In this document: positions 1 through 64,000 of the stretch, one piece after another
Position numbering within the stretch: position 1 is the stretch's first letter
How the letters are laid out: each line of letters opens with the position of its first letter
Assembly (NCBI GenBank): GCA_947499565.1
Contig: CANMOV010000001.1
Coordinates: 310,001 to 374,000, forward strand
Reading direction: 5' to 3'
Length of the DNA stretch: 64,000 nt
From: an uncultured Croceitalea sp.
Lineage (GTDB): Bacteria; Bacteroidota; Bacteroidia; Flavobacteriales; Flavobacteriaceae
Position numbers and translations under genes: made by a program
Notes under the pieces: generated by a model
The model's database searches: none
What the model was told of the DNA's origin: nothing
The model's input: the letters and a program-made list of their open reading frames with translations, nothing else

Positions 1-953
1 AAATCATCATGTGACAGTACAGGGGTTCCATTGCCTAATGCTGACATTGCTGTCAATCCCACTTCACCTGGAGATATACAGAGACTACTGATTTTAAATA
101 ATTCTTCAAGTTCTTCTTTTTTAAAACAAGCTCCATAAAAATGGCAATATTCGGAAATGTTGAGGCTTTGGGCCAAGCTTTCCAAGTCTTTTCGGGCTTG
201 GCCATCTCCTACATAAAGAACATTGATTTTGAAATCTTCTTGATGCAAAATATGGGCCGCTTGGAGAATTTGATCTAATTTTTTGACATAAGTGAGCCGG
301 CCTACAAAAATGACTATGGGTAAATCTGAATACTTAAATAGTTGCTGTTTGGTATTGTTCCGACTTTCAATAGAAATCTCATTTGTAGCAATTAAATCGT
401 TAACGCTTCCGGTTGAATTGTAAATGACATGTAACTTTCTTTCGGGAAAGCCATTTTTGACCATTACGGCCTTGGCCTTATGGCCATATAACATGAGCCC
501 ATCACTTAATCCATAAAAAACCTTCCTAAGTCTCCATTTCCAATCCTTTTTAGTGGTTATCACACCATGTGTCCACATATATACTTTCTTACCTGTAAGT
601 TTAAGGTAAAAGACTGCGAACCATGTAGATAGGTAGTACGCATTTGCTAAGAAAATAACATCATCAAACTTTTCTTTCCGTAAAAACCGCAATAACCCGG
701 ATTGCCAAAGGATAGCTTCCTTATAAATCCATTTATTCTTTATGAATTTCCAACGGAGGCCACCATCTTCTACGTTTATGCTGGCTATATCTGGATTTAT
801 TTTCTTAATATCGTTTCCTGAATCAGCGGCTGAAATCATAGTGTATCTAATAGCGCTCGAATTCATAAGCTCTTGCAATACCGGCAATCTATAAAGGGCA
901 AAATATGGATATATTATAGCCACATTTTTTATTGGTTTATCCAAATGGTTCAT
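1..953 (-). CDS. Glycosyltransferase family 4 (partial, runs off left edge)
   Basis: Reading the minus strand from an ATG at 951-953 gives an open frame of 317 codons with no stop before the window edge. The start reads MNHLDKPIKNVAIIYPYFAL, and the C-terminal half carries the Rossmann-like GT-B pattern of family 4 enzymes: VIFVGRLTYVKKLDQILQAA, then a nucleotide-site segment VLYVGDGQARKDLE and a LFKISSLCISPGEVGLTAMS stretch in which the acidic residue normally contacts the sugar nucleotide. It probably transfers a sugar to the growing polysaccharide repeat unit at the cytoplasmic face of the inner membrane. The acceptor and donor cannot be told from sequence. It is divergent from the polymerase gene at 1329. 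Confidence 0.85.
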   Translation of the reverse strand, partial: MNHLDKPIKNVAIIYPYFALYRLPVLQELMNSSAIRYTMISAADSGNDIKKINPDIASINVEDGGLRWKFIKNKWIYKEAILWQSGLLRFLRKEKFDDVIFLANAYYLSTWFAVFYLKLTGKKVYMWTHGVITTKKDWKWRLRKVFYGLSDGLMLYGHKAKAVMVKNGFPERKLHVIYNSTGSVNDLIATNEISIESRNNTKQQLFKYSDLPIVIFVGRLTYVKKLDQILQAAHILHQEDFKINVLYVGDGQARKDLESLAQSLNISEYCHFYGACFKKEELEELFKISSLCISPGEVGLTAMSALGNGTPVLSHDD

Positions 954-1328
954 ATTTTGGTGTTAGAAAGATTAATGACTTTCTTAATTATAACTAAAAC
1001 AGTTGTAGAAGAATTATTTAAGCTAAAAATCAAATTTTATTCTTCAATATAAAAATAGAAAACAGTTTATTACCGTTTAAATTGTAAAAACTCATAAATT
1101 TTATCCAATATTACTTCCAAAAAAATATCTTATGCGCAAAGAGGTCATTCGTAATTTTGGACTTGAATATTTTAAACAAAGTTAGTTTGTTTTATTTAAC
1201 ACATTTTGAAAGTAGAAGTTATAATATTCAATTAAGCGGTAAAATAAGTTTTTAATCTATTAGTAACCACTCCTACTTGTTTTTTAAATTATATTTGATC
1301 TCAGATGTCAAATGCCTTTAAATAAGTT
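954..1328. promoter_or_regulatory. AT-rich divergent intergenic region
   Basis: This 375-bp stretch separates a minus-strand glycosyltransferase from the plus-strand polymerase and contains no credible ORF. A Bacteroidota -7 box match, TATATTTG, lies at 1290-1297, about 30 bp before the ATG at 1329. I see no well-spaced -33 element, so this is a probable but unproven promoter for the 1329-5153 operon. No terminator or riboswitch fold was recognised. Confidence 0.4.
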
Positions 1329-2516
1329 ATGCTAAGGACTTTAAATATCATCAATGATTACTGTTTATATTTACTTGTTTTTTCTGTAACTTTTGAGAAA
1401 TGGGATCCTTTCCAATTAGTTGGAACGGTTTCGGTCACTTTTATTACAACCATACTTTATTTTGGAACTTGGGTTCCTTTAATAGGTACTAATTTTCAGT
1501 TTGCACCTTTTAAGAAATTTGTAATCCCTCTGTTGTATTTAATTTTGGTTGGGTTTATTTGTTCTGCGATAAACTCAGAATATGTGACGGAAATGAAGCT
1601 TGCTTACAATTATAGAACACTTCTTTTAATAGTGTTAATGACCTTTGTTGCTGCCCATATTTATTGTAAACCCAAAGTTTTGCCCTTAGTGTTAAACAGC
1701 TATGTAGCCAGTATGCTTTTGGTTTCTTTATTGGTGTCACAAGGTAATGGAGTTACCTATGTGAATGATAGGTTGTTGTTGTTTGGAGAGAATCCCAATG
1801 TGATGGGGGCCAAAGCTGCTTTAGCTTTTTTAATTGCAATTTCACGGCTAATTAATAAATTCTCTATTACAAGATTAATTATCCTTGGTGCCATTTGTAT
1901 CCCCTTTATTGCTTTAGTTGCTATGTCTGGTTCACGTGGAGCTTTTATATCCATATTTTTGGGACTTGCTGTTCTGCTCTATTTTAAAAAGATGGGAGTT
2001 CTCCAAAAATGGACGCTAATTGTTTTTGCGGCATTCGCCTCTGTTATACTAATAACTTATTTATTAGAAACCAATCCACTTCTAGCAGAACGCTTTTTAA
2101 ATACTGTGGAAAAGGGAGATACTGGAAGAAGTGGAGTGTGGAATACTGCTTTTAATGTAATTAAGGATAATATTATCATTGGAGCTGGATTTGAAGGCGT
2201 CTTGCCTCGGATGTATGCATATTCAGGAGGAGTTCCTTTGTTACCACATAATGTTTTTCTCTATTTATACATAGCTACGGGCCTTCCCGGAATAATTTTG
2301 TTTTTGATTTTTTTAGCCCGGTTGACTAAATTATTATTCGCCCACTTTAAGCGGACAGGAGATTCTTTAAATCTTGTATTATTTGTAATCGTTGTATTTA
2401 ATATGGCTAAGCAAGGAGGTAGTATAGGGAAAATATTATTCTGGTTCTTTTTTGCAGTTTTAATAGGATCAACTGCACATATGATATCAAAAGACCAACA
2501 TAAAAAAATAACGTAA
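1329..2516 (+). CDS. wzy: O-antigen ligase/polymerase-like membrane protein (Wzy type)
   Basis: A 395-residue protein dominated by hydrophobic helices, roughly ten, with the loop-containing layout of the O-antigen ligase / Wzy polymerase superfamily. A segment around residues 195-215 reads ALVAMSGSRGAFISIFLGLA, the SGSRGA motif common in this family, and the long periplasmic loop contains RSGVWNTAFNVIKDNIIIGAG and the PHNVFLYLYIATGLPG motif with the conserved His. It should polymerise, or ligate, undecaprenyl-linked repeat units at the periplasmic face. Ligases and polymerases cannot be separated by these motifs; the position next to a flippase and glycosyltransferases favours polymerase. Its stop overlaps the next start (TAATG). 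Confidence 0.8.
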   Translation: MLRTLNIINDYCLYLLVFSVTFEKWDPFQLVGTVSVTFITTILYFGTWVPLIGTNFQFAPFKKFVIPLLYLILVGFICSAINSEYVTEMKLAYNYRTLLLIVLMTFVAAHIYCKPKVLPLVLNSYVASMLLVSLLVSQGNGVTYVNDRLLLFGENPNVMGAKAALAFLIAISRLINKFSITRLIILGAICIPFIALVAMSGSRGAFISIFLGLAVLLYFKKMGVLQKWTLIVFAAFASVILITYLLETNPLLAERFLNTVEKGDTGRSGVWNTAFNVIKDNIIIGAGFEGVLPRMYAYSGGVPLLPHNVFLYLYIATGLPGIILFLIFLARLTKLLFAHFKRTGDSLNLVLFVIVVFNMAKQGGSIGKILFWFFFAVLIGSTAHMISKDQHKKIT

Positions 2517-3652
2517 TGAAAATATTGGTAGTATCTGGTAATTACCCATCCTTAAAAAACCCATCAAGAGGTGTATTTGTTTACAATTTAATTCAACAAT
2601 TTGCCCGATTGGGTCATACAGTGTATATAATATCTCCAGAGGGTATCTTACCTAAAAATTTTTTCAAAAATAAAAAGGAAACGGACTACGGTAAAGAACT
2701 AGGAACAGTTTATAGACCAAAATTTTTAAGTGCATCTCAGAAATTTATATTTGGATTTAACACCTTCAGAATAGGCGAATGGGGTCAAATAAAAGCGGTA
2801 AAGAGGACAGTAAAGAGACATAAAATTGAATTTGATGTAGTTTATGCCCATTTTTTGAAAAATGCTTTTGTTGCTGTCGAAGCCTTATCAGAATACAATA
2901 AACCGATTTATGGGGCCATTGGGGAGTACAATATGTTGAAGGTAAGAAAAGCTTTTTATTCTAGTGCCTACTTCAGCTCAGTTTTGGAAAAAATAAATGG
3001 TTTTATAGCCGTTTCGCCTCAAGTAAAGGAGAGGCTTATTGAGTATGGAGTTAAGGAAAACAAAATAATAATTAAACCAAATGCCGTAAATTCTGATATT
3101 TTTTATCCTAGGAACAAACTAGAAATGAGAAGTAAATATGACTTTCCAAAAGATAAAATTTTAGCAATATTTGTTGGTAGGTTTGTTGAGAATAAAGGTC
3201 CTAAAGTATTGTTAGAAGCTACTAAAAACCAGAAAGGTTTAGGTCTTATCTTTGTAGGTCGTGGCCCCCAAATTCTCGAGGCAAATAATATCATATTTAA
3301 AGACAGTGTCCCGTCTGAAAAAGTACCAGAATTACTATCGGCAGCGGATTTGTTTGTCTTGCCAACTTGGAATGAGGGTTCTTGTAATGCAATAGTTGAG
3401 GCAATGGCGTGCGGATTGCCAATAATTTCATCGGATATACCTGAGATTCGCTTTCAATGCGATCCTTCTTTTTCCATTTTGGTTGATCCCTTAGATGTTA
3501 AAGGCATTGAGAGTGCTATAGATTCGATTATCAGTAATGAGCACAAAAGAGCAGAAATGTCTAAGCACGCCATGGAATACGCAAAAAAATTTGAAATTGG
3601 TGATAGGGCGCTTAGCATACTGAATTTTATTCAAGGTAAGTCAGAAGAATAA
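2516..3652 (+). CDS. Glycosyltransferase family 4
   Basis: A 378-residue GT-B enzyme. The N-terminal lobe begins MKILVVSGNYPSLKNPSRGV, with the acceptor-site G-rich loop PSRGVFVYNL. The C-terminal lobe has FVGRFVENKGPKVLLEA, GRGP, then the E-x7-E signature in TWNEGSCNAIVEAMACGLPI, whose first Glu positions the donor. It likely adds a hexose or hexosamine to the repeat unit. It is translationally coupled to the upstream polymerase by a one-base overlap and followed 43 bp later by the flippase. Specificity cannot be predicted from sequence. Confidence 0.88.
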   Translation: MKILVVSGNYPSLKNPSRGVFVYNLIQQFARLGHTVYIISPEGILPKNFFKNKKETDYGKELGTVYRPKFLSASQKFIFGFNTFRIGEWGQIKAVKRTVKRHKIEFDVVYAHFLKNAFVAVEALSEYNKPIYGAIGEYNMLKVRKAFYSSAYFSSVLEKINGFIAVSPQVKERLIEYGVKENKIIIKPNAVNSDIFYPRNKLEMRSKYDFPKDKILAIFVGRFVENKGPKVLLEATKNQKGLGLIFVGRGPQILEANNIIFKDSVPSEKVPELLSAADLFVLPTWNEGSCNAIVEAMACGLPIISSDIPEIRFQCDPSFSILVDPLDVKGIESAIDSIISNEHKRAEMSKHAMEYAKKFEIGDRALSILNFIQGKSEE

Positions 3653-3695
3653 TTTATGGGACTTACTACACTAGAAAAACTAATACAACTATTGG

Positions 3696-5153
3696 ATGAG
3701 TCTTAGCGACAAAATCAAGCACGCAGGTAAATGGCAGTCATTTTCGGTTCTCTCCCTAAATGTTTTAAAGATTCTTTACTTTTCTATCATGACTAGGCTT
3801 TTACTTAAAGAAGATTATGGTCTTATGGCTATTATCAATGCCATCATTGGTGTTGGAAATATTTTTATACAGGGTGGTATGGGTACTGCATTAATTCAAC
3901 GAAAGGAAATAAATAACAAACATGTTAATGGAGCCTTACAGACCAGCCTTCTTTTAGCACTCATACTGTATGCAATTTTTTATATAACTGCCCCATTTAT
4001 TGCCTCGGCATACAATGATCTTAGGTTAAATAATCTCATCAAAGTTTCGTCTTTGAACCTCATATTACTCGCATTGACCAATATTTCTGTCAATTTGCTT
4101 TTTAAATATTACTTCTTTAAAAACATCGCGATAGTCAATATTATCTCAAATATAATTGGTTATGGCATCGGTGTTTATTTAGCTATGAATGGTTATGGAG
4201 TATGGTCTCTTGTTATTGCTACCCTTATCGTGTCCTTACTAAGTGCTACAGCATTGTTTTATTTAGCTCCTATAAAAATAAGCTTTAAGGTACATTATAA
4301 AGAGGCCCGTCAGTTGTTTAGTTTTGGTTTTGGCATGATATTATTGACGTTTAGCAGTTTTTTATCGAGAAATGGGCTGAATCTGATATTTGGAAAAATC
4401 TTTGCGCAGGATATGTTAGGTGTCTATGAGAGAGCTTCTAGGGTAAAGGAGATACCTAGTGAATTTCTTGCAAAGGTTATGAATCCAGTCATGTTTCCTA
4501 TGATGTCCGAGATTCAGGATGAGAATGAAAGATTGATTAAAATTTACAAATTTGGATTGGGGTTTAGTAACTCAATTATGATTCCTACTACGGTTTTTCT
4601 AGTTTTTTTTTCAGCGGAAATTGTACAAATTCTTATGGGGCCAAATTGGCCAGAGGCCGTCTTGCCCCTAAAAATTATGTTTCTTATTCTAACCTTCAGC
4701 AATGCCGGAAAAACGACGGATGAAGTTATCAAGGCCAAAGGTCTTGTTTATAAAAATGTCACTCGTAAGTATATTTTTACGGTAATTATTATTGTACTTT
4801 CTGGTGCTTTGGGTTATTTATACGGAATCAATGGTGCAGCCGTTGGAATTGTTATTAGCCATTTTATAAATTATCTAATGATGATTGTTTTAGTAAAGAA
4901 TGTTTTTAAGGGATCTATTGGAGAATATTTTTATAAACCCTTGTTGGCAGGATTAAGACTGGGGATGTATCTTGGTATTTTGATTTTTGCATATAAATAT
5001 TTATTCAATTTATGGGGAGAAACAGATGTCACTATGTTTGTTGTATTTACTCTATTTCTGCTGATAGTTTGTGCTGGTTTGTTAAAGTTTAAACCTTCTG
5101 TATTTGGACAATATTTAGAATTGGCAATTAGAAATACGTTGAAAAGAGGTTAA
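3696..5153 (+). CDS. wzx: Polysaccharide flippase, MOP/PST superfamily (Wzx-like)
   Basis: A 485-residue protein with about 12-14 predicted membrane helices, starting MSLSDKIKHAGKWQSFSVLS. The N-terminal pattern of a short amphipathic segment followed by RLLLKEDYGLMAIINAIIG and the QGGMGTALIQRKE loop is typical of PST-type exporters. It would flip undecaprenyl-PP-linked repeat units across the inner membrane ahead of the polymerase at 1329. The ATG at 3696 was chosen because the frame upstream is closed and the homology-like start SLSDKIKHAGKW follows it. Expressed with the two genes upstream. Confidence 0.88.
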   Translation: MSLSDKIKHAGKWQSFSVLSLNVLKILYFSIMTRLLLKEDYGLMAIINAIIGVGNIFIQGGMGTALIQRKEINNKHVNGALQTSLLLALILYAIFYITAPFIASAYNDLRLNNLIKVSSLNLILLALTNISVNLLFKYYFFKNIAIVNIISNIIGYGIGVYLAMNGYGVWSLVIATLIVSLLSATALFYLAPIKISFKVHYKEARQLFSFGFGMILLTFSSFLSRNGLNLIFGKIFAQDMLGVYERASRVKEIPSEFLAKVMNPVMFPMMSEIQDENERLIKIYKFGLGFSNSIMIPTTVFLVFFSAEIVQILMGPNWPEAVLPLKIMFLILTFSNAGKTTDEVIKAKGLVYKNVTRKYIFTVIIIVLSGALGYLYGINGAAVGIVISHFINYLMMIVLVKNVFKGSIGEYFYKPLLAGLRLGMYLGILIFAYKYLFNLWGETDVTMFVVFTLFLLIVCAGLLKFKPSVFGQYLELAIRNTLKRG

Positions 5154-5751
5154 TACTCTTCTTTATAAGAATAAAAAGATTTTAGTATTTTGAATTATAC
5201 TCAAGGAAGAACAAACACTAATAAATCTTTTGGGGTATAGGAACTCAAAAGGCAGTGACTTTATGGTTATACTATATATTTGTCCAAAACACCTTGGTTT
5301 TGTGATTCCCCATTTTGAAAAGGATACCCATGGACAATTACTCTATATGCCAACCTACTTCCATGAGACTTTGATATCATTTTACTCTACTAAGAAATAC
5401 TTCCGGTATAAATTTAACTTGCTTCAAAATTGCGCTATGCATTTTGATCTTACATACCTAAGAGACTTTAGAACTCTATCAACTACCGTTGATCAAAACT
5501 AATTTCTTCACTATTAATTACTAACCAGAGTTGGTTAGTTCTTCCTAAAAATCAAAACTATTTGTTAAAGAATAGTGTAGTTCATCGAATAAATAAAACG
5601 GTGAGATCCAAAAGTATAGTTTCATACGTTTAAGATTTAATGATAAATGGGTAGTTCGTCGAAAAATAGATACAATATGTCGATGATTATTGAAATTTAA
5701 ATAAGTTTATAACCCAAATTGAATTGTCAAAAACTTAATTTACTTAACATT
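5154..5751. other. Intergenic stretch with one doubtful ORF
   Basis: Nearly 600 bp between the flippase and the lyase-like gene. A 90-codon frame runs 5230-5502 from a TTG, or from an ATG at 5263 (MVILYICPKHLGFVIPHFEK). It has no recognisable domain, no clear ribosome-binding context and unremarkable composition, so I treat it as a possible decayed glycosyltransferase or chance ORF and not as a gene. The remainder is AT-rich and probably contains the lyase promoter. Confidence 0.3.
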
Positions 5752-7245
5752 ATGAAATCCTATACCCCAAGTCCCCTAGTATTGTTGTGCTTTATTTGTA
5801 GTATTCTAATCTTTACTTCTTGCAGTAAAGATTCAGATTTATTCAACGAATATGTCCTTTTAGAGCCAGAAACAGACCCTATAGAAAGTGCCGATAGTGA
5901 TGGTACTGAGGGAAGTGAAGAAGAGGCAAGTGACGAAGAAGAGGGAAATGAGCCAACAGATTCATCTTCTAAAGCTGATGGTGAAAACCTGTTGTTAAAT
6001 GGAACTTTTACGAACTCGGATGAATGGGAACTATTAAACGGCAGTACCGCCAGAGACAGTATTTTAAGGATAATTACAAGTGGTAGAATACAAGGTAGTG
6101 AAGCAAATTGGGCAGCTGCATATTATAATATATCAGTACAGTCATTTTATCAAACTAGACGTTATAGGTTGAAATTTACCGCAAGACGTGTAGCTGGAAG
6201 CGATGTATTTCGTGCAGGTCAAAGATATTCGGCCATTTTTACTGATAACTTAACAAATGATTTCAAAGAATACATTGTAGAGTTCAACGGCGAGGGCAAA
6301 CCGGGAGGTAATGACCTTGTATTTGGAGGTGATGGCGACGGGGATATTTTTGAGCTTAAAAATGTAGTATTAGAGGACCTTGGACCAAAATCTTCTGAAG
6401 ATGGAAATTCAGATTTGCCAACAGAAATCACTTTCCATACGGACTTTGAAACCGACCAATGGGGGCCAAATGGGGGAAAAGAGCCTGCAGGCAATTTTTG
6501 GGAGGTAGACAATGGTTTGCCAAGAACTACAGACCATCCTGATTCGCCGTTAAAAGCAGGAAGAAACAGTGGTAGAGCAATTTGGTTGGGTGCCTATAAC
6601 AATGGCGTAACAAGAAACGAATTAGGAAAAGACTTTGCTTTAAGTTTCAAAGAGCATTGGGTAGGTGTTTCTGTATACATTGAGAATGAATTGCCGCCAA
6701 GCAGAATATTAATCCAAAATAGGTTGTTGGCTAACGGTACTAGCAATACAGTTAACGCCATTTCTTTAAGACAGGGGCAAAATGATGGGCAATTATATTT
6801 CAGCTTGCCCACCAATGTTGACTTCGTTGACCAAACACGAGATGCTTTGGGTGGTAAATGGAACGGCGCAGGAACAAATACAGAGAAAGTTTATTTCGAT
6901 TATAATAAAGGAGAATGGTTAGATATTGTTATCCATTATATAGGGGCTTTTGGAGCTAATTACACAGGTCCAGATACTACAGAAATGTCAAGGAGACTCG
7001 GTCACGAGGTTAGGGCTGATGGATTGATTGAGATTTGGGTGAATGGCGAAAAGATAGTTGACCATGTCGGAACTACGGTATATAGGTATGCTAAACATGG
7101 GCAAGAAGCCACGGGCATAATAACTCCCAAAATCGGTACTTATTGGAGCGATGCTTACGCCCCGCAGGGTGACGTGTATTACGACAACTATAGGATCTGG
7201 ACAGGACCAAATGGGACTTATGAAGACCTTGATCCGAGTAAATAA
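5752..7245 (+). CDS. Polysaccharide lyase-like lipoprotein (PF14099-type jelly roll) with N-terminal carbohydrate-binding-like domain
   Basis: The likely start is the ATG at 5752, giving MKSYTPSPLVLLCFICSILI followed by a lipobox FTSC, so the protein is a lipoprotein. An acidic Ser/Glu/Asp linker follows, then a beta-rich domain beginning NLLLNGTFTNSDEWELLNGS that resembles carbohydrate-binding modules. The C-terminal 270 residues match the heparin-lyase-like fold: HWVGVSVYIENELPPSRI, GEWLDIVIHYIGAF, DGLIEIWVNGEKIVDHVG and the closing PKIGTYW...DVYYDNYRIW motif. It would cleave an acidic polysaccharide by beta-elimination at the cell surface or periplasm. It sits inside the biosynthetic locus, so the substrate may be the polymer made here. 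An earlier TTG/ATG start at 5719 is less likely. Confidence 0.7.
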   Translation: MKSYTPSPLVLLCFICSILIFTSCSKDSDLFNEYVLLEPETDPIESADSDGTEGSEEEASDEEEGNEPTDSSSKADGENLLLNGTFTNSDEWELLNGSTARDSILRIITSGRIQGSEANWAAAYYNISVQSFYQTRRYRLKFTARRVAGSDVFRAGQRYSAIFTDNLTNDFKEYIVEFNGEGKPGGNDLVFGGDGDGDIFELKNVVLEDLGPKSSEDGNSDLPTEITFHTDFETDQWGPNGGKEPAGNFWEVDNGLPRTTDHPDSPLKAGRNSGRAIWLGAYNNGVTRNELGKDFALSFKEHWVGVSVYIENELPPSRILIQNRLLANGTSNTVNAISLRQGQNDGQLYFSLPTNVDFVDQTRDALGGKWNGAGTNTEKVYFDYNKGEWLDIVIHYIGAFGANYTGPDTTEMSRRLGHEVRADGLIEIWVNGEKIVDHVGTTVYRYAKHGQEATGIITPKIGTYWSDAYAPQGDVYYDNYRIWTGPNGTYEDLDPSK

Positions 7246-8002
7246 GTAAGATTTGAGCATAAAAACAAGAAAACAATAGCGTATTGGTTTTCCCAGTAAT
7301 GTGAATTGCTAGGGTTAGCTCTAAAATATACAAGTTTCGAACGAAGGGATATTGAGTTTAATCTACAATCTTAATTACAGGTATAACGGTATTATGTTGT
7401 TATTATATATGGTAAACCTAATGGTGTTGGAAAACCTAAAGATGAGAAATGAAGATTTAGGTAGATGGTGATGTTTTCTTATTTAAGAAAATACAACTTA
7501 CTTTATACAAGAAGAAAGGATAACTTACCTTTAGCTGGTACTTATACAACCAAGATTGAACCTTTTCTTGCTGAAAGAGAAAAGGTAGTAGAGATAGATA
7601 AGTTGTGCAGCTATAAGTCATGGAGTAGTCCAAGAAGGTTCTTATAAAGTTGTAAGTTCGTTGGATTAAGCCCTAATGCAAATTTGTCGAATGCTTCTTC
7701 GTCAACAAGGAAGACAATAAAATCAAAACAATTTCATTTTTATCAAGCTAGAGTGGATAATTTAGCATTTAGAAATAGAATGTTGCTAATTAAGGCTATT
7801 AATACTCAGCCATCAATATCTACTTTAAACAAACAAATATTAGATTTATTACCCCAATAGCTATTCATTTTGTGTATACTAATAAAAAGCAAGGAAGCTT
7901 ACCAGTTAAATAGAAATTTTAAAGAATAGGATTTTCAATTTGTTAATGATTTATAACAGCATTATAAATAAACCTGTGTTATTTATTCCTATTTAAAATC
8001 GG
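7246..8002. other. Gene-poor stretch with decayed coding sequence
   Basis: A 757-bp region with no intact gene. A 60-codon frame at 7465-7647 and, immediately after in another frame, an open run to the TAG at 7858-7860 without a start (KFVGLSPNANLSNASSSTRK... ending LNKQILDLLPQ) together look like fragments of one gene broken by frameshifts and stops. I do not recognise the family. Nothing else stands out. Confidence 0.35.
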
Positions 8003-9283
8003 TCATAATCTAGCATCTACATGTTCTGTTAAGATGCCCTTTACGTCGTATAGTACTCCATTTTTACTAAGCATACTCCTTAAATTCATTTGTAAAAACT
8101 CTTGATGGGCAACGGCAAGTACAATAGCATCGAATTTACTTTTTGGTATTTCTTTGGTTGTATCCATGCCATATTCGTGTTTCACTTCCGAGGGAGAGGC
8201 CCATGGATCAAATACGGTAACTTCTGTACCATAACTTTTTAAGTTGTTTATTACATCGACAGCCTTTGTATTGCGAACATCTGGGCAGTTTTCCTTAAAA
8301 GTTATACCCAAGACAAGTATTTTAGAACCTTTTACTTTAATATCATTTTGAACCATCAATTTTATGACTTCTGAAGCTACATATTTTCCCATGCCATCAT
8401 TCATCCTCCTTCCTGTTAGAATTATTTCCGGATGGTATCCAAATTCTTGAGCTTTTTGCGCCAAGTAATATGGGTCTACCCCTATACAATGCCCCCCAAC
8501 CAGCCCTGGTTTAAAGGGAAGAAAATTCCATTTTGTACCTGCAGCTTCTAGAACTGCGTGAGTATCAATTTCCATTAAATTAAAAATTTTGGCCAGTTCA
8601 TTGACAAAGGCAATATTGATATCCCGTTGGGAATTTTCTATTACTTTGGCCGCTTCCGCTACTTTGATAGACGGGGCTAAATGGGTCCCCGCAGTAATTA
8701 CGGAAGCATATAAATCGTTCACTCGCTGACCTATTTTGGGAGTAGATCCTGAAGTAACCTTTAATATTTTTTCTACAGTATGTTCTTTATCTCCGGGGTT
8801 GATTCGTTCAGGAGAATAGCCCACAAAAAAGTCTTCATTAAACTTTAATCCGCTGATTTTTTCAAGAACTGGCACACATTCCTCCTCAGTAACCCCAGGA
8901 TAAACAGTGGATTCATATATTACAATGTCACCTTTTTTTAACACTTGACCCACAGTTTCACTGGATTTGTATAAAGGTATTAAAATGGGTCTGTTGGTAC
9001 TATCTACTGGAGTAGGAACCGTAACGATATAGACGTTACAATCCTTTATATTTTCGAGATTATTGGTACAAAATAACCCCGTTTTCATATTTGGGCTTTC
9101 TTGTATTACCGCTTGCAAAACACTGTCCTCTACCTCAAGCGTTCTATCTGTTCCTGATTGAAGTTCGGATACACGATTCGCATTAATATCAAAACCAATC
9201 ACTGGGTATTTAACTGAGAATAACCTAGCAAGTGGTAGTCCTACATAGCCCAAACCAATAATAGCGATTTTTATATCATTCAT
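8003..9283 (-). CDS. tviB: UDP-N-acetyl-D-glucosamine 6-dehydrogenase (TviB/WbpO type)
   Basis: A 426-residue nucleotide-sugar dehydrogenase. The N-terminal Rossmann motif is IAIIGLGYVGLPLARLF; the mid-domain contains GYSPERINPGD, and the catalytic Cys lies at residue 266 in GGHCIGVDPYYL. GLTFKENCPDVRNTK-type C-terminal motif appears as GITFKENCPDVRNTKAVDVI. The GHCIGVDPYYL form with TVYPGVTEEECVPVLE is characteristic of the Vi-antigen TviB/VipA branch, which makes UDP-GlcNAcA using two NAD+. Directly downstream of the epimerase tviC (14-bp gap), giving UDP-GalNAcA from UDP-GlcNAc as a pair. Cytoplasmic. Confidence 0.88.
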   Translation of the reverse strand: MNDIKIAIIGLGYVGLPLARLFSVKYPVIGFDINANRVSELQSGTDRTLEVEDSVLQAVIQESPNMKTGLFCTNNLENIKDCNVYIVTVPTPVDSTNRPILIPLYKSSETVGQVLKKGDIVIYESTVYPGVTEEECVPVLEKISGLKFNEDFFVGYSPERINPGDKEHTVEKILKVTSGSTPKIGQRVNDLYASVITAGTHLAPSIKVAEAAKVIENSQRDINIAFVNELAKIFNLMEIDTHAVLEAAGTKWNFLPFKPGLVGGHCIGVDPYYLAQKAQEFGYHPEIILTGRRMNDGMGKYVASEVIKLMVQNDIKVKGSKILVLGITFKENCPDVRNTKAVDVINNLKSYGTEVTVFDPWASPSEVKHEYGMDTTKEIPKSKFDAIVLAVAHQEFLQMNLRSMLSKNGVLYDVKGILTEHVDARL

Positions 9284-9296
9284 GATTATTATTTTA

Positions 9297-10304
9297 TTAT
9301 TTTTTCAATTTTAAGTTTTTCCAATACCAATCCACTGCCTCTTTAAGACCATTTGCGATATCATATTTTGGGGCATAGCCCAAAAGTTTTTTTGCCTTTT
9401 CAACAGATGCTAAGGAATGGGGCACATCGCCTTGACGGTTAGCGCCATAGTTAACTTCAATATTTGTGATGCTTTTATCGTATTTGCCTAAATATTCCTT
9501 TAATAAGCTTACCAATTCATTTAATGTAGTTCGTTCTCCATAAGCTACATTATATACTGTATTTACAGCATTTTCATTGCTAGTGATTAGGGCTCTTACG
9601 TTCATTTCGATTACATTATCGATGTAGGTGAAATCACGTGAATACGACCCATCTCCATTGATTGTAGGGGAGTTATGTTCCATAAATTGTATTACAAACT
9701 TGGGAATAACTGCTGCATAAGCTCCATTAGGGTCTTGTTTTCTACCAAAAACATTAAAATAGCGCAGCCCTACCGTTTCAATCTCATATGTTTTAGAAAA
9801 GATTTCAGCATACAGCTCATTTACATATTTGGTAATGGCATATGGTGATAGTGGTTTACCTATAACTTCTTCTACTTTGGGCAAAGCTTTAGAGTCACCG
9901 TAGGTAGATGAACTCGCTGCAAAGACAAAACGATTTACCTTGGCATCACGTGCTGCAACCAACATATTAACAAAACCAGAAACATTAACATTGTTACTGG
10001 TAATTGGATCGTTAATAGATCTTGGAACGGAACCCAAAGCTGCTTGATGTAGTACATAGTCTACATTTTTACAGGCTGAGTGGCAATCTTCAGGATTGCG
10101 AATGTCTCCCTCTATTAGGGTAAACTTTTTGTTTGAAAGAAAAGGGCTTATGTTTTCTTTTTTTCCAGTGGAAAAATTGTCCAAACAGACTACGGTATTA
10201 CCATTATTGAGCAATGATTCACAAAGGTTAGAACCTATAAATCCTGCTCCTCCCGTTACCAAAATATTATATTTAGGATTAAAATTTAATGATGAAATAT
10301 CCAT
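9297..10304 (-). CDS. tviC: UDP-N-acetylglucosamine 4-epimerase (TviC/WbpP type)
   Basis: An extended short-chain dehydrogenase of 335 residues when started at the ATG at 10304 (MDISSLNFNPKYNILVTGGA); the longer frame from 10328 uses TTG and adds eight residues. It has the NAD-binding GGAGFIGSN motif, the Ser-Ser-Ser-Thr-Tyr stretch SSSTYG, the catalytic SPYAITKY (YxxxK) and the RYFNVFGRKQDPNGAYAAVI substrate loop that marks WbpP/TviC, with DFTYIDNVIEMN. It interconverts UDP-GlcNAc(A) and UDP-GalNAc(A). It is the upstream partner of the dehydrogenase in the same operon. Confidence 0.88.
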   Translation of the reverse strand: MDISSLNFNPKYNILVTGGAGFIGSNLCESLLNNGNTVVCLDNFSTGKKENISPFLSNKKFTLIEGDIRNPEDCHSACKNVDYVLHQAALGSVPRSINDPITSNNVNVSGFVNMLVAARDAKVNRFVFAASSSTYGDSKALPKVEEVIGKPLSPYAITKYVNELYAEIFSKTYEIETVGLRYFNVFGRKQDPNGAYAAVIPKFVIQFMEHNSPTINGDGSYSRDFTYIDNVIEMNVRALITSNENAVNTVYNVAYGERTTLNELVSLLKEYLGKYDKSITNIEVNYGANRQGDVPHSLASVEKAKKLLGYAPKYDIANGLKEAVDWYWKNLKLKK

Positions 10305-10415
10305 TTTTTTATGTAAAGTAAGCTGCAAAAATGCGACTTTTTAATTTTTAAATTATTATTTATTTACGCTGAAATTCTGATTCTGAAATGTCTTACCCTA
10401 TTTTGATAAAATCAA

Positions 10416-11744
10416 TTATTTTTTACCGATTTGGAAATATTCAAATCCGTTAGTTTGCATTTTTTCGGAATCATATTGATTTCTACCGTCAAAAATTATA
10501 GCATGTTTAAGTTGTTTTTTTAACTCCTCAAAGTCAGGAGATCTAAACTCTTTCCATTCAGTTAGTAATATCATTGCATCTGCGCCTACTAGAGTTTCGT
10601 ATTTAGATGGAAAATATTCAACATTCGGTTCATCTTTGAGGTAAAAATGTTTGGCTTCATCAATTGCTTTTGGGTCATAAGCTTTAATTTTAGCACCTCT
10701 ACGAGTTAATTCTTTTATGATATAAATGGCTGGTGCTTCACGCATATCATCAGTTCCAGGCTTAAATGCAAGTCCCCAGATTGCAAAGGTTTTCCCAGTC
10801 AAATCTTCGCCAAATCTAGAGATTACTTTTTTTGCAATCACTAATTTTTGAAGGTCATTGACATCCTCAACTGCTTTAATTAATTTGGGAGAGTATCCAT
10901 TTTTTTCAGCCGTCTTCTTTAAGGCTTTTACGTCTTTTGGAAAACAAGATCCACCATAACCACTTCCTGGATAGATGAAACTATACCCAATTCTGCTATC
11001 TGAACCAATTCCTATCCGAACTTTATTTACATCAGCATCCACTAATTCACAAATATTAGCAATCTCATTCATAAATGAGATTTTGGTAGCCAGCATGGCA
11101 TTGGCTACATATTTGGTCATCTCTGCCGATTTTACATCCATAGTAATAAGGCGGTCTGTACTGCTCCTGAAAAATGGAGTATAAAGGTTTCTCATTATTT
11201 TTGTAGCAACTTCACTATCAGAACCAATTACTACCCGGTCAGGTTTCATAAAGTCATTAATGGCATCTCCCTCTTTTAAGAATTCAGGATTAGATACCAC
11301 GTGGAACTCAATTTCAACTTTTCTTTTTGCTAACTCTTGCGAGATTGCATCCCTAACCTTGTCAGCAGTTCCGACAGGAACAGTAGATTTATCAACAATT
11401 ACTAATGGAGTAGTAATATGCATTCCAATCTCTTTTGCAACTCCAAGGACATATTTTAAATCTGCAGAACCATCTTCCCCCATAGGAGTTCCTACGGCAA
11501 TGAAAGCAGCATCACATTTATCTAGATTTTCGGATAGTTTTGTGCTAAATTTTAAGGTGTTGTTTTCAACATTACGTTTCACCATTTGCTCCAGGCCAGG
11601 CTCATATATAGGGATAATACCCTCCTTTAGTTTGTTTATTTTATTACTATCAATATCTATACATGTGACTTCATTGCCCATTTCAGCAAAACAAGTACCA
11701 CTTACTAGACCAACATATCCGGTTCCAATTACTGTTAATTTCAT
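10416..11744 (-). CDS. ugd: UDP-glucose 6-dehydrogenase
   Basis: A 442-residue enzyme, standard family length. It starts MKLTVIGTGYVGLVSGTCFA (GxGYVG NAD-binding loop), continues with NPEFLKEGDAINDFMKPDRVV and the catalytic Cys in YGGSCFPKDVKAL, and ends with the GLAFKPGTDDMREAPAI motif. It oxidises UDP-glucose to UDP-glucuronate with two NAD+. The next gene upstream on the same strand, a UDP-glucuronate epimerase, uses the product. Spacing to neighbours (about 110 bp downstream, about 300 bp upstream) suggests it may have its own promoter. Confidence 0.93.
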   Translation of the reverse strand: MKLTVIGTGYVGLVSGTCFAEMGNEVTCIDIDSNKINKLKEGIIPIYEPGLEQMVKRNVENNTLKFSTKLSENLDKCDAAFIAVGTPMGEDGSADLKYVLGVAKEIGMHITTPLVIVDKSTVPVGTADKVRDAISQELAKRKVEIEFHVVSNPEFLKEGDAINDFMKPDRVVIGSDSEVATKIMRNLYTPFFRSSTDRLITMDVKSAEMTKYVANAMLATKISFMNEIANICELVDADVNKVRIGIGSDSRIGYSFIYPGSGYGGSCFPKDVKALKKTAEKNGYSPKLIKAVEDVNDLQKLVIAKKVISRFGEDLTGKTFAIWGLAFKPGTDDMREAPAIYIIKELTRRGAKIKAYDPKAIDEAKHFYLKDEPNVEYFPSKYETLVGADAMILLTEWKEFRSPDFEELKKQLKHAIIFDGRNQYDSEKMQTNGFEYFQIGKK

Positions 11745-12049
11745 TGCTTTTTATTGAATTTACTTCGTTTGTAGATTATTTTATATATTTCTAATACTAG
11801 GAGATGGCTAATTCCAGTACCATTTTAAATTGTAAATATTTCCATTAGTATTATGTAAAAGGCATTCAATGGCTTTAATTGCCAGAATGTTCATTTTCAA
11901 AATTTTAATCCGCAAAGTTGCGAAAGTTTTTTGTTCATCAACTAAAACTACCATAACAGTCCATAAATAACGATGAAATGTAATTTTTACTTTGGGTTCC
12001 TCCTAAATACGTTGTTAGAAAAAGCGACCAAAATTCAGAATCATTGTTT
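11745..12049. promoter_or_regulatory. Intergenic region upstream of ugd
   Basis: About 300 bp of AT-rich sequence between the ugd start and the stop of the UDP-glucuronate epimerase, both on the minus strand. It presumably carries the ugd promoter. I saw no strict TAnnTTTG box, terminator hairpin or repeated element. Confidence 0.3.
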
Positions 12050-13075
12050 TTATGTTTTGTAGAAATTCTTGTACCAGTTAATGAATTCGGCAACCCCTGT
12101 TTTAATTGGTGTGTTGGGGGAATATGCATAGTCCCTAATTAATGAATCAACATCGGCCCAAGTTTTTTCGACATCACCAGGTTGCATGGGCATGAGATTC
12201 TTATCTGCTACCGTTCTTAGTTCATTTTCTATGGCTTTTATAAATTCATCTAACTTGACAGATTTATTATTTCCTATATTATACAGATTATATTTTTTGC
12301 TGCTATCGTAAGAAGAAGTGTGTTTATTTTCTAGTATCCTGACTACACCTTGAACAATATCATCAATGTAGGTAAAATCCCTTTCCATAGCACCTTTATT
12401 AAACACGTTGATTGGCTTTTTATTAAGTATGGCCTTGGTAAATAGAAACATTGCCATGTCCGGGCGTCCCCATGGACCATAAACCGTAAAAAAGCGTAAG
12501 CCTGTGGTACGAAAATCATACAAATGGGCATAGGTATGGGCCATTAGCTCATTGCTCTTTTTCGAGGCTGCATATAAACTGATTGGATAATCCACATTAT
12601 CTGAAGTTGCAAAAGGAACTTTTTTATTCATACCATATACACTGGAACTACTAGCATATACTAAATGTTCTACACTATTATGCCTACAACATTCCAAAAT
12701 GTTCATAAATCCAACGATATTACTTTCAACATAGGCTTTTGGATTTTCTAAACTATATCTTACACCTGCTTGCGCCGCTAGATTACAGACTACATCAAAA
12801 CGTTCCTCCTCAAACAGATTTCCTAATGTATTGTCATCTGTAATATCACTCCGTATGAATCTAAAATTCGGATGACTCTCACTCTTATTCACCTTATTGA
12901 ATTGTTCTGCTTTTTTTCGAACTATACCTAATTCATTAATTCTTGCATACTTCAGATTAATATCATAATAATCGTTGATATTATCAAGACCAATTATCTT
13001 ATGTTGCGATTCCAATAAACTTTTTGTGACATGAAAACCAATAAAACCAGCCGCACCAGTAACCAATATCTTCAT
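12050..13075 (-). CDS. UDP-glucuronate 4-epimerase
   Basis: A 341-residue extended SDR starting MKILVTGAAGFIGFHVTKSL. Diagnostic parts are the GLDNINDYYDINLKYARI loop typical of capsule protein CapI / LspL-type UDP-glucuronate epimerases, SSSSVYG, YAASKKSNELMAH with the catalytic YxxxK, and GLRFFTVYGPWGRPDMAMFLF. It converts UDP-GlcA to UDP-GalA. It is the first gene of the minus-strand sugar-nucleotide block and feeds uronic acids to the polymer. No oddities. Confidence 0.9.
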   Translation of the reverse strand: MKILVTGAAGFIGFHVTKSLLESQHKIIGLDNINDYYDINLKYARINELGIVRKKAEQFNKVNKSESHPNFRFIRSDITDDNTLGNLFEEERFDVVCNLAAQAGVRYSLENPKAYVESNIVGFMNILECCRHNSVEHLVYASSSSVYGMNKKVPFATSDNVDYPISLYAASKKSNELMAHTYAHLYDFRTTGLRFFTVYGPWGRPDMAMFLFTKAILNKKPINVFNKGAMERDFTYIDDIVQGVVRILENKHTSSYDSSKKYNLYNIGNNKSVKLDEFIKAIENELRTVADKNLMPMQPGDVEKTWADVDSLIRDYAYSPNTPIKTGVAEFINWYKNFYKT

Positions 13076-13278
13076 TTCTTTTATTTAAAGGTTTGATTCA
13101 GAATTATACTACCTTTTGTAAAGGTCGCTTTAAACTTTTCCATTTTGGATAATTTATAAAGTTTATAATAGGTATTCAAACGATTTTTTTTACAGATTCG
13201 CCGAAATATTATGCATATTTTATTCCAAATCGGGATTTCAGAGTAATTTTGATTTTAGAACTTAAGCAAAGATACTTG

Positions 13279-13347
13279 TAGAGTTATTAATTTGAAATAT
13301 AAATTTGTTGAAATTCTCGTTCTCTAAATTGTTAAACCCTGAATTAA
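13279..13347 (+). promoter_or_regulatory. Probable promoter of the pglE-pglF-wza-wzc operon
   Basis: TAAATTTG at 13300-13307 matches the Bacteroidota -7 consensus TAnnTTTG. A TTG at 13276-13278 is 21 bp upstream, within the accepted range for a -33 element. The ATG follows at 13348. The rest of the 272-bp divergent region has no other feature I recognise. Confidence 0.45.
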
Positions 13348-14493
13348 ATGAGCATTAACTTGAAAACCGAAACACAAAGTAAGATTTGGCTTTCCTCTCC
13401 TCATATGGGTGATATGGAGCAGCTTTTTGTTAAAGAAGCTTTTGATACAAATTGGATAGCTCCTTTGGGTCCAAATGTTTCAGGTTTCGAAGCTGACATT
13501 AAAGGCTACTTGGATGAGGGGGTGCACGTTGCAGCCTTAAGTTCTGGTACTGCTGCGATTCACTTAGGACTTAAACTTTTAGGTGTTGGCATGGGTGATG
13601 AAGTGCTATGTCAAAGCTTTACTTTTTCGGCATCCGCAAACCCTGTAACATACGTGGGTGCTTCACCAGTATTTGTAGACAGTGAGAAAGAAACTTGGAA
13701 TATGTCTCCAGAACTACTTGAAGCTGCTATAATTGAAAGAAGGTCTAAGGGAAAAACACCAAAGGCCATAGTTGCGGTACATTTATATGGTATGCCATAT
13801 AAGGTAGATGAGATACATGCTATATCTGAAAAATACAGCATACCAGTTCTAGAGGATAGCGCTGAAGCTTTAGGTAGTACTTACAATGGAAGAAAATGCG
13901 GAACTTTTGGGGATATTGCTATTCTTTCATTTAATGGAAATAAGATTATTACCACCTCAGGGGGTGGAGCTCTGGTGTCGTCCAATAAACTTCACAAAGA
14001 AAACGCTGTCTTTCTTGCTACTCAAGCTAGGGATGATGCGCCACATTACCAACATTCTAAAATAGGGCACAATTATCGAATGAGCAATATTCTGGCAGGC
14101 ATTGGAAGAGGTCAAATGAAAGTCTTGGATAAAAGGGTTAATGCTAGAAGAGGAAACTATGACTACTATCATCAACAACTCCATGACCTAAATAACATTA
14201 CCTTTCTTCCGGAACCAAAGGAAATGGTTTCAAATAGATGGCTAAGTTGTGTTTTATTTGATAGTTATGCATTAAGGGAAAAGGTCAGAATTGCGCTGTT
14301 GGAGGAGAATATTGAATCACGTCCTCTATGGAAGCCAATGCATCTGCAACCAATTTTTGAAAACGAGCTCAGTTTTACAGATGGAACTTCGGAAGATTTA
14401 TTCCAAAGAGGTCTATGCCTCCCCAGTGGATCTAATCTTTCTTTTAATGACCTAGAACGAGTGATACAAATCATTAAATTTACCTTAGGATGA
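13348..14493 (+). CDS. PLP-dependent sugar aminotransferase, DegT/DnrJ/EryC1 family (PglE-like)
   Basis: A 381-residue fold-type I aminotransferase. The start motif IWLSSPHMGDMEQ and AFDTNWIAPLGPNVSGFEAD are typical of the PglE/WlbE-type branch acting on UDP-4-keto-6-deoxy-HexNAc. Other motifs are LSSGTAAIHLGLKLLGVG, VLEDSAEALGSTYNGRKCGT and SFNGNKIITTSGGGALVSS, in which the Asn-Lys pair includes the Schiff-base Lys of the SFxxxKxxxxGxGG motif. With the adjacent dehydratase it would make a UDP-4-amino-4,6-dideoxy-HexNAc, the precursor of bacillosamine-like sugars. It overlaps the dehydratase start by 4 bp. Confidence 0.85.
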   Translation: MSINLKTETQSKIWLSSPHMGDMEQLFVKEAFDTNWIAPLGPNVSGFEADIKGYLDEGVHVAALSSGTAAIHLGLKLLGVGMGDEVLCQSFTFSASANPVTYVGASPVFVDSEKETWNMSPELLEAAIIERRSKGKTPKAIVAVHLYGMPYKVDEIHAISEKYSIPVLEDSAEALGSTYNGRKCGTFGDIAILSFNGNKIITTSGGGALVSSNKLHKENAVFLATQARDDAPHYQHSKIGHNYRMSNILAGIGRGQMKVLDKRVNARRGNYDYYHQQLHDLNNITFLPEPKEMVSNRWLSCVLFDSYALREKVRIALLEENIESRPLWKPMHLQPIFENELSFTDGTSEDLFQRGLCLPSGSNLSFNDLERVIQIIKFTLG

Positions 14494-16448
14494 TACAAAG
14501 CTATCTAACGAATAAGGTCGAGCGATATGCTTCAAAATGGCTAGTACTGATAATTGACGTTGTCATTGTAATGGTATCCTTTGTTCTATCGTACTTAATT
14601 CGATTTAACCTTACTTTTAATTTCGATGTTGAAAAATTGTTTGTGCAGATTCCTTGGATATCTTTAATGTTTCTATGCTCTTTTTTGGTAATCGGTTCTT
14701 ACAAAGGTGTTGTTAGACATGCTGGCGTTCAAGATGTTTACAATTTATTCAATGCTATTTGTCTCGCCAGTATTTTTATTATTTTTCTAGTTATTGTCAA
14801 TAAAGAATATCTGATAGTTGAAAATTTCACTATTCCGCTTTCAATAATCATAATCAATAGCCTAATAAGCTTTATTGCCTTAATTACTTCAAGATTTCTA
14901 TTTAAGACTTTATTCTTAAATATTTTTAATCAAAGTAGGATTAATGCATCTAAAAATGTCCTAATTTATGGAGCAGGAGAGTCGGGTATTTTAACATATG
15001 GCACAATTACCAATCATTCCAAGAGTAATGCCAAAATTTTAGGGTTTGTCGATTATGATAAAAAGAAGATTGGCAAAGTAATAAATGGAGTCACCGTTTA
15101 TGCTCCTGAAGCACTTACAAAGGATTTTATTGTTAGGAAAGGAATATCAGAAGTCATATTTTGTATACAAGGTATTTCGCATAAAAGACTAAAGAGTCTT
15201 GTGGAAGGATTAGTAGACTTTCCGGTATTGGTTAAAATAGTGCCACCGGTAGAGGATTGGATTAATGGAGAATTGAAAGTTTCTCAAATAAAAAATATCC
15301 AGATAGAGGATTTATTGAATCGTGCACCTATTGATTTGAACAATTTGAATATAGAAAGGGAATTGCACAATAAAACTGTTCTGGTAACTGGAGGAGCGGG
15401 TTCAATAGGTAGCGAATTAGTTAGACAAATATGCAATTTCAAGTATAAATCTTTAATTATTATTGATCAGGCAGAATCGGCCTTGTATGATTTGCAGCAG
15501 GAGTTAAAACAAAAAGGGTTTAACAATTTCATTCCCATAGTAGGAGATGTTAGGGACAAGAAAAGAATGGATATGCTTTTTGGGGAACACAAGCCAAATA
15601 TGGTGTTTCACGCTGCCGCATACAAACATGTTCCTTTAATGGAGCAAAATTCTTATGAGGCAATCAAAATAAATATTGCAGGAACTAAAAATATCGCGGA
15701 CATATCAACTGAACATAAGGTGGATAAATTTGTATTGGTTTCAACAGATAAAGCGGTAAACCCAACAAATATTATGGGGGCTAGTAAACGTATTGCTGAA
15801 ATTTATGTCAGCTGTCTTCAGCAGCAGAATGATACGCGCTATATTATTACAAGATTTGGAAATGTTCTAGGTTCCAATGGTTCGGTCATTCCATTATTTA
15901 GGAAACAAATCGAAAAAGGTGGGCCACTTACGCTTACCCATAAAGAGATAACACGTTATTTTATGACTATTCCCGAAGCTTCCCAATTAGTTTTAGAGGC
16001 TGGTTCTATGGGTGTTGGTGGTGAGATTTTTATTTTTGATATGGGTGAGTCTGTTAAGATTTTCGATTTAGCCAAAAATATGATTAAGCTTTCTGGTTTG
16101 AAATATCCAGAGGATATTGATATTATCATTACAGGATTAAGACCAGGAGAAAAATTATATGAGGAGTTATTGGCAAATGGAGAAAATACACTTCCTACAT
16201 ATCACAAGAAAATTAAGATTAGCAAGACTAAGGAATTGGATTACGAAAAACTGAAATCTCTAATTGACGAGCTTTGCATTGCCAATACATTTTTCGGTGA
16301 AAATACTGTCAAGCTTATGAAACATATTGTTCCTGAGTTTATATCAAACAACTCGAAATTTTGCGAATTGGATAGGAAAGAAAGTGTTACTTTTGAAGCG
16401 AATAAAAAAATCCAATCAAATCAACCTCACAAGGCATTAAATTTATAA
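14490..16448 (+). CDS. Membrane-anchored UDP-HexNAc 4,6-dehydratase (PglF/WbpM/CapD-like)
   Basis: A 652-residue protein with four N-terminal membrane helices, a CoA-binding-like Rossmann domain (NVLIYGAGESGILTYG) and a C-terminal SDR domain starting LVTGGAGSIGSELVRQI. The catalytic region reads AAAYKHVPLMEQN and STDKAVNPTNIMGASKR; as in the WbpM/FlaA1 family the usual YxxxK Tyr is replaced by Met in MGASK. Length equals that of WbpM/PglF. It converts UDP-GlcNAc to the 4-keto-6-deoxy sugar that the preceding aminotransferase uses. Confidence 0.9.
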   Translation: MIQSYLTNKVERYASKWLVLIIDVVIVMVSFVLSYLIRFNLTFNFDVEKLFVQIPWISLMFLCSFLVIGSYKGVVRHAGVQDVYNLFNAICLASIFIIFLVIVNKEYLIVENFTIPLSIIIINSLISFIALITSRFLFKTLFLNIFNQSRINASKNVLIYGAGESGILTYGTITNHSKSNAKILGFVDYDKKKIGKVINGVTVYAPEALTKDFIVRKGISEVIFCIQGISHKRLKSLVEGLVDFPVLVKIVPPVEDWINGELKVSQIKNIQIEDLLNRAPIDLNNLNIERELHNKTVLVTGGAGSIGSELVRQICNFKYKSLIIIDQAESALYDLQQELKQKGFNNFIPIVGDVRDKKRMDMLFGEHKPNMVFHAAAYKHVPLMEQNSYEAIKINIAGTKNIADISTEHKVDKFVLVSTDKAVNPTNIMGASKRIAEIYVSCLQQQNDTRYIITRFGNVLGSNGSVIPLFRKQIEKGGPLTLTHKEITRYFMTIPEASQLVLEAGSMGVGGEIFIFDMGESVKIFDLAKNMIKLSGLKYPEDIDIIITGLRPGEKLYEELLANGENTLPTYHKKIKISKTKELDYEKLKSLIDELCIANTFFGENTVKLMKHIVPEFISNNSKFCELDRKESVTFEANKKIQSNQPHKALNL

Positions 16449-16466
16449 GTTTATATTCTTTTTTTT

Positions 16467-17243
16467 ATGAAAAAAAATGATTCGATATTTTTAGTTAGGG
16501 CTGTGCTAATATGCATTTTTATTATGCTTTCCTCCTGTGCTTCAAGAAAAGACGTGGTCTATTTCCAAGATACCCAAAATTTCGAAACTTTGGTCAACGA
16601 TAATACGTTTGTTTCAAAGTTTAAGGTAGATGATTTAGTGTCCATTCATGTATCTTCATTAAATCCAGAAGCTAGTGCCCCTTTTAATCTTTTTAGAGGC
16701 AGTTCTGAAGGAGGTTTTCGAGCTGAACAGATAGATTATTTAGTGGATCAGGCAGGGGAAATCGATTTTCCGGTAATCGGAAAGCTGAAAATTGAAGGAC
16801 TTTCACCAGATGAAGTACGTGTCCTTTTAAGAGAGCAATTGTCGGATTATTTGAAAGACCCCATTATAAATATAAGATTGCGCAATTTTACGGTGACTGT
16901 TTTGGGAGAAGTTCTAAGACCTGGTACGTATCCCGTAAATGGAGAACAAATAACAATTTTAGAGGCTTTAGGTCTTGCGGGTGATTTGACATTGCGAGGT
17001 GTTCGAAACAATGTCTTAGTGATACGGGATTTTAATGGTACAAAAGTATATTCCCGTGTTGATTTGACTTCTAAGGATATTATAAAGTCGCCTGTATTTT
17101 ATTTAACTCAAAATGACGTAGTCTATGTAGAACCCAACAAATCCGGCATTAAAGAAACTTCCCTTGATGGAAGGGCTACAATTTATGTGTCCATTGCATC
17201 GGTTCTAATTACCTCAACTGTTATTTTAATCACACGAAATTAA
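16467..17243 (+). CDS. wza: Polysaccharide export outer-membrane lipoprotein (Wza family)
   Basis: A 258-residue protein with a lipoprotein signal (MKKNDSIFLVRAVLICIFIM, then LSSCAS). It contains the Poly_export domain (KVDDLVSIHVSSLNPEASAP ... VDQAGEIDFPVIGKLKIEGL) and a SLBB domain (FTVTVLGEVLRPGTYPVNGE, ITILEALGLAGDLT). It ends with a single hydrophobic helix, as is common in Bacteroidota Wza proteins. It should form the outer-membrane channel for the polymer. The Wzc gene follows after 13 bp. Confidence 0.92.
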   Translation: MKKNDSIFLVRAVLICIFIMLSSCASRKDVVYFQDTQNFETLVNDNTFVSKFKVDDLVSIHVSSLNPEASAPFNLFRGSSEGGFRAEQIDYLVDQAGEIDFPVIGKLKIEGLSPDEVRVLLREQLSDYLKDPIINIRLRNFTVTVLGEVLRPGTYPVNGEQITILEALGLAGDLTLRGVRNNVLVIRDFNGTKVYSRVDLTSKDIIKSPVFYLTQNDVVYVEPNKSGIKETSLDGRATIYVSIASVLITSTVILITRN

Positions 17244-17256
17244 ATTGTGTTTTAAT

Positions 17257-19653
17257 ATGCAGACCGAAAAACAAATAAGCCCTAATAATAACCTTGATTT
17301 AAGTAACCTGATTAAGCCATATGCGAAGAATTGGAAATGGTTTGTGGCTTCAGTTATCCTTGCCATAACCTTTGCCATTTTCTACATAAGGTATACCGTG
17401 CCTGAGTACGCTATCCGTTCCAAGGTTAAAATATTAGAAGACCAGAATTCTTCTTCAGAACTAGGTGCATTCTCGGATTTAGGTATCTTGGGCGGGACTA
17501 GGAACAATGTCCAAGATGAGATAGAATCATTAAACTCCAGAACTAGCCTTATTGAGGTGGTTAAAGAACTGGGATTAAATAAAAGGATAATAGCAATTGG
17601 AAACATCAAGAATACGGAGCTATATGATAACCCGCCGTTTAACATCAATTTTTTAGGACCAGACTCTATTGTTCAAAAAACCGAATATGAATTTTACGTA
17701 AGATTGAATTCGGGTACCAAATTTGAATTTGCTAATATTGAGAACGATACGTTTAAAGAGTATTCTTTTGGAAAACCGATACCCTCTTCCTTGGGCGATT
17801 TAATAATAACTCCGAATGGCACTTTAGATATTGGTTCCTACAAAGGGAGGGAATATGAAGTCAAAATCAGTCCACTGGCAACGAGGGCGGAATACTATCA
17901 AAAAAGTATAGTCATAACCACTACAAGTGAATTTTCCAATATAATTACAATAACTCTAAATGACGCTATTAAGAAAAGAGGAAAAGATATCATTAATGCT
18001 TTAGTAGATAAGTACAATCAAAATGCTGTTGATGACAAAAAAGCAATTGCCGATCGTACCTCTAATTTTATCAATGAACGAATAAGCGATATATACGGAA
18101 GTTTGTCCACGGTAGACAAGAGTGCAGAAGACTTCAAAGCTGGCAGGGGAATAACAGATATTGCTGCTCAAACAAATGTAAATTTGAATGTTGGAGCAGC
18201 TAATCAACAAGAATTACGGAACTCGACGGTTCAATTGGATATCGCTTCCTCTATGAAAGACCTTGTGGATAATCAAGATGGGTATGAACTACTTCCAGCC
18301 AATGTGGGGTTGGCGGATCGGACTATTGCCAGTACAACTGCACGATATAATGAACTAGCTTTAGAGAGAAAAAGACTATTGGAAAGTTCAAATGAGAAAA
18401 ATCCAATCATTGTTAATTTAGATCAACAGTTGGATGGTTTAAAGCGAAGTATGAAATCAAGTTTAAACAGTGTCACCAATAATTTATCGCTTCAAGTTAA
18501 TAGTCTAAGCAATCAAGTATCTAGGATTAATTCTCGAATCTATTCTGCCCCTAAAAATGAGCGTGCACTTAGAGATATCACACGCCAACAGCAAACAACG
18601 GAATCATTGTATCTTTACTTGTTACAGAAACGTGAGGAATCACAAATTACATTTGCATCGGCATCTCCTAAATCAAAAGTTATAGATAGAGCTTATCTAT
18701 TGAACAGGGCTCCTGTCTCTCCGAAGAAGTCAATTGTGCTTTTAGCATCCATTATTCTTGGTCTTTTAACACCTTTTTCTATTATATATGCTAAGGATGT
18801 TTTGGACAACAAGATTCATAATAAAGTCAATTTAGAAAAGCTGACTGGGGATGTTCCTGTCTTAGCCGAGTTACCTAAAATTTCTAAAAAGGAAGAAACT
18901 TTAATAAAGCCTGATGAGCGAACAGTTTTGGCTGAATCTCTCAGAGTTTTAAGAACAAACTTAGATTTTATATTAAAATCCAGGCAGAATGTCAATGAAA
19001 ATTATGGAAAAACTATTTTTGTAACGTCTAGTTTGCCAGGAGAGGGTAAGACCTTAGTTTCCTTTAATCTCTCTATGATTTATGCAAATGCTGGTAAAAG
19101 AGTTCTTTTGATGGGTGCAGATATTAGAAATCCAAAAATTTACGAGTTTTATAAGGGGAAGAATATTGATAAACTGTCAAAATCCGTTATGAATAGTGAC
19201 AATTGGGGATTAACAGATTTTTTATCCAATGAATCTTTGAAATCAAAGGAAATTATTTCTTCAATATTGGTAAACAACCAGACTATTGATGTGATTTTTG
19301 CGGGGACTATACCACCTAATCCTACTGAACTATTAATGAGTAAAAGAACTAATGAATTATTTGAAGCGGTCAGAAATAAGTATGATTATATCATCGTTGA
19401 TACTGCGCCACTGATGGTAGTTTCCGATACACTACTTATAAGCGAAAATGCCGATCAGACCCTTTATGTAACTAGAGCTGGGATTACGGAAACGAATGTA
19501 GTTGGATTTCCAATCCGGTTGCAGGAAGAAGGCAAGTTAAAAGGGTTATCCTTTATTGTAAATGGTGTGAAGTCCTCCAATTTAGGTTATGGTGGAAAGT
19601 ATGGTTATGGTTACAGCAATAGTAGTAAGAAATGGTATCAAATTTTTAGTTGA
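17257..19653 (+). CDS. wzc: Polysaccharide co-polymerase and bacterial tyrosine kinase (Wzc)
   Basis: From the ATG at 17257 (the longer frame starts at a TTG at 17245) the protein has 798 residues. Domains are an N-terminal Wzz chain-length domain with a first TM helix (residues about 30-50), a long periplasmic coiled-coil region, a GNVR-like segment and second TM near residue 490, and a cytoplasmic BY-kinase domain with Walker A SSLPGEGKTL, Walker A' LMGADIRNPK and Walker B YIIVDTAPLM. The C-terminus has a Tyr cluster (LGYGGKYGYGYSN), the autophosphorylation sites. It controls chain length and export with Wza. Confidence 0.93.
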   Translation: MQTEKQISPNNNLDLSNLIKPYAKNWKWFVASVILAITFAIFYIRYTVPEYAIRSKVKILEDQNSSSELGAFSDLGILGGTRNNVQDEIESLNSRTSLIEVVKELGLNKRIIAIGNIKNTELYDNPPFNINFLGPDSIVQKTEYEFYVRLNSGTKFEFANIENDTFKEYSFGKPIPSSLGDLIITPNGTLDIGSYKGREYEVKISPLATRAEYYQKSIVITTTSEFSNIITITLNDAIKKRGKDIINALVDKYNQNAVDDKKAIADRTSNFINERISDIYGSLSTVDKSAEDFKAGRGITDIAAQTNVNLNVGAANQQELRNSTVQLDIASSMKDLVDNQDGYELLPANVGLADRTIASTTARYNELALERKRLLESSNEKNPIIVNLDQQLDGLKRSMKSSLNSVTNNLSLQVNSLSNQVSRINSRIYSAPKNERALRDITRQQQTTESLYLYLLQKREESQITFASASPKSKVIDRAYLLNRAPVSPKKSIVLLASIILGLLTPFSIIYAKDVLDNKIHNKVNLEKLTGDVPVLAELPKISKKEETLIKPDERTVLAESLRVLRTNLDFILKSRQNVNENYGKTIFVTSSLPGEGKTLVSFNLSMIYANAGKRVLLMGADIRNPKIYEFYKGKNIDKLSKSVMNSDNWGLTDFLSNESLKSKEIISSILVNNQTIDVIFAGTIPPNPTELLMSKRTNELFEAVRNKYDYIIVDTAPLMVVSDTLLISENADQTLYVTRAGITETNVVGFPIRLQEEGKLKGLSFIVNGVKSSNLGYGGKYGYGYSNSSKKWYQIFS

Positions 19654-20401
19654 ACTTATCATCTTCTAACAATTTTCTATTGTTATTGATTAAGTGCAAT
19701 AGATTTGTTGCATAACGCTCTTTAAGTTTAATAGATTTTAAAGACTGTATATGTGTTATGCTGTGAGCATCGCTTCCTAAAAAGTCGTATAAATTGTTCT
19801 CTAATAGTTGCAAAGCCGCTCTCTTAACATCTGTGCCATAATAACCCCCAAGGGATAGTAAGTTGAGTTGAAATTTTAGTCCTTGCGACTTTAATTTTTC
19901 ATAATTTTTTAGATCAGTATTTAAATACTGATAGCGTTCAGGATGAGCGAATACCGGAAATAACCCCTTTGATTTAATATTTTCTACTGCCTGATTAAAA
20001 CTTAAACTAGGTTGCAGATAAGACATTTCAATCAAAATATGATTTGAATTTAAGGGTAAAACCTCATTATCGTCTAATAAATGCTCAAAATTCTCATCTA
20101 TCATGTGTTCAGCTGCATAGTTTATATCAACATAGTCAATATTATTATTTTTCAGCTCTTTTTTTAGAATCTTAAAAGATTTTTTGATAGACTTAGGAGT
20201 ATTATCATAGTAATTATGCATAATGTGAGGTGTGCATATGAACTTATTTACACCAAACTCTCTAAAACCTTTTACAAGTTCAATTGACTCTTCAACATTT
20301 TTTGCTCCATCATCAATCCCTGGTAAAATATGATTGTGAATATCGACAAACCCATTTAAACAATCTACTAGATATCTTTTTTTTATAAAAAAAGTGAACA
20401 T
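19646..20401 (-). CDS. PHP-type protein-tyrosine phosphatase (CpsB/YwqE family)
   Basis: The best start is the ATG at 20401 (MFTFFIKKRYLVDCLNGFVD), giving about 251 residues; the longer frame reaches 20461. The PHP metal-binding motifs are DIHNHILPGIDDGAKN, TPHIMHNYY, EMSYLQP, FAHPERYQYL and GSDAHS. It would dephosphorylate the Tyr cluster of Wzc and so cycle polymer assembly. The gene is convergent with wzc and the two coding regions overlap by 8 bp at their 3' ends, a fitting arrangement for a kinase-phosphatase pair. Confidence 0.88.
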   Translation of the reverse strand: MFTFFIKKRYLVDCLNGFVDIHNHILPGIDDGAKNVEESIELVKGFREFGVNKFICTPHIMHNYYDNTPKSIKKSFKILKKELKNNNIDYVDINYAAEHMIDENFEHLLDDNEVLPLNSNHILIEMSYLQPSLSFNQAVENIKSKGLFPVFAHPERYQYLNTDLKNYEKLKSQGLKFQLNLLSLGGYYGTDVKRAALQLLENNLYDFLGSDAHSITHIQSLKSIKLKERYATNLLHLINNNRKLLEDDKFN

Positions 20402-20568
20402 GAATATAGTTTGATATGCAAATATACGCTTACTTAACTGGGAATTAATCTTACTTTCCAATACAGTATCTTCTTTGTCCCAGAAACACTAGGGTAGGGG
20501 CGTTCGAGGTGGAAAATAGGTGAAAACCTTTGTTTACTTTTGTTAGGATTTTGTTTTCCATGCTGTTT

Positions 20569-20931
20569 TTATTGAAGAATAATATCACTATCAATATTCA
20601 ATTTTTGATGCAAAGCTTTGGCAACATTCAAAGTGATTTCCCTTTTTCCGTTTAAATAATCGCTAATTCTTGAAGCGCTTGTATCTAATAGCGTAGCTAA
20701 GTCTTTTCGTTTCAGACCCATCTCGAACATACGTAACTCAATCATTTCCTGTAAGGTTGGTAAACCTATAGGGAAATGTATTTCTTCATATTGCTCAATA
20801 ATATCAGTAATCTCTAGAAACTCTTTTGCTAAAGGGTCATCAGTTGGTGTATTATCATCCACAATATCTATCAACTCTTCTAAGCGAAGATTCGCTTTTA
20901 CATATGCTGCGTGTGTTATTAATTTTCCCAT
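20569..20931 (-). CDS. higA: HigA-family antitoxin
   Basis: A 120-residue protein with a C-terminal XRE helix-turn-helix: IELRMFEMGLKRKDLATLLD, then TSASRISDYLNGKREITLNV. The N-terminal half is the acidic region seen in HigA antitoxins that pair with PF09907 toxins. It follows the toxin gene by 4 bp, the toxin-first order typical of higBA. It should neutralise the toxin and repress the operon. Confidence 0.87.
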   Translation of the reverse strand: MGKLITHAAYVKANLRLEELIDIVDDNTPTDDPLAKEFLEITDIIEQYEEIHFPIGLPTLQEMIELRMFEMGLKRKDLATLLDTSASRISDYLNGKREITLNVAKALHQKLNIDSDIILQ

Positions 20932-20935
20932 GCCT

Positions 20936-21232
20936 CTATAACTTATCTATATTCTTTATTTTGTCGTAATCTCGATGATTGCCTACCCAACGTATCAATA
21001 CTTTCTTAAACTTAAATCGTACAATGGCAATAACTCGGTAATGATTTCCCTTGACGTTAAAAACAAACCTACCATTTCCAACGCTGTCAGCTGAATTGAA
21101 AGTGTTCTTTAAATCGGCAAAACTATCCCATTCAGCTTTATTTGCTTTTTTATACCAATCTTGTAAGGCCACTTTTGCATTGGTTTCTTTCGAAAAATAC
21201 TCCCTTAGCTTTTTAAATGATATTACATGCAC
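20936..21232 (-). CDS. higB: HigB-type mRNA interferase toxin
   Basis: A 98-residue RelE-fold protein of the HigB_toxin (PF09907) family: starts MHVISFKKLREYFSKETNAK, then ALQDWYKKANKAEWDSFADL and the core NGRFVFNVKGNHYRVIAIVR followed by VLIRWVGNHRDYDKI, where the C-terminal His-Arg-Asp-Tyr region is part of the RNase site. It would cleave ribosome-bound mRNA when freed from the antitoxin encoded 4 bp downstream. It marks the end of the polysaccharide locus. Confidence 0.88.
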   Translation of the reverse strand: MHVISFKKLREYFSKETNAKVALQDWYKKANKAEWDSFADLKNTFNSADSVGNGRFVFNVKGNHYRVIAIVRFKFKKVLIRWVGNHRDYDKIKNIDKL

Positions 21233-21695
21233 TTTATGAGATGTTTATTTAGAACGTAAAGATATAATAAAAATTACATATTTGGTTATTTAATTACATT
21301 TTGGAAAACAGTTGTCATAATTAGAAAGCAAAAGTATCCCAAAAAAGGTGAATATACAGGACAATTAAAAGAGACCACGATTGAGACACTCGGGGAATAA
21401 GTCTTTTGAATTAATAAAGTAGTCCTATAAATGGGCCGTTTTATTAGCCCACATTAATTTTTTGATAATATCATTCCCCTCCCGACAATTGAGCATGTAT
21501 GTATCGTCCCGAGTAGAATATTAATTTGTAGACTAGACCCTATTAAGTAGTGCGCCGTAAATTATTATATATGAGTTTATTATCATAATGAGCGGTTGTG
21601 TCAAAACTCTTATATGTTGTGTTTTTTTCTTATATTTAAGCAATGGGTCTTTCCCTCTTCAAACCCAAGTACGACTGCCAATTTAATCAATAACC
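21233..21695. promoter_or_regulatory. Divergent intergenic region between higBA and the oxidase module
   Basis: A 463-bp non-coding interval. It should contain the higB promoter (a TATCTTTA sequence lies about 25 bp upstream of the higB ATG on the minus strand, one mismatch from TAnnTTTG) and the oxidase promoter. A short hairpin with TGGGC/GCCCA arms sits near 21432-21451. A small in-frame ORF at 21596 overlaps the oxidase start and is not supported. Confidence 0.35.
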
Positions 21696-23666
21696 ATGTT
21701 TTCAGGAAAGGGGATGTTCCATTTTATAAAGATTTCTTGCACCACGCCAAAAGTTTTGATTTTTGCGCTGTTTTTTTTACATCCTTTTACTTCTGTTATT
21801 GCTCAAGAATCCAATAAAAATATATTAGAGCAGCCAGGTATTATTGGAACCATTGTCCTTGGCGCGATGATTTTGATTATAGCAACGCTAATTGCCATAA
21901 TAAGGGCCAGCACTTATCTCAAAAAAATCAAGGAAACCAACTCGTTAAAAAGTCCTGAAGGGCTCCGGCAGCAGATTGTCAATTTAGAGGCAGATAAGAT
22001 TGCCCATATTTTAGAAGAAAGGACTCGCAGCGAAAAGATGCCCCAAAAGAATATAAAGTTTCCAAAATTCTTGGCAAATGTGAAAGAAAAAGCGGCTTAC
22101 GCCCTTATCCATATTGATGAGTCTTCAATTAATGATTATTTACAACAAAGACTGACAAACCTTGGTTATGAATTATCCGGGCAAGAGCTTGGGTCAAACG
22201 CAGAAGTTCTTGACAAAAGAGGGCTTGTTGTTTCACAATCACAAGATGTCAGTAGTCCGATTTATGATGATAAGCAACGCTCCGATTACAAGATTGTTGC
22301 CGACCCAGCACTCGCCAAAATTGTTATTTCGTATATAGCTGCATCCACATTTTGGCTATTGTTCGGAACTTTTATTGGGTTGTATGTTGGGATAAAGTTC
22401 GTTGCGCCAGATATTGAAAGTCTATCCTTTTTATCTTTTGGGAGATTGAGGCCAGTACATACGAATGCGGTTTTTTGGGGTTGGTCTTCATTGGCTATGA
22501 TTGGCCTCGGATATTTTGTAGTGACCAGAACTTCAAATGCCAAGATATATAATGTCCGCTGGGCTTGGATTGCCCTTGCTCTTATGAATCTGTCAGTTAT
22601 TCTTGGAACCATATTTTTAATGGCAGGAATCAACAACGGAGGCGGTGAGTACCGCGAATACATTTGGCCGGTGATCTCACTATTCGCCATTGGCCTTTTT
22701 ATAACATTTCTCAATTTTTATAAGACAGTTGCCAATAGAAAAACAGAGGATATCTATATTTCAAATTGGTATATCCTGGCGGGATGTATTTGGACTTTGG
22801 TGTTGGTTACCATAGGTTATTTGCCCTTTTATCAGGAAGGATTGGGAGAAACCATAATCCAAGGGTATTATATGCACCAAGGAGTGGGAATGTGGTTTAT
22901 GACATTTACACTCGGCTTGGTATATTATTTCCTTCCTTCTTCCTTGAACAAACCAATTTATTCATATTCACTTGGAATATTGGCTTTCTGGACCCAGATG
23001 TTATTCTATACCCTTATAGGTACACATCATTTTGTTTTTAGTCCCATTCCATGGTGGCTACAGACGGTCGCAATTGTCTTTAGTATCGGAATGTTCATTC
23101 CCGTTTTGGCAGGGACGACGAATTTTTTATTGACTATGCGAGGAAGTTTCAGTCAGATAGGTAGAAGTTATGTACTGCCTTTCATGTTGGTCGGAGTACT
23201 ATTTTACTTTATCGGTTCAACTCAAGGAAGTTTTCAGGCGTTCCGCTTTACAAACTTTGTATGGCATTTTACCGATTTCAATGTAGCCCATTCTCATATT
23301 ACGATGTATGGCATAATAAGCTTTTTCCTCTGGGGTTGTATATATGCTTTGGTACCTAAACTAATTGGAAGGGAACCCAATCAATTGTTAGTAGGAGTTC
23401 ATTTCTGGCTATCATTTTTAGGTCTTATCGTTTATACATTTTCGTTGATGATAGGTGGGACCGAAAGGGGCCTGAGTTGGATCGAGGGTGCGCCTTTTAT
23501 TGAAAGTGTCTCTCTTATGTTCCCATACTGGTTATGGCGGGCCATAGGCGGAACATTTATGTTTTTTGGACATATATTTTTCTGGTATAACCTGCATTTG
23601 GTTTACAGGGGATGGAGAACTTCTACAATAACACCAAAAGAAAAGAGAGATGTTGAACTTGTCTAA
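21696..23666 (+). CDS. ccoN: cbb3-type heme-copper oxidase catalytic subunit, divergent, with N-terminal extension
   Basis: A 656-residue protein. Residues 1-37 look like a signal or first helix ending SVIAQ; a second helix follows near 50-70, then about 120 soluble residues, before the CcoN core from about residue 210. The core has H255 in FGRLRPVHTNA (low-spin heme b), H394 in YYMHQGVGMW (CuB), Y438 and H444-H445 in LFYTLIGTHH (CuB and the cross-linked Tyr) and H532/H534 in AHSHITMYG. From H394 to H534 my alignment to Pseudomonas CcoN is gap-free, so all ligands and the catalytic Tyr are kept, which favours O2 reduction over NO reduction. Overlaps ccoO by 17 bp. An alternative ATG is at 21714. 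Confidence 0.82.
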   Translation: MFSGKGMFHFIKISCTTPKVLIFALFFLHPFTSVIAQESNKNILEQPGIIGTIVLGAMILIIATLIAIIRASTYLKKIKETNSLKSPEGLRQQIVNLEADKIAHILEERTRSEKMPQKNIKFPKFLANVKEKAAYALIHIDESSINDYLQQRLTNLGYELSGQELGSNAEVLDKRGLVVSQSQDVSSPIYDDKQRSDYKIVADPALAKIVISYIAASTFWLLFGTFIGLYVGIKFVAPDIESLSFLSFGRLRPVHTNAVFWGWSSLAMIGLGYFVVTRTSNAKIYNVRWAWIALALMNLSVILGTIFLMAGINNGGGEYREYIWPVISLFAIGLFITFLNFYKTVANRKTEDIYISNWYILAGCIWTLVLVTIGYLPFYQEGLGETIIQGYYMHQGVGMWFMTFTLGLVYYFLPSSLNKPIYSYSLGILAFWTQMLFYTLIGTHHFVFSPIPWWLQTVAIVFSIGMFIPVLAGTTNFLLTMRGSFSQIGRSYVLPFMLVGVLFYFIGSTQGSFQAFRFTNFVWHFTDFNVAHSHITMYGIISFFLWGCIYALVPKLIGREPNQLLVGVHFWLSFLGLIVYTFSLMIGGTERGLSWIEGAPFIESVSLMFPYWLWRAIGGTFMFFGHIFFWYNLHLVYRGWRTSTITPKEKRDVELV

Positions 23667-24654
23667 AAATCATGCGCTACTGACGTTCACGGCATTCATT
23701 GTCTTCTTTGGTCTAAGTACCGTCATAGCTATTTTTCCAGCCTTGGATATGCAAAATAGCGTTCAGCCCTTATCAAAAGCGGTGGATCTGTCACCGGAGG
23801 AGCGAGCGGGTCTAAATATATATATCGCTGAAGGTTGTGTTGCTTGCCACACGCAGCAGGTTCGTAATATAGAGATGGATAAGGTCTGGGGCGATAGACC
23901 CAGCCTAGCTTCAGACTACTACTATTCAAAGAAAAGAATGGATGTATGGAGGCAATCCCCATCTCTTTTGGGAAGCGAGCGCACAGGTCCGGATTTGACC
24001 AATGTGGGAAAGCGACAACCTAGTCAAGACTGGCACTTAATTCATTTATACAATCCAAGGATTGTTGTTGAACAATCCGTTATGGCACCATATCCTTGGT
24101 TGTTTGAGCTAAAAAGTCCATCTGAAGTAGAACCAACCGATGTCAAGGTCAATGTGCCAAAAAAGTTTTTGAAAAACGCCTCTCTTGTAGTAGTGGCAAA
24201 GGATGAAGCCCTGAATTTGGTCAAATACATTCAATCGCTTAAACAGGTGGATCCCAGTTTTGCAATTCCTGATTTCATTCCCTCTTCAGGGACGGATGCT
24301 TTTGCCGAGACAACTCCTGACGGACAAGCTCTGGATGGAAAATCGCTGTATATTCAAAATTGTGCTGCATGTCACCAACCATCTGGTGAGGGATTGGCCG
24401 GGGCCTTTCCAACATTGAAAAATAGTCCCATCGTGATTGATGAAGATTATGATTTTATGGTTCGAATTATCATTCAAGGATATGATGCCCGGGACGAATA
24501 TGGGGTAATGCCCCCTTTGGGCGACCAATTGAATGATTCTGAAATAGCCGCGATCGTCAATTACGAACGTAACAGTTGGGGAAATGAAGCCGCTAGAGTT
24601 TCCACGGAAGATGTGAAGAGAATTCGAGATTTTGTCAATGCTTTAAATCAATAG
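23650..24654 (+). CDS. ccoO: CcoO-like membrane cytochrome c fused to a second cytochrome c domain
   Basis: A 334-residue protein with an N-terminal membrane anchor (residues about 10-30). The first heme site is C63-V-A-C66-H67 inside IYIAEGCVACHTQQVRNIEM, the CcoO signature, followed by WGDRPSLASDYYY and LLGSERTGPDLTNVGKRQ. A second heme site, C238-A-A-C241-H242 in QNCAACHQPSGEGLAGAFP, belongs to an added class I cytochrome c domain with YGVMPPLGD supplying the axial Met. Normal CcoO has one heme and about 200 residues; the extra domain may replace the missing CcoP as the electron entry point. Start overlaps ccoN. Confidence 0.85.
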   Translation: MLNLSKNHALLTFTAFIVFFGLSTVIAIFPALDMQNSVQPLSKAVDLSPEERAGLNIYIAEGCVACHTQQVRNIEMDKVWGDRPSLASDYYYSKKRMDVWRQSPSLLGSERTGPDLTNVGKRQPSQDWHLIHLYNPRIVVEQSVMAPYPWLFELKSPSEVEPTDVKVNVPKKFLKNASLVVVAKDEALNLVKYIQSLKQVDPSFAIPDFIPSSGTDAFAETTPDGQALDGKSLYIQNCAACHQPSGEGLAGAFPTLKNSPIVIDEDYDFMVRIIIQGYDARDEYGVMPPLGDQLNDSEIAAIVNYERNSWGNEAARVSTEDVKRIRDFVNALNQ

Positions 24655-24656
24655 CC

Positions 24657-24923
24657 ATGAAAAGAATAATCTATTTTCTATTGTTTTTTATTGGGTCGGT
24701 CGCGGAAGCCGTGGCATGTGATCTATGCAAGGAAAAACAACCTGAACTTCTTAAAGAGGTAGCGCATGGAGCTGGTCCGGAAGGAACAATTGATTTATTG
24801 ATTATGTGGTCTGCGGTAATTCTAGTTGGTGGCACCTTGGTGCTTAGCTTGAAGTTTTTGATTTTCCCTAAAGAGAAAAATCCACATCATATTAAGTATC
24901 TGCCATTTGATGATGCCAATTAA
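24657..24923 (+). CDS. Small membrane protein of the oxidase module
   Basis: An 88-residue protein starting 2 bp after ccoO. It has a signal-like helix MKRIIYFLLFFIGSVAEAVA, directly followed by CDLCKEKQPELLKEVAHGAG, then a second helix (LLIMWSAVILVGGTLVLSLK). The CxxC right after the helix could bind a metal or form a disulfide on the periplasmic side. I do not recognise a family. Tight spacing on both sides indicates a subunit or assembly factor of the neighbouring oxidase. Confidence 0.65.
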   Translation: MKRIIYFLLFFIGSVAEAVACDLCKEKQPELLKEVAHGAGPEGTIDLLIMWSAVILVGGTLVLSLKFLIFPKEKNPHHIKYLPFDDAN

Positions 24924-25368
24924 AATTGATGAGATGGAAAAAACAGACAATATAATGGACAAAGTAAAAATATATTTAGATGATGACCCAAACCCATTCG
25001 TGGAATTGGATACACCATCGAAAATTTTATTTGATACGACCAAAATTCAAGACGGCAAGCACACCCTGAAATTCATTGCCAAATCTTCTTCCGGCAAGGA
25101 AGGAATCAAAACAATTCCCTTTGAGGTCAGGAATGGCCCTTCGATTTCGGTAATCGGCCTGGAAGAAAATCAAGTTGTCGAAGATAAGCTGCCGATAAAT
25201 GTGAATGCGTATGGCAGTGAAAGAAAGGAAATTTTTGTTGTAAAAGGTTCTGAAAACCCTAAAGGAATTCCCATTTGGGTTTGGGTTATCTTGTTGTTAT
25301 TCATCGGTTGGGGATTACATTATTTGGTTCTGTACTGGACGGATCAAAATTATATATCCTTCTTTTGA
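24913..25368 (+). CDS. Tail-anchored protein with Ig-like domain, oxidase module
   Basis: About 151 residues from the ATG at 24913; ATGs at 24910 and 24934 (MEKTDNIMDKVKIYLDDDPN) are equally possible. The body is beta-rich and Ig-like: TPSKILFDTTKIQDGKHTLK and GKEGIKTIPFEVRNGPSISV. A single hydrophobic helix near the C-terminus (GIPIWVWVILLLFIGWGLHY) anchors it. There is no signal peptide, so the Ig-like part may be cytoplasmic unless the anchor inserts the other way. Its start overlaps the previous stop, so it is co-translated with the oxidase genes. Function unknown. Confidence 0.6.
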   Translation: MPIKIDEMEKTDNIMDKVKIYLDDDPNPFVELDTPSKILFDTTKIQDGKHTLKFIAKSSSGKEGIKTIPFEVRNGPSISVIGLEENQVVEDKLPINVNAYGSERKEIFVVKGSENPKGIPIWVWVILLLFIGWGLHYLVLYWTDQNYISFF

Positions 25369-25392
25369 TTTGAATATGTTCAAGATAAAGAA

Positions 25393-25956
25393 ATGAGAAA
25401 CTACTTAGAATCATTTGATATACTTTCCAATGAGGAAATTGACTTGTTTGAAAGTAAAGTACGATACAAAAACCTAAAAAAAGGAGCGTTTTTTATCAAA
25501 GAAGGTGAAACCTGCAATGAAGTTGCATTCGTAGTTGATGGATTATTCCGTTCATTTTATTATTCATCTTCAGAAGAAGAAGTAACGTATTGTTTTACTT
25601 TTTCCGATTCTTTTGTTAGTGCCTATTCTTCATTTTTATCACAAACGAAGACAGTAGAAAACATCCAGGCTCTGACAAGTATTGATTTGTTAACAATTTC
25701 GAGAGATGAAATTTTAAAATTAGAGCAATCAAGTACCAATTGGTTAAAGCTATTTAAGTTCATCGCAGAGCAAGAATACATTAAATTGGAAAAAAGAATT
25801 TTTTTATTACAAAAGGAAACTGCTGAAAAAAGGTACCGAGATTTGCTTGCTAATCAACCAGAGTTATTACAGATGATACCATTGAATTATCTATCCTCAT
25901 ATTTGGGAATTTCGCAACGACATTTAAGCCGGATAAGGAAGTCGATTTGGAATTAG
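25393..25956 (+). CDS. Crp/Fnr-family regulator
   Basis: A 187-residue protein: cyclic-nucleotide-binding-like jelly roll (GAFFIKEGETCNEVAFVVDG, then LFRSFYYSSSEEEVTYCFTF), a dimer helix (LEKRIFLLQKETAEKRYRDL) and a short C-terminal HTH (LSSYLGISQRHLSRIRKSIW). The HTH is of the compact form frequent in Bacteroidota. No Fe-S cysteines of the FNR type are seen in the N-terminus. It starts 24 bp after the oxidase module and could control it or the next gene. Ligand unknown. Confidence 0.82.
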   Translation: MRNYLESFDILSNEEIDLFESKVRYKNLKKGAFFIKEGETCNEVAFVVDGLFRSFYYSSSEEEVTYCFTFSDSFVSAYSSFLSQTKTVENIQALTSIDLLTISRDEILKLEQSSTNWLKLFKFIAEQEYIKLEKRIFLLQKETAEKRYRDLLANQPELLQMIPLNYLSSYLGISQRHLSRIRKSIWN

Positions 25957-26013
25957 ACAAATGTCCTTTCTGTGGAACTTCATATTACTGTTCTTTGTAA
26001 AAAGGAATAGAAA

Positions 26014-26592
26014 ATGAAACACGTTTTAATAATCAATGGACATCCAGACAATCAGAGTTTCAATTATGCTTTATCAGAAGCTTACACAAAAGGTGCAAGT
26101 AATACAAATTCTAAATTGAGTCTAGTCAATATTTCAGATTTACGATTCAATCCGAATCTTTCTTTCGGTTATCGAAAAAGAATGGATTTAGAGCCCGATT
26201 TAATAGATGCAATAGAAAAAATAAAAAAAGCGGACCATATTGTATGGATATTTCCAATGTGGTGGTATGGCTATCCTGCGATAATGAAAGGGTTTATCGA
26301 TAGAACATTTTTGCCTGGAATTACTTATCTACCTGTTGAAGGAAAACTTTTCCCAGATAAACTCTTAAAAGGAAAAACAGCGAGAATTATCGTCACTGCT
26401 GACACTGTAAGCTGGTATAATAGATTGGTAATGAAAAATCCAGCTATCAATCAATTTAAAAAAGGCACTTTAGAATTTTGCGGAATAAGTCCTGTTAAGG
26501 TAACTTATATTGCGCCAATCAAAAATTCAAGTTCTGGTTTTAGGGAAAATTGGTTAAGAAAAATTGCCCTGCTGGGTAATAATTTGAAATAA
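26014..26592 (+). CDS. NAD(P)H oxidoreductase, flavodoxin-like fold (NQO1/MdaB family)
   Basis: A 192-residue protein starting MKHVLIINGHPDNQSFNYAL, with the INGHP phosphate loop that binds the flavin, WIFPMWWYGYPAIMKGFIDR (the family FPxWWxxxPA motif) and LPVEGKLFPDKLLKGKTARI. It should reduce quinones or other electrophiles by two electrons with FAD/FMN in the cytoplasm. It lies 57 bp after the Crp/Fnr gene and may be its target. Convergent with the gene at 26710. Confidence 0.85.
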   Translation: MKHVLIINGHPDNQSFNYALSEAYTKGASNTNSKLSLVNISDLRFNPNLSFGYRKRMDLEPDLIDAIEKIKKADHIVWIFPMWWYGYPAIMKGFIDRTFLPGITYLPVEGKLFPDKLLKGKTARIIVTADTVSWYNRLVMKNPAINQFKKGTLEFCGISPVKVTYIAPIKNSSSGFRENWLRKIALLGNNLK

Positions 26593-26709
26593 ATTCTGGC
26601 ACAACATATACAAAAATAGAACGGGGAATTGCATTATTTATCCCTTTACTGATGAGATAAAAATTAGATACCTTTCTTTTTGTTTACTTTTTTCATAATT
26701 CAGACTCGT

Positions 26710-27336
26710 TTAAAGCGTAACTGCAAGAAAGAACCCCAAATGTTTTGATCTAAATGCCCTTTCTTCTAAGGGCTTGAACCACGGTGTCCCTAGACCCATT
26801 CTAATGTTTTTGTACTGCAGACCCAAACGATAAAGGTTGGAAAGGCCGCTCTCGCCTGAAAAGTTTGTAGAAGCATTGAACTGTCCACGAAAATATAAAC
26901 TGACCCGACTGCTGATAGGGGACTGATATTCAAGCAATATTCTGGTATACAGGGATCGCTTATCCGAAATTCTATAGGAAGGGAAGAAGGCAAACCGGAA
27001 ATTGTTTTTAGTATAGGTATATCGTGTTCCAATCGCCACGATAAACACTTTTTGATTTACAGCCCCTTCGACTGCCAAGGAAATCCGGTTTTTTATTTGA
27101 TAAAAAAGAAAGTTATCAATAAGGTAACTTTCGGACGCCCTTCCAAAGTTGTAATCGGCACTTACGGAGGTCAAATTAAAAAAACTGAATTTGGTAGATT
27201 CAAAGTCCTTGAAAAAGGTATACTGATTTTTTATTTTCTCGTTCATAAAAGTACTTTCCACATTAGCATGTTGTGATAGCAAACTGGTTTGCATCCCAAA
27301 TAATATCCCGATCAAAATCATGTACTTCATTGCCAA
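26710..27336 (-). CDS. Putative outer-membrane beta-barrel protein
   Basis: A 208-residue protein with a Sec signal peptide (MILIGILFGMQTSLLSQ after an MAMKY start). The mature part shows alternating hydrophobic strands rich in aromatic residues and ends GFFLAVTL, similar to small outer-membrane barrels. Segments such as YNFGRASESYLIDNFLFYQI and RGQFNASTNFSGESGLSNLY are not from a family I can name. No function assigned. It stands alone between a convergent gene and the nitroreductase operon. Confidence 0.6.
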   Translation of the reverse strand: MAMKYMILIGILFGMQTSLLSQHANVESTFMNEKIKNQYTFFKDFESTKFSFFNLTSVSADYNFGRASESYLIDNFLFYQIKNRISLAVEGAVNQKVFIVAIGTRYTYTKNNFRFAFFPSYRISDKRSLYTRILLEYQSPISSRVSLYFRGQFNASTNFSGESGLSNLYRLGLQYKNIRMGLGTPWFKPLEERAFRSKHLGFFLAVTL

Positions 27337-27417
27337 GGTGTTTTTTACCTTTTACGTTATTGTTATGTTCCGTAGTATGTTTTTTCATTCAAAGACAACA
27401 AGCTCTAATTAGCTTCT

Positions 27418-28047
27418 TTATATTTTTTCGAATAATTCTTCCAAAGGCTTTCTGACCTTTTTGCGGTATTGGGTATCATCTTCTTCCGAACGATATCCAA
27501 CTGTAGCGATGACCGAAGCGTTAAGTCCTTTTTTATCCAGGCCTAAAATTTCATTATATGCTACGGGGTCAAAACCTTCCATTGGACAGGCATCGATCTT
27601 GAGTTCGGCACATGCATTCAGTAAATTGGCTAGCGATAAATACGTCTGACGTTTGGACCAGGACTGCCATTCAGATTCGTTCTTTTGGGAAAGGCTTTCT
27701 TTAATAAAATCCCCATAACCCTGTATCTCTGAAATTGGTATTTGCTGAGTCTTGGAAATGTTGTTTATATAATCGTCTATATGCTCCTCTTTGTGTTCTG
27801 AAAAATTGCAAAACACGAATAAATGGGATGCTTCGGTTACCTGAGATTGCCCCCAAGAAACCTCTTTTAAACGCTCTCTTAATGCCTTGTCTTCTATAAT
27901 CAACACTTTGTACAACTGTAAACCATAGGATGACACGGATAGTTGTACCGCTTCTTTCAAGTAATCCAAATCTCGTTCTGAAACGATTTTTTCGGAATCA
28001 AATTTTTTGGTTGCGTAACGCCATTTTAAATTTTCTAGTAGCTTCAT
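27418..28047 (-). CDS. Nitroreductase-family NAD(P)H oxidoreductase (NfsB-like)
   Basis: A 209-residue FMN enzyme. It starts MKLLENLKWRYATKKFDSEK, with the RYATKKFD FMN-phosphate motif typical of NfsB/YdgI-type proteins, SSYGLQLYKVLIIEDKALRE, and near the C-terminus CPMEGFDPVAYNEILGLDKK followed by TVGYRSEEDD. It reduces nitroaromatics, quinones or aldehydes. It is the last gene of the transcript starting at the Crp-type box near 29340 if the 40-bp gap to the acetyltransferase gene is read through. Confidence 0.87.
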   Translation of the reverse strand: MKLLENLKWRYATKKFDSEKIVSERDLDYLKEAVQLSVSSYGLQLYKVLIIEDKALRERLKEVSWGQSQVTEASHLFVFCNFSEHKEEHIDDYINNISKTQQIPISEIQGYGDFIKESLSQKNESEWQSWSKRQTYLSLANLLNACAELKIDACPMEGFDPVAYNEILGLDKKGLNASVIATVGYRSEEDDTQYRKKVRKPLEELFEKI

Positions 28048-28087
28048 TTTTCTCGTTGTTTTAGATTAAAAGTTGTTTTCGTTCTGT

Positions 28088-28825
28088 TTATATATTTTGC
28101 GCTAGTACGTAATTTCTCATTAAGAATTGCTCTTCAAAACCAAGCTTATCATACAGTCCTTTCCCCATCGCGGAGGATTGAAGTACCGCATAACGATATC
28201 CTTTATTAATTGCTTCATATAGCATGGACTGCATCATTCTTTCGGCATAACCTTTTCTTCTCATCTCAGGAATGATCCCCATGGAATGAATTCCAACAAC
28301 CTCGTTTCCACTATAATACATTAAGGCAGTGCCTACTGGGTATGCCTTATCATAGGCTATCAGATAGTCTACTTCATCATAGCTGTTCAGGAGTAGTTTA
28401 TGGTGAATTTTGTAGCCGAAGGCCTTTTCAAATAGGGATTCCCATAATAGTGATGTGCGTTCGTCCTTTACTTTGTGAAGTTCAATTTCTGCAGGAGCGA
28501 AGCTAGCTTTTGTAAGGTCTAAGGACATCCCTACCTGTTCTAAAACTTTTTCGAAACCGTTCATTTTCAAAAGGGGTCCATAATCGTTCCCATCAATTTC
28601 CCAATAGGGAACTGTAATTTTGGTAGACGATGAAGAAATAATTCGTTTAGCAAGGTCCAGATCACTTTGTTCAGGAGTATTTTTAAACCAGAGCCTATTC
28701 GGCCAACTCGAGTAATTTACAATTCCGTAGTCAAAAGCATCCCCTATTGCATAAGCGTCTACTCTTTGATTTACTAATTGCCATAGAGCGGTCAAATTAT
28801 GTATATTGTGTTTCTTTAAGTCCAT
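28088..28825 (-). CDS. GNAT-family N-acetyltransferase
   Basis: A 245-residue protein with a degenerate N-terminal half and a C-terminal GNAT domain. The acetyl-CoA loop is SMGIIPEMRRKGYAERMMQS (RRxGxA form), followed by NKGYRYAVLQSSAMGKGLYD and KLGFEEQFLMRNYVL. Substrate unknown. It starts 3 bp after the stop of the DMT transporter gene, so the two are one unit. Confidence 0.78.
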   Translation of the reverse strand: MDLKKHNIHNLTALWQLVNQRVDAYAIGDAFDYGIVNYSSWPNRLWFKNTPEQSDLDLAKRIISSSSTKITVPYWEIDGNDYGPLLKMNGFEKVLEQVGMSLDLTKASFAPAEIELHKVKDERTSLLWESLFEKAFGYKIHHKLLLNSYDEVDYLIAYDKAYPVGTALMYYSGNEVVGIHSMGIIPEMRRKGYAERMMQSMLYEAINKGYRYAVLQSSAMGKGLYDKLGFEEQFLMRNYVLAQNI

Positions 28826-28828
28826 GTT

Positions 28829-29278
28829 TTATGTGTTTTTAATTAATATTATTCCTAGGGTCATGGCAAGCACGCCAAAAATCTTTTTATAGGCTAAAGG
28901 TTCTGTAGGTAGTCCAAACCAGCCAAAATGCCCTGCTATAACAGAAAACAAAATTTGTCCAAAGAGGCCGATGGAGATCATTGTTGAAATACCCAATTTT
29001 GGTATGGTATAATAGTACAGGCCGATACCGGCTACGCTAAATAGCGCTCCCGAAAACCATAAATAGTATGGGACGTCTTTCAATTGATGGAAGGATGGAA
29101 AATGTCTGGTATTAACGGTTACCGCAAGAAAAGCTATCAACGTACTTACAATATAGGCTACCAGGGAAGTCAACATTGGACTTTTAAGTTGCTCGCTCAA
29201 TTGGGAATTAAAACCACCATGCAAGGCTAAGAACACTCCGCCTACGAAAGCTAAAAGAATTGGTGTTGACTGACTCAT
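28829..29278 (-). CDS. DMT-superfamily transporter (DUF606/YdcZ type)
   Basis: A 149-residue protein with four or five membrane helices, beginning MSQSTPILLAFVGGVFLALH and GGFNSQLSEQLKSPMLTSLV, the N-terminal repeat pattern of YdcZ-like half-size drug/metabolite transporters, which work as dimers. Substrate unknown. It is the first gene behind promoter box C (29306-29352) and is followed by the acetyltransferase. Confidence 0.78.
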   Translation of the reverse strand: MSQSTPILLAFVGGVFLALHGGFNSQLSEQLKSPMLTSLVAYIVSTLIAFLAVTVNTRHFPSFHQLKDVPYYLWFSGALFSVAGIGLYYYTIPKLGISTMISIGLFGQILFSVIAGHFGWFGLPTEPLAYKKIFGVLAMTLGIILIKNT

Positions 29279-29305
29279 AATTCAAAGTATTAATGATTTA
29301 TAGGC

Positions 29306-29352
29306 CAAAATTAGGGTAGTTCTTAACCCCCTGCATTTACATATGTCGATAA
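29306..29352 (-). promoter_or_regulatory. Crp-type promoter box C upstream of the DMT transporter
   Basis: On the minus strand the sequence TTATCGACATATGTAAATGC lies at 29333-29352, and TAATTTTG (a TAnnTTTG -7 box) lies at 29306-29313. The interval between the ATGTAAATGCN end of the box and the -7 box is 18 bp, identical to three other promoters in this window. The palindrome centre falls at about -41 if transcription starts 4-6 bp after the -7 box, the class II activator position. Confidence 0.75.
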
Positions 29353-29359
29353 ATGAATT

Positions 29360-29953
29360 TTAAAGCCCCTTTCTTATCCTACTAAGCTGCGTTGGAGTTA
29401 TTCCAAGATAAGAAGCTATTAACCATTGGGGTACTCTCTGAGGTAATTTGGGGTACTTATTCAGGAAAGAGATATAGCGTTCGGTAGCATTTTCCGCAGC
29501 GAATGAAATTTGTCGTCTTTCATTTTCAATAATCCAATTTTGCTCCAGATTGGCGATATAGTAATTCTTTAAATCATCATGTTTATAGATTACCTCTTTA
29601 TAACGTTGATAGTTCATCTCTAGAATGGTGCCATTGGTGACGGATTCGATACCAAACCCAGAAGGGGTATCCGTCAACATGGAAACTGTGGAGCCAGCCA
29701 AATGACCTTCAACGAAAAAGTTTTTGACATACACGTTGGCTTCATCATCCATCCATTGAGAAATCAAAATTCCTTCACATACAAAATAAATATTTCTTGC
29801 AGTTTGTCCGCGAAATACTATGCTCTCATTTTTCTGAACATTTCTGATTTTAATTAAAGGAAGGAAATCCTCGAAAGAATTTTGAGAAACAGGAGCAAAA
29901 CCGTTTAGATAATTATAAAAAAGTTGGATATGTGGATGGTCGAAAGAAATCAT
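29360..29953 (-). CDS. Crp/Fnr-family regulator, candidate activator of the local regulon
   Basis: A 197-residue protein: cyclic-nucleotide-binding fold (NVQKNESIVFRGQTARNIYF, VCEGILISQWMDDEANVYVK), a dimer helix with ENATERYISFLNKYP, and a short HTH WLIASYLGITPTQLSRIRKG. No FNR-type cysteine cluster. The next gene downstream is preceded by a Crp-type box only a few base pairs from this stop codon, and three more boxes lie within 8 kb. I infer that this protein, or its relative at 25393, binds them. Ligand unknown. Confidence 0.83.
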   Translation of the reverse strand: MISFDHPHIQLFYNYLNGFAPVSQNSFEDFLPLIKIRNVQKNESIVFRGQTARNIYFVCEGILISQWMDDEANVYVKNFFVEGHLAGSTVSMLTDTPSGFGIESVTNGTILEMNYQRYKEVIYKHDDLKNYYIANLEQNWIIENERRQISFAAENATERYISFLNKYPKLPQRVPQWLIASYLGITPTQLSRIRKGL

Positions 29954-30097
29954 AATAGATACTTTATTGGCAATATTTTTTGTGTTGAGGAGGAATCCAT
30001 TAAGAACGGATTTTAGATGTATTGCCTACAAATAAAGATAACGAAAAGATGATTGCAATGAGAAGATTTGCAGTTGTTTATAGTTGTAACATAAAAG

Positions 30098-30134
30098 AAG
30101 CCCGGAAATGCTTTTAGACGAGTTTCCGGGCCTT
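30098..30134 (-). terminator. Intrinsic terminator-like hairpin
   Basis: Inverted repeat AAGCCCGGAAA (30098-30108) and TTTCCGGGCCTT (30123-30134) around a 14-nt loop, a few bases beyond the stop of the isochorismatase-like gene on the minus strand, followed in that direction by A/T-rich sequence. It most likely ends the MarR-controlled operon. Confidence 0.7.
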
Positions 30135-30144
30135 ATCAATTGGA

Positions 30145-30888
30145 TTATTTTGATTTTTCTTCCAAAGTTGTCACGAGCTCCTGCGTTGTAAAAACATGAC
30201 TGGAAATCATTCGAAAATTAGTTTGAGCAGCCTGATTACCATCCAGGTCTGGTATGATGGCCGAGGCAGTGGCATCACCGACTACAGCTACTTCAAAACC
30301 ATCTTCAATCAATTCTCGCATGTGTGCTTCCACACATAGGTTACCCGACATGCCGGCCAGAATGATATTATCGATCTTGTTTTTACGCAACTGCAAGCTT
30401 AGATCATTTTGTTCCGGTCCGAACACCTTATGAGGCCCAACAACAGTTACGAAATCCTTGTCGATATACTTTTTGTAAACTTCTAAAAAGTCGGCTCCCG
30501 AACCTTCAAATCCTTCATCGGAGAATTGATCTTTACGATCGAACATTTTGATATCGTGCATTAGAGTCTCCAATGCACCTTCAAAAACCCATTTATGATC
30601 ATGTTCATAATAGAAATGTGGTGAAATGAATACAGGAATCCCATTCGCCTTAGCCAACTTAAAAAGTGTTTCGAGATTTTCAACCGTATTATTTTCTGTA
30701 ACACTCTGCCCTACTACACCCCAAGTAACACCGGATGGACTAAGGAAATCATTCTGTGGGTCTGTAATTACAATCGCTGTACCACCGTCTATTTTAAATC
30801 CCGGATCTGGTAACTGCGCATTAACTTTGTTTACTGCTAACAAGCCTACCACTGTGATAAGCATTGTCCATGTCATTTTTGTTTTCAT
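30145..30888 (-). CDS. Secreted isochorismatase-like cysteine hydrolase
   Basis: From the ATG at 30888 the protein has 247 residues and a clear signal peptide (MKTKMTWTMLITVVGLLAVN, then KVNAQ). The isochorismatase fold shows the catalytic Asp in VITDPQNDFLSPSG, and the nucleophile Cys in GMSGNLCVEAHMRELIEDGF, followed by GDATASAI. Family members hydrolyse amides such as nicotinamide or cleave vinyl ethers; export to the periplasm is unusual and suggests an extracytoplasmic amide substrate. It is the last gene of the operon starting at 34800. The longer frame to 30951 lacks support. Confidence 0.82.
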   Translation of the reverse strand: MKTKMTWTMLITVVGLLAVNKVNAQLPDPGFKIDGGTAIVITDPQNDFLSPSGVTWGVVGQSVTENNTVENLETLFKLAKANGIPVFISPHFYYEHDHKWVFEGALETLMHDIKMFDRKDQFSDEGFEGSGADFLEVYKKYIDKDFVTVVGPHKVFGPEQNDLSLQLRKNKIDNIILAGMSGNLCVEAHMRELIEDGFEVAVVGDATASAIIPDLDGNQAAQTNFRMISSHVFTTQELVTTLEEKSK

Positions 30889-30957
30889 TTTATTTGTTTT
30901 TAAAATTATTAAGTACTTTTTGTGACTTTCTATTTTTTTGAAGGCCGCCACTCACCT

Positions 30958-31902
30958 TTAAATTACATTCAAACGCGCTTGATAATCTTTTGTCCTAAAC
31001 CATTTAGATACCGATTGCGCTATCTCATATGGGAAATCTTCCTGCACGTAATGTGACTCCTTTAAAAAACCTTTTGAGCTAATTCCGAGATATTCCGTAT
31101 GAAGGTTCGGATAGCTTTCCTGCATCTGTATAACATGCCATGGCTTTATAAGTACTCCTGGTTTTACCCACAGTAATAATTTTGGTATGGAAGTCCTACT
31201 CAACCACTCATGGTTACTTTTGACCATTTCGTAGACATCTCTCGGTTTCTTGTTAATGGGAATCTCATTCGGGAAAACATACACAGGTTTTCTACTATTC
31301 TTCGATAGAAATGGTGCGGCATAATATTCCCTTTCTTTAGTACTCAATTCCCTCTTTGTTCCCATATGTAAGAGGATATTTTCAACAAAGAAGTTATTCT
31401 TGATAATCATCCATTGGCCGATGAAGGGTGTTCTGAAAAGACGGAAGATGAGCCGTGTACGGGCTTTTCCGAAATCCCATTTTTTGGGCTTTATAACACC
31501 CTCCATAAAAGCAACTCCCGTAACCCTATTTTCATTCTTGCGAGCGAAGGCCAAACCGAGGGCCGTTCCCCAATCGTGCAGAACGAAAACAATGTTGTCC
31601 AATTCCAGGATGTTGATGAATTTCTCGATATACCTTTCATGGGTAAGTACTTTATAATCAATTTCGGGTTTATCCGACTTGCCAAAACCTATTAGATCTG
31701 GTGCAACCACTCTTCCTTGCTTTGTGAGCTCCGGTACAATATTGCGCCACAGATAGTTGGAACTGGGATTGCCATGAAGTAAAACAAAGGTGGTTTGATT
31801 GGCATCATTTTGTCTGTTTTCATCTATATAATGTACTTTCGATCCATATACCTTCACGTATTTGGACTCAAATGGAAAGTCTGATTTTATTACTGTTTTC
31901 AT
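30958..31902 (-). CDS. Alpha/beta hydrolase of the haloalkane dehalogenase family
   Basis: A 314-residue hydrolase. Family hallmarks are the oxyanion/halide loop LLHGNPSSNYLWRNIVPEL with the halide-binding Asn, the nucleophile Asp in FVLHDWGTALGLAFARKN with the adjacent Trp, VTGVAFMEGVIKPKKW, and the catalytic His in KESHYVQEDFPYEIAQ. These match HLD enzymes (HDWG, SHYVQED) more closely than epoxide hydrolases. Substrate unknown; natural haloalkanes are plausible in a marine setting. Its start overlaps the SDR stop by 4 bp. Confidence 0.82.
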   Translation of the reverse strand: MKTVIKSDFPFESKYVKVYGSKVHYIDENRQNDANQTTFVLLHGNPSSNYLWRNIVPELTKQGRVVAPDLIGFGKSDKPEIDYKVLTHERYIEKFINILELDNIVFVLHDWGTALGLAFARKNENRVTGVAFMEGVIKPKKWDFGKARTRLIFRLFRTPFIGQWMIIKNNFFVENILLHMGTKRELSTKEREYYAAPFLSKNSRKPVYVFPNEIPINKKPRDVYEMVKSNHEWLSRTSIPKLLLWVKPGVLIKPWHVIQMQESYPNLHTEYLGISSKGFLKESHYVQEDFPYEIAQSVSKWFRTKDYQARLNVI

Positions 31903-32756
31903 GATATATTTGTATTAAGTTGTTGTTTTGTAATACGTTGCTCCGAAGTGTTATCCCGGGATTTCCTTTTTTGGTTTGCTTTTCCCATTAGCGTCCCGAA
32001 CAATTTGGTATTTGCATTGCGAGACATTACCCTTTTTGCTAAAAAACCAAGGACCTTGTTGGAAAAGCCAGGTATGACCTGTGATTTTTTACCTATGGAT
32101 TTCAAAGCCACCTTGGCCACCTCTTCAGGTTGCATAAGATCTGAAGGCATATGACTGAAATCAAAGGAGTCCGTCATTTCAGTTGCCGTCAATCCGGGAT
32201 TTACCGTCAATACATCCACGCCTTTTTTTGCGAGTTCGTACTGCAGGCTTTCTCCTTTTGACAATTCATAGGCTTTTGTCGCTCCATAGACCGAAGAATA
32301 GGGCACACTAACATATGCGAGTAAGGAACCCAGATTAATAATTCCGCCTTCACCTCTTTGAATCAAATGTTTGCCAAAGTGATGTGTCAAAATAGCGGGC
32401 GCTTTAATATTCAGGTCGATCATATCAAGCTCCTCTTCCAGAGCGATATCAAAGTATTCACCCATTTTCCATAGCCCGGCATTATTGATCAACAGACCTA
32501 TATCAAGATGGGCGGTTTCTTCTTTGATGTGGTCAATAAAATTGGGCTGAAGCAAATCTGCTTTAATCGTTTTCACCCGTATACCGTAGTGACCTTCTAA
32601 TTCATCGGCAAGCGCATTCAGTAATTCCTGCCTTCGTGCAACTAGAATTAGGTGTATTCCTTTTTGCGCCAGTTGTTTGGCAAACTCCTTTCCGATTCCT
32701 GAAGAGGCTCCGGTTATCAATGCCCATGGGCCGTACTGTTGTTTAAAATCTTTCAT
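31899..32756 (-). CDS. Short-chain dehydrogenase/reductase
   Basis: A 285-residue classical SDR: ALITGASSGIGKEFAKQLAQ, LINNAGLWKMGEYFDIALEE, the catalytic Ser in INLGSLLAYVSVPYSSVYGA and YGATKAYELSKGE (YxxxK). The C-terminus has KSQVIPGFSNKVLGFLAKRV, shared with the SDR at 39219, so the two are paralogues. Oxidoreductase with an unknown alcohol or ketone substrate. Second gene of the MarR-controlled operon. Confidence 0.87.
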   Translation of the reverse strand: MKDFKQQYGPWALITGASSGIGKEFAKQLAQKGIHLILVARRQELLNALADELEGHYGIRVKTIKADLLQPNFIDHIKEETAHLDIGLLINNAGLWKMGEYFDIALEEELDMIDLNIKAPAILTHHFGKHLIQRGEGGIINLGSLLAYVSVPYSSVYGATKAYELSKGESLQYELAKKGVDVLTVNPGLTATEMTDSFDFSHMPSDLMQPEEVAKVALKSIGKKSQVIPGFSNKVLGFLAKRVMSRNANTKLFGTLMGKANQKRKSRDNTSEQRITKQQLNTNIS

Positions 32757-32796
32757 TTTTACTTGTTTTATATGTTATTAATGATTCAATATTTAT

Positions 32797-34800
32797 CTAC
32801 TCATTTGAGATAGGAAGATGTTCTTTCCCAATTATTTCTGTGTAGGTTACAAACTTGAAGGGGTCAAAAAACTGCACGGAGCTTCGTAATCGATCTGCCG
32901 CTTCTTCTTTTAATCGTTTGATTTTCTCGTTTGTTGGATATCTGCTTTCGGCAGCTGTGGCCATCTGTAATGCCAACTCATTATCACCGTTATGAAGCAT
33001 TTTTTTTAGGGCCTTAGCTACCTGATTTCCGGAAAGGCCTAGATATAGTTGCAAGAGTCGACCACGCTCTACTGAGGTAATTACGTCAAGTCCTTCAGGA
33101 TCTTTTCCACTGACCTCCTCTTGCCATATGCCTACCATATGATCGGCTGTACGTGCTATGATATGGTCTCGTGGTGATAGATAGCCGATGAAAATTTCAG
33201 GATGGTCTTGCAATCCCGGTGGAATCAGATTGAGTCGTATAATGTCTTTGGCGGAATAGCCATTTTTTAAATGTTTTTTGGTTTCATTAATTAACCATTC
33301 ATAAGCGTCTCGATAGGCGCCAAGTTGTTGGATATTTTCGTACAGGATTGTTATTCCAATGTGCCCATGTAAAATGTATTCGGGGCTAAGGTCCAGTGTA
33401 ATGTCCATTACTTCTAGAGCTTCATCAATGTATCCTTCTTCCGTCCATGGCTCTCCATAAAAGGGCATAAGCACATCGCCCATAAAAACCAGTTCCAATT
33501 CGGGAAAATGAATGAGAAGCGCGTCTTCGGTTTCGCCTCCGGTCACCGGGATAAGTTTTATTTGGGACTGACCAATGTTTAACTTTGTTATTGTATCAAC
33601 AACAACATCCGGTTCGTATTCACTAACCCAACGGTCTTTAAAGTCTGTGCCCCTGAATTGGTCATAGGAATGATTTTTAAGGATGCGGTCAACCGTTCCG
33701 TGGAAATTCTCACGCCCGTAAAGCGTTATATCGGAATCAAGGGATTTTAAGTGGGTATATCCCCCAATATGATCCCAATGTGCATGTGTAATCAAAGCCG
33801 TCGTTAACGAAGGCAAGTCGGGATAGTTCTCCAATAAAAACTCATACCCGTCTTTATAGCTGTAGGGCTGGGTTCCCGCATCAATGGATATCAGTTCTTC
33901 TCCATTTTTGGAGACCACAAAATGAAGATCAGAAAATCCAAACCCTCTAACCGCAAAAACTCGATTTGGAATTACCTCTTCCACCCATGGTGTCGGAGCA
34001 AATAAAAGACCCTTCTCCTTGGTGGTAGAAAACCACCCTGAAAACAACATTTTTGGTTCATAATCACCGTAGCCGCTTCGAGCTAGATAGTCCTTTGCCA
34101 ACTCTATGTTGCCTTCTTCGGCATGTAGTTTAGCCAAATAATGGTATACTTCCCTATAGAAACCAGGGGTTGGTTCCAGTTCTGGATGATTTATTAACCA
34201 TGTAAGTTCCTCAAAGGCTTCTTCTGTCTTATTAAATAGGGTAGGTACTTGGGCGTAAATAATTCCTGAAGCCCAATGTGCCAATGGATTTTTTTGAGAT
34301 AACTCGCTTGCTTCCTCTAAGATCTTAAAAGTATCTTTTACCCAACCAATTCTGGAAACAAAGGAAATATTATCAGCATAACTTGCCCTTAAAAGCGCAT
34401 ATGCGGATAGGTAATTAGATCTTACCTGATCTGACATTTTATTTCGATACCTTCCAAGCAAAGTTTCGAAATAAGGAATACCGTAATTCTGCTGATTAGT
34501 AGCAATATATGCATTTGCCAGCAGGAAAACGGGATTGGGGTCTTCAATTGACCCATAGGATAACACCGTTTCATAAAATGCAATATCAGAATGAAAACTA
34601 CGGTCGTTTTCATGTTGCTTGAAAGAAGCAAAGCCCCTAGAGGGATGTAGTGATTCGCTAAGCCCTACAATAGATGTATTCTGCTCAATATTTGAATCCT
34701 TGGTATAAGGTTCAAGATCTGTTTTTGTTTCCTCAGTATCGCATGCCAAAACAATGGTAGCTATTAGTCCCGAGAGATAGATAAGTGATTTTGTTTTCAT
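32797..34800 (-). CDS. Metallo-beta-lactamase-fold lipoprotein related to alkylsulfatases (SdsA-like)
   Basis: A 667-residue protein with a lipoprotein signal MKTKSLIYLSGLIATIVLAC. After a TPR-like helical region (residues about 80-260) comes the MBL domain with metal site THAHWDHIGGYTHLKS, FMGDVLMPFYGEPWTEEGYI and the distal HGHIGITIL. The C-terminal part (GYSAKDIIRLNLIPPGLQDH, then GYLSPRDHIIARTADHMVGI) resembles the alkylsulfatase dimerisation domain. It may release sulfate or an alcohol from a surface substrate; the order of the domains differs from SdsA, where the MBL domain comes first. First gene after the MarR operator at 34820. Confidence 0.72.
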   Translation of the reverse strand: MKTKSLIYLSGLIATIVLACDTEETKTDLEPYTKDSNIEQNTSIVGLSESLHPSRGFASFKQHENDRSFHSDIAFYETVLSYGSIEDPNPVFLLANAYIATNQQNYGIPYFETLLGRYRNKMSDQVRSNYLSAYALLRASYADNISFVSRIGWVKDTFKILEEASELSQKNPLAHWASGIIYAQVPTLFNKTEEAFEELTWLINHPELEPTPGFYREVYHYLAKLHAEEGNIELAKDYLARSGYGDYEPKMLFSGWFSTTKEKGLLFAPTPWVEEVIPNRVFAVRGFGFSDLHFVVSKNGEELISIDAGTQPYSYKDGYEFLLENYPDLPSLTTALITHAHWDHIGGYTHLKSLDSDITLYGRENFHGTVDRILKNHSYDQFRGTDFKDRWVSEYEPDVVVDTITKLNIGQSQIKLIPVTGGETEDALLIHFPELELVFMGDVLMPFYGEPWTEEGYIDEALEVMDITLDLSPEYILHGHIGITILYENIQQLGAYRDAYEWLINETKKHLKNGYSAKDIIRLNLIPPGLQDHPEIFIGYLSPRDHIIARTADHMVGIWQEEVSGKDPEGLDVITSVERGRLLQLYLGLSGNQVAKALKKMLHNGDNELALQMATAAESRYPTNEKIKRLKEEAADRLRSSVQFFDPFKFVTYTEIIGKEHLPISNE

Positions 34801-34819
34801 GATAAATTAGTTTTTTATA

Positions 34820-34837
34820 ATGTTGTATATACAACAT
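34820..34837. promoter_or_regulatory. MarR operator 1
   Basis: ATGTTGTATATACAACAT is a perfect 18-bp palindrome lying 20 bp upstream of the MBL lipoprotein start and just after the marR stop. A near-identical copy sits in front of marR itself, so both are likely bound by the MarR protein encoded between them. Confidence 0.75.
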
Positions 34838-34851
34838 ATAATTTAAATTTT

Positions 34852-35253
34852 TTAATCAAACTTTTCTTCAATTCCTTGGATGTACTCTAGCCCTTCTTTT
34901 TCAAGCTTACCCACTAGTTCATCCATGACCTTTCGCCATTTTGGAATAAGTGTTTTTACCAATTCTTTACCTTTTCCAGCAAGCTCTATTTCGGGGCGAT
35001 ATTCGGGTGATCTTTTTACCAGACCTTGCTCTTGAAGTAGTTTTATATTTCTACTCACGGTTGACCGTTCCAAGAAAAGAAATTCCCCAATCTTACCCTG
35101 CTCTACACGCCCCAGTTCACTTAACGTGAAAAGAATAGTCATTTGATTCTCTGTAATCTTGTGATCGGCAAGACATTTTCTCATATAGTTGTCCGCAATG
35201 CGGGATAACCGTCTCAACCGCGATGCTACGCAATCTTCCAATTTGTATTTCAT
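34852..35253 (-). CDS. MarR-family repressor
   Basis: About 133 residues from the ATG at 35253 (MKYKLEDCVASRLRRLSRIA); the longer frame begins at a TTG inside the -7 box and is unlikely. Winged-helix motifs: HKITENQMTILFTLSELGRV, QGKIGEFLFLERSTVSRNIK (recognition helix) and LLQEQGLVKRSPEYR (wing). It probably represses itself and the 34800-30145 operon from the two palindromes at 34820 and 35273. The ligand is likely an organic substrate of the operon. Confidence 0.88.
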   Translation of the reverse strand: MKYKLEDCVASRLRRLSRIADNYMRKCLADHKITENQMTILFTLSELGRVEQGKIGEFLFLERSTVSRNIKLLQEQGLVKRSPEYRPEIELAGKGKELVKTLIPKWRKVMDELVGKLEKEGLEYIQGIEEKFD

Positions 35254-35257
35254 CGGG

Positions 35258-35290
35258 CAAAGATACAATCAAATGTTGCATATACAACTT
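35258..35290 (-). promoter_or_regulatory. marR promoter and MarR operator 2
   Basis: On the plus strand ATGTTGCATATACAACTT (35273-35290) matches operator 1 at 16 of 18 positions. On the minus strand TATCTTTG (35265-35258) is a -7 box, with a TTG 19 bp upstream that lies within the operator, so repressor binding would block the -33 region. Only 4 bp separate the -7 box from the marR ATG, implying a leaderless or near-leaderless mRNA. Confidence 0.72.
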
Positions 35291-35317
35291 AATTGGCTGT
35301 TGCTTAACAATTTTCAA

Positions 35318-35797
35318 TTAAGCAATAGCTTTTTTTTCAACTTCATTCTCTTTGACCACATACTTGCCCGGTGTCAATTTGAACGTTTTCATCAATCTGG
35401 TCCAAGTATTGATTTGAGAGATGGCCAAGGTCAGATAACTTATTTCACTTTTGCTGAAATGCTTCAGTAAAGTGTCAATTTCCTCATCAGTAATAGGTCT
35501 ACTTCCCATATTTGTCAGGTTTTCTGTAAACCTAAGTACTTCTCGTTCCCTATCGTTAAAAAATGGGGAATCGTCCCAGGCAGAGAGTAAGGCAAGGCGC
35601 AGATCGGATTCACCAAGATGTTTCAATACCTTATGGTGCATGTCAACACAATAGGCACATCCGTTGATTTGCCCGACTCTTAACCGGATAAGCTCCAACA
35701 AATCCATTTCAATGGGGGAATCATTTATAAACTGTTCCACCCCCATTAATTTTTCGAACATTCCCTTGGGAATTTCGTGATAACTAATTCGTTCCAT
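35318..35797 (-). CDS. AhpD-like carboxymuconolactone decarboxylase family protein
   Basis: A 159-residue all-helical protein. The CMD signature is LIRLRVGQINGCAYCVDMHH with the redox CxxC (CAYC) and the following His, as in AhpD-type peroxidase-linked reductases. A C-terminal SEISYLTLAISQINTWTRLM helix is typical for this subfamily. Likely a thiol-based antioxidant protein. It is a single-gene unit behind Crp-type promoter box A. Confidence 0.87.
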   Translation of the reverse strand: MERISYHEIPKGMFEKLMGVEQFINDSPIEMDLLELIRLRVGQINGCAYCVDMHHKVLKHLGESDLRLALLSAWDDSPFFNDREREVLRFTENLTNMGSRPITDEEIDTLLKHFSKSEISYLTLAISQINTWTRLMKTFKLTPGKYVVKENEVEKKAIA

Positions 35798-35843
35798 AAT
35801 TCTAAATTTTAAGATTAAACATTATCATATTATAAATATGAGG

Positions 35844-35890
35844 CAAAGTTAAACCCGGTCTTGCGCATTGGCATTTACATATGTTGATAA
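35844..35890 (-). promoter_or_regulatory. Crp-type promoter box A upstream of the AhpD-like gene
   Basis: Minus strand: TTATCAACATATGTAAATGC at 35871-35890, an 18-bp interval (35852-35869), then the -7 box TAACTTTG at 35844-35851. The AhpD-like start is 47 bp downstream. Spacing and sequence match boxes B, C and D. Confidence 0.78.
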
Positions 35891-35928
35891 ATGATAGCAA
35901 TAGGGCTTTTTAGATATTTTGAATTATT

Positions 35929-36282
35929 TTAATTTAAACTTGCCAATACTCCTTGAGAATAAACAGCTTCATTTTGTCTATGCGTAAATTGTGTCAATCG
36001 AAGTATAGAATTGTGTTTTGCTAAAAGTTCGTGGAGGATACCTCCTTCCAAGCTAAGCATATCACCTCTTTTTAGAAGTACTTTCTTGTCTCCAGCAGAA
36101 AATAATATTTCCCCCGCGAATACCTCCACAGTAATTCTATATGGGGTTTTATGTCTACGCATTAGCTGCCCCCTCTTAAATGTTACTCTCAATTCTCTGC
36201 CACCATCTGTTTCGGAGAGTAAAGTGACCAATGGGTAATTTTCTCCATATACCAAGTTGTTCAATATTGATGTTTTCTTCAT
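35929..36282 (-). CDS. Small cupin-like protein
   Basis: A 117-residue beta-barrel protein. The cupin-like pattern covers GQLMRRHKTPYRITVEVFAG, EILFSAGDKKVLLKRGDMLS and LEGGILHELLAKHNSILRLT, where the conserved Gly-Asp and His positions of the cupin motifs are visible, but the first motif has only one clear metal-binding His. Function unknown. It follows the small membrane protein gene by 35 bp and should be on the box B transcript. Confidence 0.65.
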   Translation of the reverse strand: MKKTSILNNLVYGENYPLVTLLSETDGGRELRVTFKRGQLMRRHKTPYRITVEVFAGEILFSAGDKKVLLKRGDMLSLEGGILHELLAKHNSILRLTQFTHRQNEAVYSQGVLASLN

Positions 36283-36316
36283 GATTCTAGTTTTATATAT
36301 TTCTATTTTTTTTAGA

Positions 36317-36598
36317 TTAAATGGAATTAAAAATGATGATGAACGTGCTGATTAAAATGCTAGCCAATAACAGTTTGAAAACCACTTCCGATTTTCTTTG
36401 TGATAGTACCGCAGCATTAAAAAGCATACACGCGATAGTGACTATAAATAATTGTATCATTTGAAAAATGCTATTTCCGTTCATTAGAATAAACATGGCC
36501 GCCACTGAACCCAGACAACTTTGTCCGATTATGAAAATCGTTGAATATCCTCTAATGTCCTTTCGAAATTCCTTCAGAGATTTTACATATAGTTCCAT
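36317..36598 (-). CDS. Small membrane protein, unknown
   Basis: A 93-residue protein with three predicted helices (TIFIIGQSCLGSVAAMFILM, FQMIQLFIVTIACMLFNAAV, VFKLLLASILISTFIIIFNS). No recognised family. First gene behind promoter box B, with the cupin gene downstream. Confidence 0.6.
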   Translation of the reverse strand: MELYVKSLKEFRKDIRGYSTIFIIGQSCLGSVAAMFILMNGNSIFQMIQLFIVTIACMLFNAAVLSQRKSEVVFKLLLASILISTFIIIFNSI

Positions 36599-36622
36599 AA
36601 CTAATAGGTTTTAATTATGGTA

Positions 36623-36669
36623 CAAATTTATTCAGCCCAAAAGAGGCTGGCATTTACATATGTTGATAA
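36623..36669 (-). promoter_or_regulatory. Crp-type promoter box B
   Basis: Minus strand: TTATCAACATATGTAAATGC at 36650-36669, an 18-bp interval, then the -7 box TAAATTTG at 36623-36630. The start codon of the small membrane protein at 36598 is 25 bp further. Confidence 0.78.
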
Positions 36670-36824
36670 TGGGAAATTTAGTGGAAGAATTAAGTTGTAC
36701 TATTAAAGGAACTATTTAGAATATTCTGATATTCCCTAAATCTAGTATTGTAAGCTATATCAGGCTTAAGAAGGTATTGGCATAAAGAAATATTATGAAT
36801 TATAGCTGATTTTGACATTAGTAT

Positions 36825-37439
36825 TCATTCCGCGACAAAATTATCATCGTCCTTATTTTCAGTCCAATTGTATTCAATCTCATTGGCTACTTTCCTAGCA
36901 AAGTCCATTCCATGTCTATCTGCTAAGAACCCAAGCGACATATCCATTCCCGCGCTCACTCCCGAAGAAGTATAATATTTACCGTCAATTGCCCATCGTG
37001 CTCTCTTATCCCAATTAACATTTGTGTTTTGAGAAGAAACCCAAGAAAAAGCTATCTTATTTGAAGTAGCCCTTTTTCTGTCCAGAAGTCCTGATTTTGC
37101 AAGAAGAGCACTTCCTGTGCAAACTGTAAGCACATAATTACTTGCTTTGGAAAGTTCCGTTATCTTGTCTATTAGGGACAAATTATCTACTTCTTTTCTT
37201 GTACCATACCCACCAGGTATTAACAATATTTCAGGTTTAATGCCAATGGTTTCTAGTTTTTCCGTCATAATCGGAACCCCGTGTCGGTTTGATATTATTC
37301 CACCTTCCAATGAGTAGAACTTTAGAGTATATAGGTCTGCTAATCTACCAAAGATTTCAGCAGGTCCAAATACATCCAGAGTTTCATAATCATCGAACAT
37401 AACGAAAGCGATTCCCATAGTATTATTTTTTTTATGCAT
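36825..37439 (-). CDS. DJ-1/PfpI-family protein
   Basis: A 204-residue protein starting MHKKNNTMGIAFVMFDDYET, with FGPAEIFGRL, LLIPGGYGTR and the nucleophile elbow VLTVCTGSALLAKSGLLDRK, then RWAIDGKYYTSSGVSAGMDM. The layout fits the isonitrile hydratase/ThiJ branch that acts as amidase, hydratase or glyoxalase-like enzyme. It is a single-gene unit behind promoter box D. An ATG eight codons in is a possible alternative start. Confidence 0.83.
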   Translation of the reverse strand: MHKKNNTMGIAFVMFDDYETLDVFGPAEIFGRLADLYTLKFYSLEGGIISNRHGVPIMTEKLETIGIKPEILLIPGGYGTRKEVDNLSLIDKITELSKASNYVLTVCTGSALLAKSGLLDRKRATSNKIAFSWVSSQNTNVNWDKRARWAIDGKYYTSSGVSAGMDMSLGFLADRHGMDFARKVANEIEYNWTENKDDDNFVAE

Positions 37440-37509
37440 GGTTTTCTATTTTTTGATCAATTATGCTATTCACCGTAATAAAGATCAGGATTACAATTAA
37501 CAAATGAAA

Positions 37510-37556
37510 CAAAGCTAGTTTCAATTTTATCGCTGGGCATTTACATATGTTGATGG
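37510..37556 (-). promoter_or_regulatory. Crp-type promoter box D upstream of the DJ-1/PfpI gene
   Basis: Minus strand: CATCAACATATGTAAATGCC ends at 37536, then an 18-bp interval (37518-37535) and the -7 box TAGCTTTG at 37510-37517. The DJ-1/PfpI start is 70 bp downstream. The outermost TT of the other boxes is replaced by CC. Confidence 0.75.
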
Positions 37557-37813
37557 ATTAACTGCTTTATAAAGTTCAACTAAATTATCCATCTAGATTT
37601 TGATTGTTTTAGAAGTAAATCGATTCACCCCCTGTTTTAAAGATGATAGATAGGATTAAACGGCTGTATAATTTTTAAAGTTTAGATTTTACCGCTTATA
37701 TAATAATTTATTTGAGATTAATATGCAGGAAGGCTTTTAACTTAAATTAATCTAGGGTTCCAAAAACGAATGTTTTCTGAGACTCTCTTTTTTCTTAATC
37801 GATTTTATTATTT

Positions 37814-37834
37814 CTAACCGTTTGTTTAGTTTTG
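37814..37834 (+). promoter_or_regulatory. TetR operator 1 overlapping the tetR -7 box
   Basis: CTAACCGTTTGTTTAG at 37814-37829 is an imperfect palindrome with arms CTAAC and GTTTAG. It overlaps TAGTTTTG (37827-37834), a TAnnTTTG -7 box, so binding would repress tetR. The second operator at 38433 is the same motif in the opposite orientation. Confidence 0.7.
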
Positions 37835-37852
37835 CATAATAATTCACTAATA

Positions 37853-38416
37853 ATGCCCAGAAAGAAGGAATATAAGGAAGAAGATGTTATAGATAAAGCG
37901 ATGCATTTATTTTGGTTAAATGGCTATGAAAATACTTCAATGCAAATGCTTGAAAAAGAAATGGGGATTAATAAATTTTCCATTTATTCAAGCTTTGGTA
38001 ATAAAAGTGGGGTTTTTGTTGAAAGTTTAAAACTATATAGAAAGAAATTAAATAAAATTATTAGTCAGCTTGAAGCATCCACGGATGGAGTATTGGGTAT
38101 CAAACAGTATTTTTATAATACATTGGATTTTTCAAAAGGGAAAGATTTTTGTAAAGGTTGTTTAGTAACAAATACTGCGAATGAAGTTGATAATAATACT
38201 GACCCAAAAATATTATCTCAAATAGAAGATTTCAGCGTATATATAAGACAATTATTTTTAGATAACCTTAGTCAAGATGCGAGTAAGGGCAAAGAAACTA
38301 TTGAGGAACAAGCAGATTATTTATTGATTGCAATGATTGCTCTATCTTCTGCATCTAAAATTTGTAACCAAGCACAGTTAAATAATTATATAGAAAACAC
38401 ATTTAATAGATTATAA
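37853..38416 (+). CDS. TetR-family repressor
   Basis: From the ATG at 37853 (MPRKKEYKEEDVIDKAMHLF) the protein has 187 residues; the longer frame starts at a TTG inside the -7 box. The HTH is GYENTSMQMLEKEMGINKFS followed by IYSSFGNKSGVFVESLKLYR, the usual TetR N-terminus. The C-terminal domain has KGCLVTNTANEV, as in the YxaF/AcrR-like branch with a Cys. It probably controls itself and the 38486-42088 operon. Confidence 0.88.
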   Translation: MPRKKEYKEEDVIDKAMHLFWLNGYENTSMQMLEKEMGINKFSIYSSFGNKSGVFVESLKLYRKKLNKIISQLEASTDGVLGIKQYFYNTLDFSKGKDFCKGCLVTNTANEVDNNTDPKILSQIEDFSVYIRQLFLDNLSQDASKGKETIEEQADYLLIAMIALSSASKICNQAQLNNYIENTFNRL

Positions 38417-38432
38417 TTTTTTTGCATTATTA

Positions 38433-38448
38433 CTAAACGATTAGTTAG
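38433..38448 (+). promoter_or_regulatory. TetR operator 2
   Basis: CTAAACGATTAGTTAG lies between the tetR stop and the first gene of the next operon. Its reverse complement aligns with operator 1 with the same half sites CTAAC and GTTTAG at the same 16-bp length, so the downstream operon is probably TetR-controlled. Confidence 0.7.
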
Positions 38449-38485
38449 TTATTATTGTCGAAATAATAAATTTAAAACAACCAAA

Positions 38486-39169
38486 ATGAAAAATTCAACT
38501 ACAAAATTCGGTGCTATAGCATTATCATTAGGAGCATTCTTAAATATGGTTAGAATGATTCCCATCTATATGGAAGTCGGTTTTGATGGTTATCCACCTA
38601 AAAGCTTATCAGAAACTGTAAATATTGCTCAAGGTATTGGATATTATATTTCTCATACAATGGTATATTTTGCAGCACCACTATTTATACTTGGTTTTTA
38701 TACCATATATAAGGAACTAAAGAAAAAGTATTCGAGTGCTTTTCTGACACTAACACTTATTGTATTTGTTATTGGTCAGATATTTTATATGATAGGTGTT
38801 GTACTACATGGATTGGTATTACCCGAAATGGCACACGAATATGTAAATGCGACTGTGGCATACCAAGAAACCATGATACCATTATTTGAAACTATTCATT
38901 ACATGGCAACCAGTTACGGAGGACTTGGCTTTGCGTTATGCCTTGTGAGCACAGGTGTTTTAGGAATTTTTCTTCGCCATAAATTCAAAGTATTAGGCTA
39001 TATAGCCATTGCTTTAGGTGCAATAGCATTATTAGGCTACAGCACTGGATTCTTAGCAATATTATTATTTAAGAGTTTTCAACTTACGGCAGGATTTATT
39101 ACAGTACTATTCGTATTCTATTTTGTAATGGGAATAGCCATGTATAGATCACATGAATTTAACGATTAA
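38486..39169 (+). CDS. Multi-pass membrane protein, unknown
   Basis: A 227-residue protein with six predicted helices, starting MKNSTTKFGAIALSLGAFLN. Helices include TMVYFAAPLFILGFYTIYKE, TLTLIVFVIGQIFYMIGVVL and SYGGLGFALCLVSTGVLGIF. I do not recognise the family; it has no transporter signature. First gene of the TetR-controlled operon. Confidence 0.7.
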   Translation: MKNSTTKFGAIALSLGAFLNMVRMIPIYMEVGFDGYPPKSLSETVNIAQGIGYYISHTMVYFAAPLFILGFYTIYKELKKKYSSAFLTLTLIVFVIGQIFYMIGVVLHGLVLPEMAHEYVNATVAYQETMIPLFETIHYMATSYGGLGFALCLVSTGVLGIFLRHKFKVLGYIAIALGAIALLGYSTGFLAILLFKSFQLTAGFITVLFVFYFVMGIAMYRSHEFND

Positions 39170-39218
39170 CAAAATATCATATTTTGAAATTAACATTTAG
39201 AGATTAAAACAAATAATT

Positions 39219-40025
39219 ATGCAGAACTTAAAAAATAAATATGGAGATAAAGCTTTAGTTACGGGAGGATCTTCAGGTATGGGAAGAGCGTTTGCTTTTG
39301 AACTTGCAAAGCAAGGAATTGAGCCAATTTTAATTGCTAGAAGTAAAGATAAACTTGATGAAACAGCAAATGAAATTTTTGAAAAGCACAACGTCAAGGC
39401 ACAAGTTTACTCTGTAGATTTATCAGACGAAAATGCCATCACAACATTTTTATCTCAAATTGAGAATGAGAAAATAGGTTTATTAATTCATGCCGCAGGA
39501 ATGGAAAATAATGGAGGTTTTACAAAAGTGAACCCACAGAAAGAACTCATGTTAATTAAGCTTAATGTTACGGCAACTTACCTTTTAACCAATCATTTTG
39601 CAAAAAAAATGACACAAAATAAAAAGGGTGGCATTTTACTGATATCAAGTATGGCCGGTTTAATGCCCACACCTTATTTTAGTAATTATGCAGCTTCAAA
39701 AGCCTATGTTCATAATTTAGGTTTGTCACTCTATCCTGAACTTAAACACAAAGGTGTTGATATTAGTGTTCTTGCACCTGGCTTAACGGAAACCAATATG
39801 GTGGCAGATAATGGTATAGACTGGTCTAAATTACCAATGTCAAGTATGAAGCCTGAAAAAGTAGCAAAAATCACACTAAGTAATCTAGGAAACAAAGCAA
39901 CAATAATTCCAGGGTTCATGAACAAGATGATGGTGGCAATGTCTAAAAGAGTTTTCTCAATGAAAAGCTTTAGTACACTACAAGGCTCATTAATAAAAAA
40001 AGCAATTTCTGATGACAAATTATAA
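39219..40025 (+). CDS. Short-chain dehydrogenase/reductase
   Basis: A 268-residue classical SDR: ALVTGGSSGMGRAFAFELAK, LIHAAGMENNGGFTKVNPQK (NAG replaced by HAAG), ILLISSMAGLMPTPYFSNYA with the catalytic Ser and YAASKAYVHNLGLSLYPELK. The C-terminal KATIIPGFMNKMMVAMSKRV parallels the SDR at 31899, marking a paralogous pair. Substrate unknown. Confidence 0.87.
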   Translation: MQNLKNKYGDKALVTGGSSGMGRAFAFELAKQGIEPILIARSKDKLDETANEIFEKHNVKAQVYSVDLSDENAITTFLSQIENEKIGLLIHAAGMENNGGFTKVNPQKELMLIKLNVTATYLLTNHFAKKMTQNKKGGILLISSMAGLMPTPYFSNYAASKAYVHNLGLSLYPELKHKGVDISVLAPGLTETNMVADNGIDWSKLPMSSMKPEKVAKITLSNLGNKATIIPGFMNKMMVAMSKRVFSMKSFSTLQGSLIKKAISDDKL

Positions 40026-40050
40026 TCAGAAACTTTAAAATCAAAATATT

Positions 40051-40551
40051 ATGAAAAAAACTAATTGGATTAAATTTTTCAGGATTTATGTGATTATCTG
40101 GATTTGGATCATGTTTGCCTTTGAGGCTATGGAATCATTTTTATGGATGACTCAAACGAAAGAAATGCTTCTAGAGCACCCTAAACTTGGAACCTTTTTT
40201 GGGTATCAAGACATAATATCCTCAGGTACTGAAAGTGCACAACGACTTCCAATCATAATGGGAAAATGGATTGGTATGTGCAAGGGGTTTTGGGCAGGCT
40301 CACTACTAGCCATTGCATTGTTGAGTAATAATCGCACGCGTACTTTTGCAAGTGCTTGGATTGCTGTAGGCTTAACAATTATGAGTTTAGGGCTTTATCC
40401 AACATTAGATGAAATCGCCTTATCATTTCCAACAGATTTTTCTAATGGATTTAGCGGTATGACAACCTTAGAGGCAATTTTTGCAATGCTATCTGCAATT
40501 GCGATGATCTTTGGGATAATTGTAGAATCGAAATCGAAAAAAAAGAACTAA
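40051..40551 (+). CDS. Membrane protein, unknown
   Basis: A 166-residue protein with four predicted helices, starting MKKTNWIKFFRIYVIIWIWI and containing SGTESAQRLPIIMGKWIGMC, AGSLLAIALLSNNRTRTFAS and TTLEAIFAMLSAIAMIFGII. No family recognised. Lies 25 bp after the SDR and 12 bp before the hydrolase, so it is an operon member. Confidence 0.68.
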   Translation: MKKTNWIKFFRIYVIIWIWIMFAFEAMESFLWMTQTKEMLLEHPKLGTFFGYQDIISSGTESAQRLPIIMGKWIGMCKGFWAGSLLAIALLSNNRTRTFASAWIAVGLTIMSLGLYPTLDEIALSFPTDFSNGFSGMTTLEAIFAMLSAIAMIFGIIVESKSKKKN

Positions 40552-40563
40552 TAAGTAAAAGTC

Positions 40564-41400
40564 ATGGAAATTAAAAGAACAAAATATACTATAAAAGGCA
40601 ACGAACTATCTATTCTAGAGTCTGGAGATAAAAACAATCCAATAGCACTTTTTGTGCATGGTATACCTGCAAATGCAAAGCTTTGGACAAGAACTATGGA
40701 ACAATTAAGTGATAATGGATATTACGCACTAGCATTTGATATTCCCGGATTTGGAGAAACAAAAGTAACTGAAGATTTTGACTATTCACTAAAAGGAGCA
40801 GCCTCTCTTATTAATAATTGGTTAATTGAGCAGAATTTCGAAAATATATGGTTGATAGCTCATGATATAGGAGGTGGTATCGCACAGATTATGCTTACCT
40901 TAAACGAGTCTTTATATCAAAAAGTTACTTTGTCTAATTCCATTACCGCAGATACATGGCCAGTGCCAGCAATTGAAGGAATAATTGGTGCGGCTAAATC
41001 TGGAATGTTCACATCATTAGCTGAAACTGGGGCAATTGCGACTCAATTAGGACCTGTCATAAAAGACACTTTTGTAAATAAAAAATCTATTACTGATTAC
41101 ATTTTAAATGATGTTTTTCTTGATAGTAAATTTAACTCTAAAGAAGGGCGTGATAAATTTATTAAACTGTTGAAAGCTCTTGACCCCAAACATACCATAG
41201 AAAACATGAAGAAGCTTTCTAAAGTTACAATTCCTCTTCATTTAATATGGGCAATGCAAGATCCTAATCAACCCTGGGATGGGCCAGGAAAAATTTTAAA
41301 AGAGACATTTAAAACAGTTCGTGTTTCCCAAATTGAAAACGCAGGGCATTTTTTACAATTGGATGCACCCAAAGAATATTTCAATTTACTAATCAGTTAA
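40564..41400 (+). CDS. Alpha/beta hydrolase with Asp nucleophile (dehalogenase/epoxide hydrolase group)
   Basis: A 278-residue hydrolase: oxyanion region ALFVHGIPANAKLWTRTMEQ, YALAFDIPGFGETKVTEDFD, nucleophile motif WLIAHDIGGGIAQIMLTLNE with Asp in place of the common Ser, and the catalytic His in IENAGHFLQLDAPKEYF. Asp nucleophiles occur in haloalkane/haloacetate dehalogenases and epoxide hydrolases; this one lacks the Trp after Asp that marks haloalkane dehalogenases. It pairs with the SDR in the TetR operon. Confidence 0.8.
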   Translation: MEIKRTKYTIKGNELSILESGDKNNPIALFVHGIPANAKLWTRTMEQLSDNGYYALAFDIPGFGETKVTEDFDYSLKGAASLINNWLIEQNFENIWLIAHDIGGGIAQIMLTLNESLYQKVTLSNSITADTWPVPAIEGIIGAAKSGMFTSLAETGAIATQLGPVIKDTFVNKKSITDYILNDVFLDSKFNSKEGRDKFIKLLKALDPKHTIENMKKLSKVTIPLHLIWAMQDPNQPWDGPGKILKETFKTVRVSQIENAGHFLQLDAPKEYFNLLIS

Positions 41401-41460
41401 GGGGACAAACCTGAATAAAAGAAGGGAGGTAACTTAAGTACAAATCAAAAACAAGTACTC

Positions 41461-41651
41461 ATGAAAAAAAAGCAGGAAAAACAGAGCGTATCATCCGGGC
41501 AATACTTGGATCAATAGTAATTACAATCGGTTTAACATTCAACTCTTGGTGTGGTGCAATCGGTGCCGTGATTATGATGCCAACATTTCTGGTATGGGAT
41601 CCTCTATCTGCTGCACTGGGAATCAGTTCGATAAAAAAACCGGCACAATGA
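41461..41651 (+). pseudogene. DUF2892 (YgaP-like) small membrane protein, frameshifted at an A8 tract
   Basis: An ATG at 41461 is followed by eight A residues and then reads out of frame. With one extra A the frame would give MKKKAGKTERIIRAILGSIV and continue to the TGA at 41649-41651 with the DUF2892 features TERIIRAILG, two helices with WCGAIGAVIM and a terminal DPLSAALGISS. As written the protein cannot start in frame: a TAA lies at 41430-41432 and no ATG/GTG/TTG starts the correct frame before TERII. The last codon overlaps the DoxX start (ATGA). It may be a sequencing error, a true mutation or a slippage site. Confidence 0.7.
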
Positions 41652-42088
41652 AAAAATCAGTAAAAATCATCACCGGAATCTTAGGCGTCTTCATGCTAGT
41701 GCCTGGACTTGCAAAGTTCTTTGAACCCTTTAAGACCATGTTGGCAGTGCAGATATGGGAAAGCGAACTGCCTTATCCGACCTTATCCCAAATCGGTGCG
41801 CAAGGGACTGAAATAGCTGTTGGATTAGTCCTTATTTTCTTGGCTTTCTATTGGAACAAATTAGGTTCAGCGATATCGAATAAAATATTTTTAGTATGTC
41901 ACGCTTTAATCATAGCAACAATGCTAGTTGCCCTATATGTGCATTTTCATCCCAATGTACCGGCCGAGGTCTTGCCTTTTGAAAGCAAACCTCCTTACTT
42001 GACCAGTTTTTATATCATATTAACCTTCGTGAATATTTATCTTTCAGAAAATCAAAAAAAAATTAAGTCCGAATGGAGAAATCGATAA
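41648..42088 (+). CDS. DoxX-family membrane protein
   Basis: From the ATG at 41648 the protein has 146 residues: MKKSVKIITGILGVFMLVPG, LAKFFEPFKTMLAVQIWESE, IGAQGTEIAVGLVLIFLAFY and two further helices. Four helices and the early G/P-rich turn fit the DoxX superfamily. A longer frame from 41546 reads through the preceding gene in another frame and is rejected. Likely last gene of the TetR operon. Confidence 0.75.
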   Translation: MKKSVKIITGILGVFMLVPGLAKFFEPFKTMLAVQIWESELPYPTLSQIGAQGTEIAVGLVLIFLAFYWNKLGSAISNKIFLVCHALIIATMLVALYVHFHPNVPAEVLPFESKPPYLTSFYIILTFVNIYLSENQKKIKSEWRNR

Positions 42089-42338
42089 AAACCTTGGAAA
42101 ACAGTTTTAAGAATATAGCATCAACAAAACGACTAAAAGTTTTGTTCTTTATGTCAACGAATCTCTAATGAATCTGCTAAAAATTTCTGAAAAACTTATC
42201 ATCTTTAAAAAATGGATTGAACACTTTAGTCCGACTAACAAGATATATCTTTAAGCTTTACTAGCCCCATAAAAAGAACAATTCTTGGGACACACAAAAG
42301 CCCCCAAATCTTACCCAAAACTTTGCGCGTGGATCCTG

Positions 42339-42397
42339 TCCGGTTTTTGTAGTGTTCCGGCAGATAAACGTAAAGCAAAAACCGGATAGGGCGCACC
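42339..42397 (-). terminator. Paired hairpins downstream of the mobilization operon
   Basis: TCCGGTTTTTG (42339-42349) and CAAAAACCGGA (42376-42386) form an 11-bp perfect inverted repeat, extendable to 15 bp with one mismatch, around a 26-nt loop. A second small repeat, TAGGG/CCCTA around GCGCA, follows at 42387-42400 and overlaps the stop codon of the gene at 42398. In the minus direction this is just past the last mob gene, so it may terminate transcription, or it may be an element end structure. The sequence from 42089 to 42338 is otherwise empty of genes. Confidence 0.45.
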
Positions 42398-42853
42398 CTA
42401 CTTTTTGCTTTGGGGTTCTCGCCATTCTTGATAGAGTTCGCTGGCCTCTGGGCTGGCCTCGAAGAAAGCCCTGAAATGCGCAACCGCTTTTTCTTCTCCC
42501 TGTCCATAAGCTTCCTGCTCAATTTTAGAGATTCGGGAGACTTTATAAATGGAGAATCCTAGCACCAAAATTACGCAGACCACTAACCCCACGAACAATT
42601 TGACTGCCCATTTCGGAATTGTCATTGATTTTTTAATGTAGTAAACCACGTTCGCCATCAGTTTGTGTTGGTCTTCAACCGCTTTCTTTTGATAGTCGTT
42701 ATATTCTTTTAGAATAAAGTCGATATGTGAGGTATCCGCTTGTACTTTATAGGTCATCAAAAAGGCTTTCAATTTTTCCATTCGGTTGACCGAGTTTTCG
42801 AAGCCTTTGATTTCTTCCGTTAGCAATTCTGCTATTTCATCTAATTTTGCCAT
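42398..42853 (-). CDS. Accessory protein of the mobilization operon, membrane-anchored
   Basis: A 151-residue protein: N-terminal coiled-coil (MAKLDEIAELLTEEIKGFEN ... LKAFLMTYKVQADTSH), a single helix WAVKLFVGLVVCVILVLGFS and a charged tail (QGEEKAVAHFRAFFEASPEA). Similar small proteins follow MobB-type relaxases in Flavobacteriia mobile elements. Role unknown. The gene starts 4 bp after the relaxase stop. Confidence 0.72.
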   Translation of the reverse strand: MAKLDEIAELLTEEIKGFENSVNRMEKLKAFLMTYKVQADTSHIDFILKEYNDYQKKAVEDQHKLMANVVYYIKKSMTIPKWAVKLFVGLVVCVILVLGFSIYKVSRISKIEQEAYGQGEEKAVAHFRAFFEASPEASELYQEWREPQSKK

Positions 42854-42857
42854 AATC

Positions 42858-43727
42858 TTATATTTCCATTCCTAAACCAATTGTTTTCTTGACGGTCATC
42901 TTGATAACCCGTTTGGCAATAGTGGCCGCTATGTTGGGCGATATCCCAACAGTCTTGCCTAATAATTCTAGTCTATTGTCCTTCACTATCTTTTGGGAAG
43001 CAGTTTTATCAAAACCAATTCGCTCTGCGATTCTTGCCATAGACATGGAGCAGTGTACTTCACTTCCCTTTAGATTTTGACCTTTGTATTCAAGGCGAAA
43101 GCCCTGTAACCTTTTTGATTTGTTGATGCTTGGAATAACTTCCACATTTCTTTGTTTCATGTATTTGATATATTGGTCAAAATCTTTAGGTTTCATTTCG
43201 GTTAGAACCTTTTCATTTACTTGTTTTATTTCTTGCCGTATACTTTGAATTTCATTCAATCTCTCTTGCTGCACTTCTCTAACTGTGGTTAATCCCATTT
43301 GCTGCGCCACTTTTTCTGCGGCCTGTTGGCTTCTTTTACCTATAAAGTTGTCTTTGTAAGCCTTGCCATCAAAACCGATACGGTTCACGTATAAATGAAT
43401 GTGCAAATGACTTTTATCTCGATGCACAAATGCAATCGCCTGTCGTTCTTGTAATTTCATTTCTTGTACAAACCGTTGTGTGATTTCTGTAAGTTGTTTG
43501 TCCTTCAAATCTTGACCATCTTTTATAGTAGGGCTCAACACAAAGCTCATAGTGTTCTTTTTACATCGCTGGTTCTGTGTTTGAATTATTTTGAATTCTT
43601 GGGTAATCTCTTTTGGGTTGTCGCCCGCCAAATATTCTTGATAGATTACTTCGGCCTCTTTTTCCTCATCCCATCCATAACCCATGGAAGCACCTGTATG
43701 CGATATGGATTTCCCCATGCCTATCAT
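42858..43727 (-). CDS. mobB: Relaxase/mobilization nuclease (MobB type)
   Basis: A 289-residue relaxase. N-terminal MIGMGKSISHTGASMGYGWD, then KNTMSFVLSPTIKDG, and the metal-binding His triad in HRDKSHLHIHLYVNRIGFDG followed by KAYKDNFIGKRSQQAAEKVA. It would nick at oriT and pilot the strand in transfer by a helper conjugation system, since no type IV secretion genes are present. Its start overlaps the mobC stop by 4 bp. Confidence 0.88.
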   Translation of the reverse strand: MIGMGKSISHTGASMGYGWDEEKEAEVIYQEYLAGDNPKEITQEFKIIQTQNQRCKKNTMSFVLSPTIKDGQDLKDKQLTEITQRFVQEMKLQERQAIAFVHRDKSHLHIHLYVNRIGFDGKAYKDNFIGKRSQQAAEKVAQQMGLTTVREVQQERLNEIQSIRQEIKQVNEKVLTEMKPKDFDQYIKYMKQRNVEVIPSINKSKRLQGFRLEYKGQNLKGSEVHCSMSMARIAERIGFDKTASQKIVKDNRLELLGKTVGISPNIAATIAKRVIKMTVKKTIGLGMEI

Positions 43728-44020
43728 TTCTTAAAGTTGTAAAGATGTTTCCGTATTTCATTCGCTAATTGCACAACCTCTTCTGATAATTTTGGATTCC
43801 GTTTTTTGTACATATTTCCAATACGTTTAAAATTGACCTGATACTGAACCAGTAATTTGTAAACATTGATTTGTTCATCGGAAAAGCGTTCAACAATCCT
43901 ATGGTCAAAAGCAGCACGACGACAATATTCACTTATGGAAAGCCCACTCTTTTTGGCCTTAATTTTTAAGAGCTTCTTCTCATAAATAGAACATCGAAAT
44001 TGTACAAACTCCTTTTTCAT
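43724..44020 (-). CDS. mobC: Relaxosome accessory protein (MobC type, RHH)
   Basis: A 98-residue protein starting MKKEFVQFRCSIYEKKLLKI, with KAKKSGLSISEYCRRAAFDH, the ribbon-helix-helix pattern of MobC proteins, and a helical C-terminus. It binds DNA near oriT to aid the relaxase encoded immediately downstream. First gene of the mob operon; an oriT-like repeat lies about 100 bp upstream. Confidence 0.85.
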   Translation of the reverse strand: MKKEFVQFRCSIYEKKLLKIKAKKSGLSISEYCRRAAFDHRIVERFSDEQINVYKLLVQYQVNFKRIGNMYKKRNPKLSEEVVQLANEIRKHLYNFKK

Positions 44021-44098
44021 TCTAGATTTTTAAATCTTTATTCATCAAAATACTTTTTGCTAAATCACATATCGAAAACTCGATTACCAGTTCCTATC

Positions 44099-44152
44099 CT
44101 TTTGCGACCTTCGGGAGCAAAAGCAAGATTTGTCATGACAATGACACATCTT
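44099..44152. other. Candidate oriT: two inverted repeats upstream of mobC
   Basis: CTTTTGC (44099-44105) and GCAAAAG (44117-44123) form a small hairpin. Directly after it, AAGATTTGTCAT (44125-44136) and ATGACACATCTT (44141-44152) form 12-bp arms with one mismatch around GACA. Position 105-130 bp upstream of the relaxosome gene and the two-repeat structure fit an origin of transfer. The hairpin could instead terminate the excisionase transcript. Confidence 0.5.
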
Positions 44153-44295
44153 GAATTCTCACTCAGATGTAATTATTAGTACTGTTTTCATTTTTCTTAC
44201 TTCTCCCTATCCATAAAAATTTAATCATGTATTTTCATTTAAATATTTAGTTTGGAAAGCGTATTTCAATATGATTTATAAAGTCATTTACAAAT

Positions 44296-44580
44296 CTAAA
44301 CCTGTCTATTTTTAAAGGTGTATTCCAATGCTTCTTTCTCAATTTCAGTTTTTGATTTTCTACGATTTTGCAGTAACCAAATATTAAGTTTGGCCTTCTC
44401 AAAAAACAGCATTTTACCGTTGGGTTTGGAGTGGGGGATTTCCCTTGCTGCAGTTAACTTATAGAGGTAGCTCCGTGATATACCTGTGTATTCACAAGCT
44501 TCCTCAAATGTGAGTACTTCTTTATTCGCCACTAATAAGCGTTCGATGCGGTCGAGTCGTTCTTCTAATTCCAGATAGTC
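44296..44580 (-). CDS. Excisionase/HTH_17-type DNA-binding protein
   Basis: From the ATG at 44580 (MDYLELEERLDRIERLLVAN) 94 residues; a longer GTG frame reaches 44613. The MerR-like HTH reads LTFEEACEYTGISRSYLYKL, TAAREIPHSKPNGKMLFFEK and LNIWLLQN. Such proteins act as recombination directionality factors or regulators in Bacteroidota mobile elements, together with the tyrosine recombinase. Here the recombinase is at the other end of the island. A 24-bp near-palindrome lies about 100 bp upstream. Confidence 0.8.
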   Translation of the reverse strand, partial: DYLELEERLDRIERLLVANKEVLTFEEACEYTGISRSYLYKLTAAREIPHSKPNGKMLFFEKAKLNIWLLQNRRKSKTEIEKEALEYTFKNRQV

Positions 44581-44676
44581 CATTTCCTTCAAATTTTGGA
44601 TTAAACAATGCACAAAAGCTTTTGTTCTTATTATTAGAATTCTGGTGCTAAACTAGTATAGGAAGTAAAGGGAAAT

Positions 44677-44700
44677 GTGTGCAATTCATGCAATGCACAC
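44677..44700. promoter_or_regulatory. 24-bp near-palindrome upstream of the excisionase-like gene
   Basis: Arms GTGTGCA (44677-44683) and TGCACAC (44694-44700) are perfect inverted repeats separated by 10 bp. It lies between the excisionase-like gene and the membrane protein gene, and probably is an operator for one of them. Confidence 0.45.
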
Positions 44701-44729
44701 GGAATTAGGAAAAATGCAAGCAAACGAAG

Positions 44730-45446
44730 CTAAAGGCGAGAAAAGATGGTTTTGAGTTCTTCACTTTTTTTAGAAATCGGCGTTCTCGATTTGGCATCTT
44801 TTACCGTAGAGTATTTATAAGGTTTGCCATCTTCCCTGTGGATAGTGTCCGACCTTTTGAAAAAGTCGATAACGCTCATTGTGTTTTTCGGGAAGGTGAC
44901 TTTAAGCAGTTCGTAGAACTCCCGACAGCTTGGAGCGTCAAGTTTGAAATGTATTTTGGATTGGTGAGAATACCAATCCTCCTTAAAAACTTTGATAAAA
45001 TCATCTTTATCCGTTTTCTCTGTTAGTATCATATCGTAGTTAACCAATCCACGATACAGTTCTTTCAGTTGGTCATTTGTAGCTGAAAGGCTAAAGTTGT
45101 TCTTCTTTTTAAGTTTTTCTTGAATTTTTGGGATAAAAACATTTCTGAATTTTTTAGTCCATGTAATTTGTGACAGCATTATACCACTTAAAAAAATGAA
45201 CCAATTAAGAGGATATAAAAGCGATGTTAGTTGAGTTTGACTCGTATCGACCAATGCTGAATAACTTCCATGCATCAATAGTAACCCAATTCCATAAAAA
45301 ACCAATCTTGGTTTTTCAATGTATTTATCCCATTGTGTGGATTCATTGAACATATAACGGGCAAAGAAACCAACATACGGAATTAGCAATCGCACGTAAA
45401 CATATGCGAAGGATGCCAATAGGAGATATTTAATGAAATCAGGCAT
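44730..45446 (-). CDS. Membrane protein with soluble C-terminal domain, unknown (island gene)
   Basis: A 238-residue protein. Three or four N-terminal helices (MPDFIKYLLLASFAYVYVRL, LVFYGIGLLLMHGSYSALVD, LYPLNWFIFLSGIMLSQITW) precede a cytoplasmic domain of about 130 residues with FYELLKVTFPKNTMSVIDFF and a basic C-terminus SRTPISKKSEELKTIFSRL. I do not recognise the domain. Its placement between excisionase-like and cargo genes suggests a function of the island itself. Confidence 0.65.
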   Translation of the reverse strand: MPDFIKYLLLASFAYVYVRLLIPYVGFFARYMFNESTQWDKYIEKPRLVFYGIGLLLMHGSYSALVDTSQTQLTSLLYPLNWFIFLSGIMLSQITWTKKFRNVFIPKIQEKLKKKNNFSLSATNDQLKELYRGLVNYDMILTEKTDKDDFIKVFKEDWYSHQSKIHFKLDAPSCREFYELLKVTFPKNTMSVIDFFKRSDTIHREDGKPYKYSTVKDAKSRTPISKKSEELKTIFSRL

Positions 45447-45944
45447 ACTTCTAAGTTACTATTTTATGTGGGTAATGAAGTGAATCATAGATATACTGAT
45501 GGGTTTTTGGGATAGAAGAGACCATAAATGATTATTTAGTACTTGGATGTTTCAATGTGCAATATGGAGGACTACAATAAAACAGGTTGAAGATTCCATA
45601 TAATTTAAGATAACTTATTGTGGGTAGGGGAGGAAAGGTTAAGCGGCTTTTTCGCCGCTTGTTCTTTCGCGCGGCTCCGAGGATGTCTGGCAAAACTGGA
45701 GCGGAAAGACTTCCCGAGCCGACCGGCGAAGCGTGTTAGCAAGGGGAGGATTGGAGTGGAAGGTTTGCCAGACTTCCGTAGGTGCTTGGGGTTTATAAGT
45801 AAACCGTTATTTAATGAAATATGACCCTGATTACAGATGTTTAGATTCTAGTTGTGTGCTTGATTTTGAATAGGTGCGGAATAAAGGATATTGAAAATAT
45901 TGATTTAAAAGGATTGTCGGCTTTTTGTGCTTATTGCTTTCCGC
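45447..45944. other. Non-coding interval with GC-rich structured segment
   Basis: Between the membrane protein and the CDF gene. The central part (about 45620-45790) is clearly more GC-rich than everything around it and contains AAGCGGC/GCCGCTT (45641-45660) and a 10-bp inverted repeat GTCTGGCAAA (45685-45694) / TTTGCCAGAC (45764-45773). A 68-codon frame at 45618-45824 follows the GC-rich block, but its start and composition look accidental. It may encode a structured RNA or be a recombination or transfer site. Confidence 0.45.
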
Positions 45945-46739
45945 TCACTTACTCAATTTCAGTATTCGAAACGCACCTTGTATTACCAAAGCAAAAACGA
46001 TTGTACCTATTATCAAATCAGGTTTGTTCGAACTCAACCAATTTACCAAAAGGCCAGCGATTATTACTCCCACATTGATAATAACGTCATTTGAAGTAAA
46101 AATCATACTTGCTTTCATATGCGCCTCTTCTTTGCTTTTTGATTTTTGTAAAATATAAAGACAAATTCCGTTTGCGATAAGAGCAAAAATCGAAACGATA
46201 ATCATTGTTGAGAAATCAGGAAGTTTCTCGTCTCCGAAAAATCTCCTTAAAACTTCTACAAACCCCATAATCGCAAGTATGATTTGAAAATAACCGGCAA
46301 GTTTTGCAATCCGCTTTTTCTTAATCAGAGTTCCGCCAACCGCAAATAAACTAATCCCATAAACGAAACTGTCTGCAAGCATATCCAAACTATCGGCAAC
46401 AAGCCCCATAGATTTTGAAACCAGACCTGTTGTCATTTCGATGATGAAAAAAGCAAAATTGATTATAAGTACAGACCAAAGTAGCTTTTTTTGGTTTGTA
46501 TTTTCTTTAAATTCCGTTTGGTCGGTCTGCTCTGTAGAGATTTTCTTTCCGCCTAAATTCAGCTCAGTAACAGACTTTTCGATTTGGTCGATTTCTCCGC
46601 TATGAAAAACAGTTAATTTTCGGTTAGCAATGTCAAAGTCCAAATTCGCAATGCTTGAAATTCCGTCGAGTTTCATTCGGATTAGGTTTTCCTCTGACGG
46701 ACAGTCCATTTTAGGAATTATAAATATTGTTTTCTTCAT
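45945..46739 (-). CDS. Cation diffusion facilitator-like transporter with N-terminal metal-binding domain
   Basis: From the ATG at 46739 (MKKTIFIIPKMDCPSEENLI) 264 residues. The N-terminus is a HMA-like domain in which the CxxC is reduced to DCPSEE; then six helices of the CDF fold with SKSMGLVADSLDMLADSFVY (the DxxxD metal site on helix 2) and FTSNDVIINVGVIIAGLLVN (helix 5, NDxxxN in place of HDxxxD). It may export a divalent metal. Last gene of the arsR-merTP operon, overlapping the previous gene only in its longer frame. Confidence 0.8.
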   Translation of the reverse strand: MKKTIFIIPKMDCPSEENLIRMKLDGISSIANLDFDIANRKLTVFHSGEIDQIEKSVTELNLGGKKISTEQTDQTEFKENTNQKKLLWSVLIINFAFFIIEMTTGLVSKSMGLVADSLDMLADSFVYGISLFAVGGTLIKKKRIAKLAGYFQIILAIMGFVEVLRRFFGDEKLPDFSTMIIVSIFALIANGICLYILQKSKSKEEAHMKASMIFTSNDVIINVGVIIAGLLVNWLSSNKPDLIIGTIVFALVIQGAFRILKLSK

Positions 46740-46744
46740 GCTAA

Positions 46745-46951
46745 TTAACAGCAACTTTTATTTTCCTGAATTGGTGGGCAAGCAACAGTTCCATAGGAAC
46801 AATAAACACAACAATCGCCTTCTTTGGGCTTAAGTAATGTTTTACAATTTTCGCATTCATAGAAAAACTGGCATGCCGTTGTGGGCATTTCCTCTTTCGC
46901 CTTATGTCCACATTCGGGGCATATAATCGTAGATTCTAACTGTACTTCCAT
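46745..46951 (-). CDS. GDCCVxC-domain small cysteine-rich protein
   Basis: A 68-residue protein with zinc-ribbon-like pairs (IICPECGHKA and FYECENCKTLL) and the signature GDCCVYCSYGTVACPPIQ, the GDCCVxC family that in some species is a selenoprotein; here all positions are Cys. It ends NKSCC. The family is often next to mercury transport genes, as here. Its ATG overlaps the merTP stop (TAATG). Probably binds mercury or another soft metal. Confidence 0.83.
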   Translation of the reverse strand: MEVQLESTIICPECGHKAKEEMPTTACQFFYECENCKTLLKPKEGDCCVYCSYGTVACPPIQENKSCC

Positions 46952-47547
46952 TATTTGACTATTTTGTATCCAGTACTTAATATGGCAGTTTCTATCTTTT
47001 GAAGGTCGACCTTGGTTTCATCATATTTTACGATTGTATTCGCCGCTTCGTAATCTGCATTGACTTTTAGTATGCCGTCAAGTTTATTTACCTCACTTTC
47101 GATATGTGCTTCGCAACCCGTACAGGTCATTCCTTCAATAGTTACCCTGATTTCTTTAATGTTCGATTGCTCCACGTAAACGATTTGCTTACTTGAACCT
47201 GGACTGGAATAAAGAATATGGGAGTAGGATGGAAATGCCAACATGGCTCCGGCGAATAGGGTTATCAAAAACAAAAAACCCTTGGAGTTGATAAAATTCG
47301 ATTTTTCGTCATCACATTCGCAATCAATTTTCGCTTGGGTTTTGGGCTTGAATTTTTGATACCATGCAAATGCTAGCACCAAAACCGTAAAGCCAATTAA
47401 ATAAGGTCTAAAAGGTTCTATCCATGAAAAGGTAGAGGCTAAACCAGTAGTTCCTGCCAATACTGCAAGTACAGGTGTAATACAACATATAGATGCAGCA
47501 AGAGCAGTTAGAACCGACGTACCAATCAATTTTTTATTTCCAATCAT
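46951..47547 (-). CDS. merTP: Mercuric transport fusion protein MerTP
   Basis: A 198-residue fusion. The MerT part has three helices with the vicinal Cys pair in AASICCITPVLAVLAGTTGL and a loop CECDDE; the C-terminal MerP-like HMA domain has EGMTCTGCEAHIESEVNKL. It would take up Hg2+ through the inner membrane for hand-over. No merA reductase is seen in the window, which makes the substrate uncertain. Starts within the arsR stop (ATGA overlap). Confidence 0.85.
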   Translation of the reverse strand: MIGNKKLIGTSVLTALAASICCITPVLAVLAGTTGLASTFSWIEPFRPYLIGFTVLVLAFAWYQKFKPKTQAKIDCECDDEKSNFINSKGFLFLITLFAGAMLAFPSYSHILYSSPGSSKQIVYVEQSNIKEIRVTIEGMTCTGCEAHIESEVNKLDGILKVNADYEAANTIVKYDETKVDLQKIETAILSTGYKIVK

Positions 47548-47912
47548 AACACTATACTTTCCTTTTTCAATAAATTGAGAATTGGACTCAATGTCGTCAA
47601 CTTGTCCTTGTTAAGCGCATAAAAAATCGTCTGAGCTTCTTTTGTGGCGTAGACCAAATCTCTATCCTTTAGCTTTCTAAGGTGTTGTGAAATTGCCGAT
47701 ACGTTCATTTGAAGTATATCGCTCAAATCACAAACGCATAGTCTTTCTTCCCTTTGGAGCAAAAAGAGAATTTGAAGTCTAACCTTATTTCCTGCCAAGT
47801 TTAAGACTTCGGAAACAAAACTTAAAGAACTGTCCAACTCCGCTATTGAAGACCTACAGTCCATTATCTGTCTTGCGTCTGCTTCCAATCGGATACATAT
47901 CTGTTTTCCCAT
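47544..47912 (-). CDS. ArsR/SmtB-family metalloregulator
   Basis: A 122-residue repressor. The winged helix reads LAGNKVRLQILFLLQREERL, CVCDLSDILQMNVSAISQHL and RKLKDRDLVYATKEAQTIFY. The CVC in the alpha3 helix matches the ELCVCDL metal-sensing motif of ArsR proteins; the N-terminal Cys in CIRLEA may add a ligand. It should repress its own operon from the inverted repeat at 47918-47957 and release on Hg/As-type metals. A -7 box ends 4 bp upstream of the ATG. Confidence 0.88.
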   Translation of the reverse strand: MGKQICIRLEADARQIMDCRSSIAELDSSLSFVSEVLNLAGNKVRLQILFLLQREERLCVCDLSDILQMNVSAISQHLRKLKDRDLVYATKEAQTIFYALNKDKLTTLSPILNLLKKESIVL

Positions 47913-47916
47913 AAAA

Positions 47917-47957
47917 CAAAGATATGTATTTTAGTATTTGCTTAAATACATATCTTT
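47917..47957 (-). promoter_or_regulatory. ArsR operator and promoter
   Basis: AAAGATATGTATTT (47918-47931) and AAATACATATCTTT (47944-47957) form a perfect 14-bp inverted repeat with a 12-bp spacer. On the minus strand TATCTTTG (47924-47917) is a -7 box inside the left arm. The arsR ATG starts 4 bp later, so the transcript is probably leaderless. Confidence 0.75.
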
Positions 47958-48082
47958 ATTAAAATTGTTCTTTATAAAACAACTTATTAATAGAATCAAG
48001 CAGGAAAAATATAAAGTCTTAGTAAACATCTCTTTTGCAATTCACTTTTTAAACTTCTGTTAAACAAATGACTACCATTTAA

Positions 48083-48106
48083 TATTTTTGTAATTTTGCA
48101 ATTCAA
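48083..48106 (+). promoter_or_regulatory. Promoter of the copper operon
   Basis: Two adjacent TAnnTTTG boxes, TATTTTTG at 48083-48090 and TAATTTTG at 48091-48098, sit immediately before the ATG at 48107. The proximal box leaves only 8 bp to the start codon. Confidence 0.5.
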
Positions 48107-48535
48107 ATGAAAGAAACGCTACATAAAATAACCTCTACTTTAATGGCACTTATTGTGCTATTATCCACCATGTCTTTCTCTGTGGATATGCATTACTGTG
48201 GTGACCATTTGGTAGATTTCAGTATGTTCGATAAGGTAGACACCTGCATGATGAAAGCAGAAAAGTCGAAAGACTCTAATTCCTGTGAAGTTATGGAAAT
48301 GGAGACTGAGACAAGCTGTTGTTCCGATATAGAAGTTACAATTGAAGGTCAAGATGATTTAAAAATCTCATTCGACAACCTTTCTTTTGAACAGCAACAA
48401 TTTGTTTATTCTTTTGCTTATTCCTTTATAAATCTCTTTGATGCGGTAGACGAAAATATAACTCCGTTTAGAGACTATGTCCCGCCTCCACTATTACGGG
48501 ATGTTCAAATTTTAGACCAGACTTTCCTTATTTGA
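48107..48535 (+). CDS. HYC_CC_PP-family protein
   Basis: A 142-residue protein with an N-terminal helix (TSTLMALIVLLSTMSFSVDM) and the family-naming motifs: MHYCGDHLVDFSMF (HYC), ETSCCSDIE (CC) and DYVPPPLL (PP). It is a small exported, cysteine-rich protein that regularly precedes CusA-type pumps in Bacteroidota and probably binds copper. First gene of the metal efflux cluster. Confidence 0.82.
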   Translation: MKETLHKITSTLMALIVLLSTMSFSVDMHYCGDHLVDFSMFDKVDTCMMKAEKSKDSNSCEVMEMETETSCCSDIEVTIEGQDDLKISFDNLSFEQQQFVYSFAYSFINLFDAVDENITPFRDYVPPPLLRDVQILDQTFLI

Positions 48536-48556
48536 TTATTAGACAGTATTAAGTGC

Positions 48557-48582
48557 GCCCTGCGATAACTATCGTTTAGGGC
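48557..48582 (+). terminator. Hairpin after the HYC_CC_PP gene
   Basis: GCCCT (48557-48561) pairs with AGGGC (48578-48582), and inside them CGATA (48563-48567) pairs with TATCG (48570-48574). T-rich sequence follows. It may attenuate transcription between the small gene and the RND pump. Confidence 0.45.
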
Positions 48583-48654
48583 TCAATTTGTTGTGTTTGT
48601 TTTTCTGTTTTCTAGAATTTCAAATCTTTCATAACTGTTTAATTATCAAATCAC

Positions 48655-51600
48655 ATGCTTAATAAAGCTATCAAATTCCTTATCGAGAACAAACTCGTTG
48701 CAGTATTAATGCTCGCCTTATTTGTAGGTTGGGGTATCGTAAATGCACCATTTGGTTGGAATACAGGCTTTCTGCCTTCAAACCCCGTAGCAGTAGATGC
48801 TATTCCGGATATTGGTGAAAATCAACAAATTGTTTTTACGAAATGGGAAGGTCGTTCTCCACAAGATATTGAGGACCAAATTACGTACCCGTTGACCACT
48901 TCTCTGCTTGGTATACCAGGTGTAAAAACTATCCGTAGTTCTTCTATGTTCGGTTTTTCTAGCATCTATATCATATTTGAGGAAGATGTTGAGTTTTATT
49001 GGTCACGTAGTCGGATTTTAGAAAAGCTAAATTCATTACCGGCAAATCTTTTGCCTGAAGGTTTAAACCCAGCTCTGGGTCCCGATGCAACAGGATTAGG
49101 TCAAATTTATTGGTACACTTTAGAAGGGCGTGATGAAAATGGAAATGTAACTGGTGGATGGGATTTACAGGAACTACGCAGCATTCAAGACTACTATGTG
49201 AAATATGCACTTTCAGGTGCTAGTGGAGTATCAGAGGTCGCTTCTATTGGTGGTTATGTACAGGAATATCAAGTTGACGTGAATCCTGAGAAAATGCGCC
49301 AATATAAAATAAGCCTTAGCCAAATTGTAAAGGCAGTAAAGGAGAGCAATCAGGATATAGGAGCGCAGACATTAGAAATAAACCAAGCTGAATACCTTGT
49401 TCGCGGCTTGGGCTATGTCAAGACCATTGCAGATTTAGAGAATGCGGTTGTTTCTTCTGAAAATTTCACATCACTTCGAATTAAGGATGTAGCCAACGTA
49501 AGTCTTGGTCCAGCAACTAGACGTGGTATTCTGGATAAGGAAGGAGCAGAAGTCGTTGGTGGTGTGGTTGTTGCTCGATACGGTGCTAACCCAATGGAAG
49601 TCATCACGAATGTAAAAGCCCAAATTGATGAACTTAAAGATGGCCTACCGTCAAAAGTACTGGCCGATGGACGCACCTCTCAATTGACCGTAGTTCCTTT
49701 TTACGACCGTACAGAGCTTATTGAAGAAACACTCGATACACTTAATGAAGCATTGACATTAGAAATACTAATTACCATTTTGGTAATTATCATAATGGTC
49801 TTCAATTTAAGGGCGTCTATATTAATCTCTGGACTATTACCGGTTGCTGTTTTGATGGTTTTTGTTGCCATGAAAATCTTTAATGTAGATGCCAATATAG
49901 TCGCGCTTTCAGGTATCGCCATCGCTATTGGTACCATGGTCGATGTTGGTGTTATTCTAGCCGAAAACATGATACGGCATATGGATGATAAAAAGTTGCG
50001 TTTTAGCGAAAACGGAACTGAATACACCACAAATGAAATTATCTATAATGCCACGTCTGAAGTTTCTGGAGCAATCTTAACTGCAGTCCTAACTACCATT
50101 ATAAGTTTTGTGCCAGTATTTACTATGATTGGTGCAGAAGGAAAGCTATTCCGTCCCCTTGCTTTTACTAAAACAATGGCACTTTCGGCTTCATTGGTTA
50201 TCGCCTTGTTCATAATCCCACCATTGGCGGCATATTTATTTAGAAAGAAGAACCTAAAAGCCTCGTTTAGCTATGTACTTCAAATTTCGCTTTTAGTATT
50301 GGGAGCAATCGCAATGTTTTCAGGCTATTGGTTAGGGATTGTTTTGATTGCTTTTGGTGTAACGGGACTTTTAAATTTAAGGGGTAATCTTAACAAGAAG
50401 AAAGTAAATCTGATTAACATTATTATATCGTCAACTGCTATAATATTTATGCTAGCAGAATATTGGAGACCCTTAGGCTTTGATAGAAGTGTATTTGTCA
50501 ACCTGATTTTTGTAGCGCTAATTTGCTTTGGAGTTCTAGGGATATTTTCTGTACTGAGAAGGTATTATGGTCAGATTTTGGAATGGGCATTAGCGAATAA
50601 ACTCTTGTTCCTAATCATTCCTGCAACAGTACTTATTTCTGGTGTCTGGATTATGAACAACACCGGAAAGGAATTTATGCCATCTCTAAACGAAGGCTCG
50701 TTCCTTTTAATGCCCACCTCTTTACCTCACGCTGGTGTAGAAGAAAACAAACGGGTATTGCAACAACTGGATATGGCAGTTGCTACTATTCCAGAAATAG
50801 AAACTGTGGTTGGTAAATCTGGCAGAACAGAATCCGCACTCGACCCAGCACCGCTATCCATGTATGAAAATATGATTCAGTATAAATCTGAATACATGCA
50901 TAATACAGAGGGTAAAAAGCAACGCTATAAAATAAATGACGACGGGCTTTTTGTACTAAAAGATGGTAATCTTGTTATCAACCCAAATACGGATATAGAT
51001 AGTGAAAATTCGAGTTACGATGCATCAAGATTAAGAGACCCATTTGCTATTCATTCGAAGCATTTGGTTGAAGATGACGATGGCGAATTCTACCGTAACT
51101 GGCGACCAGAGATTAATAACCCAGATGATATATGGAATGAAATAGTTAAGGTGACCAAATTACCAGGGGTAACTTCCGCACCGAAATTACAACCCATTGA
51201 AACCCGATTGGTAATGCTACAAACAGGAATGCGAGCACCTATGGGAATCAAGGTTAAAGGGCAAGATTTAGCCCAAATAGAGGCCTTTGGTTTACAGTTA
51301 GAAGGTATTCTGAAACAAGCCGAAGGTGTTAAGGAGCAGGCTGTTTTTGCAGACCGTATTGTGGGTAAACCTTACTTATTAATTGATATCAAACGAGAGC
51401 AACTAGCGCGATATGGAATATCCATTATGGATGTTCAGCAAGTTCTAAAAGTAGCTGTTGGCGGAATGCCTTTGACGCAGACAGTTGAAGGTCGTGAGCG
51501 TTATGGAGTTCGTGTGCGTTACCCAAGAGAATTACGTGGGAATGAAGAAGACCTTAAAAAGATTTATGTTCCTGTAGAAAAGGGAAGTCCCGTGCCATTG

Positions 51601-52413
51601 GGCGAACTCGTTGACATACGTTACGAGCAAGGTCCACAAGTGATTAAAAGTGAAGATACCTTCCTAATCGGATATGTTCTATTCGATAAGCTTGATGGTT
51701 TTGCTGAAGTAGATGTCGTAGAAAATGCTCAGGCTTTGATTAAGGAAAAAATCGCTGCTGGGGAATTAACCGTTCCTAAAGGAATCAGTTATCAATTTAC
51801 TGGAACCTATGAAAACCAGTTGCGAGCAGAGAAAACACTTTCTGTTGTGGTTCCGTTGGCACTAGCAATCATTTTCTTGATTTTGTATTTCCAGTTCAAA
51901 TCTGTTTCTACTTCACTTATGGTCTTTACTGGAATCACGGTGGCTTTTGCAGGTGGTTTCATTATGATTTGGTTGTATGGTCAAGACTGGTTCTTCAATT
52001 TCAATCTGTTCGGAGAGAATATGCGTGACCTATTCAATATGAAAACCATCAATCTGAGTGTGGCGGTATGGGTCGGGTTTATTGCACTATTTGGTATTGC
52101 TACCGATGACGGAGTAGTAATGGCAACCTACCTCACACAAACCTTTGACCGTGATAAACCAACAGATAAAAAGGGTATCAGGCATTCAGCATTAGAAGCT
52201 GCGAAAAAGCGAATACGTCCTTGTCTGATGACCACGGTAACTACAATTCTTGCCTTACTTCCCGTATTGACATCCACAGGAAAGGGGAGTGATATAATGA
52301 TACCAATGGCTATCCCAATTTTTGGGGGAATGGTGATTGATATTACCTCCTATTTCATTGTACCGGTATTGTACAGTTGGAGAGAAGAATTAAAACTAAA
52401 AAGAGCAAACTAA
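48655..52413 (+). CDS. cusA: Heavy-metal efflux RND transporter, CusA/CzcA family
   Basis: A 1252-residue inner-membrane pump, longer than the usual ~1040 because of an extra helical pair after TM6 (about residues 535-620) and loops near residue 740-800, as in other Bacteroidota CusA proteins. Motifs: NAPFGWNTGFLPSNPVAVDA at the N-terminus, KWEGRSPQDIEDQITYPL, SGIAIAIGTMVDVGVILAEN in TM4 with the proton-relay Asp, and GIATDDGVVMATYLTQTF. It exports Cu+/Ag+ through CusB and the TolC-type channel. The stop overlaps the next start by one base. Confidence 0.93.
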   Translation: MLNKAIKFLIENKLVAVLMLALFVGWGIVNAPFGWNTGFLPSNPVAVDAIPDIGENQQIVFTKWEGRSPQDIEDQITYPLTTSLLGIPGVKTIRSSSMFGFSSIYIIFEEDVEFYWSRSRILEKLNSLPANLLPEGLNPALGPDATGLGQIYWYTLEGRDENGNVTGGWDLQELRSIQDYYVKYALSGASGVSEVASIGGYVQEYQVDVNPEKMRQYKISLSQIVKAVKESNQDIGAQTLEINQAEYLVRGLGYVKTIADLENAVVSSENFTSLRIKDVANVSLGPATRRGILDKEGAEVVGGVVVARYGANPMEVITNVKAQIDELKDGLPSKVLADGRTSQLTVVPFYDRTELIEETLDTLNEALTLEILITILVIIIMVFNLRASILISGLLPVAVLMVFVAMKIFNVDANIVALSGIAIAIGTMVDVGVILAENMIRHMDDKKLRFSENGTEYTTNEIIYNATSEVSGAILTAVLTTIISFVPVFTMIGAEGKLFRPLAFTKTMALSASLVIALFIIPPLAAYLFRKKNLKASFSYVLQISLLVLGAIAMFSGYWLGIVLIAFGVTGLLNLRGNLNKKKVNLINIIISSTAIIFMLAEYWRPLGFDRSVFVNLIFVALICFGVLGIFSVLRRYYGQILEWALANKLLFLIIPATVLISGVWIMNNTGKEFMPSLNEGSFLLMPTSLPHAGVEENKRVLQQLDMAVATIPEIETVVGKSGRTESALDPAPLSMYENMIQYKSEYMHNTEGKKQRYKINDDGLFVLKDGNLVINPNTDIDSENSSYDASRLRDPFAIHSKHLVEDDDGEFYRNWRPEINNPDDIWNEIVKVTKLPGVTSAPKLQPIETRLVMLQTGMRAPMGIKVKGQDLAQIEAFGLQLEGILKQAEGVKEQAVFADRIVGKPYLLIDIKREQLARYGISIMDVQQVLKVAVGGMPLTQTVEGRERYGVRVRYPRELRGNEEDLKKIYVPVEKGSPVPLGELVDIRYEQGPQVIKSEDTFLIGYVLFDKLDGFAEVDVVENAQALIKEKIAAGELTVPKGISYQFTGTYENQLRAEKTLSVVVPLALAIIFLILYFQFKSVSTSLMVFTGITVAFAGGFIMIWLYGQDWFFNFNLFGENMRDLFNMKTINLSVAVWVGFIALFGIATDDGVVMATYLTQTFDRDKPTDKKGIRHSALEAAKKRIRPCLMTTVTTILALLPVLTSTGKGSDIMIPMAIPIFGGMVIDITSYFIVPVLYSWREELKLKRAN

Positions 52414-53633
52414 TGAAAAATATAAATATCGTTATCTGTCTTTTGTTTGTTTCCGCTTTTTCGAGAGCGCAACAATTACAATCATTTATTAGCGAGGCAG
52501 TAGGTAATAGTCCTGAGATTCAGGCGTACAATCTTCGTCATAACATAGCTGAAGAAAAAGTAAACGAAGCAGACTGGATTCCCAATACAGAATTCAGCGC
52601 AGGTTATTTTGTAAGTGAACCTGAAACTAGAACAGGCGCGCAACGTGCTCGATTTTCGGCGAGACAAATGTTGCCTTGGTTCGGTACGATTACGGCTAGA
52701 GAAAATTACGCGAGCGCAATGGCAGATTCAGAATATGAAGAAATCGTGATTGCAAGACGTAAACTGGCACTTTCGGTTTCTCAATCCTATTATAGACTCT
52801 ATAGTATAAAGGAAAAACAAAAAGTACTTGAGGAGAATATTCAGTTATTGAAAACCTATGAAAAACTGGCACTTACTTCTGTGGAAGTTGGAAAGGCATC
52901 TGCAGTAGACGTATTACGGTTGCAGATTAGACAAAATGAGTTGCAGCAGCAAAAAGAAGTATTAGATGAAGGGTATTTAGGCGAACAAACAACCCTTAAT
53001 ACATTACTTAATCGAGATGGGAACACAGAAGTAGTTATTCTTGAAAAATTAATGCTCCCAGATGAGGATGGCGTGTTTGCCGAGGATGCTTTAACGCTTA
53101 ATCCAGAATTGCTCAAATATGATAAACTCTATGAATCTGTAGTACAATCAGAAGAATTAAATCAAGCAGAACGCAATCCTATGATTGGTTTTGGATTGGA
53201 TTATGTGCCAGTTTCCGAGCGACCTGATATGAGTTTTAGTGATAATGGTAAGGATATTTTTATGCCCATGGTCTCTGTTTCTGTACCACTTTTCAATAAT
53301 AAGTACAAGTCTACTTCAAAACAGAACGAACTGAGACAGCTTGAAATAACAGCTCAAAAAGACAATCGCCTGAATGTTTTAGAGTCTGCTTTTGCTCAAG
53401 CGATATCACAACGCAATCAAGCTAGAATTAAATACAATACACAAGAGAAAAACTTGAAGCAAGCTAATGATGCGGAAGAAATCCTCATTAAAAATTATGA
53501 AACTGGTACTATAGATTTTAATGATGTTCTCGATATACAAGAATTGCAATTAAAGTTCCAAATCAATCAGATAAGTGCCATAACAACCTACTATGCCCAA
53601 AGTGCGGTAGTCAATTATTTAATAACTCAATAA
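52413..53633 (+). CDS. cusC: TolC-family outer-membrane channel
   Basis: 406 residues from the ATG at 52413 (MKNINIVICLLFVSAFSRAQ, a signal peptide). It has the two long OEP repeats: LQSFISEAVGNSPEIQAYNL ... AEEKVNEADWIPNTEF and the second helical half with QAISQRNQARIKYNTQEKNL and NYETGTIDFNDVLDIQELQL. Periplasmic tunnel of the tripartite pump. A longer frame from 52377 overlaps cusA and is rejected. Confidence 0.88.
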   Translation: MKNINIVICLLFVSAFSRAQQLQSFISEAVGNSPEIQAYNLRHNIAEEKVNEADWIPNTEFSAGYFVSEPETRTGAQRARFSARQMLPWFGTITARENYASAMADSEYEEIVIARRKLALSVSQSYYRLYSIKEKQKVLEENIQLLKTYEKLALTSVEVGKASAVDVLRLQIRQNELQQQKEVLDEGYLGEQTTLNTLLNRDGNTEVVILEKLMLPDEDGVFAEDALTLNPELLKYDKLYESVVQSEELNQAERNPMIGFGLDYVPVSERPDMSFSDNGKDIFMPMVSVSVPLFNNKYKSTSKQNELRQLEITAQKDNRLNVLESAFAQAISQRNQARIKYNTQEKNLKQANDAEEILIKNYETGTIDFNDVLDIQELQLKFQINQISAITTYYAQSAVVNYLITQ

Positions 53634-53644
53634 ACAGAAAAACA

Positions 53645-53902
53645 ATGAAAAAATTCAGAACAATTTTAGGAGCAATGTTAGTAATAGCCTCAATTACAAT
53701 GGTCTCTTGTAAAGACAATAAAAAAGAGGTACTAACGGAAACGGAAACAAACGCTGAGAACCAAGGAAAAGAATATACTTCGGCTTACGTATGTCCAATG
53801 CATTGCGAAGATAGTGGTAGCGATAAAGAAGGTAAATGTGCTACCTGTGGAATGACGTTAGTGAAAAACGAAGACCATACGGCAAATGGCCATACTCACT
53901 AG
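53645..53902 (+). CDS. Heavy-metal-binding lipoprotein
   Basis: An 85-residue protein: signal MKKFRTILGAMLVIASITMV then lipobox SC, a charged linker, and one metal-binding module YVCPMHCEDSGSDKEGKCAT followed by CGM, the CPMHC..CxxCGM motif. It ends in a His-rich tail (HTANGHTH). A periplasmic copper sponge is likely. The motif is shared with the CopA N-terminus and CusB in this cluster. Confidence 0.82.
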   Translation: MKKFRTILGAMLVIASITMVSCKDNKKEVLTETETNAENQGKEYTSAYVCPMHCEDSGSDKEGKCATCGMTLVKNEDHTANGHTH

Positions 53903-53981
53903 AAAAGTCGAAAGATAATTAGAGTAGGTATTCTGAAAGAGAAGACTAAACCTCTTTGCATTTCTAAACAATCATAAGAAA

Positions 53982-54710
53982 ATGAAGATGTATAATCACA
54001 GCTTTTACGTGTTACTTGGAATGGCTCTGTTGAGTTTTTTAACTAATTCTTGTACTGATGAATCTACTAATGTAAAAGTTAGGTATTCGGGAGCTTTGCG
54101 AAACGTAATGTCAGGAAATATAGATGCTACAATTTCATTAGATACCCTGTCACAAAAGAAACATTTTTATGCTCTTGGCGCAATAGCGGATTTAAAAGGT
54201 GAAATACAAATATTTGACAGTCAACCACATAATAGTGTTGTAATTGATAGTAGTATTAGTATCACCGATTCTTATGCCATCAAAGCTGCTTTACTTGTTT
54301 ATGCGGAAGTTGAAACATGGAATGGTTTTAATATTGAGAATGTCACAACTAAAGTTGATTTAGAAAAGAGAATTTTTGAAACTGCGAAATCTAATGGTAT
54401 TAATGTGGAAGAACCTTTTCCTTTCTTGTTAGAAGGCCAAGTTGCTACTTTAGACTGGCACGTGATAAATTGGAAAGAAGGAGATACTGTTCATAATCAT
54501 AAGAAGCATAAAGAATCTGGTTTGAGTGGAAGCATACAGCAAGCAGATGTTGAAATTATTGGTTTCTATTCCACAAAACACAAGGCAGTATTTACGCATC
54601 ATACCACTAATATGCATATGCATTTCAGAACTGATGATAATGCAATTGCTGGGCACGTTGACGAACTGATGTTAGACAAGCAATTGATACTAAAACTTCC
54701 AAACCAATGA
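53982..54710 (+). CDS. Acetolactate-decarboxylase-like lipoprotein
   Basis: A 242-residue protein with lipoprotein signal (MKMYNHSFYVLLGMALLSFL, then TNSC). The body resembles PF03306 acetolactate decarboxylases: RYSGALRNVMSGNIDATISL, HFYALGAIADLKGEIQIFDS, EEPFPFLLEGQVATLDWHVI and a metal site MHMHFRTDDNAIAGHVDEL. H212, H214 and H225 keep the +2/+13 spacing of the zinc ligands of the Bacillus enzyme (H194, H196, H207). The chain ends soon after, so the C-terminal Glu of that enzyme is absent. Export and the copper neighbours suggest a metal-binding or unusual enzymatic role. Overlaps copA by 4 bp. Confidence 0.7.
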   Translation: MKMYNHSFYVLLGMALLSFLTNSCTDESTNVKVRYSGALRNVMSGNIDATISLDTLSQKKHFYALGAIADLKGEIQIFDSQPHNSVVIDSSISITDSYAIKAALLVYAEVETWNGFNIENVTTKVDLEKRIFETAKSNGINVEEPFPFLLEGQVATLDWHVINWKEGDTVHNHKKHKESGLSGSIQQADVEIIGFYSTKHKAVFTHHTTNMHMHFRTDDNAIAGHVDELMLDKQLILKLPNQ

Positions 54711-57208
54711 AACACACCTTTCACATAGACGGTATGACCTGCAACGGTTGCCGTAATCACGTAGAGCAAACACTTTCTAAAGTGGAAGGTGTGAATAATG
54801 TTTCGGTAGATTTAGAGAAAGCAGAAGCAACTATCGAAATGGAATCTCATATTCCAATTGAGACATTTCAAAAAGCAATGCAAAAAGATGGAAGTTCTTA
54901 TAGCATACATAAATTAGGAGAACATCATAAAGCAAAAGAAACCAAAGAGGAAAAGCCGAAAGGTAAAGGAACTGGTACTTTCTATTGTCCAATGCATTGC
55001 GAAGGCGACAAAACATATGACCAGCCAGGTGATTGTCCAGTTTGTGGAATGGACTTAGTAGAAGAACAAAATTTATCTGCGACGAGTTCAGAACAATGGA
55101 CTTGTCCAATGCATCCCGAAATTGTTAAGGACGAAGCTGGAGCTTGTCCCATTTGCGGAATGGATTTAGTACCTATGCAGCCAGACCTTTCCTCGGAAGA
55201 GAAGACCTATAAAAAGTCACTCAAGAAATTCTGGATAGCAGTAGCTTTTACGCTGCCTATCTTCATAATCGCAATGAGCGAGATGATTCCTAACAATCCA
55301 TTATACAATATAATGGAACAAAAATCGTGGAATTGGATTCAGTTCGGGTTATCTATTCCCGTAGTTTTCTATGCAACTTGGATGTTCTTTGAACGTGCCT
55401 ATAAAAGTATAAAAACGTGGAATCTCAATATGTTTACGCTCATAGGCATCGGTGCCGGTGTGGCGTGGTTGTTTAGTGTCTTTGGGATGTTGTTTCCTGA
55501 TTTCTTTCCTGAACAATTTAAAACTGATTCAGGAGCAGTACATGTCTATTTTGAGGCCGCAACAGTAATACTTACCCTTGTATTAATGGGGCAAGTTTTA
55601 GAGGCTAGAGCGCACAGTAAGACTAATTCAGCTGTCAAAGAATTATTAAAGCTCGCACCAAATAAAGCGGTACGTGTGGTTGATGGCAATGAAGAAGAAG
55701 TTGCCATAGACCAAATCCAAAAAGGAGATATCCTTCGAGTGAAACCAGGGGAAAAAATCCCTGTGGATGGTGTAATTACAGAAGGTCATACCACCGTAGA
55801 TGAATCAATGATTTCAGGCGAACCTATTCCGGTAAATAAAGTCGAGAATGATAAAGTAAGCAGCGGAACTATTAACGGTAATCAGTCCTTTTTAATGAAA
55901 GCCGAAAAAGTAGGCAGCGACACCTTGCTTTCCCAAATCATTCATATGGTAAACGATGCGAGTCGTAGTCGTGCACCTATTCAAAAGCTAGCAGATACCG
56001 TTTCAGGATATTTTGTACCTGTGGTGGTTATCATTTCTCTAGTCACTTTTGCAGTTTGGGCAATTTGGGGTCCAGAACCAGCATATGTATACGCGCTCGT
56101 AAATGCGATTGCAGTATTGATTATTGCTTGTCCCTGTGCATTAGGGTTGGCGACACCAATGTCAGTAATGGTAGGTGTCGGTAAAGGGGCGCAGAATGGC
56201 GTGCTAATAAAGAACGCCGAGGCTTTAGAGAAAATGGACAAGGTAGATACTTTGATAGTTGATAAGACAGGAACGATAACAGAAGGAAAACCAACTGTTG
56301 AAAAAATGGGGTCGTTCAATGATTCATTTTCTGAAAGTGAAATAACTCAATTTATAGCTTCCTTGAACAGTTCTAGCGAACATCCACTTGCCGAAGCTAC
56401 CGTCAAGTATGGGAAAGAACAAAAAATAGAAATCCGTAAAGTGGATGGTTTTAGTGCCGTTACGGGAAAAGGAGTCGAAGGAAAAGTAGATGGTAAAAAG
56501 CTGGACTTAGGAAATGCCAAAATGATGGAGTATGCTAATGCAACTATATCATCAGAAATGGAAGCCGAAGCGCAATCATTTCAAAAACAAGGAAAAACCG
56601 TTTCCTATCTGGCAGTAGATGGCCATGTATCTGGCTACGTGGTGATAGGTGATAAAATTAAAGTTACAAGTGCCAAAGCCATTGCAGCACTTCAAAATAA
56701 AGGAATTTCAGTAATAATGCTTACTGGCGATAATCACGATACTGCACAAGCCGTTGCCAACGAACTCAACTTAGTAAACTTCAAGGCTGGAATGTTACCA
56801 GAAAATAAATTAGAAGAGGTCAAGAAACTACAAGACGAAGGCCATGTCGTGGCAATGGCAGGAGATGGAATCAATGATGCTCCAGCCCTAGCAAAAAGTG
56901 ACGTAGGTATCGCAATGGGTACGGGAACAGATGTTGCAATTGGGAGTGCAATGATTACCCTAATAAAAGGGGATTTACATGGTATCGTAAAAGCAAGAAA
57001 TTTAAGTGATAAAGTAATGCGGAATATAAAACAAAATCTATTTTTCGCTTTGATATATAACACACTAGGTATACCCATAGCGGCAGGGGTTTTATTTCCT
57101 GTTTTTGGAATTCTCTTATCACCAATGATTGCCGCATTAGCAATGAGTTTTAGTTCAGTTTCAGTAATTGTAAATGCACTCAGACTCAAAACAAAATCAA
57201 TTAATTAA
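54707..57208 (+). CDS. copA: Copper-translocating P1B-type ATPase
   Basis: An 833-residue pump. N-terminal HMA domain FHIDGMTCNGCRNHVEQTLS, then two metal-binding modules (FYCPMHCEGDKTYDQPGDCP and WTCPMHPEIVKDEAGACPIC), eight helices, the CPC motif in LIIACPCALGLATPMSVMVG, phosphorylated Asp in DKTGTITEGKP, SSEHPLAEATV and MAGDGINDAPALAKSDVGIA. The last helices contain YNTLGIPIAAG and MSFSSVSVIVNAL, which define P1B-1 Cu+ specificity. It moves copper from the cytoplasm to the periplasm for capture by CusBAC. Confidence 0.93.
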   Translation: MKHTFHIDGMTCNGCRNHVEQTLSKVEGVNNVSVDLEKAEATIEMESHIPIETFQKAMQKDGSSYSIHKLGEHHKAKETKEEKPKGKGTGTFYCPMHCEGDKTYDQPGDCPVCGMDLVEEQNLSATSSEQWTCPMHPEIVKDEAGACPICGMDLVPMQPDLSSEEKTYKKSLKKFWIAVAFTLPIFIIAMSEMIPNNPLYNIMEQKSWNWIQFGLSIPVVFYATWMFFERAYKSIKTWNLNMFTLIGIGAGVAWLFSVFGMLFPDFFPEQFKTDSGAVHVYFEAATVILTLVLMGQVLEARAHSKTNSAVKELLKLAPNKAVRVVDGNEEEVAIDQIQKGDILRVKPGEKIPVDGVITEGHTTVDESMISGEPIPVNKVENDKVSSGTINGNQSFLMKAEKVGSDTLLSQIIHMVNDASRSRAPIQKLADTVSGYFVPVVVIISLVTFAVWAIWGPEPAYVYALVNAIAVLIIACPCALGLATPMSVMVGVGKGAQNGVLIKNAEALEKMDKVDTLIVDKTGTITEGKPTVEKMGSFNDSFSESEITQFIASLNSSSEHPLAEATVKYGKEQKIEIRKVDGFSAVTGKGVEGKVDGKKLDLGNAKMMEYANATISSEMEAEAQSFQKQGKTVSYLAVDGHVSGYVVIGDKIKVTSAKAIAALQNKGISVIMLTGDNHDTAQAVANELNLVNFKAGMLPENKLEEVKKLQDEGHVVAMAGDGINDAPALAKSDVGIAMGTGTDVAIGSAMITLIKGDLHGIVKARNLSDKVMRNIKQNLFFALIYNTLGIPIAAGVLFPVFGILLSPMIAALAMSFSSVSVIVNALRLKTKSIN

Positions 57209-57214
57209 TTAGTT

Positions 57215-58990
57215 ATGAAAAAGAACATCTTATATCTCGGTATCGCAGTAATTATTGGACTACTAGGAGGTTACTTAATATTCGGTAATAGCTCGGATTC
57301 AAGCAATCAAAAAATAACGGAAGTCCATGACCATTCTGAGGATTCAACGAATGAAATGTGGACCTGTTCAATGCATCCGCAAATTATGCAGCAAGAACCT
57401 GGTGATTGCCCAATTTGTGGTATGGAATTGATTCCTGCAGAAGCAAGTTCTGAAGGTCTATTGGCAAACCAAATCCAGATGACAGAAAATGCAATGGCAT
57501 TAGCAAATATTGAAACTACCATTGTTGGAAACCTTATGGAAGGTAATGATGATGGGGTAATTTCATTATCTGGTAAAATAGCTACAAATGAGGAAAACAA
57601 TGCTATTCAAGCAAGTTATTTTGATGGTCGTTTGGAGAAATTAAATGTAAGTTTTGAAGGGCAAGAAGTAAAAAGAGGGCAATTATTAGCAACAATCTAT
57701 TCACCTAATCTTGTAGCTGCTCAACAGGAATTAATTACAGCAACTTCTTTAAAAGAATCTCAACCAGCTTTATATAAAGCTGTTCGTAATAAGTTGAAAC
57801 TATGGAAGCTTTCTGAAAGTCAAATTGACAATATAGAGTCAACGGGAGAAGTGCGTGAAAACTTCCCATTATACGCAACGGTTTCAGGAACGGTTGCAAT
57901 GGTAATGGCGGCAGAGGGTGATTATGTAAAACAAGGTCAGCCTATCCTAAAAGTAAGTAACCTTAATTCAGTTTGGGCAGAATTTGATGCTTATGAAAAT
58001 CAAATTTCACAGTTTAAAAAAGGACTAAAAATAAAGGTTGCCACGAGCGCATATCCTAATAAAGAATTTGATGCAGTCATATCATTTATTGACCCTGTGT
58101 TGAATAGTAGTACAAGAACTGTGACGGTGCGTGCAACCCTAAAGAATAACGAAAGTTTATTCAAGCCAGGGATGTTTGTTTCTGGAAAGATAAAAGGCAC
58201 AGCGCAAGTTCCGGGAGAATCATTGAATATTCCAGCAAGTGCTGTATTATGGACAGGAGAACGCTCATTGGTATATGTAAAACCAAATCCAAATAGGCCT
58301 GTTTTTGAAATGCGAGAAGTTACTGTTGGGCTTCGTAGCGGAGATAATTTTACGGTTACTTCAGGATTAGAGAATGGGGAAGAAATTGTGACCAATGGTA
58401 CATTCACGGTAGACGCAGCAGCCCAATTACAAGGCAAGAAATCAATGATGAACAAGTCTGGTGGGAAAACAATGACGGGTCACGAAGGTCATTTAGGAAT
58501 GCAAGGAGATTCAGAAAATAAATCCAATGCTATTTCAACAATGAAAATGAAACTACCAATGGCATTTCAAACAGCTTTTCAAGCTGCACTAAGACCCTAT
58601 TTTAAGATGGAAGACGCCTTTGTGGCTAGTGACGCGAGTCAAGTTTCTGCTATAGCAAAAACGGCATTAGCAAAAATGAAAGCAATAGATGTAAGTGATT
58701 TGGGTAAGATGGAAAAATCGCATCTATCTAAAAGTGTTGAAATCTTGGGTGCTATCTCAGCAAGTACGGATTTAAAAAACCAAAGAGCTCAATTGGTTGT
58801 TTTAAATGAAAATATTGTGGCCCTTGCAATGAACATCAAATCGCCAACAGAAACATTGTATGTTCAAAAATGTCCTATGGCCAATAGCAACAAAGGTGCA
58901 ATTTGGTTAAGCATAGATGAAGAAATAAAAAATCCATATTACGGAGATGCAATGTTGACTTGTGGCAGTATAATTGATTCTACTCAATAG
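57215..58990 (+). CDS. cusB: RND periplasmic adaptor (CusB-like) with heavy-metal-binding domain and DUF3347
   Basis: A 591-residue protein. An N-terminal helix (ILYLGIAVIIGLLGGYLIFG) is followed by a metal-binding module WTCSMHPQIMQQEPGDCPIC, the lipoyl/beta-barrel adaptor core (FPLYATVSGTVAMVMAAEGD and VSNLNSVWAEFDAYENQISQ), and a C-terminal DUF3347 domain (FQTAFQAALRPYFKMEDAFV) that ends YVQKCPMANSNKGAIWL. It links CusA to the outer-membrane channel and delivers copper. Its last 11 bp overlap the convergent integrase gene. Confidence 0.9.
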   Translation: MKKNILYLGIAVIIGLLGGYLIFGNSSDSSNQKITEVHDHSEDSTNEMWTCSMHPQIMQQEPGDCPICGMELIPAEASSEGLLANQIQMTENAMALANIETTIVGNLMEGNDDGVISLSGKIATNEENNAIQASYFDGRLEKLNVSFEGQEVKRGQLLATIYSPNLVAAQQELITATSLKESQPALYKAVRNKLKLWKLSESQIDNIESTGEVRENFPLYATVSGTVAMVMAAEGDYVKQGQPILKVSNLNSVWAEFDAYENQISQFKKGLKIKVATSAYPNKEFDAVISFIDPVLNSSTRTVTVRATLKNNESLFKPGMFVSGKIKGTAQVPGESLNIPASAVLWTGERSLVYVKPNPNRPVFEMREVTVGLRSGDNFTVTSGLENGEEIVTNGTFTVDAAAQLQGKKSMMNKSGGKTMTGHEGHLGMQGDSENKSNAISTMKMKLPMAFQTAFQAALRPYFKMEDAFVASDASQVSAIAKTALAKMKAIDVSDLGKMEKSHLSKSVEILGAISASTDLKNQRAQLVVLNENIVALAMNIKSPTETLYVQKCPMANSNKGAIWLSIDEEIKNPYYGDAMLTCGSIIDSTQ

Positions 58991-60116
58991 TTAAATCTAA
59001 TTCAGGAATCAGATTAGCTGCTTCCTTCATTTTTTCATCGATTATCTTAGTGTAGATTTCTGTTGTTCGAATTTCCCTATGTCCTAAACGTTTCGACACG
59101 GTATAAATATCCGCACCGTTCTCTAGTAGGAGTACAGCATTCGTATGTCTTGCACTATGAAAAGTTATATGCTTTGTAATTCCAGCTTTCATACACCACC
59201 TTAAAATCTCGGTGTTATAAACAGCACCATATTTCAAGCCCCTAAAAACTCTATCACTTTCGTTGGCTCGTTTTCCTAGCAGTTTTCTTGATTGCTCTGA
59301 AACATAGAGGTATTCGAGTCCGTCTGTTTTCTTCTGTCTAAATATAATTCTAGTCCCCGTATCTTCATCGCGAACCTCTGACCATCTTAATTTGTCAATA
59401 TCGCTCCATCTTAAACCCGTAAGACAACTGAAAATAAAAGCATTCTTTAAAATTGGATACTTACACTCTGCTTGTATCAATGCCTGTAATTCAGAATAGG
59501 TAAGATATTCTCTAGTAGATTCGCCCTGCTCAAAACCTTTAACTGACCGCAGTACATTTTCTTCCAAATAGTTTTCGGTATATGCTTCTCGTAAGGCTGC
59601 TTTAAATTTATTGAAATAGGTGTATTTGGAATTTTGGGATAGGGGAGTACCACTCTTGGTTTTGGCTTTGGTGTTCAAATATCGCTTAAACCCTTTGACA
59701 AAATCGGTGTCAATATCCTTTAGCTGTTTATGGGCAGGACAATATTTTTCGATATGTTTTAGAGCTGCATCCCAATTGCCATAATTCGCTTTGGTTTCAA
59801 AGCGGTCTTCTTTAAGCTGCTCATAGTACTCTAAAAAGGTTAATTCTCCTTTCTTATCGTTCTTGATTTTGTATTTCCCTTGGATATATTCAGCCTTTCT
59901 TATTGCTAATATATTTTCGGCCAATTGGAGCGTTTCTTTGTTCTTTCTTTTTTCCTCTGCATTTTTCGGATTGTCAAAAACATACTGTTTTAAGTATTCG
60001 AATTTTCGCAGATGTTTTTTAACCCCATTTTTATCTATGCGATAACCATTGTAGAATTCAAGAAATAAACTCGACTTATCGTTTTTTAATTTTTTCTGCT
60101 TTAGATTGATTTTCAT
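58980..60116 (-). CDS. int: Tyrosine recombinase (site-specific integrase)
   Basis: A 378-residue integrase. Arm-binding N-terminus (MKINLKQKKLKNDKSSLFLE), SAM-like core-binding domain (YCPAHKQLKDIDTDFVKGFK) and catalytic domain with the Arg in FSCLTGLRWSDIDKLRWSEV, HSARHTNAVLLLENGADIYT (HxxR), LGHREIRTTEIYTKI with the nucleophile Tyr. It is of the Bacteroidota mobilizable/conjugative transposon type. It probably inserted the metal island next to mnmE. Upstream lies a palindromic repeat cluster at 60131. Confidence 0.92.
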   Translation of the reverse strand: MKINLKQKKLKNDKSSLFLEFYNGYRIDKNGVKKHLRKFEYLKQYVFDNPKNAEEKRKNKETLQLAENILAIRKAEYIQGKYKIKNDKKGELTFLEYYEQLKEDRFETKANYGNWDAALKHIEKYCPAHKQLKDIDTDFVKGFKRYLNTKAKTKSGTPLSQNSKYTYFNKFKAALREAYTENYLEENVLRSVKGFEQGESTREYLTYSELQALIQAECKYPILKNAFIFSCLTGLRWSDIDKLRWSEVRDEDTGTRIIFRQKKTDGLEYLYVSEQSRKLLGKRANESDRVFRGLKYGAVYNTEILRWCMKAGITKHITFHSARHTNAVLLLENGADIYTVSKRLGHREIRTTEIYTKIIDEKMKEAANLIPELDLTIE

Positions 60117-60130
60117 AATTATTGCTTTCG

Positions 60131-60190
60131 AGGTGTAATTTTTACACCTTTTGGGTAAAAAAATTAAATGAGGTGTAAAAATGGTGTAAT
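60131..60190. repeat. AGGTGTAA repeat cluster upstream of the integrase
   Basis: AGGTGTAA (60131-60138) and TTACACCT (60142-60149) form a palindrome with a 3-bp spacer; further direct copies AGGTGTAA (60171-60178) and TGGTGTAA (60182-60189) follow. They lie 15-75 bp upstream of the integrase start. Probably operator or integrase arm-binding sites. Confidence 0.55.
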
Positions 60191-60262
60191 AAATGTATGA
60201 AAATAGGAGATTAAGAGAAAGAGAAAAGAAAAATACTTTTCAACAACTTATTGATTTACAGT

Positions 60263-60302
60263 CATATGAAACCAAATAGAACCATATGAGACCAAATGAA
60301 AT
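60263..60302. repeat. Tandem 20-bp imperfect repeat near the mnmE 3' end
   Basis: CATATGAAACCAAATAGAAC (60263-60282) and CATATGAGACCAAATGAAAT (60283-60302) agree at 16 of 20 positions. They lie 7 bp from the mnmE stop codon, between it and the integrase, so they may be part of the attachment region. Confidence 0.5.
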
Positions 60303-60308
60303 ACTTAT

Positions 60309-61706
60309 TTATTTCCCGATACAAAAATTTGAAAAAATATTACCTAGTAGTTCATCATTGGTCACCTGTCCGGTTATTTCGCCTAAATGATACAGTGATT
60401 CACGTATATCAATGGCTATTAAATCACTAGGCAGGTTATTTATCATACCGTAATTAACTTTTTCTACTTCTTCTAAAGCCTTTGTTAAAGAATTATAATG
60501 TCTAGTGTTGGCTACTATGGTTTCATTATTTCTGAGAGCACCGGTATTTATAAAATCTAAAAGCAAATTTTTAAGATTTTCCACGCCCTCATGCGTTTTA
60601 GCTGATAGCAATGGGGCACCTAGTAACTCTTCTTCGAGGACTACCAATTGTTCTCGAGAAAGCATATCCTTTTTATTTACTAATACAACTAGTGATTTCT
60701 CGGGATATTTTTTTTTAATTTTTTCAATTTTAAATTTTAACACTTCTATGTTGTTAATTGGAGTAAACAAAGCGTAACCATCAACTAAATACAAAACAAC
60801 CTGTGCTTGCGTAATTTTTTCAAATGTTTTACGTATACCAATGCCTTCAACTTTATCTTCAGTTTCTCTAATCCCTGCAGTATCAATAAATCGAAAGCTA
60901 ATTCCATTTATTGAAATCTCATCCTCTATAGTATCTCTAGTGGTGCCTGCAATTTCTGAGACTATTGCACGATCCTCATTTAATAATGTATTAAGTAAGG
61001 TAGACTTACCAACATTTGGTTCGCCAACAATAACGACTGGAATACCATTTTTAATTACATTACCAACTGCAAAAGAATCAATTAATTTTTTTAAAACATT
61101 TTTGATTCGGTGTAATAAATCTTTGAATTGATTCCTATTAGCGAATTCTACATCTTCTTCAGAAAAATCAAGCTCCAATTCAATAAGGGATGCAAAATTT
61201 AATAGTTCATCTCGTAGAGTTTTTATTTCATTACTAAACCCACCACGCATTTGTTGCATAGCTATTTGATGACTTGTCTCGTTGTCAGATGCTATTAAAT
61301 CTGCTACCGCTTCAGCCTGAGTTAAATCTAACTTACCGTTAAGAAAAGCTCTTAAGGTAAACTCCCCAGCCTCAGCAGTACGACAACCATTTCGTAGGAA
61401 TAGCTGAATAATTTGTTGTTGAATGTAAGAAGAACCGTGACAGGATATCTCGACTACATTTTCTCCCGTATATGAATTTGGAGCTTTAAAAATAGAAATT
61501 AAAACTTCATCTAAAACTTTATCATTCTCAATTATATGCCCCAAATGAATAGTATGACTTTTCTGTTTAATTAGATGTTTCTCCTTAATTGACTTAAAGT
61601 ACGGCACTACCAATGCAATTGCATCGGGACCGGATATACGAATGACACCTATGGCACCTATACCAGATGGTGTTGCGAGGGCAATAATGTTCTCCTGATT
61701 GTGCAT
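60309..61706 (-). CDS. mnmE: tRNA uridine-5-carboxymethylaminomethyl modification GTPase
   Basis: 466 residues from the ATG at 61706 (MHNQENIIALATPSGIGAIG); the longer frame to 61784 adds an unsupported extension. MnmE features: N-terminal tetrahydrofolate-binding domain ending around AVADLIASDNETSHQIA, G domain with VIVGEPNVGKSTLLNTLLNE, DTAGIRETED (G3), LVNKKDM (G4), and the C-terminal FCIGK with the essential Cys. With MnmG it modifies U34 of tRNAs. The 3' end faces the integrase and looks intact. Confidence 0.93.
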   Translation of the reverse strand: MHNQENIIALATPSGIGAIGVIRISGPDAIALVVPYFKSIKEKHLIKQKSHTIHLGHIIENDKVLDEVLISIFKAPNSYTGENVVEISCHGSSYIQQQIIQLFLRNGCRTAEAGEFTLRAFLNGKLDLTQAEAVADLIASDNETSHQIAMQQMRGGFSNEIKTLRDELLNFASLIELELDFSEEDVEFANRNQFKDLLHRIKNVLKKLIDSFAVGNVIKNGIPVVIVGEPNVGKSTLLNTLLNEDRAIVSEIAGTTRDTIEDEISINGISFRFIDTAGIRETEDKVEGIGIRKTFEKITQAQVVLYLVDGYALFTPINNIEVLKFKIEKIKKKYPEKSLVVLVNKKDMLSREQLVVLEEELLGAPLLSAKTHEGVENLKNLLLDFINTGALRNNETIVANTRHYNSLTKALEEVEKVNYGMINNLPSDLIAIDIRESLYHLGEITGQVTNDELLGNIFSNFCIGK

Positions 61707-61946
61707 GTTGGCAAAAATACAAAGTAAAAGAGTTCTGTGGGGAAGATTTGGTCCAACTATGAAAAATGAGCTAGAAGTTGACACTAAATATCTTAATAGC
61801 AGGCTTAAAAACTGAATACTTAAATTGCAAAATGCTTCTTAATCTGTGCGGATAAATTATCTCTTTGGAGTGTCGCATTACAAAAACCGTTGCATGTTAC
61901 GTTTTTGAGGATTAATTGAAAAAAAGCATTAAATAGAATCTAGAAT

Positions 61947-62987
61947 TTACCCCTTCTCCTTAAATAAAGCAAGTTTATTGTACATCCTGATTAAGGGAAT
62001 TATAATTAATAAAAGTGTTCTTCGGTTATATACATATGTAATTAATTTTTGCATTGGGGAATTAAACCTTATTCCAATATAGTATTTTATGGGATAAGAA
62101 TCAATTTTTTTAAGTCTACCAATTATAGAAATAATTTCTTTAATCGAAACATCAGACTTTATTAACTTTGAGATTAAAACTTTTATGTTTAAATCCCTCC
62201 AATGCCTAACTTGGGATACTACCGCATTCATTTTATTAGCTTTATTCTTTCTGGAAATTTCATCTATGAGCAGGTTATAACGTTCAAAAATTTCCATATA
62301 ATTTTCAATCATTTTAATCAGATGTGATTTACTTTGATTATTCATAATTGAGTTTGTCACTTGAACATATCTATGAATGTCCAATGGTAAGTAGAGCATT
62401 TTTTCAGCTAAATGAATAATTCTTAGTGTAAACGGACCATCACCTAAAGGATTATTTTCATCAAATTTTATGTCTTTGGCTATCAGAAAGTCCCTTCTTA
62501 TTATATACCACCAAACTGTATTGTAATGAGTATGGTTTGTTGAAAGGAAATTATTGCCGGTTTCTATTTCATAATTTAATTCTTTTACTTCCTTCTGGGA
62601 TTTATATAAATCTAATTTTTTTGTTTTCTTATAATTAAATCCTATTATATCCACACCTTTTTCGATTGCTATATTCAATATAGTACCTAAAGAATAATGG
62701 ACAATGTAGTCATCCGAATCAAGATTATAAATATATTCACCTTTGGCCAATTCCAAGAGTTTATTTCGAGTTGCGTATAAACCTATATTCATGTGCGAAA
62801 ACATTTTTATATTGTCATGTTTCTCAGCATACTTAGCTGCAATAGCTTTTGAATTGTCTGTTGAGCCATCATCTATTATAATGATTTCATATTCATTAGA
62901 AGGGATATCTTGGTTAATTACGCTGTCCAAACAGTTGGCAATGTAATTTTCAACATTGAAAATGGGAATTAAAATACTAAGTTTCAT
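61947..62987 (-). CDS. Glycosyltransferase family 2
   Basis: 346 residues from the ATG at 62987 (MKLSILIPIFNVENYIANCL); a longer frame reaches 63047. GT-A motifs: YEIIIIDDGSTDNSKAIAAK, GLYATRNKLLELAKGEYIYN and the metal-binding NLDSDDYIVHY. The C-terminal third is basic and helical. It transfers a sugar to an unknown acceptor. It stands apart from the polysaccharide locus at the left end. Confidence 0.87.
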   Translation of the reverse strand: MKLSILIPIFNVENYIANCLDSVINQDIPSNEYEIIIIDDGSTDNSKAIAAKYAEKHDNIKMFSHMNIGLYATRNKLLELAKGEYIYNLDSDDYIVHYSLGTILNIAIEKGVDIIGFNYKKTKKLDLYKSQKEVKELNYEIETGNNFLSTNHTHYNTVWWYIIRRDFLIAKDIKFDENNPLGDGPFTLRIIHLAEKMLYLPLDIHRYVQVTNSIMNNQSKSHLIKMIENYMEIFERYNLLIDEISRKNKANKMNAVVSQVRHWRDLNIKVLISKLIKSDVSIKEIISIIGRLKKIDSYPIKYYIGIRFNSPMQKLITYVYNRRTLLLIIIPLIRMYNKLALFKEKG

Positions 62988-63099
62988 AATTATTGAATCG
63001 AAGAAATAGATGAGTAGATGTGTCTGCCTAATAAAATTTGGGGTCAATCTTAATGTCCATTGGAAAATCTATAATGGCATTGCGACTTATTGTGTAATA

Positions 63100-63127
63100 A
63101 AAAGGCCAGAAAATATTTCTGGCCTTT
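63100..63127. terminator. Bidirectional intrinsic terminator
   Basis: AAAAGGCCAGAAA (63100-63112 region) and TTTCTGGCCTTTT form a 13-bp perfect stem around two or three bases. A-rich and T-rich flanks suit both directions. It lies after the stop of the gene ending at 63197 and before the GT2 gene. Confidence 0.8.
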
Positions 63128-63196
63128 TCTAATTTTATTGATTTATTATGAATATTCTGTTCGCGTTAAATTGTGTATTCACCACGAATCCAATTT

Positions 63197-64000
63197 TTAA
63201 TGATATCTTGGGCAGCATCGAAGTCTAAAATCGAAGTCCATTACCCATAGACGCTCACCGGTATGTCTGTCCGTAATCCAACCCCAATTGCTAAACCCAT
63301 GTGCTCCAATATTTGAATCAAATGCGGCACCATTAGGCCCTAGTTGACCTCTTAAGTTTTCTCCACGTTGCTCTAATCCAAAACATCCTTTACCAACACA
63401 ATCATTTCCCCAAGAATATAACCAACTTCTTTTGTTATCTATTTCATAATATAAAAGTTCTTCAGGATTAGCGGCCTGTGAAGCGCAACCAATTTCTAAT
63501 TTGAATTCCCCACCATTAGAAGTGAATTCATCATATTTTTGTTTATCTTTTAGCCATACATTAACATATACCTTGCAATTACCATCATTCATGTTGGTTA
63601 TACCTCTTATCAAAGCCGTCCCGTTGCTAAATGTGGCAAATAACATGCGGCATCTTCTAGATGAAGAAAAATATGTAGTAGGGTTGTAATAATCCCTTTC
63701 GTTTTCAGGCCACCACATATTAGAAATTGGTTGACGACCTTCGTTAGGGCACCTATCTGCATCTTTTATCAAGCACAATGAAGTAATACGAGGACGATAG
63801 TAGTTACTACCCTTACTCGATGCTGCATTACCAAATTGCTCATCGTTACGAAGATCAACAACATCTAAATTAAGATTATCCAATTCGGTAAGATCTAAAT
63901 CTTCTAGTTCACTGAAAAACTGATTTTGAATTTCTTCAAATTCTTCTATCTCTATTTCTTCATCAAAAGTGACATTTTCGTTTTCCTGCTCAACTATAGC
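63197..64000 (-). CDS. Unrecognised protein, C-terminal part (runs off right edge)
   Basis: The minus-strand frame is open from 63197 to the window edge, 267 codons plus the stop. An apparent start at 63883 is only an internal TTG, because the frame continues upstream with an acidic run (EEIEIEEFEEIQNQFFSELE). The C-terminal 220 residues contain several Trp and Cys (WLYSWGNDCVGKGCFGLEQR and DFDFRLRCCPRYH at the end). No family recognised; a cell-surface or exported protein is possible. Confidence 0.7.
   Translation of the reverse strand, partial: AIVEQENENVTFDEEIEIEEFEEIQNQFFSELEDLDLTELDNLNLDVVDLRNDEQFGNAASSKGSNYYRPRITSLCLIKDADRCPNEGRQPISNMWWPENERDYYNPTTYFSSSRRCRMLFATFSNGTALIRGITNMNDGNCKVYVNVWLKDKQKYDEFTSNGGEFKLEIGCASQAANPEELLYYEIDNKRSWLYSWGNDCVGKGCFGLEQRGENLRGQLGPNGAAFDSNIGAHGFSNWGWITDRHTGERLWVMDFDFRLRCCPRYH

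Follow-up and report, generated by a model that had tools for sequence, protein, structure and literature searches.

The window analyzed here is a 64,000-nt stretch of the genome of an uncultured Croceitalea sp. (Flavobacteriaceae; GCA_947499565.1, CANMOV010000001.1, 310,001-374,000), which carries a Crp/Fnr-type regulator gene, crpA, and four minus-strand promoters with a common upstream element (Table 1). The first-pass annotation had described four boxes sharing a 20-mer at a fixed distance from a TAnnTTTG -7 box. Indeed, the 20-mer with ≤3 mismatches matched the window four times, always on the minus strand (shuffle mean 0.03), and the composite ACATATGTNNATGC-N(16-20)-TAnnTTTG also gave four matches (expected 0). 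Across the 3.88-Mb assembly, the composite returned the same four matches and no others. The 20-mer with ≤3 mismatches had seven matches in the whole genome, and the three additional ones were rejected as promoters, having by eye no TAnnTTTG -7 box in register. The fourth site, which begins CCATC, has two mismatches to the 20-mer, leaving the 18-mer ATCRACATATGTAAATGC as the word that all four share. The spacing to the -7 box is constant as claimed, but the gap from AAATGC to TAnnTTTG is 19 bp rather than 18 bp at 4/4 sites (14+19+8=41 bases). The four 19-bp spacers are unrelated to each other, identity being confined to the operator and the -7 box. Taking the first T of TAnnTTTG as -12, this 19-bp gap places the centre of the palindrome ATnnACATATGTnnAT at -41.5, the class II position that had been proposed, and, judged from the position of the -7 box, the G of AAATGC at -33. 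A TTTG at -33 is absent from 4/4 promoters.

Table 1 Features of the crpA locus and its four promoters in the window.
Feature	Position	Strand	Evidence or remark
crpB, second Crp/Fnr-type gene, QRH helix	25393..25956	+	PF00027 1.9e-09; not the proposed binder
Candidate crpB site GACAAATGTC over its TAG stop	25956..25965	+	By eye; passed over by the scoring scripts
Weak -7 box GTTCTTTG behind candidate crpB site, same register	25990-25997	+	By eye
Nitroreductase, operon 1	27418..28047	-	PF00881 1e-20; NF008275 5e-35, below its cut-off
GNAT acetyltransferase, operon 1	28088..28825	-	PF00583 1.3e-09
YdcZ-type DMT exporter, first gene of operon 1	28829..29278	-	PF04657 2.1e-32
-7 box 1 TAATTTTG	29306..29313	-	Composite match; predicted start ~29301, inferred
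Operator 1 ATCGACATATGTAAAT	29335..29350	-	Centre -41.5; box 29333-29352; motif matches
crpA, Crp/Fnr-type regulator, 197 aa, helix GITPTQLSRIRK	29360..29953	-	Proposed binder of the four sites
AhpD-like (carboxymuconolactone decarboxylase family), promoter 2	35318..35797	-	PF02627 1.5e-13; TIGR00778
-7 box 2 TAACTTTG	35844..35851	-	Composite match; predicted start ~35839
Operator 2 ATCAACATATGTAAAT	35873..35888	-	Within box 35871-35890; motif matches
Cupin-like protein, promoter 3	35929..36282	-	PF07883 2.8e-04, below cut-off
Small membrane-like protein, 93 aa, promoter 3	36317..36598	-	ORF; no family match
-7 box 3 TAAATTTG	36623..36630	-	Composite match; predicted start ~36618
Operator 3 ATCAACATATGTAAAT	36652..36667	-	Within box 36650-36669; motif matches
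DJ-1/PfpI family protein, promoter 4	36825..37439	-	PF01965 4.8e-15
-7 box 4 TAGCTTTG	37510..37517	-	Composite match; predicted start ~37505
Operator 4 ATCAACATATGTAAAT	37539..37554	-	Within box 37537-37556; motif matches

The genes behind the four promoters are of detoxification type, and it is from this gene content that we infer a stress function for the local regulon. For operon 1, the annotated functions would plausibly form a chain of nitro reduction, acetylation and export.

As the annotation had noted, a Crp/Fnr gene, crpA, ends within 10 bp of the first box (end at 29360, 7 bp away). CrpA scored 25.8 bits against PF00027 in one scan (cut-off 27.5) and 27.6 in another. A CrpA profile matched CRP structures over residues 27-128, which corresponds to a sensor barrel of the cNMP-binding type. 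Its best solved relative was PDB 3dn7 (residues 11-196, E 1.5e-24), and it also matched DNR (3dkw) over residues 10-196. Both matches take in the C-terminus and hence the helix-turn-helix region, for which the Pfam scan of the window proteins gave no match in CrpA. The AlphaFold model of CrpA, made with seven close sequences, was poor (pLDDT 58, with two terminal helices of low confidence), and fold membership is therefore based on the profile matches. CrpA has a single cysteine, C59, which excludes an FNR-type cluster; this residue is not invariant. The first-pass annotation had named the proteins encoded at 29360 and 25393 as candidate binders. The former fits and is likely the binder of the four sites, as judged from adjacency and covariation, while the latter, CrpB, has another helix (QRH) and probably another site, a candidate for which was read by eye where its gene ends, overlapping the stop codon (Table 1).

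Conservation of this arrangement was examined by a scan of 397 family genomes, a sample of a larger group, in which two bases were free and the gap could range over 16-20. Six genomes, the own one included, contained 11 sites in total. Each of these sites has AA and a 19-bp gap, and the backwards control gave 0 among the matches listed. A protein search of public genomes gave six CrpA relatives, with Flagellimonas and Allomuricauda represented. In 6/6 of them the composite lies behind crpA, its core beginning 12-16 bases downstream of the gene's end. Eleven loci were mapped, six picked by protein and five by motif (one of them, L020, is on the same contig as the matches of genome G120, and two, L025 and L026, belong to one genome). 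A CrpA homologue directly precedes the site in 11/11 loci, a YdcZ-type exporter and a GNAT protein are found within the next few genes in 11/11 and a nitroreductase in 8/11; the gene order behind the site varies but the site is constant. Further, a profile built from 12 CrpA sequences, which share 40-91% identity with CrpA, detected 24 genes in 23/397 genomes at E≤1e-45, and all six genomes with the strict motif are among these 23 (hypergeometric p=1.9e-8). The site TCRACATATGTAAA with ≤1 mismatch is present near the stop codon of 21/24 of these genes, the others being L051 (three mismatches), L044 and L047 (no site). The annotation had named a lack of co-occurrence of the motif with Crp/Fnr genes in relatives as a refutation of its reading; co-occurrence was observed, and the reading was not refuted by this test. 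Only 1/8 genomes of the own genus have the motif, so the locus is patchy, and it may have been acquired.

The size of the regulon differs among relatives. A degenerate 18-mer, tolerating one mismatch, was scanned against 14 CrpA genomes and matched four places in the own genome, three in one genome, two in seven and one in five, 26 in total. The backwards control found four, and one-mismatch places far from crpA are therefore mostly suspect, some being due to chance. Of the 20-kb loci, L020 and L021 each carry another exact composite, that of L020 standing before a protein whose N-terminus begins like the small membrane-like protein of the window. In L023, a one-mismatch site with the box TATTTTTA is located upstream of its AhpD-like gene, and when eight far one-mismatch loci were rescanned, a near-perfect box in register was found at L198 only. 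Thus, L020 and L021 and, less exactly, L023 and L198 are the loci in which a further site has an in-register -7 box. No larger set than these four promoters was seen, and relatives share it only in part, the three extra promoters of the own genome being mostly not common to them.

Crp/Fnr paralogues are numerous in Flavobacteriaceae genomes and, to our knowledge, mostly have no known function. The own genome has 17 matches to PF00027, and genome G019 has 26 matches to the CrpA profile. Recurrence of the layout in other Crp/Fnr paralogues was not part of the first-pass annotation. Behind one further regulator of the own genome (L067) lies TTGATTTATATCAA in the same register as the CrpA sites, and 121 distinct Crp/Fnr-type ORFs were therefore collected from the own genome, the profile hits of the family and class samples and five genomes (84/85 matches). 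The broken 85th match, L054 and own-genome loci without a profile hit are outside this set, which includes L111 (wrong or broken frame) and two doubtful members (L057 and L063). An ORF was counted at distance d if at least 6/8 pairs were palindromic d nt upstream of where a TAnnTTTG-like box (5/6 letters) ends. Over d from 28 to 47, 47 ORFs had a site at d=37, seven at d=38 and 0-5 at each other distance. Below 50% identity, the count at d=37 was 30/78, whereas 200 shuffles gave 1.06 and at most 5. Without the TPxQ class, the source of d=37, 29/85 remained at this distance (others 0-6), and in six genomes of other families 6/24 loci were at d=37 and ≤1 at other distances, with two ORFs already met elsewhere (L164 as L074, L181 as L071) included in the 24. 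Gene bodies gave 0/121 at d=37, the reverse strand 1/121 and the ends of 180 non-Crp ORFs, long frames chosen by length only, 1/180 (others 0-5). In the upstream-region control the peak was also at d=37 (6/121 versus 0-4 elsewhere). Under looser limits, a site lies behind 71/121 ORFs and is lacking behind 50/121. The register rule thus holds for many paralogues but is not universal. A co-directional ORF follows the site in 66/71 cases, a figure that has no control set. Pfam scans covered 30/40 of the genes that come next after other paralogues' sites, yielding short-chain dehydrogenases (4), AhpD-like proteins (3), hydrolase types (3), glyoxalases (2), one each of NmrA-like, DJ-1, MFS and YdcZ, six others and eight without a match. 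Two of the six others, a secretion-tail protein and a DUF2141 protein, are not suggestive of detoxification. Overall, these annotations point to small detoxification cassettes.

A recognizable helix is missing in 3/121 ORFs. Among the others, TPTQ/TPVQ helices mostly pair with TCAACATATGTAAA or TTAACnnnnGTTAA, PET and similar helices with sites of TTGA type, several of which match TTGATnnnnATCAA exactly, PEF/PEY helices with CTTAA-type sites and QRH/RH helices, in 2/5 rows, with GGACA-type sites. In a Mantel test on 47/75 non-redundant rows, helix similarity correlated with operator similarity (r 0.514; maximum of 2000 permutations 0.222), and r was 0.497 after sensor-domain identity was removed. 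The palindromic operator thus covaries with helix residues 180-185. Correspondingly, TCRACATATGTAAA with ≤2 mismatches is present near the stop of 26/36 TPxQ regulators, many of which were picked by the CrpA profile, versus 0/85 other Crp ORFs, and with three mismatches of 32/36 versus 4/85. This helix-operator matching is the main evidence that a site is read by the protein encoded before it, and the 180/181 code reported for CRP/FNR regulators (PMC1274295) is in agreement.

The annotation had also pointed to the one-sided AAATGC as unusual for a simple dimer site. The asymmetry is present and recurs among the paralogues, where the ninth base is G on the promoter side (-33) at 31/71 sites and on the mirror side at 6/71, or 14/41 versus 3/41 in the non-redundant set (Fisher p=0.005); TTTG at -33 is not kept among the 71 sites. 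The best interpretation of AAATGC is a half-site joined to a -33 element, a promoter contribution at -33 explaining the asymmetry better than an odd dimer.

Taken together, it is probable that CrpA is a Crp/Fnr activator of class II whose regulon has expanded locally, and that its locus is one of many regulator-operator-target cassettes. A CrpA dimer would bind the 16-bp palindrome ATCRACATATGTAAAT and, in response to some signal, activate from the class II position centred at -41.5, at promoters with a TAnnTTTG -7 box and no TTTG -33 box. The basic target would be the exporter/GNAT/nitroreductase operon directly after crpA, and three more promoters within 8 kb with the same site would make up the local four-promoter regulon. 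The cassette plan would consist of a regulator gene, its own palindrome at or over the stop codon in the -41.5 register and then the target gene, with the operator of each paralogue matching its recognition helix. The regulon reading of the annotation is kept in so far as it is local, Crp/Fnr-linked and built on a class II operator, and its two candidate proteins are narrowed to CrpA.

Detoxification-type genes are often held by repressors, and CrpA could instead act as a repressor over the -33 region, which the operator overlaps, and be released by a ligand. A repressor would, however, tolerate other positions, whereas the fixed d=37 across paralogues with different operators fits a class II activator in contact with polymerase, and the four promoters, having no TTTG at -33, look dependent on help; we regard repression as rather unlikely. 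The binder could also be encoded by a neighbour, as genes for a MarR (34852-35268), a TetR (37832-38416) and CrpB (25393-25956) are all near the sites and a 16-bp palindrome would suit MarR or TetR too. However, MarR homologues are present in 3/11 and a TetR match in 1/11 of the mapped loci, compared with CrpA homologues in 11/11; the motif tracks the TPxQ helix; and CrpB has a QRH helix, the QRH/RH relatives pairing with GGACA-type sites in 2/5 rows. On locus mapping, helix-operator sorting and TPxQ tracking, these three were rejected as binders, and such a role is very improbable. Four near-identical copies within 8 kb might also be taken for a short mobile or repeated element with no regulatory role, but the identity ends at the operator and the -7 box, the spacers are unrelated, the genome has no further copies, and even distant genomes preserve the position and the gene context. 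A mobile repeat was rejected on the spacers and the lack of other copies, its probability being negligible.

Beyond CrpA, it seems reasonably probable that compact Crp/Fnr proteins form a large family of paralogues in Bacteroidota and work as self-contained cassettes, each with a private -41.5 palindrome at or over the stop codon that is readable from residues 180-185. With similar, limited confidence, each paralogue would activate the gene directly after its own, and we lean towards regulons such as that of CrpA growing as nearby promoters gain the private site. If this is true, the operators of many uncharacterized regulators per genome could become predictable from sequence. Bacteroidota promoters are unusual and few regulators of the phylum have been mapped; if every paralogue points to its target and its operator, regulons could be read and tested there jointly with a code of protein-DNA recognition. 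With a known signal, the cassettes might also be used as sensor parts. Our literature search found no paper on this regulon or on the cassette rule, which is weak evidence of absence as the slash in Crp/Fnr is unsearchable; a term search of PMC9723704 gave no matches.

E. coli CRP and FNR are class II activators that bind a 14-16 bp palindrome centred at -41.5. CrpA resembles them in protein family, palindrome length and centre, and PET-type helices here pair with TTGATnnnnATCAA boxes as for FNR. In contrast to E. coli CRP and FNR, the proteins described here are compact (~190-200 aa), the -7 box is that of Bacteroidota and the site immediately follows the gene of its regulator; moreover, FNR proper has four cysteines for [4Fe-4S] and CrpA has one. 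The closest solved relative, PDB 3dn7, is listed as "cyclic nucleotide binding regulatory protein" without function or operator. In PMC1274295, HcpR2 of Bacteroides and others is an FNR-like gene next to its single predicted target, hcp, with the consensus GTAACnnnnGTTAC. CrpA is like this HcpR2 in the co-localization of an FNR-like gene with its target and in the 180/181 helix code, but differs in its exporter/GNAT/nitroreductase targets, in the site TCRACATATGTAAA and in the fixed register behind the regulator in many paralogues; neither an adjacent hcp nor GTAACnnnnGTTAC characterizes the crpA locus, with no Hcp among the ten window proteins scanned. NssR of Campylobacter jejuni, as described in the same paper (PMC1274295), is a positive regulator of globin targets with the helix A180 Q181 and the operator TTAACnnnnGTTAA, which is close to the TTAAC/TCAAC sites of the TPVQ/TPTQ helices here. 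NssR belongs to another phylum and serves other targets.

In Crp/Fnr paralogue loci, including L149, L157, L127 and L131, the operator half-site TTGA/TTAA contains the stop codon of the regulator gene. Of the 71 Crp/Fnr genes that have a site under looser limits, 17 show this arrangement, with a stop codon that begins 6 nt away from the palindrome centre; the stop codon within the half-site is TGA in ten of these genes and TAA in seven. A candidate site, GACAAATGTC, spans the TAG stop of crpB, the second Crp/Fnr-type gene of the window, and the gene downstream of crpB encodes a flavodoxin-like NAD(P)H oxidoreductase; the -7 box at this site, GTTCTTTG, is a poor match. The four-promoter regulon itself is flanked on either side by a gene pair, one member of which reads as a short-chain dehydrogenase and the other as an alpha/beta hydrolase.

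Coordinates of the gene pairs in the window
Feature	Position (nt)	Basis
crpB and its downstream gene	25393-26592	
Short-chain dehydrogenase + alpha/beta hydrolase pair	30958-32756	sequence reading
Short-chain dehydrogenase + alpha/beta hydrolase pair	39219-41400	sequence reading

Elsewhere in the same genome (contig C8), a perfect CTTGATTTCAATCAAG occurs at most 30 nt past L069, a Crp/Fnr gene with a PETLSRVR helix, but site scoring did not pick a -7 box in register there. Near-identical sites, GATAACAATTGATAAC, are found behind L118 and L166, two regulators that carry PVS/PIS helices and come from genomes of different families.
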